This document shows, in pieces, positions 1 to 64,000 of a DNA stretch of 64,000 bases. Source of the stretch: Watersipora subatra. Its lineage: Eukaryota; Bryozoa; Gymnolaemata; Cheilostomatida; Watersiporidae. The notes beneath the pieces were generated by a model that was not told the DNA's origin, searched no databases, and saw only the letters and a program-made list of their open reading frames with translations. Location of the stretch: contig NC_088717.1 of NCBI RefSeq assembly GCF_963576615.1, positions 55,879,526 through 55,943,525 of the forward strand, read 5' to 3'. The stretch's first letter is position 1. Every line of letters begins with the position of its first letter. Both the position numbers and the translations under genes were made by a program.

Positions 1-960
1 AGCATCAACACAGCAGTGGATAGAGTAGGAAGGAGTAGACAACTAACATCCGTATAGGTAGCTGCGCTTGATATTTTAATTAGTTTAGGAATTTTCGGTA
101 GATGTAAATTAATGTCAATGCTAAATTGCATCATAAGCAAATAACTTAGATTTAAAAGATATTCTAGAACCGGGTAATTTGATTCCGATGTGGAGAAGGT
201 CAAAGGAGGTAATTTTACTAAGTTTTATTATATTTTATGTTCTTTCAAGAAAAGTTTTAAGTTAAATATTTTAAGTTATTTTAACGTATTTTGTAAAAAA
301 CATGTTTTATGTATTGAAGAGAAAATGTCATAAAGGAAATTAGCTAGCTTCACTCAATTGTAAAAAATTAGGAATTAATAACAGAAAGAAATGATTTTTC
401 ATGTTTGAAAATATAAAATTCTAAAATGTTTAAACTGGTGGCTAGACTATCTGTATATATCCTCCTCAGGTTGAGAGTTAGAAGTAGTCTTTCAGTATTC
501 ATTGTGTCAGATAAGATGCTTGTAGCGAATAATAAGATTATTATTGTGGAAACATTAGTTGCCATAGCAACAACAGAACTTACCACATGTGTGAAACATT
601 CAGTCAGAGCTTCTGAAGAGATGATAACTCATCTATATGTGAATTTAATAATTTCATTTATTCTTCTCAAAAGTTATTGAAGCTATCTCACCAAGTATTA
701 ATATGGCAAAAAAACAAAAAACAGCTTGTCGTAATGAACACTAGTTGATTCTTGGGGTACAGTTTTAGACGAACTGTAAAACTCTTTTACGAGTTAGAGC
801 AAAAATGGTTACAAATTAGTTTCTTGCCTTTTTCCCACCAACGTGGCTTCAGTTTTCTGATGACTTCAGTTTTTCAGAAATCGAAAAGTGCCACCGAGTG
901 CCGAAGTTTATGGGCCTGGTAATTTTTGCAAGTAAGTTTATTCTAGACTTAGCAATTATT
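1..960. other. Intergenic, no supported gene
   Basis: AT-rich DNA without a recognisable coding segment. Two short overlapping open frames on opposite strands near 370-680 show no family resemblance and no codon-level support. From about 985 the Gypsy relic begins. Confidence 0.5.
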
Positions 961-984
961 TCTAAATTTATCACAAGGCTTATG

Positions 985-2294
985 CACAAAAATGTAGCAT
1001 TCAGCTGGGGTAATCAGCAGCATAAAGCATTTCAGAAAATCGAAGACATGATGTGAAACAGTAGTATATAGGCTCATTATGATCCCAAGTGTAAGACCAA
1101 ACTTGTTGTAGACAGCAGTTCATTTGGTTTAGTACTTATACAGTACTTATTCAAACTCAAAATGGTGTTGATCGCGTTATTGTTTATGGGTATACGCCAT
1201 TGTCCAATATTGAAAAACGGTAGTCAGAGAGAAAGACGCTTTCATTGGTTTGGAACTGTGAACACTTCATGATGTACCTCATTGGAACCAAGTTTCAAAT
1301 GATAACAGTCCAAATTCATATTCATCCCTCCGAAATCTCAACTCCTGCCTAGAATAGAACACTATGCTTTGCGTTTGCAGTCATTCAATTTTCGTGTAGT
1401 ATACCAACATGGTACAAGAAATATTGCTGATCCATTTTTACGAATGGTAAACAAGATGGACGAGTCACCGCTAATAGCAACAGTCGTAGGTGACGAGTAT
1501 GCCAATACTGTTGCTCATGAATCGCTTTCAATAGCTTTAAATTGGGAAGATCTGGTAGAAAAATCTTAACATTGGCTTGAGATACAAAATGTGATTAAAG
1601 CACTTTGCAGTCATGGATTTGGGAGTTGTTCCACTTCTTTCAAATCACTAGCTAGTGAGCCCAGTGAGAAAAATGGAGTGCTGTTGAGAGGCAATCGTAT
1701 CATGATTTTTGTAAGCTTGAGAGAGCATGTGATAGAGTTAGTACGTGAACATCAAGGAATTGTCAAAACCAAACAGTGACTCGGACGTAAAGGTATTGAT
1801 AAACAGGCTGAGAACTATAATAATTGCCTTCAGCGTTTAGATTGCATGACATTTTCACAACTTGATCCACAGCAAACAGTTTCTATGACAAAGTTTTCAG
1901 GCAAACCTTGGTCTTGGTCCAAGATATCTTAAGACCTCTACTAAATGTTTAATCAGTCATTGTTGCCATTGATTATTATAGCAGCTATTTTGAGTATGAA
2001 TTTTTTTGATCCGGACTTCTTCTAGACTGAAAAATATTTGAATTCCTGAACACAGTGTTTTGCAGGTTTGGTTTTTGTGCCATGCTAAGAACGAACAGTG
2101 GTCCAATTTATTTTGCACGAGTTTCAAGAGTACCTCAAAGGAGCGGCATAAAATGGGTCTCCACAATTCCACTATGGCGGCAAGCAAATCAGGAAGTAGA
2201 GACAGTAAACAGAACAATCCTGAAAGCTCTGAAAATAGCTATTGAGAATAGTGATAACATGGCTAGGGCTCTGACAAAGTTCTTGATGGCCTAA
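985..2294 (+). pseudogene. Ty3/Gypsy retrotransposon pol relic
   Basis: Three separated stretches in different frames resemble consecutive parts of a Gypsy-type Pol polyprotein. Around 1085-1480 there is an RNase H-like stretch, ending in the usual motif just before the integrase linker (ADPFLRM, compare ADPLSR in the family). Around 1680-1800 lies a piece resembling the zinc-binding N-terminus of integrase (REHVIELVREHQG). Around 2130-2290 is the end of an integrase core (PLWRQANQEVETVNRTI, compare PxxPQxNGxxER in the family). Stop codons and frame changes separate the pieces, and no LTRs, gag or protease are visible. It stops where the Helitron relic begins, near 2299. It is a dead fragment. 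The family call rests on motif order; exact boundaries are uncertain. Confidence 0.7.
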
Positions 2295-2298
2295 TTTG

Positions 2299-5048
2299 GT
2301 TATGCGATCGCATCAGGCCAGAACAGGTTTATTGTGTCCTTTTGTGGAAATACCAAATCGAGTGGAAGACCCTGAGCTATTCGAAATTGTCACCAAGCAC
2401 GTGGTACATGTTCCATGTGGTCAGCTAAACCACGGTTCACCCTGCATGAAGGACGGCACATGTACCGAGAAGTACCATGAGGCTCTCATTAAAGACACTG
2501 TTACTGGCATAGATGGGTATCCATTGTATCCTCGTCGTTCTGCTGATGATGGAGGTTTCTCCAAATGACACACATTGCGAGCTGCTGGAGAGGCCTACGA
2601 CATCACTCTGGACAATAGATGGATAGTGCTGTCTAAAGTATTCAATGCACACATCAATGTTGAATTTTGCAACTCAGCGGAGCCCATCAATTAATTTGCA
2701 AATATGTCAATAAGGGTAGTGATCAAACAGTGTTCGGTTTGGAAAGAGATGGAACACAGGTTGATGAAGTAGCCCGCTATGAGAGTGGAAGGTACATCAG
2801 TGCAAATGAAGCAATTTGGCGCATCTTCAGTCTCCCCATTCATGCACAACACCCGTCTGTCCAGCATCTGAGTGTCCATCTTGAGAATGGCCAGAGAGTG
2901 TATTTCACTGAAGCAAATCTTCAGCAACAACTTCAAGAACAACGTGACACTACCCTTACAGCCTTTTTCAAGCTTTGTACGCTTGATGTTTTTGCCAGGA
3001 CGCTTCTCTACTGCCCATTGCTAGCCTATTACACCTTTGACGCATCTGCAATATGCTGGAAAAGACGAGTTCAAGGAGCTGCTGTGCCTGATCATCCTGG
3101 CATATATTGAACTGATGCCCTAGCAGGGGTATACACTGTTCATCCCAACAATCGTGAATGTTTCTTTCTTCAAATCATGCTGCATCACATGATTGACCGG
3201 GTGTCCTTTCAGCATTTAGGAACTGTTGAAGGTCATGTCTGTGCCACTTTCCATGAAGCATGCAGGCGTTTGGGGCTATCGGAAAATGATGCACAGTAGA
3301 GGGAGAGGCCTTGGAAGAAGCTGCAACTGTACGGTCACCTGCCCAACTGCGTAAGTTGTTTGCTATTATGTTGAGCACCTGCCAGCTTTCTGACCTTCTT
3401 CAGCTATGGCAAGAGTTTAAGGAACATTTGGCTGAAGATATCCTGCTTCATGAGCAACAGCTGCCTCAGTATCAACAACTGCAATTCACAGATAGAATGT
3501 TCAACATTGCTTTTATATTTATCGAGGACCAAGTGCTCGATGTCACAAACAACAACATCTCAGTTTAGGGTCTTCCCAGGCCTGTTAGAGTGGAGCAACC
3601 TGTTGTGTGAAAGGAAATATTATGCGAAACAGCATATGACTGTGAAGAGCTCCGTCGCCATGTTGAAACCAATCAACTGCTGCTGCTGGAAGAGCAAACA
3701 GCTGCATATCACAGTTTTAGAAAAAATTGAACAAAGCAGTGACGATATAGTGTTTCTTCATGCACCAGGTGGGACCGGCCAAACCTTTGTCACTAATCTT
3801 ATATTGGCAAAAGTACGAGAGTCTGGAAAAATTGTTTTGGCTGTAGCTTCATCTGGCATTGCAACTACCTTACTCCCTGATGGCCACACTGCGCATTCAG
3901 CACTGAAACTGCCCCTTTTTTTGACCAGAACTGAGAATACTGTTTGCAATATCAAAAAGAACAGCGCAACAGCCCAACTTCTGCAACGATGCGTTCTTAT
4001 TGTGTGGGATGAGTGCACAATGTCGTATAAGCTCGCATTTGAAGCTCTAAACCTTACACTAAAGAACTTGCGTTAAAATAATAGACTTTTCGGAGAGGTA
4101 AGTCTTTTACTTTTTGGAGATTTTTGCCAAACGCTACCTGTCATACAAAAAGGCACACCCGCAGATGAGATAAACGAATGCATTAAATCATCATTTTTGT
4201 GGCCGTCTGTTGTGCAGCTACATTTGACACAAAAAATGTGTACCGCTATTCTTGGCAACAAAACAAACGCACATTTCGTTGCTGGACTGATGCGTATTGG
4301 TGAAGGGCTTTTGCCAGTCAGTGCTGAGGATTGTTTGGTGTCATTTGATGTTTACGGCACTTTTGTGGATCCAACTGAGGAACTTCAGATAAAAGTTTAG
4401 CTTAATCTGCGACAGAGGTTCCAAGATGTTGATTGGTTATCTGAGCGAGCTATTCTTTGTCCCCGAAATGACGCAGCTGCTGCCATAAATTTACAGTTTT
4501 TAGCTCAACCACTTGGCAATTTAAAAACCTTCGCTTCTGTTGATACATCGTTGACTGATGACGCTGCTGTAGAATATCCTGTGGAATTCTTAAACTCACT
4601 GGACTTGCCCGGACTTCCTGCTCATAAATTGCAGCTAAAGATAGGAACACTAATCATGCTTCTTCGCAACCTCAATCCTCCAAAGTTGTGTAATGGCACT
4701 CGGCTATTTGTTATGCAAATGTTTTCGCACGTAATTCAGGCCAAAAACGTTTCAGCATTTGGTAGAGGAGAGTCTGTTTTTATTCCAAAAATCCCAATTA
4801 TTCCAACGGATCTACCATTTGGATTTAAAATGATTCAGTTCTCCACCAGAGTCTGCTTCGCTAGGACCATCAACAAGTCGCAAGGCCAGTCCCTCAAAGT
4901 AGCTGGTATCGACATACTGTCCCCCTGCTTTAGCCATGGCCGGCTGTACGTTGCCTGCTCAAAAGTAGGCACAAGCCGAAAACTGTTTGTTCATACACCC
5001 GACAGAAAACAAAAAATGTTGTCTGTCCGCAAGTGTTGCGTTGATTAA
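2299..5048 (+). pseudogene. Helitron Rep-helicase relic with Pif1-like helicase
   Basis: A series of open segments in changing frames follows the order of an animal Helitron protein. 2350-2545 encodes the region after the Rep domain (KHVVHVPCG, SPCMKDGTCTEKY, DGYPLYPRR). 2640-2990 holds the ICKYVNKGSD and RYISANEAIWRIF block. 3130-3295 holds the VCATFHEACRRLG block. 3690-5040 is the Pif1-type helicase, with Walker A, DECTM Walker B, a QTLPV motif, and TINKSQGQS plus LYVACSKVG near the end. The Walker A reads GGTGQT, so the catalytic lysine of GGTGKT is lost. At least five stops or frameshifts break the frame. The HUH nickase part lies 5' of the preserved section and is not seen. Terminal CTRR hairpins were not found. 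It is non-functional. Confidence 0.85.
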
Positions 5049-5190
5049 CATTGTGTTATTCTTATGTCATGCTTGCATTAAATTAACATTATGTTATTGT
5101 TATGTCATGCTATGTTCTTCATGTACTGCTATACCTACATACCGGTATTATACACATGCAGCATCTTCTAGCATATTTTTCAGTAGGCCG

Positions 5191-5269
5191 ATATATATAT
5201 ATATATTTTCATGCATCTGTTTTCCTTATGTGTCTCATAAAATATATATATATATATAAATGTAGATAT

Positions 5270-5301
<32 letters not shown>

Positions 5302-5330
5302 CAGTAGGCTGATATATATATATTTTTTTT
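5191..5330. repeat. TA dinucleotide microsatellite cluster
   Basis: Several pure (TA)n runs occur between copies of a short sequence containing the tokens CAGTAGGC and TTTCATGCATCTG. The segment looks like a local duplication with microsatellite expansion. Confidence 0.8.
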
Positions 5331-6590
5331 TTTCATGCATCTGTTTCCCTTATTGTGTTTCATAAAAAGGCTATCATGTTGACGTTATGTTTTATTATTG
5401 TAAGGTGCTAGTGCTGTATCTGCTTTGACCTCATACTGTCTGTGCTGTTATACATGTAAATTTTACTGATAATAAATTTTATTAACACAACCATATTACT
5501 GCAGCACTATTTGTAAATACGATGTCAAAACACAGCCTATAGACAAAAAACTAGTAAGCCGTGATTAGTATTAGAAGTCTCCATTCGATGTAGAAGTGTA
5601 AGAGTCATGTATTTAGTGCATATAGATGTCTCCATTCAATAAATGCTGGCAATAGCTCAGCAATGCAATAGTAAAACATTTTGTAGAATTTCTTAAAACA
5701 TGCAAAAAATTTTCAATACTGCCAGTTTGAGGAACTTCAGTTGGCCTAACAATGTCAATTTTATTATCGGTTCTCTGTACAAAAATAGGACAGCTCCGAT
5801 TAGTGGTTTGAGACTGATGCATTGTAGACTAGCTATAAAACACATTGCAGATTTCTATTGTTTTTCCCAAAATGATTGACATGTATCACTGCATAATAAG
5901 CAGTGATACATACTGCATACACATTATGTGTATGCAGTCTGATCAGCCCAACAACTTCAGTAGACTGCATATTTGGAGTTGTTCTACAGTATGAAAGACA
6001 ACTCTCAATAAACCTCTTGCTGTACGTGAACCTGTTCTTCTGGATGGGTAATGCAGCTAGTCTCTTATAAAACTGCATGCAAAAGGTATCAAGGAAGACT
6101 AGCTTTTGCATTACCAAAGCCCCTTTTTTGGCGGTACAGAAATGTAATTCAGTGGATTGGGACAGGTCCAGACACATTGGTATCTTTGGTCTGCTGCAGC
6201 AGCTAGCGGGAGAATAAGGTTATTTATGATTGTGGCCATTGCACAGTCTCTGGGAAGTCTAGTCAGACTCTGAGCTTGTTACTTTGTTTCAACATGGTGT
6301 CCAGATGAACCCCTCCGGTTTAGAGCTGGTGACGCTGGTTCAGTTGCAGGCAATCTGACTTTAGATGCAGGTTGTATTATTGGTATGTGTTGGTTCTAAT
6401 ACACCGTAAAACCTGTGACAATAAAATTTCTTGTAATTGCAAAATTGAAAAAAGTGATGACAAATTGGTAAACAAGAAATACTGAAATGTGCCTCTATTT
6501 AATTCTGTGATAACAGTATTCTACATCGAGGTAGAATAAATCTTATGTTGTGTTATAAAATTTAAAATTAAGGGACTAGCAACAACTATA
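5331..6590. other. Intergenic; two adjacent short perfect hairpins
   Basis: No gene is supported. Two perfect inverted repeats stand side by side at 5882-5910 (11-bp arms, TGTATCACTGC) and 5912-5938 (13-bp arms, ACTGCATACACAT, 1-nt loop). A 114-codon minus-strand open frame spans 5833-6177 across these hairpins; I recognise no family in it. Confidence 0.5.
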
Positions 6591-7325
6591 ATGAATTGTG
6601 TGTTTACAAATACCATGCTAGAGCACATGTGTCAAATTCTCGGCCCACGGGCCACATGCTGCCCACCCACCTTGTAAGCATATTTGACTCGTAAGATCAT
6701 TTTACATTATTGTTATTCGTGGCCCATCGATATGGAGAACTGATGACATAATACTACACAGAACTAAAGATCCCATAATGCAATGCTTCAGCTGCCTTGC
6801 CGCGTACTTCTCACATCAATTAAACATGAGCTGTTTCAGAATGATATTCCTGTCTGTTTTTATCCATATTTGTTGCAAAATCATTTTGTTTTAGTGTGTT
6901 AAATAAATGTTTATTCTGTTCAGCCCGTGACCTAGATTGTGTTTTATACTTTGGACAATTGAGTTTGACATCCCTGTGCTAGTGGATTACATGCGGACTC
7001 AGTGGATTAACATGCTCATGAATTACATGTTTGCTAATAATGTACCAAAAGATTGTGCTTAGAAAGAACATGCCAGTGCATGTGCTTGCAAATAACATGC
7101 CTGGGAATGATGTGCATACCGATAACATGCCAGTTGATTGTGCTTACAAACAAGACACTAGTGGATTATGCACTTACATATAACATGCTAGGGGATTATG
7201 TGTTTACAAAAAGCATGCTAGTGAATTATGTGCTTACAAATAACATGCTTGTGAATTGTGCTTACAAACAACATGCCTGTGAATTGTGCTTACAAATAAC
7301 ATGCCAGTGAATTAGGCACTCAAAA
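6590..7325. repeat. Degenerate ~30-bp minisatellite interrupted by a hAT MITE
   Basis: Around 7000-7325 a unit of about 28-32 bp recurs roughly ten times; its core tokens are GTGAATT, GTGCTTACAAA and AACATGC. The sequence just left of the hAT insertion (6590-6623: GAATTGTGTG, TTTACAAATA, CATGCTAG) matches the same unit. The array therefore appears to start there and to have been split by the insertion. Confidence 0.65.
6624..6976. mobile_element. hAT-type MITE
   Basis: A 353-bp element with imperfect terminal inverted repeats: left CACATGTGTCAAATTC, right GAGTTTGACATCCCTG. It is flanked by TGCTAGAG (6616-6623) and TGCTAGTG (6977-6984), an 8-bp duplication with one mismatch, as expected for hAT. 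The start, with CGGCCCACGGGCCACA after the TIR, resembles the widespread CAGGGGTGTCAAACTC hAT ends. The flanks lie in repeat units, so the apparent duplication could also be two repeat units. Confidence 0.65.
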
Positions 7326-7666
7326 GATATCAGCTCTAAACTAGCTCTTCAAGATTATTATGATTATATATAGTATTATCATAATGGCTTGGATAGTTTT
7401 CAAGCCTTTATTGCATCATATTTCCAATATCACATAAGGAAACTTTCATATGCAGAGCAGCCTTGGTCTGATCTTGAGCGTACTAAAGGTATCGACCTGT
7501 AAAGCTGCAGGACAGGAAATACATCAATAAATACGATACTATTGCTCCTTATAATCATAACGAGTTCAACTGAAATTAGCGAAATCCTCAATAGCGTCTT
7601 GAAGTGGACCGAGATCTGTCAGAGCTATGGAGGTAGGCTGTGAGAGAAAGTTAGGGATAAGCAGAG

Positions 7667-10600
7667 CTACTCCAAGAAGAAATAGTTTCCAGACTTCTTC
7701 TGGTCTGAATCCTGCAAAACATTATAGATGGAACTGCTGAGGTAATTAGAGTGTAGTGGGACAGATCAAATAGTTTACTGGTAATATTATACACGACGTG
7801 CCCGCAAGAAAGTGGCTGATTGACATGTTAAAAAAGAAATTGAACGGTCAACATGTTAAAAAAGAAGTGAGGGTTTATAGCAGATAAATTTGTAACTGAG
7901 TGTAAATACTCAAATGGGATACGGTCAAAGTGAAACCTCAACATAGTAGGTTACTCTGATTCTATATCCTGTTTGTTATACAAAGCCATAGCATGGTGAA
8001 GCGCGTTTTCTTAGAATACATTGTTTCGCCCAACTCATTCACATATCATAAACTTAATAACAGATACTTTAGGTAATTACAGGTATTGCATTAAAAAACT
8101 TGACGAGAAAAATAAATATATGAAAGAAACTAAGCTAATACAGTGATAATATACAAAACATATTTGTACTGTCACTTCATCTGTATATTAAAAACAGACT
8201 CGAATCGAAGGGTAGCCTCCTGGTAAAAGAAATGGATGGTGCATAGGTACAGGTTGATAAAAATACAAAGCTAGTCTAACAAAGTGTCTATGAAACATTT
8301 AAATTAATATATAACTCGGTTATCTAAATACTGCTGTTTTCATATATATTATTTTTAATTCTATCTATAATTACTGAGATATTTTAGTATGTCCACTTTT
8401 AGTCACTTCAGTTTTGCTTTACTTTTCACCACTTAACTTTTGTCCTAGCAGTAGCTGCTAAATTTTACTAAAGAAAAATTCAGAGGTTGTTTGCTCATGC
8501 TTTTTTTATTATTTGTTATAATTTTGTAACTGTTTTGTAGTCTGTCCACTTTTAGTCATTCCATACTTTTTATTCTTTGCATCACTTTAAATATAAAAGT
8601 GATAAATTCAAATTTTTAACCAGCTCACTTGTTAAACATTCATGCAAGGTCAGCATTTGCTAACCGACCTTATGGAAGCTTTTTTTAAACTGATCCGACG
8701 AGAAAGACGGTTCTCATAAGCGATCTTTTACATACAACCCTCTTGTATTTCAGGTTTTTCGTATCTCAAAGCAGTAACTAGCTAGAAACTCTGCTCATAT
8801 GTTGCGGTATGGTTGTATTGTCTTGCTACTGTTTCCTTTTTTGATTTTGTTGGGTTTATTAGTCTACAAGTTGGTTTGTTTTTAAAGTTTGTTTAATGGA
8901 TTTTAAGTGTGATGAATGCTGGTTTTCTGCTATTTTTTAATTGTCTCCTAATTTTAGTTTTTTGCGTTGTTTTTGTCTGTTGTCTTGATGTATGTAATGT
9001 TTTTGCCTGGCCATTTTTGTAATATTGTTTTGTAGTACTTTTAAATAGTTTTGGTTACTTATTTTTAGTAGCTAGTTGTTTTGCCTGCCTTTGAGTGTGC
9101 TAGTTTACTGTCTAATGTAACTTTTCTGTCTTTTTTTAGTTTGTTCAATGAAGCAGTTCTTTCCAGTGCTTCAAATTTCGTTTCTGATCTGTTTGATCTT
9201 TTAAACTTTGTGTGGTTTTTGTTTTGATTTCAAGCGTTTCTTTTTCAAATTAGCAAGTTAAGAATTTTTCAGAAAGTTTGTGGTAATTTAGCGGTCCGCA
9301 GTCTAGGAGACAAACAGCATTTTATCCAAGATTGTCTAGAGTAACCCTGCCTGTATGCCATCTCAACCATCGTCAGATGAAAAAAAACACTGAGTGGAAT
9401 GAATTTTTAAGAATAATGACCTTGACAGAGTCGAGCTTGTTAATCCTCGGTCGGTAGTTGTCTTTATCACGTCTAAAGGTAATGTTAAGGGACCTCAGAA
9501 ACTTGTTCATTCCATTGAGCAAGGTCTGAGGCTCATTGCACTTTGTGTCAATGGAGGGAATCCCTTCAAACACAACCACTCTATCCGCCATGTATGTCGC
9601 CATGATAAAATCGTGCTCCACTATGAAAGCTGTCTTCTTTGCATGCAGAATAAACCTGGAAAAACGAAAGCATATGTGCATTTATAAGCTATATATATAT
9701 GCTATATACAGGCAAACTCAGATAACTCAAACTTCACGGGACCGAGCGAAAGTGTTCGGGTTATCATAGCGTTCAAGTTATCAGAGCACTATCACAAGTC
9801 CATGTATTTATTAGTAGATACATGTACATATACAGACTATATATAAATCAAAAGCAGAGATGGCTTGCTGCAAATTAAAAGGCTTCTCATGTAAAGTTGA
9901 AAAAATTCCATCAGAAAGTATAGATATTATTCTATCACTTGAGATTTGTTTGTTGTTTTAGGTGATGTGTATGCCAGGACGTTTTCCGATTAACATTGGC
10001 AAAACTTGATTGCTGTTTAAATGCTCAGAACAAAATCCATCTTTTTCTTTTGAGTGTTTTAACCAAGATCGATTTTGCTGATTTTTCTTTAATGGTTGAC
10101 TTTCAACAAAATCCACATTACTATTATTTGGTATCAAAAGATTCACCATGTCTTACTCTGTTGTGTTGTAGCTGCAAAATATGTGGAAATGTGATTACAA
10201 GCTCTTTAAAACTAAAAAATGAACTGTTAATTCATCACGAAACCGCCGTAGATTGGAATCAGTTTATTTTTCTGACGTAGTCATTACATCTGGTCATTGT
10301 TTTGTCACGTGATGTTCTCACGTAAATTGAAAGGCCAATAAAAGGCTCAATATAAAACTTCTCGTAGCACTAGTTTATGACAAACACTTCGGGTTTTACC
10401 GAAGACCCCGTATCAAATATAGATGCTCGCTACGTTACAGTTTTGTTTCAGCTTGGTCTAATCGTCTGGTCGTAATCTGATCATGTGACCCATACTTCGC
10501 AAATAATTTCTGAAGCATTTTTCGATTATAACAGGTGATCAAAAGGCTCGTCATGTTTATCAGACAATGATATGTACTCCTTCGAGCTGTTAAAAAATTA

Positions 10601-13600
10601 AACGAATTTTTGCGGTAAGTTATCAGATATCAGTGCTGAAAGTGACAGCATTACAATGACGATAAAATAGACGCGTAAGAACAATAGACATGGTTTTATT
10701 GCATGCGTGAAGTATATTGGTGAAAATATTTCAATGAATGAGGTTGCGTGAAAGTGTAAACAGAAGCCATCTTGTAAACTACGTCCCATTTGAGCCGTTT
10801 TGGAAAGAGATTCTAATCTATGATGGTTTTGTGATGGCGGCGATTACCTGCTCGTTTTCGAGCTTTTAGGACCTTGTAATCACATTTCTACATATTTTCT
10901 ACTTATATATATGATACCAAATAACTGTAATATGAATTTTGTTACGAGTCAACCTTTAAGTTTATCCGAAGGTTGCTTCGCTTTTCCTGGCTTTCGAAGG
11001 GTCGTTGCAAAGCGGATGTTTGGTAAAATTTGATTTTTTTGCAAACCTTTAGAAAAGTCTTTAACGAAAATATTTTGGCGATGTTGGTAATAACGACGGC
11101 TAAGAACTACTAAAAGTTGATGTTTATCTCTATGGCTTGGAATAAAATGATACACTAAAGCGATAACAACCGCCTTGGTAGCCGTTGGGCAAAAAACTGT
11201 TCGAGTTAACGATGCTAAGGCCGAGTTATCTAAAGCAAGTTATCTTACCTTATCTTATTCTTACCTTTGAGACAGATGTATCAAGCATCTCAACTCAGCG
11301 TTATCCGTCATGGTAAAACAGTTTCGCAAACAGATGAGTGATAAAATTGTGGTTACAAGTTTACTAAAATGCATACTAAAACTTCCTTAAAGTATGTTTT
11401 AAGTAAGCTAAATTTATATAATTTAGATTAGGCATTTATGTTACCCGTCTGTCTCGAAAGTAAGAACTCTGCATGTAGTACATTGTGATATTACATTTTC
11501 TAGCAGATCATAAACACAAAATACACTGAAGTTATTGTAGGTAACTATAGTTACAAAGGTTAACATATTTTTTGTCACTATTTTTTAATGATGATTATTT
11601 TTACCAGGCAGTGATTGCATTAGATAATTACTATGGGTTTCTATACCACTCTATACGATATTTTCGCCTTATGATACCAACACTCAAACGAACTAAAATC
11701 ATATAATCGTATCCCAAATAATTTTTCATTGTAATCGTTGCAAAACAGACTATATTTAGCCATTACTTGCTAATGATTTCACATTTACATTCAACACCTT
11801 TACCGTTTTATTTTTTTGCCTAATTTATTTCGACAAAACACTTCTTTCATTATATGAAATTTAAACGTTAGTTGTTTGAAAACCTTTAGTCGCTTTCTTT
11901 TTTCTTTTAATTCATTTGAACTGCACACAAAACATGTTTCCCATAATATCAACTTTAAAAGATAGAATGGTAAATGCTGTATATGTTGAATAAAAATAAA
12001 TTTTCTGTCTAAAGACTTTTTTATTACCCGAGCATTGACCATTAATATATAAAAATTCATGCATTTATAATCTATAAAATATATTTATCATATATATATA
12101 CCAAGTATTCGAAACACCCATATTATGTTACATGGTTGATGCAATGGTTAAAATTCATGTAATTTTACATGAATGTTGACATAGGGAACCACACATTTGG
12201 GGAACCACAAATATTCATGAGCAGCCAGGAACTTACTAAACTAGTAAACTAACTTGTAAACAAGCAGTTCATAAATGAACATCCACAATTGAACACTGAC
12301 CTTCTAATGACCTTGGCAGCATGCAGACGCTGCTCAGAGTCGAGGTAGGCAGAAGGTTCATCAATGAGATACACATCTGCAGGTTTGCCGAGACAAAGAG
12401 TGATGGCCACCCTCTGAAGCTCACCACCAGATAGGTTCTGTACCTGTAACATAGTGAACATAAAATAACAAGACTGCTTCATTGAAAGAGTGTACCTGGG
12501 TCCCTGAGCTTGACAGGATAATAATTACATTTCAAACCACAAATGCATGTTAAATGCTCAAATTAAAACCTAACATTTTGGCCGTGACCAGTGGCATGAT
12601 GCCATCTATACCGCATACCGTAATGTGCTACATTGAATGTAGACAAACACTACACTGTAACACGCTAAATATATCTATATTGCTAAATATATCTATAACG
12701 CTAAATATATCTATATTGCTAAATATATCTATAACGCTGAATATATCTATAACGCTAAATATATTTATAACGCTGAATATATCTATAACGCTAAATATAT
12801 ACATGTATCTATGATGACACTAAGAAATGGGTAAATATAGCTGGGTATTGTATACATACAACCATTGTATGCACAACGGGTTATAAAAAGGTAAAAACAC
12901 ACTAGTACTGTATACACATCTATACATATATAAAACCTTAAAGTCTGCTGTTCGGTGTTCTAGCTATAGCTATTACAATCTAGAAATGAAAAATTCGCTT
13001 CGTGCTGGATTTAATCTCCGAACCTCTCGTTTACCAGGTGATACCCCGACAAATTAAGCTGGGTGAGTCATTATGTCAGTTAAAATACGCATAGCAATCT
13101 GTGTTACACAACATCACCAAACACACACTACTACTGTATATACATAAGACTGTAAAAGAACTAAACACACACTACTACTGTATATACATAAGACCGTAAA
13201 AGAACTAGACACACACTACTACTGTATATACATAAGACTGTAAAAGAACTAGACACACACTACTACTGTATATACATAAGACTGTAAAAGAACTAGGCAC
13301 ACAGTACTACTGCATATACATAAGACTGTAAAAGAACTAAACACACACTACTACTGTATATACATAAGACTGTAAAAGAACTAAACACACACTACTACTG
13401 TATATACATAAGGCTGTAAAAGAACTAGACACACAGTACTACTGTATATACATAAGACTGCAAAAGAACTAAACACACACTACTACTGTATATACATAAG
13501 ACTGTAAAAGAACTAAACACACACTACTACTGTATATACATAAGACTGTAAAAGAACTAAACACACACTACTACTGTATATACATAAGACTGTAAAAGAA

Positions 13601-16600
13601 CTAAACACACACTACTACTGTGTATACATAGGACTGTAAAAGAACTAAACACACACTACTACTGTATATACATAAGACTGTAAAAGAACTAAACACACCC
13701 TACTACAGTAACTGTATATACATAGGACTGTAAAAGAACTAAACACACACTACTACTGTATATACATAGGACTGTAAAAGAACTAAACACACACTACTAC
13801 TGTATATACATAAGACTGTAAAAGAACTAAACACACCCTACTACAGTAACTGTATATACATAGGACTGTAAAAAAACTAAACACACACTACTACTGTATA
13901 TACATAAGACTGTTACAGTAAAAGAACTAGACACACACTACTACTGCATGTATCCAAAAGATATAGAGTCCATAAAATTTTTTTACAAATAATCTGTAGT
14001 GCCAAGCAATCTCTGTACACAATTGTCAATAGAATAATGGAGGATCAGTTTGATTATTTATATTAGGACTTGTGATGGATGTTAAAGGTTGACTTGCAAC
14101 TAAATTCACATTACAGTTATTTGGTATCAAAAGATTCACCATGTCTTACTCTGCTGTGTTGTAGGTGCAAAATATGTGGAAATGTGATTATGAGCTCTTA
14201 AAAGCTAAAAAACGAAGTTAATCGCCGCCATCACGAAACTGCCTTAGATTAGAATCCCTTTCCAAAACGGCTCAAATGGGATGTACTTGAAGTAGATGGC
14301 TTCTGTTTACACTTTCATGCAACCTCATTCGTCAAAATATTTTCACAAATATACTTCACACATTCAATAAAACCATATCTATTGTCTTTACGAGCCTATT
14401 TCATCATCATTGTAATGCTGCCACTTTGAGCACTGATATCTCAAAACCTACCGTAAAAATTCGTTTAATTTTTTAATCTTAGCTTGAAGGATTTGATCAT
14501 CCTTTGATAAACATGACGAGCCTGTTGGTCACCTGTGATAGTCAAAAAATGCGGCAGAAGATATTTGCACTGTGTGGCAGGAAGTATGGGTCACACGATC
14601 AGATTACGACTAGACAATTAGACCAAGCCGAAACGAAACTGTAAACCAGCGAGCATCTATATTTGGTAAGGACTCTTCGGTAAAACCAGAAGTGTTTCTC
14701 ATAAACTAGTGCTATGAGAAGTTTATATTGAGCCTTTTATTGGCCTTTCAATTCACGTGATAACATCACATGTCAAAACAATAACCAAATTGTTTGACTA
14801 CGCCAGAAAAATTATGTTAATTGATTCCAATCTACGGCGGTTTCGTGATGGTGGCGATCAACTGTTCGTTTTTGAGCTTTTAAGAGTTTGTAATCACATT
14901 CCCACATATTTTGCACCTACAACACAGCACAGTAAAACATGGTGAATCTTTTGATACCAAATAACTGTAATGTGAATTTTGTTGCAAGTAAACCTTTAAC
15001 ATTGTTCTTTTTCCACAATTGAAACAGAACCAGACCAGAACTTTGTCATATTTAGAAAGAAAAGGAGCAATTATACAATTTGAGTACAGTGAAACCTCGG
15101 TTCTCGAACGCTTCGGTCGTCGACCAAGTTGGTTTTCGGCCAAAAAAATTGGAGATTTTCTCGTCTAGGATCTCGAACCTAAATTCAGTTCTCGACCAAA
15201 CCGGAGCGCGCGCATTGGAATTAAACAATTGGAACAGCTCCAAAAACAGCATGGAAACATTCGTTTTCACAAAACATACGCTTCATAAATTATTTACAAA
15301 AAGGAAGGAAACATCTGGGACGACGTCTCCTCTACAAAAGAGATTTGCTAAGGAGGCAACTCCTCCAGTCGAGTTACCCTAAATTGTTTTGGAGAATTCT
15401 CGTTCAAAGATGTGAAGTAATCGTGCCATCGCTGTTTATATGTTCTTTTTCACACAATTTCTGATGTAAATGAGCATTTGCTGTTTCATTATCAATTTCT
15501 GCAATTTTTGATATAGTATCTAGAGTTGCCCCGATTTTAATATCGGAATCGGTGCCGATATGGGCGTATGTATCTGAATCGGTATCGGCTGATATTTTCT
15601 TTAAAAATTGGAAACTTCAGATACTATTCACAGATCGACTATTTAGCAGAAAACTGTATTTCAGCCTGCTACACTAATAAAAAATCATCAGCTGCAAGTT
15701 CCTTATTTTTACCTAAAGAATTCCAGGCCTGCCACACAATCTATTTCATGGCTATAGTCTGATAAACATCTACACAGCTGAGGAATCTTTTGGCTTTAGT
15801 CAGGACGTAATCACAAAGTGCGGTATTTCCCAATTACAGTGATATGATTTATTGCAGCCAATCACGAACAAGAGAACAATGATGAGAAACAAGAATGTGG
15901 TGTAATATTTCTATTTACTAGCATTACGAAAGTAATTTAAGCAGTCGATGCATAAAGTTATCTATCTCTCTCTTGATCCTGACGATATATTGTGTCATTT
16001 GTATCGCATAAAATAACCTCAGTGGCTTATCAGTATTTAGCCTGTTCTCCATCATCTGTGGCAAGTGAGTGCTTCTTCAGTACGACTGGCTACATCGATA
16101 GTGATAGAATTGAATCACTAACGGTAATTGAAAGAAACATTGATTTGCTCTAAACTTGTACAGGCTCAGTTCGTTCAGCAATAGAAGAGAGACTTCATTA
16201 TCACAAAGAAAGCTGTACCATTAACAGTAATTACCATTATTAATAACAAATTACAAGAAACATGGACTGTTTTGATACTAGATGCACGGGATGTCAGTAT
16301 GTGAATATATATACATATATATGTAGGCCTATGTCTTTTTTCCATAAATACAAACAAATAAATACATCAATATATATATATATATTTTTGCATTATATTT
16401 TTACTTGCATAATAAAACTAACAATTATCTATGCAACACAAAAGATCTGAATCGGATTATTTTTCAATAAGAATCGGTAATCGGATCGGTATCTGAATCG
16501 GCTGGTGAAATTAGAATCGGAGCATCTCTAATTGTATCTTAACCTTTAATGTTTTCGATGTTTCAAGAGCTAAACATACGAAATGTTTACTTTTTGTTAT

Positions 16601-19600
16601 ATTTTTTCATCATCATAGATGAAAATATTTTATTAAAATTAAACACGATCTGTACCTACCAGTTTTTATTTATAGTATGCAGCATACAGTGCAGGTTATG
16701 GAGTAAAATGTTAAAAAAATACTTTACCGAAGTTGTTTTTTCGACTTACATTTTTACAATTTACATACATTAATTCTAATGGGACTAATTGTTTCGGATC
16801 TCGAACAACTTTTTGGTTCCCAACCGAGGTTCCACTGTAATCGAAAGTCAATAGATTAACGTAGAGCACCAGATAGAGCAACAATAAAACTCTATAAAAA
16901 GGATGATGAGACCTTTACCTCCTGGTCCATCAGTTTTTCTATCTCTAAAGGCTTCATCACATCTGTGTTGAACTGTGGGTGGATATAGGCATCCCTAATC
17001 TTGGCATGTAACAACATGCGTACTGTTCCCTACAGACATCAGCCTCAATACAATACAGCGTTTACACGCGACTGGCATGATATGTCAGCTGTCATAAGAA
17101 ATTACCAACCCCAGAACTGGCATATCTTGAGGCTTCAGAAAGGTGTTGATGAGCTAGTAGAAACATTTGGATATCAGATGAAAACTTAATCAAGGATAAA
17201 TCTATTACAGATGATGCGCTATAGGAAAAAATCAATCTTCGGTGTAAATGGCAGTAAAAATTTTAATGCCCAATCAGATTTGTCAGTGAGATTCCTATAA
17301 CATAACTATACTTCCTCGGCTAATGGAGTGATGGGGAGCTAATGGAGTGATGGGGAGCTAATGGAGTGATGGGGAGCTAATGGAGTGATGGGGAGCTAAT
17401 GGAGAGATCATTCTTATTGTTCAGCTTAGTAACCCTTTAGAGCAGTGTTTTTCAACCTTTTTTGAGTCAAGGCACATTTTTACATTGGAAAATTTTTGCG
17501 GCACACCACTAACCAAAAATTTTATAAAATGACACTCTGAACAGTATATTTAACCACAATAAAATTCATCAATTTATTGATACTCAGTCAGTGTGAAACC
17601 TGGGCCTGTTTAGCTAAACATAATGCCAATATCCTGGCAGGAATAAAAGAAAGACACGAAGCTCTTCTTCAACAGCTCTCAGTCTCACTCTGCTTTTAGT
17701 TTTTATAGAAGTTAGGCTTGAAAAGCTCAGCTCACACAGATATGTGGTAGAAAATGGGAGCAATGTGAGAATAGCTTTGTTGGTCAGAATGGGGAACTCC
17801 TTGGCAGCAGTCAACCAAAAACTGTCCAAAGGAGGATCAGCAAATCTTAGTTTTAAACCCGATCCTGTTTCAGTTCAGTTAGGGGCTGTATATCATTGAT
17901 TTGAGCGACACTGACATTCATCACACTAGTTAGTAATCAGAGGTGCCTAACTAGGCATATTGTACTAAACGACCGCTTTCGATGGACTTTGAGTTTTGTG
18001 GGCCGATATTAAATGCATTGACTATGCATCAAAAACTAAAGTAGATGCACCTAGATCACTGTGCCTGGATATTTAGCCTACTACATCAAGGCCTTGGCAT
18101 TCAAATACAACACTCCTACCGCATAAGTTGCCTCAGAGCCTGAGGAACCTGTATTTAAAAAGGGACCTTGGATAATTTCTCACGGCACACCTGAGGATCT
18201 CTCACGGCACACTAGTGTGCCGCGGCACAGTGGTTGAAAATCACTGCTTTAGAGAGTCCAAGACAGACCCAGACAGTATAGGGTTGAGTGTCTGCGCCCT
18301 CAAAACAAATCCTAAGAATGATGGGTTTATATAGACCTTTTTAAAATCTTTTCATTTATAAATTTGGATTAAGGCAATAATTTCTCAGCTTGTCTAAAAA
18401 CGATATAATCTGTATTATAAAGCTATTCTTTGTGCTTTGTACCTATGTGCAAACGGCACTCATTTATAATCCGTTATTTATTTGCTAACATTAAAAATGG
18501 CAAAAAATGGTTTTGATGCTGATATTGATTGGTTCAGCAATGTAGAAGAAATTTTAGATTAAAAGACATTTAAGATGAAATTGAGAGCCCGGGTGAAGTG
18601 AAAGCAATATCGAAATCGTAACTGGAAGGTGAGAGACCAGTCATGCTAAATAATTTTATTTAAATGCTTTTATTTTGGTTTCTGCAAGCATCATGGACAT
18701 TGTTTGTTCATGTCACATGTTCACACTTTTTCTAATGTTTGATACATTATTTATCTTACAAATTGGTGGATTTTTAGCATACCATTGGATAGTATCAAGG
18801 CCATTATTTAAATCGGGCTTGCGATGAATAGAGGCTCATAACTCGACTTCCATTGGACATACAAAGCTAATTTTGCTTTAAACTGTAGGAAACATGAATA
18901 AGAGTAATGAGCCTTTATAAGACATCGAAAAATATATTTAGCTTTCAAAAATACGTTCAAATTTAGCGTATTGAAAAAAATCATTGCCCTAAACAATGGC
19001 AGCTCAGGTTATAAGATCTGAGCTATAGTTAACTGCAAGCAAACAGTATCCATCTGTATAGAAAGTTCTCAGTTTTCCAATGCACATTTATTTCATGGTC
19101 AACTAGAATTTGAAGGCAAGTTACATGGATATTGCGGCAACAATCCGATGCCCAAATTATGTGACTAAATAGCTCTATCTTTAGCTCAGATGTGAAAAGG
19201 TTAATAGACGGCTGCAAATACCGTTATGATCAGTAATCTAATACAAGGACAGTTCTAATATTACTGAATACCCTTCACTTTGCTCAACACAAAGAGTAGA
19301 TTTCTTATTATGTAAAACTTCAATTCTTAATACAAAAAATAATAATCTATGAGGAAAGAGTACTACAAACACAGTAGACAACGAACTCTAATAATTAAAA
19401 CAAACAAACTTGTAAAATAGCCCAAATGTTGACTATTTTTAGCTAAACCTTATCTGACTAACAGCTGAAGGCTCTAAAACAAGGAATAACAGTAATAATT
19501 ACATTAGCCAATTGTCCATGTCCAATCTATGTCAGTATTAAAGAAGGAATTATGATGGAGAGGACTTACGGAAGACTTTGGAGATATTGCTTGAGGTTTA

Positions 19601-22600
19601 TAGCTGACATTCAAGACAGGCAACTCTCCGCCTCCATCTGGTTGTAAACGTCCAGCTAACATTCGGATGAATGTGGTCTTACCAGTTCCATTTTCTCCAA
19701 GCATGACTATAATTTCGGAGTCTGTAAAACCTCCTCCTAACACTTCAAGCTTGAACCGACCTAGTGGAGATAGAATACCATACATTAAAACACGCAGACA
19801 CACTATTAGCTTTTGAAGCTAGCAAGAAACTATTTTAGGAAAAAAATTTATGAATTAAGTGTACAACACAAGGCTTTATCATCTTAATAGCTATCTGCAC
19901 ATAATAACTTCACTTAAAGAACAAATAAGAAACCAATGGAATTCCACCAGATGTAGCATCTCAGACAACTAGCAGTAAGTGTAGACAACTCACCCAGCTC
20001 CTTGACCATGGTAGGGTAAGAGTAGTGTGCCATTCTCTTTATTTCTTCTTCTGTTGCTGAATCAGATACTTTGAATACAAGACCTGCCTCTCTAAACCGA
20101 AGGTTTTCTGTTGGCACAAATCCATCAAGGAATATGTTGATACCTGCCAAAAAGTAAAAAGAAATCCTAAGGAAGCAAGCCGAATGTTAACAGAGAGATC
20201 GACCTACAGTTGAGCCCCGGTTCTTCGGACTTCACTTCTTTGGACGCATGCGCCTGAGCGAATGTTAGACTGCTTTTTTTGTTATTATTACTGCTATTAA
20301 ACCTTTAAGAGTTTAGAGGGCGCACGAATTGGTTTTCGGAGTTTCCTACAGCGTAGACAAATTAATTTTGGAGAATTATCAAAGTTTCATGTTCACTATT
20401 TAGTTCATAATGGTTTGTTTAATCTTAATGAGCCTGGAATAAAAAGTGATCAGTAGTAAATTCTCCGCAAAGTGGTACTAGCAATGACTTAATTACTGTA
20501 AGTTCTGACATACACTAAGTCGACCTCTCTTTTCAGGCTCAAATCATTTGATTGCTAAGTTCAGTCGGCACTAGAGGCGAATAATACGTAGCTGAAGGAA
20601 TGGCATCAATAATGCCATTAGAAAAATGCCTGTTTTACAAGAAATCTCTGTCAGGAATCATGATTCGTTTACAAAAAAGGATAGATGGACGATAGTGGAT
20701 GTGTCAAATGGATTACCAAAGTGTGGGCTCGTGGACAGATACTAAGAAAAAAAGAATTAAATTCGAAACTAACTCAACTATTAGCGATCAAGGGACTTGA
20801 GCAGATCTTGAGAAGATCGACTTATACTGCATGTACATGACAAAATCAGGATTTTTAAACAACAACTTTAGACCTCCATTTATACGACGGGTCGACTTGG
20901 ACGCCGGAATTTTAAGTACTACGACTACTTGAAACATCCAGATAGTAAATATTTCAGCTACTGCAGATAACATGCCCTGAAAGCCAAATGGAATTGCAAA
21001 TGGTTTGTTAATAAACTTCCCTAGCAATTTTTGGAAGCATATTGTATAATTGATTTATTTTAATAAAAGGACTGAATATAGCTACAATAAGTATGCTGCT
21101 GAAAAAACATGTTTTGTAACAACTATTTTTTTTAAATAAGTCTTAATAGTAATTATTTATCGAGTGTTTTATCCAATTTTATATAGAGATGCAATAAATG
21201 TATTGATTTGCTCTGGTAGTTCTGCCTGCCAAGGGAGACAACTTTTAATTGTTCTAGTAAACATTGTTCCGAAACATGTGGACAGATTTGTAAAAAGGAA
21301 CTGTTTTCCACCAGTCGACATGTAACAAGTCTATAAATATAATGTTATGAATGAACAGTAATATGTATGAATGAGACCATACCTTCTTTACAGCTGAAGG
21401 GCATGGTAACGACACCATAAGCTCCAGGAACACCATAAAGCACACAAATGTAGTCTGAGAGGTAGTCGAGCACAGCAAGATCGTGCTCTACGACTATGAC
21501 GTACTTCTCAGCCCTGAGGAGAGACCGAATGGCCTTGGCAGCATTAAGACGCTGCTTTACGTCGAGATATGACGATGGCTCATCAAACATGTAGCTGGAA
21601 GGAAAAATGTTGATTTTAGGACCACACCACTGCAAGTCACAATTTAATCGATGTGATTTCATTACCTTTACCAACATGCGTGTTCAGATTCGGCACAGAG
21701 TTAAGGGTCAGTTTATGGCAATTTTTTTACACTATACCTGCTTCATATGGATATAGTGACAGGTTTGCAACCAATAAAACAATTCTAAAGAATTTGAGTA
21801 CATTACTGAGTGTAAAGTTTCAGTCATAATTTTTTTTGCAGCACAATCAAACCTGAACATATGAAGTTAATCTGCCCAATGTTTGTTATGTACGTACTTT
21901 GAAACTATGCTAAGTGGGAGCCACTATTCTCATAGAAATACAAAATAGCTTGCATTTTATAACTCACAAAACAAGGATAAATACTTCATTTAATTGTGCA
22001 TAGTATTAAAACAAATGCATTATAGGAAGTTATGTAAAAATTAAATCTAGTAACCTTTATAAATCATATGCGAAACAATAAAAAAGGTTTTCTGAGTAAC
22101 TCAGGTTGAACTTAATTTTATACATTTTTCCTTATTTAAAGATTAAAGTTTTATCTCTTCTACATTTGCTTACTGAACTGTAATGCTTCAAGGAAGTTTA
22201 GGCATATGTATGTTGGCCACTACTTCCTATGTCAAGACAAATATTTCCTAAAATATTTGAGTCGTATGATAAAAATTCGTATGTAGAGGTGATCATAAGT
22301 GGCGGGTTAATTGTATGTGCTTTGCAAGGAGAGCGAGACTAACACATGGTTGACCAATGAGTTCTAGGAATCAACTTATTGGCTGAAAGTATCAGCTCAA
22401 TGTATACCAAAAACACCGGGTTTGAAATAAAATCTCTTAATGAACACTCAATACTGTTTGTGGCCATCGAGAGGAAAAACAAGAACCACACAGACCATAT
22501 TAAACAGAAAGTTGGTTATTTTGAATTTTGTTATAAACAGCCAATTATAATTATATAATTATTATAATCTTATAGCAAAAATCAAACCATTAATGAGGCT

Positions 22601-25348
22601 ATAAGTAATAGGCTCATCTAACGAAATATCTGCCAAAGCAGCAAAACTACAGAAACAAGGCTATATTGTGACCTACATGTCAGCCTTCTGCACGCAGACC
22701 ATGGCGATGGCAAACCGCTGCAACTCTCCACCAGAGAGATCAGCTATGCTGCTCTCCATAAAGTTGGCCATGTCGAGTAACTCTACTATCTCATCCATAT
22801 TTCCAGCCTCATTCTTCTTTTCCAGCATTGCCCTTACTTGTCCCTAGAAGCAGGGCAATCATTTGAGCTCATGCGGACCAACACCAAAATACAAGAGAAA
22901 ACAATGGAAGAACACGACATGGAAAGATGAAAGGCATGGATCGACTCACCTTGACTGCTTTGGGAATTTGGTCAACATACTGGGGCTTAATCAACGCCCT
23001 CAAGTTATCTTCCAGTATTTTTGTAAAATAATTCTGGAGTTCAGATCCACGAAAATATGTCAAGATCTCTGTCCAATCAGGTGGATCCTAATAAAAGCAA
23101 GATGATTGAAAAGACTAATTGGCAATGAACAAGAAACATGCTTGGTATAAAATATTCAATGATTATTAAAACTAAAAACCATGTACAGTAGACATACCTC
23201 TAACGCATACCTGTAACGTAAATTCTACACAACAACAATAATTTAAGTAGTTTGGCTTCTACTAGGTAACAATTTTACATAACTTAGTGTCAAGACAGTG
23301 CAAGTTCTCAAATTCCAGTTGAATAAGTTTTAAAGTTTCAAGTTTTAAAAATAATTCTTTTCTACCTTGCTACACTTGGGAACGACATATTGAGGTATTT
23401 CTATTATCTACACCGGTATCCTGGCAGTCTAGTTCGCCATGAGAAATACCTGCACCATTGGCTGATTGGTACAGGTACTAGAGTATCAGTCTACCAATCT
23501 GTATGTCACGAATTGGAGCCTCGTTGAAATCTATCTTTACTTTAACCTCTAACCCTGGCTTCGAAAAAATGGGTAGACATACAGACACTGATCTTACAAT
23601 AGTAGATATACTTTTGTTTAACTTTCTTTTAGACATACAATATTCTCAATCTTTTTTTTCTAGCTTAGACTTTGTTATCTCAAAAAAAGTGAACAAAAAC
23701 TGATTTAAATTGACAGTGTGATCTTCCCTCCCCATAACGTACCATAATCATGCATACCATGCAGCATGAAACCTTCGACTTTTCAAAAATGACTTTTTCT
23801 CGTTAAAGATTTGTCATACTGATAGAAAGCTGCAGTTGGATTTCCATGGTGTTAGTTTTGATGTTTTCATTTAGTAGTAGAATGTGTTTCCATTACAAAA
23901 TACTGTAGCTGTTTGCTAACATTAGGTAATTCCAATACAGTCTTCATTTATTGCACTGTAAAATCTAACATCATTAGCTATTTCAAATTGGATTGCTATT
24001 ATCATAAGGACATCAATGTCGTAGATATCTCCTGAATATCCTATTAAATACAAAAAACTCTTATCCCACAGCTATACCGTACAGTCATTAAATTGAAAAT
24101 TTATGTTAAAATTCTCCTATTTGAAAGGCTAAAGGAGGGAGTTTGAGACGATCTTATAATGGATTAGGAAATTAACATGTATATTACTGTTCTTATAACA
24201 TAAAATCCTTATTCTTAGAACAGATTATTTATGTCGTAGGAGCGACTACTGTAGTTCACATAAACATAGCTAGACAAACAAGTGTAACATCTTAGCTTAA
24301 ACATGTTTGATATGGTATAATATGAGAATCAATGTAGATGTGGCACATCAATGTAGATGTGGAACTTACATCGAATCTACCTAAGTTAGGCTTCAACTTT
24401 CCGCCGAGCACCTTAAGTGCTGTCGATTTGCCTATACCGTTAGTTCCAACAAGACCAAGGACCTCTCCTGGACGAGGCGTAGGGAGTCTGTGTAGTTTGA
24501 ATGAGTTAGCATTGTATCGATGAGTTGTGGCCTTCTCAAGATTGCTGGGCAAATTAATGATATCAATTGCTTCAAATGGACATTTCTAAAAATCACATAA
24601 CTCTGGTCAGGAAGAGGACAGGTGTGTATGTTTTATTTCCTCAATTAGTACAAACATAACATTAAGCAAAAAATGTGAGAACAAAAAGGTCAGGTGTGAG
24701 AACAAACATGCCAGGAGTGAGAATGAACATCTCAGGTGTGAGAACGAACAGGTCAGGTGTAAGAACAAAAAGGTCAGGTGTGAGAACAAACATGTCAGGA
24801 GTGAGAATGAACATCTCAAGTGCAAGAATGAACAAGTCAAGTGTGAGAATGAACAGGTCAGGTGTGAGAAAAAGGTCTGGTGTGAGAACAAACATGTCAG
24901 GAACGAGAATGAACATCTCAGGTGTGAGAACGAACAGGTCAGGTGTGAGAACGAACAGGTTAAGTGTGGGAACAACCGGCTGGGTGGAAAAGTAAAATAT
25001 ATATATATTTGTAGCCAATATCTTGGAATAATATGCCAAGAAGTGATCGAATGATGTGACAATTGACCCCAATGAAGTGACAAGCAAAATTCACGACATT
25101 AAAAAGACAGCCTAAAGCCGTAATTAGCTAAGCTTTCCATCGATAGAAATATGACATACCTTGACACATATACCACATCCAATGCAAAGCTCTTCACTAA
25201 TGTATGCCATTTTGTCTGAAGGGGTGACTTCTATACATAACTTGCCCATGCGCACAACTGGACAAGACTTTTTGCATTCCTGGCGGCATCTTTTAGGTTT
25301 ACATTTATCTGGTTTAATGATAGCAATCCTAGTTAGCTTGTCCGCCAT
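7667..25348 (-). CDS. ABCE1: ABCE1/RLI1 ribosome-recycling ATPase, complete, 11 coding exons
   Basis: ABCE1 splits post-termination ribosomes into subunits in the cytosol, using two ABC ATPase sites and an N-terminal iron-sulfur domain. Exons in transcript order: 25348-25160, 24585-24370, 23087-22950, 22843-22677, 21594-21383, 20143-19994, 19760-19570, 17029-16919, 12443-12301, 9655-9421, 7711-7667. They join in phase to 1797 nt, 598 residues, against 599 in human. Visible motifs: two Fe-S cysteine sets in exon 1 ([10 protein letters not shown] and CIGCGIC), Walker [10 protein letters not shown] (about residue 110), signature LSGGELQ (exon 4), Walker [11 protein letters not shown] and VEHD (exon 5). 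The second site has GENGTGKTT (exon 7), LSGGELQ and [10 protein letters not shown] (exon 9), and VEHD (exon 10). The last exon encodes 14 residues ending GNYFFLE. All key residues are intact. Donors and acceptors are GT-AG; the exon 10 donor GTCATT is weak. The start is the first ATG of a perfectly conserved N-terminus. Confidence 0.97.
7712..9420. other. ABCE1 intron 10, no feature seen
   Basis: T-rich on the plus strand, with no coding segment or clear transposon end recognised. It separates the 45-nt final exon from exon 10. Confidence 0.6.
9709..11262. mobile_element. Possible Tc1/pogo-like element carrying a nested TTAA MITE
   Basis: Segments rich in TTATC/GATAAC occur on both sides of the TTAA element at 10089-10959: left 9715-9790 (AGATAACTC, GGGTTATC, GTTCAAGTTATC), right 11195-11255 (TTCGAGTTAACG, GAGTTATC). 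This resembles the divergent ends of Tc1/pogo elements that contain GTTATCGAG-like words. A clean TIR and TA duplication could not be aligned by eye, so both the family and the ends are uncertain. Confidence 0.3.
10089..10959. mobile_element. TTAA-flanked foldback MITE, family 1, copy A
   Basis: An 871-bp element including TTAA on both sides. The ends are inverted: left TGGTTGAC, right GTCAACCT. Long inner inverted repeats include GGTATCAAAAGATTCACC on the left; part of that word is retained inverted on the right. Copies B (14082-14999) and C (38460-39336) share the same sequence over their length. TTAA duplications are known for Kolobok and piggyBac. It lies in ABCE1 intron 9. Confidence 0.8.
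12655..12805. repeat. 18-bp tandem repeat
   Basis: About eight copies of an 18-bp unit, GCTAAATATATCTATAAC, with few changes. It lies in ABCE1 intron 8, just upstream of exon 9 in transcript direction. Confidence 0.85.
13117..13950. repeat. 44-bp minisatellite, about 19 copies
   Basis: The unit contains ACACACTACTACTGTATA, then TACATAAGACTGTAAAAG and AACTA. The 44-bp period was checked on successive copies. Two copies carry the same insertion (CCCTACTACAGTAACTG), which shows segmental amplification within the array. It lies in ABCE1 intron 8. Confidence 0.9.
14082..14999. mobile_element. TTAA-flanked foldback MITE, family 1, copy B
   Basis: A 918-bp copy bounded by TTAA, with ends AGGTTGACTTGCAA and TTGCAAGTAAACCT. 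The interior matches copy A in reverse orientation. The terminal arms share TTTGGTATCAAAAGATTCAC and its complement. Located in ABCE1 intron 8. Confidence 0.85.
15087..16837. mobile_element. Tc1/mariner (pogo-like) non-autonomous element
   Basis: Ends are CAGTGAAACCTCGGTTC and AACCGAGGTTCCACTG, flanked by TA at 15085-15086 and 16838-16839. That is the TIR plus TA structure of Tc1/mariner-type transposons. Inside the left end, CTCGAAC/TCTCGACC words repeat. A 100-codon open frame at the left carries no clear transposase motif. The 1751-bp length includes a nested hAT element of about 1010 bp, so the original was roughly 740 bp. It lies in ABCE1 intron 8. Confidence 0.85.
15521..16530. mobile_element. 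hAT-type MITE nested in the mariner-like element
   Basis: Inverted ends TAGAGTTGCCCCGATTTTAA and TTAGAATCGGAGCATCTCTA. Flanks are ATAGTATC (15513-15520) and ATTGTATC (16531-16538), an 8-bp duplication with one mismatch. Both ends are rich in the word GAATCGG/CCGATTC. No transposase is seen inside. Confidence 0.8.
17318..17405. repeat. 19-bp tandem repeat, about 5 copies
   Basis: Near-identical copies of TAATGGAGTGATGGGGAGC, the last one diverging. It lies in ABCE1 intron 7, shortly before the hAT element. Confidence 0.9.
17443..18246 (-). mobile_element. hAT deletion derivative retaining a transposase C-terminus
   Basis: An 804-bp element with TIRs CAGTGTTTTTCAACC and GGTTGAAAATCACTG, and a perfect 8-bp duplication CTTTAGAG at 17435-17442 and 18247-18254. 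On the minus strand, 17829-17614 encodes a fragment of the hAT C-terminal dimerisation domain: [12 protein letters not shown], then [20 protein letters not shown], resembling ZBED/Charlie-type transposases. The upstream DDE and BED regions are missing, so this is an internal deletion product. Located in ABCE1 intron 7. Confidence 0.9.
20205..21030. other. ABCE1 intron 5; possible mariner-like end
   Basis: At about 20209 a sequence reading CAGTTGAGCCCCGGTTCTTC follows TA and resembles a Tc1/mariner-type left end. No matching right end was found. The rest of the intron (20144-21382) shows nothing recognisable. Confidence 0.3.
24660..24980. repeat. 21-bp minisatellite in ABCE1 intron 1
   Basis: About 15 copies of a 21-bp unit (GGTCAGGTGTGAGAACGAACA and variants). 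Because 21 is a multiple of three, long open frames appear on both strands; these are artefacts of the repeat. Confidence 0.9.
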
Positions 25349-25621
25349 CTTGCCAACTTTGGCAGCAAATTAGCTCCCAGTTTTCACAAGGGTGAATGAA
25401 TGAACTGCAAAACAACTGAAAGTTTTAACAATCAGAAAGTGTGAAAGGATCCTTAATTGTTTAATTTTCAACTAATTCCCATTTCTTTTTCGCACTAAGT
25501 CTTTTGTGATCACTATTCTGTGCTTCCAACATTACATTATTTGGAGACCAAAAACCAAGGTTTGAGTATCTTTTGTTAGTATCCAGTGAAAGAAATGCTA
25601 ACTTTTATCGGAAACACTTCA
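25349..25621 (-). promoter_or_regulatory. ABCE1 5' flank, presumed promoter
   Basis: The 273 bp between the ABCE1 start codon and the TTAA element must hold the proximal promoter or 5' UTR. No TATA box is clear. This is inferred from position alone. Confidence 0.3.
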
Positions 25622-26584
25622 TTAAAGCACATAAATTACATAATTTTTTAATTATATATTTCAATACACCAGAGTCTTGGCTTTGGAACGAGCCTATATT
25701 CAATACACAAAGAATAATAGAACTATGAAAAACAGGGTGTCAAAAGTAAGTCCTGCAAAAAAAAACACTTGGTTCAGGTTCTCAAAATGTGATATCACAA
25801 TTATTATTTAGCCTTAGGTAGTCGATCCCTTTCGCTGCCATTGAGGCTGCGCTTTTCTGTGACAATCGGTGCTGTTAAACCCGGAGAGCGCTAATAATAA
25901 ACTAGGATTCTAGATAATCAATAATGCCCGGGATCGTGCTAACCCCCCCCCCCCCCCCCCCCGACCAATTCAAACACATGTTCTGGGTTAATTAATTATG
26001 CTTCAATAAATGTACTGTCGTTGATAAAGGTAATGAAATCACATCGATTAAATTGTGACCTGCAGTTGCATGGCCCTAAGACTACATGTCAATCGCACTT
26101 TCGCGAGATCACGCAATGCTTGAAACTAATTAGTCTCAGTCGCAACCTTCAACATCACAATAAAATGAGAGGGCTAATGCATAATATCATCGGGAAAACA
26201 TAGCATGGTGCTTGGATTCTGAGTTATTTATCATAAAAATAATCTATACATGGAGAACTAATGCCACTGATTCCTTTGTCATCTTCATTGGTTCTCTGGA
26301 GTTGTTCTATCTTCGCCTGACACTAGCGTCATTATCGTAGTTGATAAATATAAGCGGTAAGCAATAAAATAGGCGGTAAGAGCACACAACACCGCATAAG
26401 AAAATTGTGACGTCACAATTTCCGAGCGTATGCCAGTAAACATTTCTGCGGTAGAGCTCTGGGGAAATCCTATAAACACCAACCAATGTCTGTCTCACCA
26501 TGACAAACAATAGCTCATTCGCAAGCCAAGATTCTGATGTATTGAAATATACAATAAAAAAATTATGTAATTAATGTGCTTTAA
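25622..26584. mobile_element. TTAA-flanked element, family 3
   Basis: Inverted ends AGCACATAAATTACATAATT and its near complement on the right, with arms of about 65 bp continuing to TCTTGGCTT. TTAA flanks it at 25622-25625 and 26581-26584. Inside are a run of about 20 C near 25941 and a 55-bp stretch (26022-26077) matching the end of ABCE1 intron 4. It ends 273 bp upstream of the ABCE1 start codon. Confidence 0.8.
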
Positions 26585-27365
26585 AGCTCAACTCCCAGCC
26601 ACCCTGTTCAATCAAAAGCTTGTGATAAAAGACCGCTTGTGTTTGAAAGTTGTGTTTGTTTCATTTCATCAATTAGTGAAAATAAAACATTATGCAAAAA
26701 AAAACAAATATAGTTACAGTATAATTATATAAATGAAATAAATGAAAGCCTAATTTCTAGATATTAGGGTATGATGAGGCCCACATGTGCAGTAGCACTG
26801 CAGCAAGTCGAGGCGCTGGGCCGGCAGTAGTTGGCATAACATGGCAATGAAGACAACATTCACCTTTTCACCAAAATTAGAAAAGCAGGCCAGTCTTGAT
26901 TAACAAGTTTAACCAGTGGCTCTTCAACATCTCTTTTAAAGATGGCTGTTGAACTTTTATGTAATTCCATTGGGTGACTGTTCCATAGAACTATATATTC
27001 AATTGTTTATGGCTGAAAGCGGTATAAAATATTATTAATGGTGGACAGGCGTTCATGTTTACTATTATAGTGAGAAATTTTTTACTGCAAAACCATTTGA
27101 ATAAAATTTCGAATCTGCTATCAACAGAATTTTGCACTGGTAAAGTTCATCAACAGGTAACACAAAAAGCTGAACAAACCGAGACTGAGATGAAATCAGT
27201 GGTGGCTTATCAAAGATTATGCGCTTATGACATTAATATTGTTCCTAAATAACAAAAGTGTATTGTGCTGAATGGTGGATGGTTGCAGTGAGAATGGATA
27301 ATGAAATGCAAACTTGCAATAACCAGAAATAAGCTGACAGGTAGATGTAAGTTGTTAATGTTAAT

Positions 27366-27690
27366 TTAAACCATAACTGCCACCATCCTGAGTAGAAGTT
27401 TTTCAAATAGCAAATCAACTATGCTGATCACTATGGGCACACTATTTTTCATATTTATTGCCTCAATAAAAAAATTCCAAACAGTTTTGAGATTAATTTG
27501 CATTTTGTCCCCAAAACGATGTCATTTAGAACACGTCGCTATTTAGCGGATATCGTTAATTTAGTGGCGTAACCTAGCTTACAATTGGCCAATTAACAAC
27601 GCTAGCTTATAATAAAATCGCGGTTTTTTGAGCTTTATTTTCTCGGCATCCAGCCCATAAAACATCCGGTAACAATCTACAAGCAGTGTT
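27366..27690 (+). mobile_element. TTAA family 2 element, truncated copy
   Basis: Starts TTAA then ACCATAACTGCCACC. It shares in order the tokens GTAACCTAGCTT, AAAATCGCG, TTTTTTGAGC and CTCGGC with the complete copy at 34193-34757. The right end is not seen. Confidence 0.6.
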
Positions 27691-28099
27691 GCATGTCCTA
27701 TCTACCTTTTAGGAAAGACTGAGAGTATAATACAGGCTGGAAATAAAAAAAGAATAGGTTTTAAGACACCCGTTTCGATAAAATCATTTCACCGCATTCT
27801 CTTATCTGCCGTGTCATTGGTCAACCATTTTTTAAATAGTCCTGGAACACAATTATATCTCGGTAAAGTTTCCATCGAAGGCAGACCTGTGTCTTACGTG
27901 ATCTGCTGCTTATGCAACCTACGGTAATACAACTGCGCCAAGCAGTGTCAAAGTTTAGCGTAAAAGCAAGTTCCGCTCAACTCGCTACAACCCGCGAACA
28001 TATTCCATTCTCATCCCTACGCTGCGAGTACTCGGTTGAGAAAATAATAAATAACGCTTCTTCATTGAGAATACATCGTGCATCATCCTAATTGTTGAT

Positions 28100-28392
28100 T
28101 ACGAGTGGTATATAGTCGACTTTGAGTGATATATTGTTGACTTATAGTGGCGTTTTGTTGATTGAGTGGTGTATTGTTGACTTCGAGTGGTCTATTGTCA
28201 ACTTACTGTGGTGCATTCTGTATTGTCGACTTGAGAGAGGTGTTTTGCTGACTTGGAGTAGTATATTGTTGATTTGAGAGTGGTATATTGTTAACTTGAG
28301 AGTGGTTTATTGTGGAATTTGAGTAGTATATTGCCGATTTAAGAGTGGTGTATTGTGGATTTGAGTAGTATATAGTTGAGTGGTATATTTTG
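28100..28392. repeat. Degenerate ~20-bp repeat upstream of the THAP gene
   Basis: A loose repeat of GAGTGGTATATTGTTGACTT-like units, about 13 copies with many changes. It ends about 40 bp before the start codon of the THAP gene and so may overlap its promoter. Confidence 0.75.
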
Positions 28393-28431
28393 TACTCATC
28401 CCGCTACCGGCCTGAGGTAAGCTAAGGTAAG

Positions 28432-31400
28432 ATGAGCAGAAGATGCGCAGCTGCCAACTGTGAAGCTACAGACCATCTGAAGGCGTGGCCTGTGAGTTCT
28501 TCTCTTCAAATTCGATGGACTCACTTTGTCTCGACCAAAGTTAAGAACTTCAAATGGACTAGTAACAGTCGTCTGTGCTTTAGGCATTTCTCTACAGACT
28601 CATTCACCAACTATAATCAATATCTTACGATGCCTGGTGTCACGTGAGTATATTATTATGAATGATAAAATGTTATCAGAGATAAAAGTTGTTTTCTCTG
28701 TACTAAAGATCTTACACCACATCAGAACCAAGAGTTGCATATCTTTGTTCAAACGCATAAGTGTTTTTTTATTCCTCAGTGCATAATATTATCATAGTAA
28801 TTCAACCAATTTAACTGTTCTGGTACTAGGTAGCTAGCAAACCCAAACTGATCGCAATGAGAAAAATCCAGCTGACTAAGCCAGAGCCAAATCTTTTCTG
28901 TAGAATTATCATGAATAAAAACCATATAAAAGATCCATGAGTTAATGGAGTCTAGCTGCATCAATAGCAATATTGTCAAGTCAGCAGCCTGCATTAATTA
29001 ACATGGTCTACATTTCTGTGGTTGTTCACCATCTCATCATATATATATATAGACAGACTGCTTACAAAATTTAAATGAAATACAATCTTTTGAAAATATT
29101 TTAGGCTCACATTCAAGGATGATGCTGTACCAACCATTCAACTTGCATCTGGCACATCAGTACCATCACCAAGAAAGCAACAACCTAGATCGCCTACTAA
29201 AAGAGAGAGCAGATTAGAGAAAAGGAGAGCACTTGCTCCCGAGTAGGTCACCTCAACCTGAGTTCAGAAGTATAACAACTGTCTATCTCTGCTGTGTTAA
29301 TGTTGTTACTTTTTACTGCATGATTATTTTATCCCTCATACCCATGTATGAACCATTCTGTCTATAAACCTTATGTCATGTCTGCATGTGCCCAACTTAG
29401 TCAAGACAGCTGCCTCCACTTTGTCAATTTAAGGCTGGTTCACACTATTTCGGCGTGTCACAAACCAACCGCGTTTGCATTAGGAAATACTGCGTGACAT
29501 ATTTTTAAATTTTTGTGAAGAAACCTCTTTTTTCGCATGCGGGAATAAAAAATTAGTCCCGCAGCGACTATCATAAACGATTATGAATAGCTCACGCTAT
29601 TCACGGCCTGGAATTACCATCGCTGAAATGGTTCACATTTGAAAGGCAGTCGTCGATCTTGGCGAAGCATCGGGGAAGTTTTACAGCTGCTAACTTTCCC
29701 GACCTGTCCGCGATGATCGTCGATGACATAAATTCACGGTTCACATAATCGACGACCAACGCCAAGATATGGCGATATAGTGTGAACCAGCCTTCAACTA
29801 GGGATTTGCATGTTTGCCAGGCTCAAGATAGGATCAGTAACATACAGCATGAATAACTTTGTTTGCAGATGCATGTGTTGAACTCTTTCTATCCATGCAA
29901 GCTGAACTCTTTCTATCACAGCAGTGAAGGTAAATTATTATAGTCTGAATCTATAATTATGACTGTTTAATGACTCACTATCACAATCATTACAAAAAAT
30001 TCATATAGAAGCATCTCAGGGGAAGGGGGAAATTACACTCATGTGACAAGGTGACCTAATACAAAGTTCTCACAAAAGCTTATGCACTTGGTTCATCATT
30101 TTCAATCAGTTTTATACATGTCTTTGCATTAGTTTGCATTATAATTTTCAAGGATCCCACTACGACCACGTCTAACCACACGACCACCACCTCCAAAGAG
30201 AAAGAAGCAGCCAGACAATCAGTCGGCAGTCGCAGTAAGCACGATGACAGAATCTGTTTTAAGTGTCACCAAGAGCGTTTCAACTTTTGGATTGATCAAG
30301 TATCGCTCATCATCAACACAGTATAACAGGTGAGTTAGTAATATTGTAATAATTAAATGTTTGCATTTCATCTTTGGCTATCTTTTGGTTTCACTGACAA
30401 CATATGTCCGCTGACCTCTCATAAAATGACCTCTGACCAAATGTTGTTTTCAAAAATTTCCAGTAAAGACATTGAAAAAATAGATAAAAGGGGGGCAGCT
30501 CAGCATCTCACTGATACCAACAGCTCAGAAAAAGTCTGATATTGATACAACGGAAGCAGCACAGCATTGTCATGGTAGCAGTTGCCTAGATGGAAAATCT
30601 GGCGGCAATACAACAGAGGTTTGTGGGGTTATCCAAAATAAAAATTTCCAAACAAAGCAAACAAACCAGCCATATACAATCCATATGGCGTTAGTTTGCT
30701 TCAACCAGACGAAGTTTGTTGCTTTTGTTTTGATTTTTGATGTTATGATCATCAATATGTGATCAGGCTGCCAACCCATGGCCACTCATTGGTAATGCTT
30801 TGGTGCCTCATCAAACCCCCATGTGTAAACACTTTCATCTATTACTAGGTTGTAACAGCTAATATGGTAGAACATGTGGATGATGATGCTGTGGGTGATA
30901 TAGAAGGTAGTGTTCTGAAGAATATAGATTATGGAGGAGACGATTTCCTTGAATACATGGATGAGTTAGAAGATGATCTGCCAGTAGATGATATGGAAGA
31001 TTCTGATTGGGAGCCAGACAGTGACTACGAGGATGATGATGCAGAAAAGGAAAACTACCAAGTCTATAAACAGGCGTAAGTTCATAATGTATGTGTACTA
31101 TTGTGCATTTGGTTCACCCTATCATTGGCATCTGTGCCTCGGTTTAGGCGGGATAATTTGAGTGTTTTTCAGCTATGCTACAGATGCATAACCATCAGTT
31201 ATTACTTTTATAATTACAGACAGAGATCATGGTACAATGAACCAAAATACTTGGTAGATCACAAGCAACTTCTAGAGGCACTCAAGTACTGTAGGAAGTG
31301 TGCGTGCCTTACCAACGTGGAGTCTACATACAGAGATGGAGGATACGTCAAAATGACAGCCGTTTGTGATAGCTGCAGACACGTGAGAACATGGGAATCT

Positions 31401-34178
31401 AGCAGTCGCACCAGTGGACGTGCTGTCATAAACATTTTGATAAGTGCGATGATCTTGTTTACTGGATGCTTGCCAACCAAGTTTCTCCGTGCATTCTCGA
31501 TGCTTAGTATCATGGCTCCCTCCATGCGATCTTTTTTCAGACACCAACAGCACTACCTTCATGGGGCAAGTCTTTAATCTACCATAATGTTTATGTATGA
31601 CATTTAGCACTGTTTGGTGTTAATAATTTTACCTTAGTCAACCAGAAATAGGTTGACAAAATGAAACGCAAGTATGTCCAATGTCATTCACATCATGGTA
31701 CAATTGAGTCCTGAATGTATTCACCAATGTTCAAAACTCAAATGAATATTTACAGCAATTACTAGCTTGGTTTCTATCTAAACTCTATGCCTTTTATGTA
31801 ATAATCCTGTATGTTTCATGTAATACTAGCTGTTTTTCTACACAGGTCATCAGGAATGTCTACAGCCATAACATGACAGCAGTACAACAGGCACTAGGTA
31901 CAGAGCAGATAGATGTCAGCGGAGATGGAAGATTTGACACCCCAGGACATAGTGCCCTATACAGCACCTACACACTAATGGATGTAAAATCCTCTCTTAT
32001 AGTGGCATCTCAGTTGGTGAAGGTGAGAACTGTCTCCAGTGAACATTATTATTTTTACTAGATTTGATAAATTGATTAGTCGCCTACTTAAATGTTTAGC
32101 AACATATTAAGTGTTTCAATACCTATTGTGTTTGTTTTATAAGAAGACAGCGCCCAATAGTCAATTCAAATTAAACATTCTTACATATACAGGTCACTGA
32201 GACAACATCATCACAGGCAATGGAGAAGGAGGGATTGATCAGATGCCGTCGAGAAGTGGAAGATGCTGGTGTTTGTATAGGCAGCCTAACAACTGACCAG
32301 CACATCATGATTGCTCCTTACATGAGGAAAGAATGGCCAGAGGTTACCCACTATTTCGATCTATGGCATATTGCAAAGAGTGAGTGTTTAATTTAAAAGT
32401 TTGACTCTACAAGCACAATATATGATATTTCTCTGAGATAGATAGAGTAGGTTCAGATTGCGCCAAACTGGTTATTTATAGCGTGTTAAGGCTGGTGGCA
32501 AAAGTGTTCTCCAACCTTTTGGAATTTTGTGGTTTATGCACTAAAGTTTGCTTATTGCCGCATGATGCCAGTTAATTGGATATAATAAAATAAGCACCAT
32601 GCTTGATTTATTACAGTTGTTTCACTTTTATTAGATCTAAAGAAAAAGCTCTGTGAGTTTGCTAGCGTTGCAGCTAACAGAGTTGTTGGTCACTGGTCAG
32701 AGACAATAATACGCCACCTCTATCACGTTGTGGTAAACACAGAGCCCGCAAGTCAGCTTAGAATCGAATGGTGGAAATCAGTCACCAACCACATGTGCAA
32801 CATTCATGTTCACAGGGATAACACTGAATTCCATCATTGTGTTCATGGTCCAGACACCTTATTGCCAGAACCAGATAGTGAAGGTTATCTTTGTGATCGT
32901 CGCTGGATTGATAGATGTAAGTAACATGGCTTTAATATTATGTATGTGTGACTGATGTTATACTAAATGAATATTAATTGATTACTTATTGCTATATATA
33001 TATATATAGTTCATGTTACCATCATTGGCAAGGTATAGGTCAACTTAGGCCAAAAGTAGAATTGAAGCCTTGGCACTGCAATAATTAAATATTTTCTTGT
33101 TTTGTAGATAGCCTAACGGCAGTAAAACTAAGACCGATTCTTGAAAGAAAGGGCCTGATTGATGCCATATCCAAGGCTGGTAGACTAGCTACTTCCGAGT
33201 TAGAATCTTTCCATGCCGAGATCAACAGGAATGCCCCAAAGATGGAAGGCTTCAGCTATAGTGGAATGCTATCAAGGTTTGTACTAAAGTTGTGATTAAT
33301 TCTCCAGTAAGTCGGTCAACAATGCAGTCAGTGGGCCTCGGAGACTGTTTATAGACTATGATGAGTTTGCTGTCATCACTCGATAGACAAATACAACAGA
33401 CACACGAGTACACCAAATCTATAACCTCTAGCCAATGGTAATGTTTGAGACACAAGCATTACTGTTTTGGCATGTCTCAGTCGATCCTTTTCGTGATTCA
33501 CGGCTTTTGAAAATGGCGACTTATTAAAAAATGAGATCTTGTTTTGGTTATAGAGTACAACTAACTGTTATGTTACATAATGAAAACTGTAACAGAGATG
33601 TCAAGCTGAAGAGTGATGGAACGCCACTGGTTGTCGTTCAGAGGAGTAAGGCGACCAAGCAAGTACCAACTGCTGTTCATCGGAGACAAGATGCTACATA
33701 TAGTAAGATTAGCAGACTTGCCACTGATAAAAAAATGTTCATACCAAACGGGGTATTTTTTTCCATGCTCTCGTAGGTTTCTCAAAGCTGCTTTAGTGAT
33801 CACGACACAATTGCTTTCACAGTGGTTTTATGCAAACCCAGTCAATGTATCAACCATTTTGTAGTGCTCTTTCATAATTGTTGTTCTAATTTTGTAGATT
33901 ACATTGATGACCTCTTCAAGGAGCTGGAAAAGCATCTCATTTCAGGATCAGAACCAGTGTATGTTGATGTGGAGCCGCCAACCCTAGCATCAACAGGTTT
34001 GTCATACAGCTTGAAAGAGATTGAAGCAAAACATCTACCGAGGATGGTTGCCACCAAGCCCCATTTTTACAGGAGAGTTGAAGGCGAGGTAGAAGAGATA
34101 GTCAGCAGTAGGGATGGTAGAGGAAGAGTGGGGGGTAGAAAAAATGCGGATAGAAATCGGCCCATAGTTTTCCTCTAA
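28432..34178 (+). CDS. THAP-domain DDE transposase-like protein (Kolobok type), intact 12-exon gene
   Basis: Exons: 28432-28643, 29105-29242, 30153-30329, 30504-30618, 30849-31075, 31220-31565, 31846-32022, 32193-32379, 32635-32916, 33108-33276, 33554-33702, 33898-34178. They join in phase without a stop to 2460 nt, 819 residues. Residues 5-82 form a THAP zinc finger (CAAANC start, RLCFRHF, AVPTI), which binds DNA. A long acidic linker follows (about 290-350), then a CRKC...CDSC zinc ribbon. Next comes an RNase H-like core: GDGRFDTPGHSA (D432), TTDQH (D499), DLWH, and SELESFH (E651/E653), in the order I know from Kolobok-type THAP transposases. All introns are GT-AG except intron 6, which uses a GC donor (GGGGCAAGT). 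The intact frame suggests an active or host-adopted gene. The Kolobok assignment and exon 4 are inference. Confidence 0.85.
29431..29794. mobile_element. MITE with AAGGCTGGTTCACACTAT termini
   Basis: Inverted ends AAGGCTGGTTCACACTAT and ATAGTGTGAACCAGCCTT, 18 bp and perfect. Flanks are TTTA/TTAA on the left and TTCAAC on the right, so the target duplication (3-bp TTA or 4-bp TTAA) is imperfect and the superfamily is undecided. It lies in intron 2 of the THAP gene. Confidence 0.75.
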
Positions 34179-34192
34179 ATACCCTGTGAACA

Positions 34193-34757
34193 TTAAAACC
34201 ATAACTGCCACGTGCAACTTTTATCGTATTCACCAGGTAAATCCGACATGCTGATTCGGATTTTTTACTCAAAATAAAGATTGGTCCACCAACTTTCAGA
34301 GTATTGAAGGCCTTTTTACAGCGTTTTAATATCGGTCTCGAAAACAACACGATCGGCTCAACAAGCTCCGCTCATAAACACGTGACGTAACCTAGCTTTT
34401 TAGGAATGGAATTTAGGAATGTTTAGACCGATCTAGAATAATAGGGATAGGTGCTTTAAAATCCATTATTATCTAAATTCAGTCTTAAAAATAATTTGTC
34501 TTTTCTGAAAGGTAATTAAGCTATTTAACATTGCATATTTAAAAATGAGTTCAAAAACCGTGATGACATCCGCTAGCTTGTGATAAAATCGCGCTTTTTT
34601 GAGCTCATTTTTCTCGGCGCTCAGCCCATTTAAACATCATGTAACAAGCTACGAGTTGTAACAAGCTTTATTTTTATTTTGAGTACAAAATTGGAATCAG
34701 CGTGTCTGATTTTCTTAGAAAATATGATAAAAGTTGTACGTGACAGTTATGGTTTAA
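34193..34757 (+). mobile_element. TTAA family 2 element, complete copy
   Basis: A 565-bp element bounded by TTAA, with ends AACCATAACTGCCACGTG and GTGACAGTTATGGT and about 100 bp of inverted arms (ATCCGACATGCTGATTCGGA against AATCAGCGTGTCTGAT). It begins 15 bp after the stop codon of the THAP transposase-like gene. Confidence 0.8.
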
Positions 34758-35053
34758 GGCCGAAACTTAGGGTGACAGATGACAATTTTTGTCAAATTTT
34801 CTATATTACAGATTTATGAAGCACTGTAAGTAGTAGAATGTGCTCTTTCAACAGTTATGCATTTTATTGACAAAAACTAAGACAAAACTCTACAAAAAGC
34901 TTTTTATTGACACCCTGTAATAATACAAACCCCAAAAAAACCGCAAAAAATGTGACCCTTATGACCTCTTTATTTGCATAATAAATGGCTCCTTATCGTT
35001 TTGCAAAGCTCTCAAACACTCTCTACTTTTATATTTTGATCTACATTGACGAT

Positions 35054-37198
35054 ATGGTGAAGTCATATTCAGCCATTGCGTTTGGGAAAAAGAAAAGAAG
35101 ACGAGTCTTTCCATCTAGAAAGATTGATGACGAGGTTAGCATTTTCGTTTTGCTATTTTTTATTAGTAATTTCTCCGATTAAATTTTTAGTTAGTATGAC
35201 TAGTTTTAATTAGTTACTAAAAAAATTTTCAGCTACTATCTTTCATCTTTTCTACTATCCATTTCATTAGGCTAACCAAACAATTCAAATAGTATCCATT
35301 ATAAAATATTGGTTATGTATCGACGATACCGAGTAGATGTTATGCTATTCGATACGAAACATTAACATTGAAGGTTTCCTATTAGGCCTTTCTATCAGTG
35401 GTAAAGTTAGCTGTGTTGCTTCAGTATGCTGTATACATCGCAGAATATGAACCCAAGATAAATATGAAGTCTCAGCAAAAAATAATTATCTGCAACTAAT
35501 AACTTCTAAGCATAAATTAGTTTTTATTTGTAGAAAGTTGATGCAACCACACCACCGCCGAGTACATCTCTTCTCTCATCAGCACCATCTACATCTTATG
35601 CTCCAGTTTGTGCTGATCCAGATTCTGCCGCTGCCACTCCAGTTTTTGCGTCCAAGCACAAGCTGGAGACTTTCAGGAAGTATCTTGCTAGCTCGCCTGT
35701 TTCTGCTGGTGCTGACACTACTTCTGGTGATACCGCCGCAAGCAGTGTCAGGGCAAGCAACGTCAGGGCAAGCAGCTTTAGGGTAGTGAGCGTGAAATTT
35801 TTATATAGCTTAGTTTCTCATATGTGTTCCGTCTGTCGTAGTACTAATGTAGGGTTAGTTGAGACTGATAGGGTATATGGTATGTCTATTTTATTTGAAG
35901 TAGTTTGTAACGATTGTAAGACCGTAGTTATGTCGCGGCACACATCCCCGAGTGTGGTAAATGGTAAGGCTTATGATATAAACGATAGATTTGTTTATTC
36001 TTGTAAGAGTAACAGGGTAGGTTATGAACAGGCGTGCAGCTTTATTTCGGATTTAAATTTACCACTGCCTATTACGAGTGCCTCATACTTCGCTATGTTA
36101 GGTAAGTTAGCTACTGCATGTTCTACAGCTTTAGAGGCTTGTTTTAGAATCATTAGGAATATTGTAAAGGCAGAGTATCTAAAGCTTGATAGACGTAGTA
36201 CTGATGTAGATACTGTAGATATAGCTGTGAGTTACGACGGTGCATGGCAGAAGCGTGGACACACTTCACGCAATGGTGTATTTGTTGCTATAGATGTTCT
36301 TACTGGGTATGTTGTAGACTTTGAAGTGATGTCAAACTACTGCCAGGTATGTGAGAAAGGACCGAAGAAGGATGACAGCGATTACGACGAGTTCTGGAAG
36401 AAACGCCAAGATGCTTGCGAGAAGATCCATGACTGCTCGAGCGGTGCTATGGAGAGAGAAGCAGCAAAGATTATCTGGCAGAGATCTACAACAGGGCCTT
36501 TACGTTATACTGTTTCTCTTGGTGATGGTGATAGTGCAGCGTATGATGCGGTGTGTAGTCTGAATGTGTATGGTAATGTCAGCGTCAAGGAGGCGTGCAT
36601 AAATCATGTTGCTAAACGTTTGTCAACTCATATGAAATAACTCAAGTTTCATATAGTAAATCGGCGACGCCTATTTCCGGGAAAGGCAAGCTTACAGAAA
36701 CCTTGATGACCTCTTTGCAGTCTTGTTATCGCAAAGCCATCAGTCGGAATCCAGGTAACATTGATAGAATAAAAAGAGAAATTTTGGCCGCGCCGTATCA
36801 CATCACGTCTGATGCCTCGCACCCGCAGCATGATTATTGCCCTCGTGATAGCTGGTGTTGATATAAGAATCCCAGCAAGTCATCTTCAAAACCTGACTGA
36901 CCAAATGCGATGTTGAGTGTGATACGAGAGATTGTCAGACGAGAGATTGTTGGAGCGACGTTGCCCGAAGACCCAGTGGCATGGTGAGCATGCGGTGACA
37001 GTGAGCGCGACGATGGCCCTGATGTTCTTCACTAGTGGTAGGACTGAAGTATTCAAGGTACTGAAGTATTTTGGTTTGCTTGTAGGTGAGAAGTCATTGC
37101 TGCATGCAAAAGTTAAAGATGAGCACAGATTGAAGAGAAAGAATCGGAAATCGGTAAGGTTTACTTTCTTTCGCAGTTGCTTGGTTTCATACTCTTGA
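35054..37198 (+). pseudogene. Mutator-like transposase gene, frameshifted
   Basis: Exon 1 (35054-35134, 27 codons, basic KKKRRR) joins in phase 0 to exon 2 (35534-36640), giving 395 residues. The middle matches the invertebrate Mutator-like transposase domain: C-x2-C zinc ligands near the start, then IAVSYDGAWQKRGHTSRNGV, CQVCEKG, SSGAMEREAAKIIWQRS, LGDGDSAAYDAV and KEACINHVAKRL. The reading frame then stops at 36638-36640. The family sequence continues in another frame from about 36645 (GKGKLTETLMTSLQ, YRKAI, YHITSD, HPQHDYCP). Around 36940-37195 it continues again (RRCPKTQWHG, then FFTSGRTEVFKVLKYFG). A single-base loss near 36640 and further damage would explain this; an assembly error is the other possibility. 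No TIRs were recognised. Confidence 0.82.
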
Positions 37199-37631
37199 AA
37201 AGGTGGAGTAGAAATCGAACAACTGCCGAAGTAAGTCAACAGCACGTCGCACGACTACTGAGCAACAGAGAAGCGGCATAAATTTTTTTTTCAAAGTCGT
37301 TTTTCTCAAATGTGCTTTTTCAGTGACTCCATATGCTACGTGAGACTATATAAAGAAGAAAGTATGTAATATTGTCATGAGATTTTACTTGTATATTCAG
37401 AATTTTGTGTAGAATCAGGTGATAGTAACAGATTTTGGCTAAAATCTGCACCTTCTTTGTTATTGTGTAAATTATAGGTCAGTCTTGTAAGATCGATCGG
37501 CATAAATTTATTTGTTCAAAAATGAAATTTTGTATTCATTATCAAAATTCTGTTTCTATGGCTGCTAGAACCACATTCTGAGCTTCAATTTGACACCAAG
37601 AACAAGCATTTTGGTGTAGCAGCTTACTTAC

Positions 37632-38182
37632 TAAATCGTCAAATGTGAGGCAAGCATTACAGGTTTCAGCTCGTTTCTTGTTTGGAAAGCGGTGCAAGGC
37701 CAGATTTTGGCATTTCTCAGGATTGCTTGAACATTCATAGGCACAGCACCCACGGCGACTTGACTTTTTATTGGCCTAAACATTAACAATACATACATGT
37801 AGTAGAATGAATATAATTACATTACTTCGAATGAGACAAAAAAAGGCATTTGATCAACCATGCCAAGCTAGATTACAACCCTACCAGCTGAGAGACAAGT
37901 ATGTAATATATGTTGTTGTAATCAGTCTAAACAATCTTTCTTTTGATAGTCCCATTCATTCACTTCACTTTCAATTCCGAATAATCATAAAAAGGTATGT
38001 TCGTTGTTATGAGACCATGATAGGACAAGTTGAGTTGGTAAGGTAGTTAGTTTGTTACCAGTAGCAACATGCAACGTGAACCAATGATATAGCACACGCG
38101 CAAAGGTTAAGTTGATTTAAGTATTTAAAATTTTTATTTTGGGTTCACATACCTGAGGTGTTGTAGTCTTTTCTGCTGACAT
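37632..38182 (-). CDS. 5' exons of a small Cys-rich, possibly THAP-like gene
   Basis: Exon 1 38182-38153 encodes MSAEKTTTPQ and ends at the donor GTATGT. Exon 2 begins at 37775 after TTTAG in the same phase and encodes a basic, cysteine-rich segment (RRGCCAYEC, then LHRFPNKKRAETC and CNAC). C-x3-C followed by LHRFP is reminiscent of a THAP finger, but the usual W, C-x2-H and AVPTI parts are not seen. A good donor (GTAAGT) ends exon 2 at 37632 and no third exon was found. If that donor is not used, the frame runs on for about 30 codons with a CSWC pair to a stop near 37542. Either a broken gene or the 5' part of one. Confidence 0.4.
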
Positions 38183-38405
38183 TTTACCGAGAATTTAGTC
38201 TTATTGTAACGTTTATGACTTATAAACTAGTAGCACAAGCATGCTTTCACTACTAAACTCATTGCTCAGCGGAAGGCTCTGTTGCCGTGATGCACATCAC
38301 TGCGACTTGACATCGTGAGAACAACAGCCAATTATAGGCCTCACTTTTGCTCCATTGTAATGATAGCTATTCGCCAATCTAGGATTTACTATATCTATAT
38401 CTAAA

Positions 38406-39390
38406 CTCTCTTTGCTTATAGCAATCAGCAAGACAGTTGATAGATCAGCAAGATAGTTATTAAAGGTTGATTTGCAATAAAATTCTCATAACAGTTATTT
38501 GGTATCAAAAGATTCACCGTGTCTTACTCTGTTGTGTTGTAGGTGCCAAATATGTGGAAATGTGATAAAAAGCTCTTAAAAGCTCAAAAACAAAAAGCCG
38601 CCGTAGATTGGAATCTCTTTATTTCGATGACGTAGCCATGAAATTTGGTTATTGTCTTGTTACATGATGTTCTCACGTGAATTGAAAGGCCAATAAAAAA
38701 CTCAATATAAAGCTTATCGTAGTACTAGTTTATGACAAACACTTCGGGTTTTACCGAAGACCCCTTATCAAATATAGATGCTTACTACTTTACGGTTTTG
38801 TTTCGGCATTATTCAATCGTCAAGTCGTAATCTGATCATGTGACCCAATACTTCGCAAATAATTTTTGCAGCACTTTGAATATCACAGGTGACCAACGGA
38901 CTCGTCATGATTATCGGACAATGATATGTACTCCTTCGAGCTAAGGTTAAAAAGTTCAATGATTTTTTTATGGTAAGTTATAATATATCAGTGCTAAAAG
39001 TGACAGCATTACAATGACGATAAAACAGACTCGTAAGAACAATAGACAGTTTTATTGAATGCGTGAAGTATATCTGTGAAAATATTTCAACGAATAAGGT
39101 TGCAAGAAAGTCTAAACAGAAACCATCGCTCAGAACTACATCACATTTGAACCGCTTTGGAAAGGGAATCCAAACTACAGCGATCTGGTGTGGCTACGAT
39201 TTTCTGTTGGTTTTTGAGCTTTTAAGAGCTTGTAATCACCTTTCCACATATTTTGCACCTACAACAGAGTAAGACATGGTGAATCTTTTGATATCAAATA
39301 ACTGTAATGTGAATTTTGTTGCAAGTCAACCTTTAATAACTATCTTGCTGATCTATCAACTGTCTTGCTGATTGCTATAGGCAAAGAGAG
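38406..39390. repeat. 54-bp inverted flanks around TTAA element copy C
   Basis: 38406-38459 is the reverse complement of 39337-39390 with one mismatch (tokens ATAGCAATCAGCAAGACAG and GATAGATCAGCAAGATAG). The TTAA element sits exactly between them. The right arm contains the last codons and stop of the P2X7-like gene. Confidence 0.9.
38460..39336. mobile_element. TTAA-flanked foldback MITE, family 1, copy C
   Basis: An 877-bp copy in the same orientation as copy A. Ends AGGTTGATTTGCAA and TTGCAAGTCAACCT, TTAA on each side. The interior matches copies A and B (for example CACTTCGGGTTTTACCGAAG). Confidence 0.85.
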
Positions 39391-40512
39391 TATGTTGCCA
39401 ATCGGCATAAATTTCTTCGTCGTCTGTACTAGGAAACAGTGCTCTGACATAAGCATATATGCAGGCAGGTAGTGGCTTTCTTTCACCTCGTTTCAAACTT
39501 GGGTATGCCCAAAATATTAACGACCTGTAAGCGCACAGTCTTTTTTGTTCATTAATTAGTCTGGTAATCTGTTCTTGGGTTAGGTTTGGGCCCACTTGAA
39601 GCAATTCAGCATCTGGTCTTTGTGGTACTGTAATGATAGGAACAAAGGTTAAAAACATAGTCCACGCATGCTAGGTTGAGATTATGGGTGATTTTCAACC
39701 CATCATGCTGGCTGTAGGTAAACTTTTGCAATAAAATATCTACAATATTCTTGTAAGAGGTAGCATTATAGAGCTGCATAATAATTTGCTTGAAAGATTA
39801 AAAACATTATAGGATGAGGAAGGGATTTGCTAAACAGCAGACATGTCATGCGACAAATCTCATTATGCAGTGCAAATCAAAACACACCATGGTATGTACA
39901 GTAGTTGTGCCACATGTTTCTTAAGGGGGCATACATCATAAGTTCGCCAATGTTGGGGCATGATGTAATGCAGGAAATCTCTGGCCCTCCACTTCTTTGC
40001 GTGTCCCATATAGGATGATTCCTGCAGCAGATGTTCATGTCTTCTTTAGGCCAAGCCTGGCATCTCCCACAGCCACACCATTCCTCAACAGGTCTTGGTA
40101 CATAAACCTGGTAAGGAAGCGAATGTTTTAGTGACAAGAGGTTGAATACAAAGCGGCTTATCTTTACATACATGTACAACTGAGTCTCAAAGTGAAAAAT
40201 TTGGGGAAGCTAAGTCAAGAATATTAAACTCAATAAATTTATTGACAACACAACATGATGATGAACAAGCCGATATATTCATTTGTATGTATGTATATAA
40301 TCCAACGAAATCTAATAAAATGAATGATATAACTGCTTTGTACTTTATAACAAATATCGCATTTTTTCATCAATTATTTTCGATAAATTAAAAATAAATG
40401 AAATAAAAATAATATTACTCACGTTCACAACCTCGTTATCTTCCATCCTAACAAGAGGTTCAGCCACAAAACCATGCATACCTTCATCCATGGGTACTTG
40501 GGTTCCTGCCAT
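39356..40512 (-). CDS. Protein with P2X7-type C-terminal cysteine-rich domain
   Basis: Three exons, 40512-40423, 40107-39888 and 39627-39356, join in phase to 193 residues plus stop. Exon 1 encodes a short acidic N-terminus (MAGTQVPMDEG). Exon 2 holds EEWCGCGRCQAWP, NICCRNHP and EISCITSC, matching the zinc-binding ballast domain of the P2X7 receptor tail. Exon 3 has YRSLIFWAYPSLKRGERKPL, then PACIYAYVRALFP, the usual end of that domain. There are no channel transmembrane segments, so this is one of the stand-alone P2X7C-domain proteins common in aquatic invertebrates. Their role is unknown to me. Splice signals are GTGAGT/CCAG and GTGTGT/ACAG. Its last residues lie inside an inverted duplication. 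Confidence 0.8.
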
Positions 40513-40619
40513 TGAGAGCGTTATCTGTATAAAGCGATTTCCGAGCGTCTCGATAAGAATTTATGAAAAATTATGTAAACCTGACCTTGACCTTTGGAGA
40601 TTTGACATCTGTAACGTCG

Positions 40620-40896
40620 ATTTTCATTGGTAAGCTCGCAGAGCTATTTGTTTCTCAGTCGACTAAACATCTCCGACTTGCGTCCATAAAAAGCTAGGTT
40701 ACGTCACATGTTTATGGGCGGGGCTTGAAGTGTCGTTTTCGACCCCGATATTGAATCGCTGTAAAAAGCCTTCAAAAACAAAAATGACTTTGAAAACTAG
40801 TGGACCAATTTTTATTTTGATTACAAAATCGGAATCAGCATGTCTGATTTACATATGAAAAAAACAAAAACACTGATCGTGGCAGTTATGGTTTAA
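40620..40896 (-). mobile_element. TTAA family 2 element, partial reverse copy
   Basis: The right edge GTGGCAGTTATGGTTTAA and the inner tokens CGGAATCAGCATGTCTGATT and GCTAGGTTACGTCAC match the left half of the 34193 copy in reverse. The other end is not defined. It lies upstream of the P2X7C-domain gene. Confidence 0.6.
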
Positions 40897-40930
40897 CATG
40901 TTAATTATATGTACACATATAATTAACATG
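40897..40930. repeat. 34-bp near-perfect palindrome
   Basis: 16-bp arms CATGTTAATTATATGT, 2-bp centre, located immediately at the end of the family 2 element. Confidence 0.9.
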
Positions 40931-42840
40931 GGCCCTATACCTTGTATGCAGCCTTTGACCCATCAAGAATGAGTTGTGAACATAAGATACAAAACAATTT
41001 TGCCAGGTTTTTCCACAAAGTCATCAGCCGCATAAAAATGCAGGTCAAAACATTTCATCATTTGAAACAACACAGCATAGCAACTGGTGTTAGAAACTGG
41101 AATACTCCAGAATAGACATCCGCAAGCATATCATCGGGCAATTAATTGACTGTCCAAATAGATCCAAGTTAGTGAGCTGCATTTAACGCACATTTTAGTC
41201 AATTGTCAATTTTAGTCAAGCGGGTTCAACCATTAGTTGATATAACAAGAGTAGGCTATTGTGATTTTAGCCAAGTATACTATAAACCTTCAACTTGGGA
41301 GGTCTTGTGAAGCAACATTTTGATGAAAAGGTGGGTAAAAGGTATATACTGCTACGTAGGCGCAAAACGAGTTTAATGTCAGTGTGTGCAGTAAGCAGAA
41401 TTTTATAATGTACTGTCTCATAAATGACCATACAGTTGCTTCCAGAGGCGGCCAATTAATGAGAGAGACATAGATTTAAAAGCACGTACCCAATATATAC
41501 CAAACCCGATACATATTTCAATGCAGACCTGAGAATTTAGAATGAATTTTAAATATCACAATTAATTTTATTAGAGAAGTATTCAAAACCTTGAAAAAGT
41601 GGACTTCATCACAACAGTAAACTGACAAAAAATGTATTGGGTGACAGCTTTAAACTTAGTTTAGCTGGTATAATTAATTTAACACTAACATTGCATAATC
41701 CATACAGGTCAACAACAGTTGCGTACTTATTAATGAGTTCTTAGTAAATGTGTGAGCACAAGTTGTCTAACAGGCACACTACTAGACAGAAAAATATAAC
41801 AATTACGACAGCTAATACACACAAAAGTTTCATTGTAGGTGAATACAGATCAACAAAAGCTGTATATACCATGCCAAGTTAAAAAGTGGCAAAAGCAGGT
41901 CAACCCTAAACATGTGGTGTTTGTTACTATACAAATCCAAATTTTAGTGTGGTGATAAAAACATGGCGCTGACATGTGGACAGGAAGCTTATCAACGATT
42001 TAGAGCCATAATAGTTAAAGTTGAACATATAAAGATTCCTATGTCTATGACTTTTTGTTTCCCTTGGCGCAAGAGTATTATATGACTGGAATTACCTACT
42101 TTTTCTTTTCAGCCTAGGATCTAATAATCTTTTTGTTAAGCGGGTGACAGCTAGTCCTTCAATTTTACAGAACTGAACTACAAATAACCGTAACTTGATA
42201 GCCTTTCGAGTACCGTGCTTCTTCGAAACAGTGCTATAACAACAAGGTCTAAATGGCAATAAGCTGCCTGCCGTTGCTACCCAGATTGCAGCATTAGCAT
42301 GAGCAGACAAGTTTAATCAGGGAATAAATGGATAGCCTTTGTGTCATGCTAATGATTAAGACAACGAGCGGTAATAGAAGACTTCCGCACCGCTAAGTTT
42401 TATAGCAGATCCTAATTACAACACGTGAAAACGCTGAAAACTTACCTTACCTGAGCTCTGACAAATTACTAATTTTACGTTGTACCGGCGCCGATTATTG
42501 GTACATGTATTAATAATTTAAACGTAATAGATCTCAAGTTTCACGCCAATTAAGCAACGAGTTAAAGTGTCACACTATGAGAAACGATGATCTTAATCGA
42601 GCAAACCCATCGGCATATGTTATGTTGTGACTAGATTTTACTAAAAAGACAGAATTTTTGCAAAAATTGTCAAACAGTGATCGGTAATTAAAATGTTGAA
42701 CCGTGCTCTCAAGTTCATAGATAATCGCAAATGTGATACATGTTTTAGCTGCGTTGCAAAGCTGACTGACTTTGCTGCAGAAACTTGTGTTTCTGCAGCA
42801 ACTAACAACTTGCGTGTTGTTCTCGACTAACAACTTCAGT
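40931..42840. other. Intergenic, nothing recognised
   Basis: AT-rich sequence with only short random open frames. No transposon ends or exons were identified. Confidence 0.5.
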
Positions 42841-42844
42841 TAGT

Positions 42845-43765
42845 CGAAAACCATCACGGCTTTAGAAAGAGTTTTTCTTATAGCACTCAACTTGTGACTT
42901 TCCTAAATGAACTGCAGAAGTTTCTAAACAACAAAAAAACTACATATACTGCCATCCTAGACTTCTCAAAAGCATTTGATAAAATAGATCATAGCAAATT
43001 AATACTCAAGTTACAATATCAATACAACGTAAATCTTAAGCTTTTGTTGTGGATACAAAAAGCTATCAAGAAGTAATTGTGAATGGTAAACTTTCTGATT
43101 TGTTGCCAGTTACATCAAGAGTTCCTCAGTGATCCGTTCTAGGTCCAGAGTTGTTTATCCTATACATAAATGACATAGTTACTATGATTAGACATCCAAA
43201 AATCAGGCTTTATGCTGCTGATGTTTTGCTTTACCATAGTATTAAATCAAAACCGGACTGCATAGAATTTTAAGATGACCTTATTAGACGTAATACATTG
43301 GCAGATAAATGAAAGATGCAGTTCAACTCTGTGAAATCACAATTTATAGTGTTTGGACAAGATATGCTTGAAAACTACCGCCTATGTCCTCAACCCTTGA
43401 GCAATGTAGAAACTGCAAAATATTTCGATGTGAATATCAATAGATATATTTCCTGGGATGTGCATATTGAGACAGTGTGTAAAAACATCTAGGATGCTTA
43501 GATTGATAAAACTTGTACTATTTCAAGCTCCTGCCCAAGGTAAAGTACGTAGCGTACTTCTTATGTAGACTGTTACTGGAATATGCAATGGATCCTCGGG
43601 ATCCATACAAGGGAAAGCACATAAGTATGCTTGAGAGAATTCAGTCACAGGCTATAAGGTTTCTTGAAAATCAAAGGGGGGGGGGAGAATTTTCAGTAGT
43701 GGTGGCAAAAGAAGGATTAAATCTAGATTTGCTAAAAGAGTGTAGAGCTAGTGCCCGTTAAAAAA
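42845..43765 (+). pseudogene. LINE (non-LTR) reverse transcriptase relic
   Basis: Broken open segments follow the order of a LINE reverse transcriptase: HGFRKSFSYSTQLVTFLNEL, AILDFSKAFDKIDHSKL, then VPQ followed by VLGPELFILYINDI, YAADVLLY, QFIVFGQDM and MLERIQSQAIRFL. The catalytic box that reads FADD in active enzymes is YAAD here, and several stops and a frame change interrupt it. No endonuclease or 3' tail was seen. Similar to Jockey/CR1-type elements, clade uncertain. Confidence 0.8.
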
Positions 43766-44252
43766 ACATGATTTTTGAAATTTTTAAAGGTCATGATAAG
43801 TTCCTAAGTCTAAATGACTCATATGACCAAGTTATTGAGACCATTACCACTATACAAACAAGATCTGGTACAAAGCTTTTACATGTAACACTGATCATTA
43901 CCTTTTCAGTCTCTTACCACTAGGGAACTTAAATTACATTAACACCATCTTTTGAAATTTTGCATACAGCTGTTTCATGCCTTTCATGATCCTTCTAGAC
44001 CTAGCTAATGTACTAGGTTTTATTGTAAGATATTTTAGTACAGACCATCAAGGAGATCCTTCCCTTCCGCTTCAAAAGGGGTGTAGAGGGTAAACAAAAA
44101 CGAAGTTTGCAAAACATTGTTAGCTTATCTTTGAGCGTATGAAGGTGACTCATGTAGAATTCTGCATAGTGAGCATGGTTCAATGTAGGTTATCTGGAAT
44201 GCATACAAAAAATTACAGCCCCTTTACCGTGGAACAGAGATAGAACACTGAA

Positions 44253-44937
44253 TAGCCTGTCTTGACAAACTGTTGTTTAGCGGAGTTGTCCCCCGTCGAG
44301 CGAGCGAGCAATACAACAGCTTGTCACAAGATGTACTGCACCTGATGCATCAGCCGCACTTATAGGGAGTTGTTCTCTTCCGTCTATGCGGCTTAGTTGC
44401 GATGTTATATCGGTCGCTCCATTGGTAATCATAGGTAACTGATTTCGCGCAAAAATTTATGTAGAAAAAATAAGATTACAACGTTTAACCAAAGACTGTT
44501 GGTTGTTTACAACTCTGTTGTAAACTTTAGTAAAACTTAAGAATAAAATAAATTGAAAATAAAATCCATAAGAACAAATAAAACTGACTGATACAAAAAT
44601 AGAAATTAAACTGACTGAGCGCACAAATAACGACATGTTTAGTCGCTGTTGTTGCCTAAGTTCTCAACTTCTACTAAAGTTTACCGCAGAGACTGGTCGT
44701 TGGTTAAACATTGTAATCTTATTTTTTTCTACATAAAATTTTGCGCGAAATCCGTTATGATTACCAATGGAGCGACCGACATAACATCGCAACCAAGCTG
44801 CATAGATGGAAGAGAACAACTCCCTATAAGTGCAGCTGATGCATCAGGTGCAGTACGTCTTGTGACAAGGTGTTGTGTTGCTCACCCGCGTGACGGGAGA
44901 CAACTCCGCAAAAACAACAGTTTGTCAAGGCAGGCTA
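44253..44937. mobile_element. Long-TIR foldback element with 9-bp TSD (Mutator-like MITE)
   Basis: A 685-bp element. TIRs start TAGCCTGTCTTGACAAAC and end with the complement, and the arms pair for about 270 bp with mismatches and small gaps. It is flanked by perfect 9-bp repeats AACACTGAA at 44244-44252 and 44938-44946. Long TIRs with 8-10 bp duplications are the hallmark of Mutator-like elements. A 98-codon open frame across the right arm is not a gene. Confidence 0.88.
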
Positions 44938-44949
44938 AACACTGAATAG

Positions 44950-47900
44950 ATGTACTGAGTAACAGTATCTTACTTCATTACAGTAAGTTATGATGTATCG
45001 CTCCAGATAAAATATAGTAATTCCAGCTAAGCCATGTGAAAAATATGTAGATGCTACATGAAAAGAACGACTCAGCATATTGAATAAAGGGCTCGGCTGG
45101 CTAGTCGGAAAAACCTAGGACAGGGTTTCGTATATATACATAGCATCCTTGTAGAATTTAGACAAAGATTGGTCCAAACTTGTTCTTGTTCAGCATGGTG
45201 AAATGCAGTTGAACCTACTCAAAGGTAGGATTGCTAAAAAAACCAAGCCATAACAATGATAATCATCATGTGACTGGTCTGCCTGAACAATATAGTCACA
45301 GAAACATGTATTTCTGGTAACTAGGCAAACGATGTAACTGCTGATGACCTCTTACATACATAATTGAGGCATCTGAAACTTTTGTTGAAAATCATTGCCT
45401 CTGATTGGCTAAATATTTCTCGTGTGCTGGTTAGTCAGTTTTACAGAGTTTGGATTGCTGAGCTCTTTGCCGCATTTAGAAATAAAACATGATATAATTC
45501 TAATTTATGTTTTTAACAACAAAAACAACAAATTTTTTATCAATTAAATTCGCTTCTGATGCGTTTCTGTTACTTGAAACTTGAAAAATACTTAAAAAAT
45601 AGCTCGACTTGAAACATACAAGCTACCTACCCATACACACGGTGGTTAAAGTGACGCAATACTCACCGCGCAACCAAGGAGCATCCTTGCTAAATCACAG
45701 GAATAAACAAGTGAAACCAATAGTTGCTAGGTGCACAAATTTTTTTCTCTTGATATGGAAAAGAGGGCCCAGCTAGGACCTACCTAGTTGGTCTGCCTTT
45801 TTTTGTGATAACAAGAGTGTTTTGTTCGAATTTACTTCACATTCAATATAAATGTTTATCGATCAAATAATGATTAGTTATTTTATGCAGTTGTAAAACA
45901 AACCATCAGCGGTGAAAAGTAAAACAATAAAATAAAATATTGTATAATTCACATGCCATAATCAATAAGTAATCATCATAAGTAATCACAAGAAAGCTTT
46001 ATTCAGCTTATTTAAGTAAACAGTTCAAGTTGAGCATTCAGTCTAAACTGCTATTTTATGTTTTTGTCTATGGTAGTGTTGCCTCTGATATGTATCAAGA
46101 AATAAAACGTGTTAACAAATTTTTTCAGTGGTGTAAAAAAGGACATCTATTTTTTGTGTCTTTTTGTATCTTTGCATTTACCACTGTCTTGATTTGAGGT
46201 ATGACTAGATTAATGCTTGCCAGAGCGAACTAGAGAAATGCAATTAATTTGTTAACCTCTGCTAGATCAGCAATGCTCTGCACCTAACTTGTTAACCTCT
46301 GCTAAAACAGCTATGCTCTGCACCTAACACATTTTGTGACACAACTTATGGAAGTCGATAATATTAGAAGCTAAAACTAACTCACTGAGAGTGCATTAAA
46401 CTTGCTGCATCTCAGGATACAACCTGCCCAAGCCAACAAAATGGAGTTGAAACCTATTCATTTGTTTTGCTAAAACTGATCGAGTTCATAGTAATCTACC
46501 TACCTGTGGTATAACCTGATGAAACCAGCAGACGGGAACTCGACTTTTTGCTAGATCAATCTGTCAGTGTCAAAATACTTTTTCAGTAAAGTTCTGGACT
46601 ACTGTTGCTCTCATAATTATGGTTGATAAATAAACAGGTTACTTCCGTGAAAATTGTTTGAAAAACTATTGAAGCTTAGCATTTCATTGTTTTTTTTTCT
46701 TGTTAGCAAAACACAAATTGAAGCTGCTTAACAACTGTATCATTATTTACGCTACAGAATTAGTGGACTCGAGTTTTGACTCCTAGAACTATCCAATCAC
46801 AGCTCCCTTTACTGCTTACTTTGCAAACACGTTTTTCTTGAAACAAAACTAAAAATCGTCATGTAAGAACTGCAATTTGTACAAATATTATATTTATAAT
46901 ATTTGACACTATTATAAAGTCTGTGAAACACTACATCTAATATGAAAGGACCATCACTTCGAATGCTATAACAAATAAATACATATTTCTTTTCACAGAA
47001 GAAAAGCAAATGGAAAAATGCTAAACAGAACTAATAACCACTAGTAGCTAGTAGGAGTAAATACGTACTGTTATTCTGATAGATAGAAATTCAATAAGTC
47101 AAATATGATAAATTTTAGCAACTCGTAAATGATTTTTAAAATATGATCAGTTAAGCAGATAGCTTGTTTTAATCAGTATAATCTTTGCTAGATTAACAAG
47201 AAACTGCCCTCATGCCAACAGTCATTCTTTTAGAGTAATCATGCCATTTGACGTGGCTGTTCTTTGAGGTTATTTTTTTCAGAGCCTTCTCACAACCCTA
47301 AGCTTATAAAAACGGTTCTGTTGACCATTTCTGTCATTACTGTTTTACTACTTAAAGATGAACTTGCACAGAATTTTAGTAGATTTTATCAGAAATTATC
47401 ACTATTTTTCTATTATTTGTGATTGTTTTTGATGTTTGAGGTGATCTGACTGCCAGGATGTTTCAAGATTAAAATTGGCAAAACGTGACCTCATATAAAA
47501 CTAACTCTCAACAAATAAAGGAAAAATGTGCGCCATGGAGATCAATCCTTTTTGCTTTGGAAATTTTTGACCACACAATAACAGCATGTTGATGGTAATA
47601 TAACTTATAGCCAAATGAGTTGTTCATGAGGACATGCTTTTATTGTCCTTACGTCACCATAATTCAAAATAACAAAGAATGATTTAATGAAAACAAGTAT
47701 AAAACAATCCAGTATAAAAGAACTTAAACCTAAATGGACTCATAAAGATTTGTTTTCACATCTACTGCAGATGAAATATTTGTACTTGTTTAAAATTGTA
47801 TAAACCTGTTTCTACTATAGTATAAACTATAAACTTACCTAGAAAAGCACTTTGCCTTCATTCAAGCATTTCAACTATTTTTAGGATTTGAAAATATTAT

Positions 47901-49519
47901 ATGGCCTTCCATGTCTTGAATTCTGACAACAGACCTAGCCATAATTTTTCACAAAAACTTTCAAATATTTTTGAAACCATGTCAAGTAGTTTATTTACAG
48001 CTTATTTTAGCCTGGATACCTTTGAAATGCAATCTTGTACCAATCTCTTTCTTCTGCTACAAACCTTTTTGTCCATCTCGCTGTTCTGCTAATTGTTGTT
48101 TATGGCTTGATGTATGCTGTTACTAGGTCAGTTTTGTAAATGCTTGTGTTTGCCACAGCAATTTCAATGATACTGATGAATTATTGATAAGTGCCAATAA
48201 TTCATTTCACTAGCGTGAATTTGACAAAAGGTCAATAAATTCTTCTCAGGTAATAAGTTGCATTGTGCAGCCTGAGTTAGAAATCCTAAAAAGCCCCAAA
48301 AAACTTTGTATTAGACCCAAGCACTTTTATCATAGTTTTATTTGCATATTTCAATAAGCTGTTTTGAGCGTACAATTTTTACATGTTTACTTTTTTATAT
48401 ACATGTACATACATGTTTTAAACAGGAATGATCGTATGGATGTTTGTATTCAATTAAAATAGTTTACAAGCATTTGACAAGCACAAACATGGTGATTGTT
48501 TTTTAGCTGTATCAAGTATGTTGTTCAAGATTCAAACATTTTTCAGACACTCAACTGGCAGATGTGTGCATGTGTTATACTTACACACTCAGGTAGTATA
48601 TGTTGACACATAGCTTTCAGTTTAGTATGATTTGATGACATTGAAAGCATTGCCCAATTTGCAACGCCTGAAAACAATGTTGACAAAGTTCGTAACTTTT
48701 GTGAAATTTTTACACCAAACATATGTTCATTGTATATGTAATGGTACATTAAAACTATCTGGAGAAAAGGAATTTGTTCAAACTCTACTTCTTTTAAGGA
48801 GCGCAATCGTGCAAGAACTTCAATCTCAGTGTCGTACTGAGATAGTAGGAAACTTAGTGAAGTTTGGTAAATAGTCTTTTATCTAATTGTCCTAATTGTT
48901 TGAGATGGTGAATATAAACAGCAAAAGATATGCTGATTTTTGAACTAATTGGCGATGTTTAAAAACAGCAGACTTTGCAAAGTTGTTCTCTGAGCTTTTA
49001 ATAAAATATTGTGTGATGCAGTTAACTGTTAATATTGTTATAAGCTTCTGTATAGAACTGAAAATACAAAGTTTAGTTAGGTTGCTATGAAACAGTGGGC
49101 CATAGAACATCTACTGTACATCACCTTGTACCCAAACAACATAAACCACTAACTAAATTTATGCTATCGGTATCACTTGTATTGACTATTTCTGTTGCTG
49201 CTGTGTAGATTAAAAGCCCTTGTTAAATGAAGGGAAGACTAAAAGACGTTTATAAACTTGTTATAGCCGTTAAATAGGTTTAGGTGAATATTGAAAATCT
49301 TAAAAATACCGCCTAAACTTCAACTAGAATATCCACAGTTCAGAACTTAAACAGTTAAAGCACACAGAAACTTGTATTATATACAACATAAAACAGTCTG
49401 ACTTGCTAATCAGCTTTTTCTGGGGCTATATTGAATCAATGAACATAGTTCAACTCATTGCAAAACTATCCTCAGCTTGGATGGTTGGTTACAGTATTGG
49501 AACTGGCGTGTGCTGAACT
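44950..49519. other. Intergenic region upstream of PFAS
   Basis: No supported gene. A direct duplication of about 53 bp lies at 46240-46330 (AACTTGTTAACCTCTGCTA and ATGCTCTGCACCTAAC). The PFAS promoter must lie near 49.3-49.5 kb, with no clear TATA box. Confidence 0.5.
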
Positions 49520-52500
49520 ATGCCTACGGTGAAGCTCTATCTTCCTGTGAAGCTACTCAGTGAAGTTCAGGATATCAAGGATATTCTCTCTGAATGCGCT
49601 ATATCGCTCTTCGAGGCGAGATTTGAATACTGCTTCTACATAGACTGTGGAGAGAGAAGTACTATTTCACTTTTATTACCTGACCATTATTGGGTAATGT
49701 GTGCTGCCAAGCTTCTATATAGGCCTACCAAGCTAATTTGTTCTAGTACTGTCATACCTCGACATAAGGATTTTTCCAATGAGAACTTTGAGATTCAAGA
49801 AAAATTCTGAGCAACCATTTTTTGCTTCGTAATATGAGACCAATTTGAGATATGAGCATATAAGACAGTTTTCGATGCGGCTACTAGGTGGCTGAGTATG
49901 TGAAAGGCTGCTTTCGAGAACAGCATCACTCAAGTTGGTTCCACAGTGCAAGTCTACATGATTTCTAAATACATACTGCGGGTGATAATTACACATAACA
50001 TTAAAGCAAAAGCGTCATGAAAGACAAAACTACATTAATAGTGGCAAAGCATATCAATAAAATTATAGTCAATGAAACAGTTTTTATTTTCACCTTACCT
50101 TAAAGCAGCATTTCTCTATTCCTTTTCATCGTCGAACCCTTACACCGGACGAGGACAATCTCGCTTTTCTTTGAATCAAACAAAAAGGCTCAAAACATGA
50201 TAAAAAGCCGACAGTACGTTATTGGAAGGTCAATTTAAAAAAAGTACACCGTTTGGACACAGCAGCAAAAAATAAAAAACACTCTTTATGATCGTTGACT
50301 TTTTTTCTGCCTCTTCTCTGCTATTATCTGATCGAAATGTATTTCCTTGTTAATAAGTGAAATGTGCGGATCATTTTCAAGATTGATGGCATTACAATAT
50401 TTATTTTTGATGCATGAAAGACATGAAAATCGGGGTCTACATAGGAAAGTTTTTGAGATGACAAGTACACTCTTTTCATCTTCAGGACTGATTCTTGCAC
50501 CCTGCTAAGACTGCGAACAGCATCTCGCAGTCTTTAGGGATGTAAGCTGTTGTTTCCAATTGGGGGTGCGAGCACATCCAAACATGAAGCCCTGACTTAA
50601 AGGCAGGTAAATGGAGGTGTAGCCTTGATGATACAAAAGACGGATGGTGCATATGTAGAACTGGTTATAGCAATACACCACATAGCTTGCTCTAACTTTC
50701 TGTTTGAACTTCAAATTAAATTGACTGATCTTCATTTTCGTTGCCTCAAGTTTCAATTTCCTACATTGCTCTCACTTTCTGTTTGATTCTAAGATGTTTG
50801 TTTCGTCCAACTTTAGAGTGTTGTAATGAGTCAAGCAAATATTGTCAAGTTTTGAGGCAGCCCGGCAAGTCTCTGTAGCTCTTGCTTCTCAACAGAAATC
50901 CATAGTTTTTAAAACTAAAAATCGAAGATGTGAAGCATTGTTTTATGTCATTTAAATACTGTTGGGCCAAACTATGTGAAGGATAACTACATGCAAATGT
51001 ACTGGTTTAAAAAATTGCAGCGTTTTAAAACACTGACTGCTCCATCTGATGGAATTACATTTGGTGTAGAATCTAATATCTGGTAAATTTTGCATCATTT
51101 GTTGAAAAAATTTGATGTTAAAATGCTCATAAGTAGAGGCTCTTACTGTTTGTTATTAAAGGGTTGACTGTAGAGGTTTGACTGTAGAGTAAGTAGAGGT
51201 TTGACTGTATAGTAAGTAGGGGGTTGACTGTAGAGTTAGTAGAGGGTTGACTGTGGAGTAAGTAGAGGGTTGACTGTAGAGTAAGTAGAGGGTTGACTGT
51301 AGAGTAAGTAGAGGGTTGACTGTAGAGTAAGTAGAGGTTTGACTGTATAGTAAGTAGGGGGTTGACTGTAGAGTTAGTAGAGGTTTGACTGTAGAGTAAG
51401 TAAAGGGTTGACTGTAGAGTAAGTAGGGGGTTGACTGTGGAGTAAGTAGAGGGTTGACTGTAGAGTAAGTAGAGGGTTGACTGTAGAGTAAGTAGAGGGT
51501 TGACTGTAGAGTAAGTAGAGGTTTGACTGTATAGTAAGTAGGGGGTTGACTGTAGAGTTAGTAGAGGGTTGACTGTAGAGTAAGTAGAGGTTTGACTGGA
51601 AGTATTTTTATGAAGCATGTTGGATTTAGATTCTCGTCTGACCGTAGTTGAGAAAAATATGGAAAAGTGTATATGAAAGTAGCAATTTAAAGTGTTTCCA
51701 GAAGTGTCTACTCCTTTGAACTTTGCAATATTTTATTTTATCTTATAAGTGTTAAGACTTCACAAATCATTTGGTAGATAAAAATATCCTGGTATATATA
51801 AATATTGTTCATAGTGTTTTAGCTCAGCAAATTTGTCGCGAGTAGTGTGTGGAGTTCCCCAAGTGCATCAAAGCGCTGGCAGTAAATATTCCAATTTCTT
51901 TTTGGTGCCCATCTGCTGATTAAACTGTATTAACGTTTATATAGGAGACAAGATGTTAATATACTGATATGTTATACTTTACAGAACCGAGTGATGATGA
52001 CCTCGCTGTACTCAAGTGGCTCATTGAACAGCCATTTTCTGAGCATAAATCAAAAAATCTGGACAAAAGGTTGGGGCGTGTCAGCGGCATTTCGCAGCTT
52101 GGAGAGGGTGTAGAGAGCTTTCAGTGTATGGATGAATTCTCAACACAGTTTGAAATTGGGCCAAGGTATGCTATATAGGTGAAGTTTTTGGCAGACGTTT
52201 TATGCTTCTAATTGATAAAGATTGTTTCTGCGTGACAAATGACTCGGGACAAATGTAAGCAGAAACTGTATTTTGCCTGCCTTGTGGTTTTATGATAGAT
52301 TTACTATCTTTTGCAGCTCTACAATACCTTGCTAATCATGTAGAGTAATAGCTTTACTTAAAAGTGACATGTTGAGCACTACCAAACAAGGACTTCCACA
52401 TTCTTCCAAGACAGATCATACCAACTTGCGTTGTGTCAGACTCTTTCAAGTAAATAAAGTTTTTCAAGTCTTTACTGTTATGATTCAGACTCTCTGATAA

Positions 52501-55500
52501 CTCAGGTTGAACTACTCGACTCCTTGGTCAACTAATGCTGTCGCCATCTGCGCATACGCCGGTCTTGACTTTGTCTCAAGGATGGAAAGATCAAGGAGAT
52601 ACCGCCTAATCACCTCCAACCCAGTCGTAGAAGAAGTAAAGAACAAGATTATTTCTATGCTGCATGATCAGTGAGTGGTGTGGCTCCATAAAACCTCTGG
52701 AGCTTCAGCAATAGTTGGTGCTCATTCTTTTTTATAGAATATTTTCAAACGTTATAAAACCTCAATAAATTAATCTCTTGTGAGGTTTTCTTTCTGTGTC
52801 AAAACCCTTTGTAAGTTGGAGGACATCTTGTAAGAATACTTGGTATTTTGTATAATTCAGTTAACAGTTGAAAACTTGATAACAAATACTTTACTGATTT
52901 CATAAAATATTAAAACAAATGTGTTATATAAAACTATGCAAAGAATAAATGTACAGAACTAAATTATGTGTAAGAAACTAAACTAATATTATAATAAACT
53001 ATAAAAAGAGGCTTTTATTGTCACTTTCCTTTTCGTGTTAAAGACGGGTATGTGAATGTGTAATTTTGGCAATACGGAAGACATGCATTAAAGGTAGAGG
53101 TGGTGAACTGATATGGGTGTTTTATTTTAAAATTCTTTCCTGTTTTGTATTATTTCATGCTTTGATTCTAAAGCCAGCATTGCCTTCATCTTTTGTTTAT
53201 CACAACTACCACTCAAATTAGTTTTTTTAATTTATGATTTTAAAACCCAAAAAGAAAGTATGAAGTTCAATACTACTCCAACTAATTTATGTGAAGGAGA
53301 ACTGTGTGTGTCTTGACTTTCAAAATTGTACGTTTTTAGAAGCTTCGAGCATTGAATGTTGAAAATTACTTCTAATGGATGTCAAGAAAGATATCAACTA
53401 AATCATGTCGAAAAACATTAATGAAGGTGATTATAAGTTGAGGTTTAGCTCTAGTCTTGTTTCTTAACAATACATTGTTATTTTTACACAGGCTAACCGT
53501 TGATAATCCGTTGATAATCCAATAATACCGTTCGGAGTTCAAGGTGACTAAGATTAGGCAAATTTATTGGTTCTCTTCTTTCCTAATTGTTTTATTTCAG
53601 TTGAAGTGCATTATTTTTGTTTCTTTCTTACTGTTGCACATAATTGAGTTTATGGTTGGGAGGAGCTGGACACCACCCTGACCAAGGATTACACCCATGA
53701 TCCATATTGTGCTCATTACAAATGTAAACAAATGCCTTACACTCAGAAGCCCAACCTTTTATACGCGAACACGCCCCCCTGATCCTAGACGTATTACTAA
53801 CTTTCAATCTACTGTGAGGATACTTACAGTAGAATAGTACAATTATTTTGAATTGAATTTCATATTAAAGCTCCAAGCTTGTAAAACCCAATAGAAAAAA
53901 CTGAAATAAAATATATTAACTAGATTTTTTCATACTCTTTCAAATATGGGATGTTTTAGAGGCAACTGAAAAAACAAGGGTTTGTGTAAACCGAGTCTGA
54001 TAGTGTGTATATTTTTATGAATAGAAAAACAAACAGGTTTAGTGTAAAGCTTTTCTTGCTGAGGAGAAAAAGCTTTCTAGTTTGCTTTTCTAGTTAGCCT
54101 ACCTAGTTGTTCTTCATTACTATAAGTTTCAATCAGATGTCATTAGAAGCAAATGTTCTGATGGCAGCCATTAATCATTTTTCAGTCGGTTGGAAGTGCC
54201 CTCCGAATTTTGGCAGTTTCCCAAAACTGATTGTTTAATCAACTTAAAACTGTTGAACTATGCTGAAAATATATGCCTTATAAAGTGATCAAACTTCAGG
54301 ATTATATTAAAATCCTATAACACAAAAGTCACAAAAAATTTCGTAGTCCTTCGTCAACCGAAAGTACGTGAAAACAAAGCGAAACTATTGGTTCGAATTT
54401 GCTTGGGCGTAGGTTCAGGTGGAAAAACCCATTTCCAAGTTATCTCAGGCCCAGGGTGTTGGCATTGCAAAATCCTATACCAGACAAAGCCACAAAAATT
54501 TCGTAATTTTGCGTAAACCGGAAGTGTGTAAAAACAAAGTGAAACTATGTTTACGAGGACCGATTGGAGAAACATATTTTTGAGTTATCTTGGGCCTAGG
54601 CTTTAAAGTGTTAATTTACCTGCCCCAATAAAATACTCATCAACAATCTTTAACGATCACCCATTTTCTAGCCCCCAAATTGTTTTGATTAACTTCTGAT
54701 CACTGCTAATTTTCTTTATCTGATGAGCACTCACTGTTAGATTGCAGATAAGGTGAATTTCGTCTTTGACTGCTAAACACCGGCATTTTATTTAAAACTC
54801 TTACAGTATTTACTCGTGAAAACTGCCAAATATACTTGATAAAATACAAAGGTCTTAACATGAAAAATAGAATGGAACTAGCAAAATGCTTGACGTTGCA
54901 CGGACGTTGAAAATCAGCTTATAAACAATGAAAGGTAATGTAGTTGCCTGTCACTTGCCATTAGCATGGCACATTGCCAATGGCTAATTTGAGTAAGCTT
55001 ATTAATAAGAGCTAACTACTTGCTCTCACGGGAGAGCAAGAATTACATTGTGCTGCTGTAACAAGGAACGGTAGCGTATTTTCACCTACATAGCGACATA
55101 TATTGCCCAATGATTCCAGTAATTTCGCGTAGCTAAATTGGTAAGGCATATATATGCCTGGAGAATAGGAGGTTCCAAGAACAAATCTTCTGTGATACGG
55201 CTTTTTCATTATAAAATTTTAATAGCTATCCCAAAGGACATATAAATACAAACTTTAAGGTTTATATATATGTATATAGATGAACGATTATTTTATTGGT
55301 AATGTGGATAAAAAGGGTCTACAAATATCTGAAGTACTGCTGTAATGGCCATGATTGCAGTTTTGGTAAACCTTGTAAATAACGCAATAGCTACAGATAG
55401 TCAAACATCTGCAAGAAAAGTGGTCATAAAATGTGGTCCCTTTGATCAGAAGCAGTCTAATTTTTTAGAATGACTGAAATAGTATATGAGAGGCCTATTG

Positions 55501-58500
55501 ACTCTTTTGCACTATCAACTAAGCCATCACCTGTCTATGAGGTGAACATTCTGAAGGATGGACGCAAGGCATTGACTGAAGTCAACCAAGATATGGGTGA
55601 GAAGCTTTTAAGAATTTTTGTGATAGAAGTTTGTTTATAAAGTCTGCCAGTTCCCATGTGTGCAGCAAATGAGAATCATTTAACTGAGTCTATCTTACTG
55701 GAGTTGTCAGGCTATAATTGTCAGGTGGTTGAAGGTTTTTGTGTGACACAGTAACACAACACATTTGCCGCTTAAAAACACAACATATGTAGTGTGTTTT
55801 TGTTTTATGGGCTTCATAAAATTGTGCTAACTGAGCAATAAAAATGCAATTACTAGAAGGATATACAAATAAATAAATTATTTCTGCAAGTAATTCGTTT
55901 TGTAGGGTCATGAACACATTTTAGGTTTAATAAATGTCTCTGCGTGTGCCAGGACTTTAAACCTGTTATCTGAAGATCTAGTCTACAATCTTATACTCAT
56001 TTGCTCATACCTTAGCAGAATCCTTTAAGGCTTGTTTGTATTAGCCATTTTATTGGTTTTACTTTGTTGGTATTGACTGATATCAATATATTAGAGATCT
56101 GTTTTCGCTGAGTAAGATGGAAGTAGTATGTAGAGAGCAGATCTACACAAAAAAGTGACGGATCCAGCGGGGGGATAGAAAAAGGGGGTTGCGAATTAAA
56201 TTGGCTAGGGGTGTAGATTGAATTGTGTGGAGTTGAATGAGATGTTGGGGTTTGGGGGGAAATTGTGGTGTAGAGTAGGGGGTTGAATTCGAGGGGGTAT
56301 GGATCCGCTCCCGGCGTAATCGGCGGATTATCTGTGGATGAGTCATCCGATTAGTGGGGGATGAGTCATCCGATTAAACGTGGATTATCGCGGGATTAGT
56401 CGGGGGAATCGTTGCGGATTAGTCGGCCGAATCGTCGCGGATTATCGGTGGATTAGTGGGGGGTGAATATCTGGGACATCGAGGGCTGGTTGGTTTTCCG
56501 GAGTGGATCTCGCGGATTATCGAGGAGAGCGAGAGATTACCGGATGAGTGAGGGGGTTAATATCTGGGACACCGAGGGGTTGATTTTCCGGAGAATGTTA
56601 TATATTTGGTTGAATGAGAGATAAGTTTTTATTATAAAATATAAACTATAAATGTTACAAAAAAATTCAAATGCGAAATTCACTTTCGCGAAATTCAATT
56701 TCGCGAAATTCAATTTCGCGAAATTCAATTTCGCGAAAGTTGACTATATAACATATAATGTGTAATTTCGCGAAAGTTGACTATATAATATATATAATGT
56801 GTAATTTCGCGAAATTGAATTTCGCGGTTGGAGCTCGATATTCTCGATAGGGTTTACAGACGGATTAGATAATTCGGTTAAAGTAAGAACCTCTTATTAT
56901 TCACTTCGATTGTAAACTTCATAAATTTCTGAAAATTATCCACCACTGTTATGGATCCACCACTTTTTAAAAAGAAAATATATAAATTCACGATACGTTA
57001 CTAGTCAGTGCTGAATGTTATTGGAGCTTCCGAGGACTCAACTTCACGTACTATGAAATTCGACAATATTTCTGAAAGAATATCCCAATTGAATATAAAA
57101 CAAAGACGATGTAGAAGACCAACCAAGTCTAGATCAAATAAACCTATGTTATTACGAAGTTCACTCAGGAAAAGTTCGGTAGTAAAGCGGTTATTTGAAA
57201 CCGAGGATAGTTATACGGAAGGTGTGAAGAAAACATCGTCACCCACTTCAACAGTTTTTAAAACCGAGAACGTGCAAGAACCATGGAAATGGGTTGATCT
57301 AAAAGAGTTGGATATTCCAGCCTCTTTAGAAGTAATACAAGCAAATAAGACTGACGCAAATAACAATAATGAGATTGCTTTGCAATTCGTTATCGAGTGC
57401 AAGGGGGAGCGTGTGACATTATGTTCAATCATCAATCCTCAAATGTATAACATTTCCTCATCGTTTCAATGGAGCGTACCAGCTCTCATGATCTTGGATC
57501 GAAATGAGATTTATAAGGAGTCTAGGTCTTCTTCAGAATTGAAACTATTTAAGATTGATGGAGCCTGCAATCTGAAGGAATTTAGAGAGAAAATAAGCAA
57601 GGATTACAATCTCTGTATATCAAGACATTGATTACTTGAGGAAACTGTTCGGTGATATAATTTTGGTGAAGGAATTGTTAATATGATTGAATTTTATAGT
57701 GATTATATGTTGTTATATCGTACAGGATTGAATTTACTATTAACGGATGATTTACCGAATATAAGTTTTGTATAACTTACAATATTTTGCAATTTCGCAT
57801 GAGATGAATCTAAGAAAGATTCGGTTGATTGTACAATTCTCAATGTTTTAAAATGTTGATTGGAATAAATTTACAAAAGATTCAGTTACTCTCACTACGA
57901 AGTCTATATACAACACAATTTTTTATTTATTTTCGAAGTTGAGAGATCATCATGAGTAATCAGTATATTGAGAATTATTCCATGAAGTGGTAAAGCACCC
58001 ATGGATCTTTTAATCAGATTAAACTAGTAGACTCGCTAGTTCCATGCACTGTGAGAGATCATCATGAGTAATCAGTATATTGAGAATTATTCCATGAAGT
58101 GGTAAAGCACCCATGGATCCTTTAATTAGATTAAACTAGTAGACTTGCTAGTTCCATGCACTGTGAGAGATCATCATGAGTAATCAGTATATTGAGAATT
58201 ATTCCATGAAGTGGTAAAGCACCCATGGATCCTTTAAATAGATTAAACTAGTAGACTTGCTAGTTCCATGCACTGTGAGGGATCATCATGAGTAATCAGT
58301 ATATTGAGAATTATTCCATGAAGTGGTAAAGCACCCATGGATCCTTTAAATAGATTAAACTAGTAGACTTGCTAGTTCCATGTAGTGTGAGGGATCATCA
58401 TGAGTAATCAGTATATTGAGAATTATTCCATGAAGTGGTGTTAAATGAAGTCGAACATTCTAAGCAGATATATTTATTAGCTGAAACGGATGATGCACTT

Positions 58501-61500
58501 CTTTCCCTACTTCTGCTTCTTTCTCTATTATCAATTGAAGTGGAAGGAGTAGAATTTTCCGATGAAATTAAATTATGCTCTCGTGAAAGCTTGAACATCT
58601 TTGAGGAAGATTTCCAGCTGCCAAGAATTAAAAATCTCATTTTACTATTCTCTCTACATTTATTCATTCATTAAAAAATTTTTTCCACCAATTATTGTAA
58701 ATCAACTTACCTCATCAGATTTGCTCCAGTCTCCTTCTGAATGGGAAGATGCCGGATACATTTCCTTGTTGTATTCAAATTTCGGAGATATATAATCCGG
58801 TGAAACAGAGATAATCCAAAGTTTTGAGAGAAGATTATACGTAGATATCCAAATTGTAGAATTAATCCAAACTTTTGTGAGATATATAATCCAGTTAGGT
58901 ATAGAAATAGTTCGAAGTTCTGAGAATTTCATGTATAATAACTCCTGGAAAAAAAAAAGTCTCGATAATGGTGAGCCCATCAAACTTGGCTGTATTTATA
59001 CTAGTCAAGTTCAAGGAGGTGGAACCCGGACAAAAGCTATAAATCACTTCTAATCCATCTTGTCTCACTCAACTTTCGCGAAAATTGAATTTCGCGAAAG
59101 TGAATTTCGTGAAATTGGATTTCGCGAAATTACACAATATATATATATTATATAGTCAACTTTCGCGAAATTGAATTTCGCGAAAAGTGAATTTCGCGAA
59201 ATTGGATTTCACGAAATTATATATTACATAGTCTACTTTCGCGAAATTGAGTTTCGCGAAAGTGAATTTCGCGAAATTGGATTTCGCGAAATTACACATT
59301 ATATATATTATATAGTCAACTTTCGCGAAATTGAATTTCACGAAATTGGATTTCGCGAAATTACACATTATATATTATATAGTCAACTTTCGCGAAATTG
59401 AATTTCGCGAAAGTGAATTTCGCGAAATTGGATTTCGCGAAATTATACATTATATATATTATATAGTCAACTTTCGCGAAATTGAGTTTCGCGAAAGTGA
59501 ATTTCGCGAAATTGGATTTCGCGAAATTACACATTATATATATTATATAGTCAACTTTCGCGAAAGTGAATTTCGCGAAATCCAATTTCGCGAAATTACA
59601 CATATATATTATATAGTCAACTTTCGCGAAATTGAATTTCGCGAAAGTGAATTTCGCGAAATTGGATTTCGCGAAATTACACATTATATATATTATATAG
59701 TCAACTTTCGCGAAATTGAATTTCGCGAAAGTGAATTTCGCGAAATTGGATTTCGCGAAATTACACATTATATATATTATATAGTCAACTTTCGCGAAAT
59801 TGAATTTCGCGTTTTTCAATTTCGCGAAAAGTCTTCTGATATTATGGATGATGCAGCTAAATTTATCAAAACTCATTAATCATTTGATGAGGAGAATTGT
59901 ATATAACCAGCAGAATTTTACTAAAACGATATCAATTCTTCATTCAATCTCAGAGAATTATCACACTACACAACTATGGAGGATAATACTCAATCTGGAG
60001 TGATAAAACCTGGATCGAACAGTGAAGATGTCGAAAAAGAAAATTTCACCTGTAACTCTTTCTAACAGGACTCCTCCAACGAAGAAGAAGACATCCGACC
60101 AAATCGTAACGAATTTGGAGCAAAGGGCAAAAGATATGGCAGACAAGTTAAGAACATTAAGTAAGGATACTTTAATGGAAGCAAAATCACTGCAGAAAAT
60201 GACAGACCTTTCAGTAGGATTGATTATGGAGGTGACAAAAACGGAAGAAGCTCATTCGATCCATGGAGCGTGCTGTATCATTCACTTCAACTATGTGGAA
60301 AATGGGATTAGTAAATCTACTGCTGTATTTGCTCCAAAACGATTTTTAGATGAATCGCTGTCTTATCCAAGTATTATGGTATATCTTGGATTAAAACCTA
60401 AGAGTAATGGACAGGGAAGTTACCATGACTTAAGACGAGTAACAGAAGGAACCTCAACTCCCTTGGAAATGAAACGCACTCTAGCCAATCTGAGAACGAA
60501 GAGACTTGAAAAACTTAAACAACTTTTCGAGAGTCGTCATCTCAAGGAGTTCAAAGCACCATCTATTTTCTACTATCACAATGTTGGAACAAGTGAATAC
60601 AAAGATGCTGAAGGCAAGGTGAATGTGGTACCAACTGTAGCATTTTCAACCAAAGTTGATGGAGAGGAAGTTCAAGGAACTTTAACGATGCCTTCGAGAT
60701 ATGCCCTTTCGTTGAAAGAAAATTATCCGGGTATCATTATATACAAGGGACTAGTAACATCTCACAATACTCGCGAATACTACGATGTAGTAGTCATGAG
60801 ATATGAAGAAGCAAGCAGTTTTTACGAGAGTTCACAATGCAAAAAGGAATCTGCTATCATAGATATTTCCGATGACGATGAGTGAATGATAAACAACTCG
60901 ATACAAACTTCGTTATAAAGATTGTACATGAACATTTTCTCATATATATATTCAATGTTTCATTTATACTATATTATCTTTATTGTGTCCTATCTACTTG
61001 AACATTTTCATATATTTCAAGTTAAACATAAACTATTTTATTTTTATTGAAACAAAATGATGATGGAAATAATGAATAATACATATAAATATATCTTTTA
61101 AAGTGAATAATTTTGTAATAAAACTGATCTTTCATTCAACATATTAATTTCTCCAACAAATTTCAATCTTACATACAAAAAAATACAAAAAAACCGAAAA
61201 TAAATTCCTTAAAATTCTTAACCATTCAAGAGCTTCAACATTACAAAATCATCAAATCTTCAAAAAATAACTTTGTACATAAACACTTTCTCATATATAT
61301 TCAATGTTTCAAATATATAACAATCTCCGGAAAATCAACCCCTCGGTGTCCCAGATATTAACCCCCTCACTCATCCGGTAATCTCTCGCTCTCCTCGATA
61401 ATCCGCGAGATCCACTCCGGAAAACCAACCAGCCCTCGATGTCCCAGATATTCACCCCCCACTAATCCACCGATAATCCGCGACGATTCGGCCGACTAAT

Positions 61501-63495
61501 CCGCAACGATTCCCCCAACTAATCCCGTGATAATCCACGTTTAATCGGATGACTCATCCCCCACTAATCGGATGACTCATCCACAGATAATCCGCCGATT
61601 ACGCCGGGAGCGGATCCATACCCCCTCGAATTCAACCCCCTACTCTACACCACAATTTCCCCCCAAACCCCAACATCTCATTCAACTCCACGCAATTCAA
61701 TCTACACCCCTAGCCAATTTAATTCGCAACCCCCTTTTTCTATCCCCCCGCTGGATCCGTCACTTTTTTGTGTAGATCTGCTCTCTACATACTACTGATG
61801 GACATTTCGGCTTTCATTTTGGCAGCAAAATGAAAGCTGGTTTCATTTATGTATGATCGATTTTATGTTACCGTGATAGTAACTCCAACAATTTTGTACT
61901 GACCAGTCCAACAATGGCAAGTGGCTTGCAACCATTTCATTAGTTCGTCAGTTTTATTATAAAAACCCACACCCACATCGTTTCAAATATTTTTGATTGT
62001 TAAAATCGATGCAAAAAGGCATTCTTATTATTACAAAATACTTTGAGATTCACTAAAAAAATTGCATGCATTTGATATGTTCTTTAATCATATTTATCGT
62101 TAATTGTGGAGTAAGCTTTTGTCTGCATTAGGTTCAACCCTAAACACTCGTGTATATGGCTTAGCTTTTTAACCAATAGAATAAATTTAAAAGTTAGATA
62201 GTTGCAGGTTTTCAATCTAACTGATAAAGATTTATACACTCACTATCAGCAGGCATCTGGTCTACCTAGCCTTCTGTCTCCATGAGAGTAAAATCCGTCA
62301 ATTCTAAATGCCCATAAACTACATTTGCTGTTCTTGGTTACTTCTAATCACTTTCATTTTCGTAAAAAGACAACAGTGACAGTTTGACAAACTAAAACTT
62401 CTTACAGCAACATCTGCCGTACCCATACCTGCCTATAAGTATTTTATACACGCATTATATTGTTACAGAGAAGTTAACCTCGCTACTGCCTTCCAGGTAC
62501 TTGATATTTAAGAGGAGTTGGTTGAGTCAGCAAGCGTAGAGATACTGTTCTCACTAATGTCAGTAGTAATGTAGAGAGCTAAAGTTTTTCATTCACGTCA
62601 TATTTGAGTGAAGTAGTTGCTAGTCATGGTGGATCTTACATCTAACTTTGTCTCCATGACATTTTGCATGAAAATATTTTCATGAAAATACTTAGTGCAT
62701 AAAAGTATTTTTATGAAAAGATTTAATTGTGAATACTGTCTATAGTCGGTGTTGTATTTTCTCAGATACTAGTATTTATTAGTATGCTGAACTGAGTGCA
62801 CACTGGATTGATAAAAATATATCCCACTCATATAATTGGGGGCTTGATGGCAATTTGGCTTTTATAGCAAAAAGGCATTAGTTTCATAAAAGCGTGTTAA
62901 AAGCTCTATAGCAAAATATAACAAATTTAAAAACAAAATACAGTTGACATCCATTTTATGTGACCATCTTTCTGAGGTGCTGTTCAAGCTCTGGCACTCT
63001 CCTTTAAACAGCTATGAGCAGTTGTCTCTAAATGTAATGTTGACTTTTGTGACTACTTGGTAGTTGTCATTGAGTAGTCACAAGGGGATTGTACAGAGTA
63101 GCTTATAGTATAGATAATATATGCAATATATTCAACAATAGCTTTATGATTCTATATACCAATCTTGTGGAGGAGTAGTAGTGGTCCTACCACTCATTAG
63201 ACTAAATACTCCAATTCTCAATACAATATAATACTAAGCAATATCGATTAATAGCCGAATAGTCAGATAGCATAAATCTTTGAAAACACAAAGTAGAGAA
63301 TCATTTAAACTGTCAAACCTTACTTTAAGCTAGGAGTGAGTGAAGTTTCTCTAGCGGATATGCATTACTAATCCGTCCGCTCACAGGTCTCGCAATGGAT
63401 GACTGGGATTTGGATTTCTATACAGACATGTTTAAGAATAAAATGGGAAGGAATCCAACAAATGTAGAGTGCTTTGACTTGGCCCAGTCTAACAG
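49520..63495 (+). CDS. PFAS: PFAS (FGAM synthase), first five exons, 3' part beyond window
   Basis: Phosphoribosylformylglycinamidine synthase makes FGAM from FGAR, glutamine and ATP in cytosolic purine synthesis. Exons seen: 49520-49658, 51985-52165, 52506-52670, 55469-55596, 63387-63495. They join in phase to 722 nt, about 240 residues of a protein of roughly 1,300. Exon 1 is the weakly conserved N-terminus (MPTVKLYLPVKLL). Exon 2 ends with EIGPR. Exon 3 gives LNYSTPWSTNAVAICAYAGL and MERSRRYRLI. Exon 4 gives the IDSF and ALTEVNQDMG stretch. Exon 5 gives DDWDLDFYTDMF and NPTNVECFDLAQSN, a family hallmark. The catalytic synthetase and glutaminase domains lie beyond the right edge. The exon 1 donor (AAGTACTA) is the least certain boundary. 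Intron 4 is 7.8 kb because of a mobile element. Confidence 0.93.
51165..51600. repeat. 23-bp minisatellite in PFAS intron 1
   Basis: About 19 copies of GTAGAGGGTTGACTGTAGAGTAA-like units (23 bp; tokens GAGGGTTGACTGTAGAG). Variant units (TATAGTAAGTAGGGGG, then GAGTTAGTAGAG) recur in the same order three times, so there is a higher-order period. A 163-codon minus-strand open frame across it is an artefact. Confidence 0.9.
52671..55468. other. PFAS intron 3, with a diverged ~160-bp direct duplication
   Basis: 54310-54470 and 54472-54600 are diverged direct copies sharing tokens such as AATCCTATA, AAAATTTCGTA, AAAACAAAG and GAAACTAT. Otherwise nothing is recognised. Confidence 0.5.
56122..56608 (+). 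repeat. Left terminal inverted repeat of the 5.7-kb element
   Basis: GC-richer than its surroundings. From about 56310 to 56535 it holds a dozen irregularly spaced GGATTA words (CGGATTATC, GGATTAGT), which could be protein-binding sites. A 67-codon Pro-rich frame is repeated in both TIRs and is probably not a gene. Confidence 0.95.
56668..56826. promoter_or_regulatory. Left cluster of TTTCGCGAAA palindromes
   Basis: Six perfect copies plus partial ones of the 10-bp palindrome TTTCGCGAAA. Four stand at exactly 15-bp spacing, then come spacers containing GTTGACTATATAA and TAATGTGTAA. The order is inverted relative to the right cluster. It lies upstream of a TATA box (TATATAAA, 56979-56986) and ORF1. 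It could be a promoter element or replication iterons; this is inference from arrangement. Confidence 0.75.
57053..57631 (+). CDS. Element ORF1, 192-residue basic protein of unknown function
   Basis: The start is taken at the first ATG after the TATA box at 56979-56986 (ATGAAATTCGAC). The frame is open upstream as far as a TAG at 57002; beyond that TAG an in-frame ATG at 56951 opens 17 codons (MDPPLFKKKIYKF...). The N-terminal third is strongly basic (RRCRRPTKSR, LRSSLRKSSVVKR), as in nuclear DNA-binding proteins. After a Ser/Thr-rich linker comes a compact C-terminal half starting EPWKWVDLKELD, with hydrophobic strands including IALQFVIECKG and WSVPALMILDRNE. There are no membrane segments or signal peptide. 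I recognise no family. The intact frame inside a young element suggests it is a real gene. Confidence 0.6.
   Translation: MKFDNISERISQLNIKQRRCRRPTKSRSNKPMLLRSSLRKSSVVKRLFETEDSYTEGVKKTSSPTSTVFKTENVQEPWKWVDLKELDIPASLEVIQANKTDANNNNEIALQFVIECKGERVTLCSIINPQMYNISSSFQWSVPALMILDRNEIYKESRSSSELKLFKIDGACNLKEFREKISKDYNLCISRH
57941..58440. repeat. 112-bp tandem repeat, 4.5 copies
   Basis: Units start at 57941, 58053, 58165, 58277 and 58389, exactly 112 bp apart and nearly identical. Each contains GAGATCATCATGAGTAATCA and, in the full units, CACCCATGGATC. Located between ORF1 and the divergent gene region of the 5.7-kb element. Confidence 0.95.
58573..58932 (-). CDS. Possible spliced minus-strand ORF of the element
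   Basis: A TATA box (TATAAATA, complement of 58993-59000) lies 60 bp before the ATG at 58932. The frame runs to a good donor at 58711 (GAG|GTAAGT). It can join in phase to 58617-58573 after TTGGCAG, adding 14 codons (LEIFLKDVQAFTRA, stop), for about 88 residues. An earlier ATG at 58980 is in frame but lies too close to the TATA box. The aromatic N-terminal part (IPNWIIYLTKVWI) is encoded by a degenerate DNA repeat, which weakens the case. I recognise no family. Confidence 0.3.
59068..59830. promoter_or_regulatory. Right cluster of TTTCGCGAAA palindromes
   Basis: An array built mostly of 84-bp units. A full unit has four TTTCGCGAAA palindromes spaced 15 bp apart (linkers TTGAA, GTGAA, TTGGA), then an AT-rich stretch (TTACACATTATATATATTAT) and ATAGTCAAC. 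Roughly thirty palindromes in all. It separates the minus-strand ORF from ORF2 and so may serve both as a two-way promoter. Several long open frames across it (such as repeats of NFAKL and EFREI) are artefacts. Confidence 0.85.
59900..59906 (+). promoter_or_regulatory. TATA box of ORF2
   Basis: TATATAA lies 70 bp after the palindrome cluster and 122 bp before the ORF2 start codon. Matching TATA boxes precede ORF1 (56979-56986) and the minus-strand ORF (58993-59000). Confidence 0.5.
60028..60885 (+). CDS. Element ORF2, 285-residue protein with duplicated domain and SIM-like tail
   Basis: An intact frame from ATG 60028. Residues 1-30 are Lys-rich (MSKKKISP, TPPTKKK). A helical, charged stretch follows to about 60. 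Two segments of about 80 residues resemble each other. The first, near 68-145, has FAPKRFLDESLSYPSIMVYL then GL and YHDLRRV. The second, near 183-262, has TMPSRYALSLKENYPGIIIY then KGL and YYDVVVM. The shared pattern is P-x-R-[FY]...YP-x-I-x-[VI]-Y-x-GL...Y-x-D. A Lys/Arg-rich helix joins them. The C-terminus ends AIIDISDDDE, which fits a SUMO-interacting motif. No family is recognised; a nucleic-acid-binding role is only a guess. An ATG at 59976 opens an overlapping 29-codon frame in another phase, possibly an upstream ORF. Confidence 0.7.
   Translation: MSKKKISPVTLSNRTPPTKKKTSDQIVTNLEQRAKDMADKLRTLSKDTLMEAKSLQKMTDLSVGLIMEVTKTEEAHSIHGACCIIHFNYVENGISKSTAVFAPKRFLDESLSYPSIMVYLGLKPKSNGQGSYHDLRRVTEGTSTPLEMKRTLANLRTKRLEKLKQLFESRHLKEFKAPSIFYYHNVGTSEYKDAEGKVNVVPTVAFSTKVDGEEVQGTLTMPSRYALSLKENYPGIIIYKGLVTSHNTREYYDVVVMRYEEASSFYESSQCKKESAIIDISDDDE
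61311..61796 (-). repeat. Right terminal inverted repeat of the 5.7-kb element
   Basis: Reverse complement of the left TIR, with only a handful of substitutions seen by eye (for example GTGTGGAG against GCGTGGAG). It ends CATACTACT directly before GATGGA. Confidence 0.95.
61803..63386. other. Rest of PFAS intron 4
   Basis: AT-rich, nothing recognised. The intron resumes here after the mobile element. Confidence 0.6.
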
Positions 63496-63634
63496 GTGAG
63501 TTTGTTTCTTGCCACTCTATAATTTTGATTTACCACATCCCAGAGATGTTTATAAGGCTTGAAAAATGATTCGATTCTATTCTCATCAAAAAATTAACAA
63601 TTTAATTCCCAATTCTTTTGCATCATGGGTAGTG

Positions 63635-64000
63635 TAAGAAGCAATTCAATTCACAATTCACTGCAAAACACCACAATTTAATTCTCAATTCACTGCAAAA
63701 CACCACAATTCAATTCACAATTCACTGCAAAACACCACAATTCAATTCACAATTCACTGCAAAGCACCACAATTCAATTCACAATTCACTGCAAAACACC
63801 ACAATTCAATTCACAATTCACTGCAAAACACCACAATTCAATTCACAATTCACTGCAAAACACCACAATTCAATTCACAATTCACTGCAAAACACCACAA
63901 TTCAATTCACAATTCACTGCAAAACACCACAATTCAATTCACAATTCACTGCAAAACACCACAATTCAATTCACAATTCACTGCAAAACACCACAATTCA
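63635..64000. repeat. 32-bp minisatellite, runs off the window
   Basis: About 11 copies of a 32-bp unit (CAATTCACAATTCACTGC then AAAACACCACAATT), almost identical towards the right and more diverged at the left start. Located in PFAS intron 5. Confidence 0.95.

Follow-up and report, generated by a model that had tools for sequence, protein, structure and literature searches.

Polinton-type elements of the bryozoan Watersipora subatra that appear to carry polymerase and integrase/capsid genes on separate elements with common termini

Polintons, also named Mavericks, are described as one-piece elements. Non-autonomous DNA transposons have short ends in common with a relative and receive their transposase in trans, and transposons frequently give rise to deletion derivatives. 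The Bidnaviridae are the nearest precedent known to us for a genome that is divided and has a Polinton-derived PolB. Their ssDNA genome consists of two linear segments whose termini are conserved, and their PolB comes from polintoviruses (PMC4061559). Vertebrate Mavericks most often start with (AGT)2, end with (ACT)2 and have 6-bp duplications and TIRs of 402 +/- 276 bp; the intact ones have a size of 12.7-24.6 kb (PMC8097293). Many eukaryotic dsDNA viruses are considered to descend from Polintons (PMC7805220).

The DNA analysed here, the window, is a stretch of 64,000 nucleotides of W. subatra contig C10. Exon-like frames at 52501-52671 and 55461-55637 presumably belong to a PFAS gene, which was recognised by eye. 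Positions 56122-61796 are occupied by an element of 5,675 bp with the termini AGTAGTATGT...ACATACTACT, that is, AGTAGT at the start and ACTACT at the end. An earlier note on this DNA had described a 6-bp duplication GATGGA, near-identical 487-bp TIRs and Polinton-type ends, and each of these was found again: GATGGA stands on both sides (56116-56121 and 61797-61802), the left TIR (56122-56608, plus strand) and the right TIR (61310-61796, minus strand) differ by 4 mismatches, and in its (AGT)2//(ACT)2 ends, its 6-bp duplication and its TIRs of a few hundred bp the element is like the vertebrate Mavericks described in PMC8097293. Identity with Ginger, which has TGTNR ends and 4-bp (or 5-bp) target duplications (PMC2836005), is ruled out by the AGTAGT ends and the 6-bp duplication.

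The TIR of the window element is called type A (GC skew 0.52). Its terminal 28 bp (56122-56149 on the plus strand, starting with (AGT)2, and 61769-61796 at the right end, ending with (ACT)2) are common to three kinds of element in this genome: the window element and its copies (W), a polymerase element (P) and an integrase and capsid element (I). An exact 6-bp duplication flanks 16 of the 19 bounded elements with the 28-bp end (the window element and 9 of 12 other W, 2 of 2 P and 4 of 4 I), and its sequence differs between sites; the GATGGA pair therefore behaves as a target duplication. The three W elements with no exact 6-bp duplication have an offset 5-bp repeat (L009/10), lie beside another TIR end (L019) or have none (L024). 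The third base is T in 9 of the 14 duplications compared, and the fourth base is A in 9 of 14.

The inside of the window element had been described as unrecognised ORFs and dense palindromic arrays, and this holds. ORF A (57053-57631, plus strand, 192 aa) and ORF B (60028-60885, plus strand, 285 aa from an internal Met and 292 aa stop to stop) have no significant match to any Pfam family. The palindrome TTTCGCGAAA occurs 39 times in the element, with a short array at 56676-56830 and a main array at 59069-59829, versus 0 times in the remaining window; a 112-bp tandem repeat of 4.5 units lies at 57940-58439. The further statement that the element has none of the Polinton proteins is right for intact genes and wrong for remnants: unlike a Polinton/Maverick, the element has no core gene intact, neither a protein-primed PolB nor, by tblastn with the proteins of a reference contig (L030, see below), an rve integrase, capsid proteins, an ATPase or a protease, but positions 58431-58667 on the minus strand encode residues 1-79 of a Polinton PolB frame (96% identity to copy L012).

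ORF A has two relatives only, P0004 (99%) and P0005 (72%). Three ORF B-like proteins were found, two annotated in W. subatra and one further relative at 87% identity. The ORF B frame of the window copy is N-terminally shorter than that of several other copies, which have 321-322 aa stop to stop; upstream of the internal Met, the window copy is out of frame. Searches of PHROGs and of PDB sequences gave nothing significant for ORF B and its relatives, no relatives of ORF B were found in phages, and IMG/VR yielded no relatives when it was scanned with ORF B, a PolB piece, a PolB alignment and the TIR tip. The mean pLDDT of the AlphaFold models for ORF A and ORF B is 40, and the models were left unused; an OB-fold considered for ORF B had rested on such a model and was dropped. 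Homology between ORF A and ORF B, suspected by eye, was rejected on a profile comparison that gave it a probability of 0.3% with only three sequences a side.

In the 783.72-Mb genome of W. subatra, the type A TIR has 40 scored matches at 99-100% identity (of 681 candidates), which would fit the recent activity that had been proposed for the element. Thirteen W copies, window included, were read to both ends. They are 5.7 to 15.4 kb in size and repeat arrays account for much of the spread: the 112-bp repeat, whose unit was not found in the two P copies read, has between 4.5 and ~50 units (the halves L013/14 counted together), and the 15.4-kb copy also contains a Gypsy ORF identified by Pfam (L009 3582-7823). 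The 79-residue PolB remnant is present in 11 of the 13 copies and absent from L018 and L028. In addition, these two have a 68-bp tandem array of 29-35 units and, over the end of ORF B, a 406-bp repeat.

The two ORFs differ in their variation: among 13 distinct copies of ORF A (L013 and L026, with broken frames, left out) 9 are stop-free and there are 8 synonymous and 8 non-synonymous variant codons (pN/pS 0.26), versus 11 of 13 stop-free copies, 6 synonymous and 49 non-synonymous variants for ORF B (pN/pS 1.99; the 13 include two P copies and exclude L018, L019 and L028, whose frames are partial or broken), and both ratios are indications only, because the pairs are not independent. No purifying selection on ORF B was seen among its 13 copies within the genome, though one relative keeps 87% identity.

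Two P copies with type A TIRs were read to both ends: C2:23215828-23226995 (11,168 bp) and C5:42822893-42834193 (11,301 bp), with the target duplications TATAGA and CTTATG. The TIRs of W and P are nearly identical over their whole length. P has a long PolB frame (with one internal stop in the C5 copy), frames of 240, 188 and 206 aa, and ORF B, which is thus present in W and in both P copies read; ORF A was not found in the P and I copies examined. The 188-aa and 206-aa frames are paralogous (E 5e-11) and have no transposase match in Pfam; the C5 copy has the 206-aa frame intact, the C2 copy in two pieces. By tblastn with the L030 proteins, the two P copies have no integrase, ATPase, capsid or protease gene, a result that could miss very divergent integrases, since tblastn with the L030 integrase missed the Gypsy integrase in L009.

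Pieces of the P PolB itself match no PolB model of Pfam at E 0.1 and have only weak C2H2 and Vsr matches below the cut-off; the Vsr-like part also matches solved Vsr endonucleases (E 3e-5). The assignment of the frame to PolB is based on its matches to the PolB of L030 (28-41% identity across long stretches, tblastn) and on the PF03175 domain, which is carried by the L030 PolB and by further relatives. L030 is a contig from a tubeworm-endosymbiont MAG, in which PolB lies beside an Adeno_IVa2-like ATPase, an rve-chromo integrase and an adenovirus-type protease (a match below the Pfam cut-off); its capsid genes were assigned by eye and then served as queries. Because this relative adjoins ATPase, integrase, protease and, by eye, capsid genes, the P PolB is taken as a Polinton PolB. 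Such polymerases are described with an N-terminal terminal-protein domain followed by a vOTU protease, and, as far as that published layout goes, the N-terminal region of the P PolB appears by eye to fit it (PMC11071308). Relatives of the P PolB make up 1171 of 7997 scored candidates; sea urchins, a sea star, a sea cucumber and lancelets are among the 120 matches listed. Genome-wide, 106 of 259 PolB candidates were scored: in 88 the matched stretch is free of stops, and 53 of these have an open frame that reaches 1380 aa or more.

The search with the L030 integrase gave 108 scored matches of 2400 candidates, 88 of them with no internal stop. Type I was found around a match of one of the commonest kind, a 365-aa frame. 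The first I copy (C5:14328527-14344071) has 480-bp TIRs (99.4% identity), the target duplication GATAAT and matches to ATPase, integrase, minor capsid, major capsid and protease; it has no match to PolB, ORF A or ORF B. By eye, Gypsy-like frames (L040 3389-7543) interrupt the capsid gene of this copy. The second copy (C8:32988651-32999393, 10,743 bp, target duplication TGTATG) has the same content with an uninterrupted major capsid frame of 448 aa and was read except for ~0.95 kb over its integrase. Within these limits, the first copy complete and the second except for the ~0.95 kb, tblastn found no gene of the PolB module in either.

The type I TIR has about the length of type A and the same GC skew of 0.52. 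In the first I copy, the terminal 28 bp are identical to those of the window element and the rest of the TIR has no blastn similarity to it. The type I end has two forms, and the other form differs from the 28 bp of the window element by 3 mismatches; it was seen in the second copy and in three of the four I copies tested at their ends. Arrays of TTTCGCGAAA are common to W, P and I and count 23 and 21 in the two I copies. Beside one TIR, both I and P have a frame whose product, by eye, is probably secreted or membrane-bound; it is Ser/Thr-rich in I (L042 6514-7401) and contains Cys in P (L011 1181-1900).

In the copies examined, PolB and integrase are never on one element. The earlier note had suggested a search for full copies with both genes on the same TIRs; none was found among these copies, and the two functions are on separate elements. 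When the 106 scored PolB matches (of 259 candidates) were compared in position with the 108 scored integrase matches (of 2400 candidates), none lay within 15 kb of an integrase, 1 within 20 kb, 2 within 30 kb and 6 within 60 kb; about 0.7 would be expected by chance within 25 kb. End positions were also predicted for further copies from the copies already read, and only the predicted places were then inspected. All six further PolB copies end in a type A TIR (four at 97.8-99.5% identity, two at ~95%) and all four further copies of the 365-aa integrase end in a type I TIR (95.6-99.2%). The far side of the integrase was inspected in two copies and has a type I TIR in both; the elements thus bounded measure 10,577 and 10,851 bp, and their target duplications are TATATA and TACACT.

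As a control, one copy of an integrase of a 373-aa family was inspected in the same way (L032/L055, C5 ~22596600-22601550). PolB lies at a distance of about 3 kb from it, and the stretch inspected around it showed no 28-bp end; the predicted-end test is thus able to detect an unsplit Polinton, as far as one copy can tell. From this copy, the 373-aa integrase looks like the mark of a second Polinton family of W. subatra, of the ordinary one-piece kind.

With up to one mismatch, the 28-bp end occurs 766 times in the genome (381 forward, 385 reverse); the reversed control occurs 0 times. A list of 100 of these ends, from contigs C1 to C4, yielded 41 bounded elements: 7 have a PolB match (10,788-11,422 bp), 6 have an integrase match (10,626-11,542 bp), and PolB and integrase occur together in 0 of the 41 and 0 of the 13 typed elements. 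Neither of the scored genes is present in the other 28; four of these are W copies that were read, and an unsplit copy could be among the 24 that were left unread, two of which are 13.0 and 14.0 kb. A bounded element of 10,877 bp with 28-bp ends (C2:23228521-23239397) lies ~1.5 kb beyond a PolB element.

The best explanation of these elements, judged from their sequences, is a Polinton that has its core genes divided among two or more ~11-kb elements and for which the window element would be a third component, moved in trans. We give a probability of about 75% to the reading that the window element is a non-autonomous component of a Polinton/Maverick with its core genes divided in this way over separate elements with the same termini. 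This agrees with the earlier note where it proposed a non-autonomous Polinton relative with its own cargo genes: the ends, the 6-bp duplications, the PolB remnant, the TIRs like those of P and the 28-bp end like that of I all point in this direction. The other option in that note, a wholly separate family, is unlikely for the same reasons.

In the proposed mechanism, the integrase of type I would recognise the common end and insert W, P and I, and the PolB of type P would start the protein-primed replication of linear copies at the repeated AGT of the tip, which we infer from the type of PolB and from the end motif. The shared 28-bp tip has been kept, as expected for a sequence that is still recognised by the same integrase and polymerase. 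The capsids of type I may enclose elements of ~11 kb; the typed P and I elements vary little in size, which, we conjecture, would fit a packaging limit. W may have arisen from a P-like element that lost most of PolB and acquired ORF A and the 112-bp array, and would spread by borrowing both protein sets, integrase and capsid from I and replication from P.

A more far-reaching version, which we hold to be possible and rather doubtful, is that the elements are an integrated multipartite DNA virus of animals with at least three segments (PolB; integrase and capsid; ORF A and ORF B) and one 28-bp end. The segments would be copied, inserted and packaged separately by one protein set, in particles that hold ~11 kb, and the window element would be a genuine third segment and not a mere parasite. 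This version draws on ORF A, with its 72%-identical relative and its pN/pS of 0.26 among 13 distinct copies.

We consider it unlikely that W, P and I are complementary deletion derivatives of a persisting one-piece Polinton, present as unsampled copies or as an infectious virus, that supplies all functions, so that the split would be decay. W itself holds a truncated PolB, and the sample (106 of 259 PolB and 108 of 2400 integrase candidates, with 24 bounded elements unread) leaves room for such a Polinton. However, the TIRs of P and I differ except for the last 28 bp and the two are therefore not simple internal deletions of each other; internal deletion does not produce TIRs that are dissimilar after 28 bp. 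Decay also agrees poorly with the long open frames that are kept (at least 1380 aa in 53 of 106 PolB copies, and 88 of 108 integrase matches stop-free) and with the finding of both genes in none of the 13 typed elements. It is very improbable that P and W belong to a single family that has its own, unrecognised integrase and that the 28-bp identity to I is old ancestry: ORF B, in W and in both P copies read, and the 188-aa and 206-aa paralogues with no family assignment are candidates for it, but Pfam matches none of these proteins to a transposase, and the next ~450 bp of the TIR are no longer recognisably similar while the 28 bp are identical in some copies, as expected for a site that the same proteins still read.

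The divided Polinton that we propose shares with known Polintons/Mavericks not only the ends: the P PolB has the weak C2H2 and Vsr-like matches, and type I has the integrase, ATPase, capsid and protease. It differs in having these core genes on separate ~11-kb elements rather than on one of 12.7-24.6 kb as described for vertebrates (PMC8097293). With the Bidnaviridae, as presented in PMC4061559, it would have in common a divided genome, conserved termini and a Polinton-derived PolB; these viruses differ by their parvovirus-derived capsid and helicase genes and their ssDNA segments, whereas the W. subatra elements are integrated in the genome and the split runs between the Polinton PolB and the Polinton integrase/capsid module. 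No parvovirus-like capsid and no superfamily 3 helicase is among the Pfam matches of the ORFs scanned. The likeness to non-autonomous DNA transposons lies in the short common ends and the proposed dependence of W on proteins in trans; in contrast to these, W has ORFs of its own and its helper appears to be divided into two elements.

Titles and abstract openings of open-licence PMC articles contained no split or non-autonomous Polinton among the matches listed; Polinton/Maverick itself is known, and the split over separate elements would be a new variant of it. If the reading is right, a replication module and an integration/capsid module have come apart, and with 766 ends the evolution of multipartite genomes would become testable in a dsDNA lineage. 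It would also show how common ends can maintain a genome split, and would offer a natural two-component system in which to map the end that is recognised by Polinton integrase and polymerase.

Outside the element, the window has minisatellite-like repeats with long open frames in several phases at 51127-51732 and 63633-64000 and, at 2287-5048, helicase-like ORFs that by eye resemble Helitron remains. Elsewhere in W. subatra, the gene model P0003, annotated as a TRIM56-like protein, starts with the N-terminus of ORF B, and a gene or gene model has therefore taken in part of such an element.
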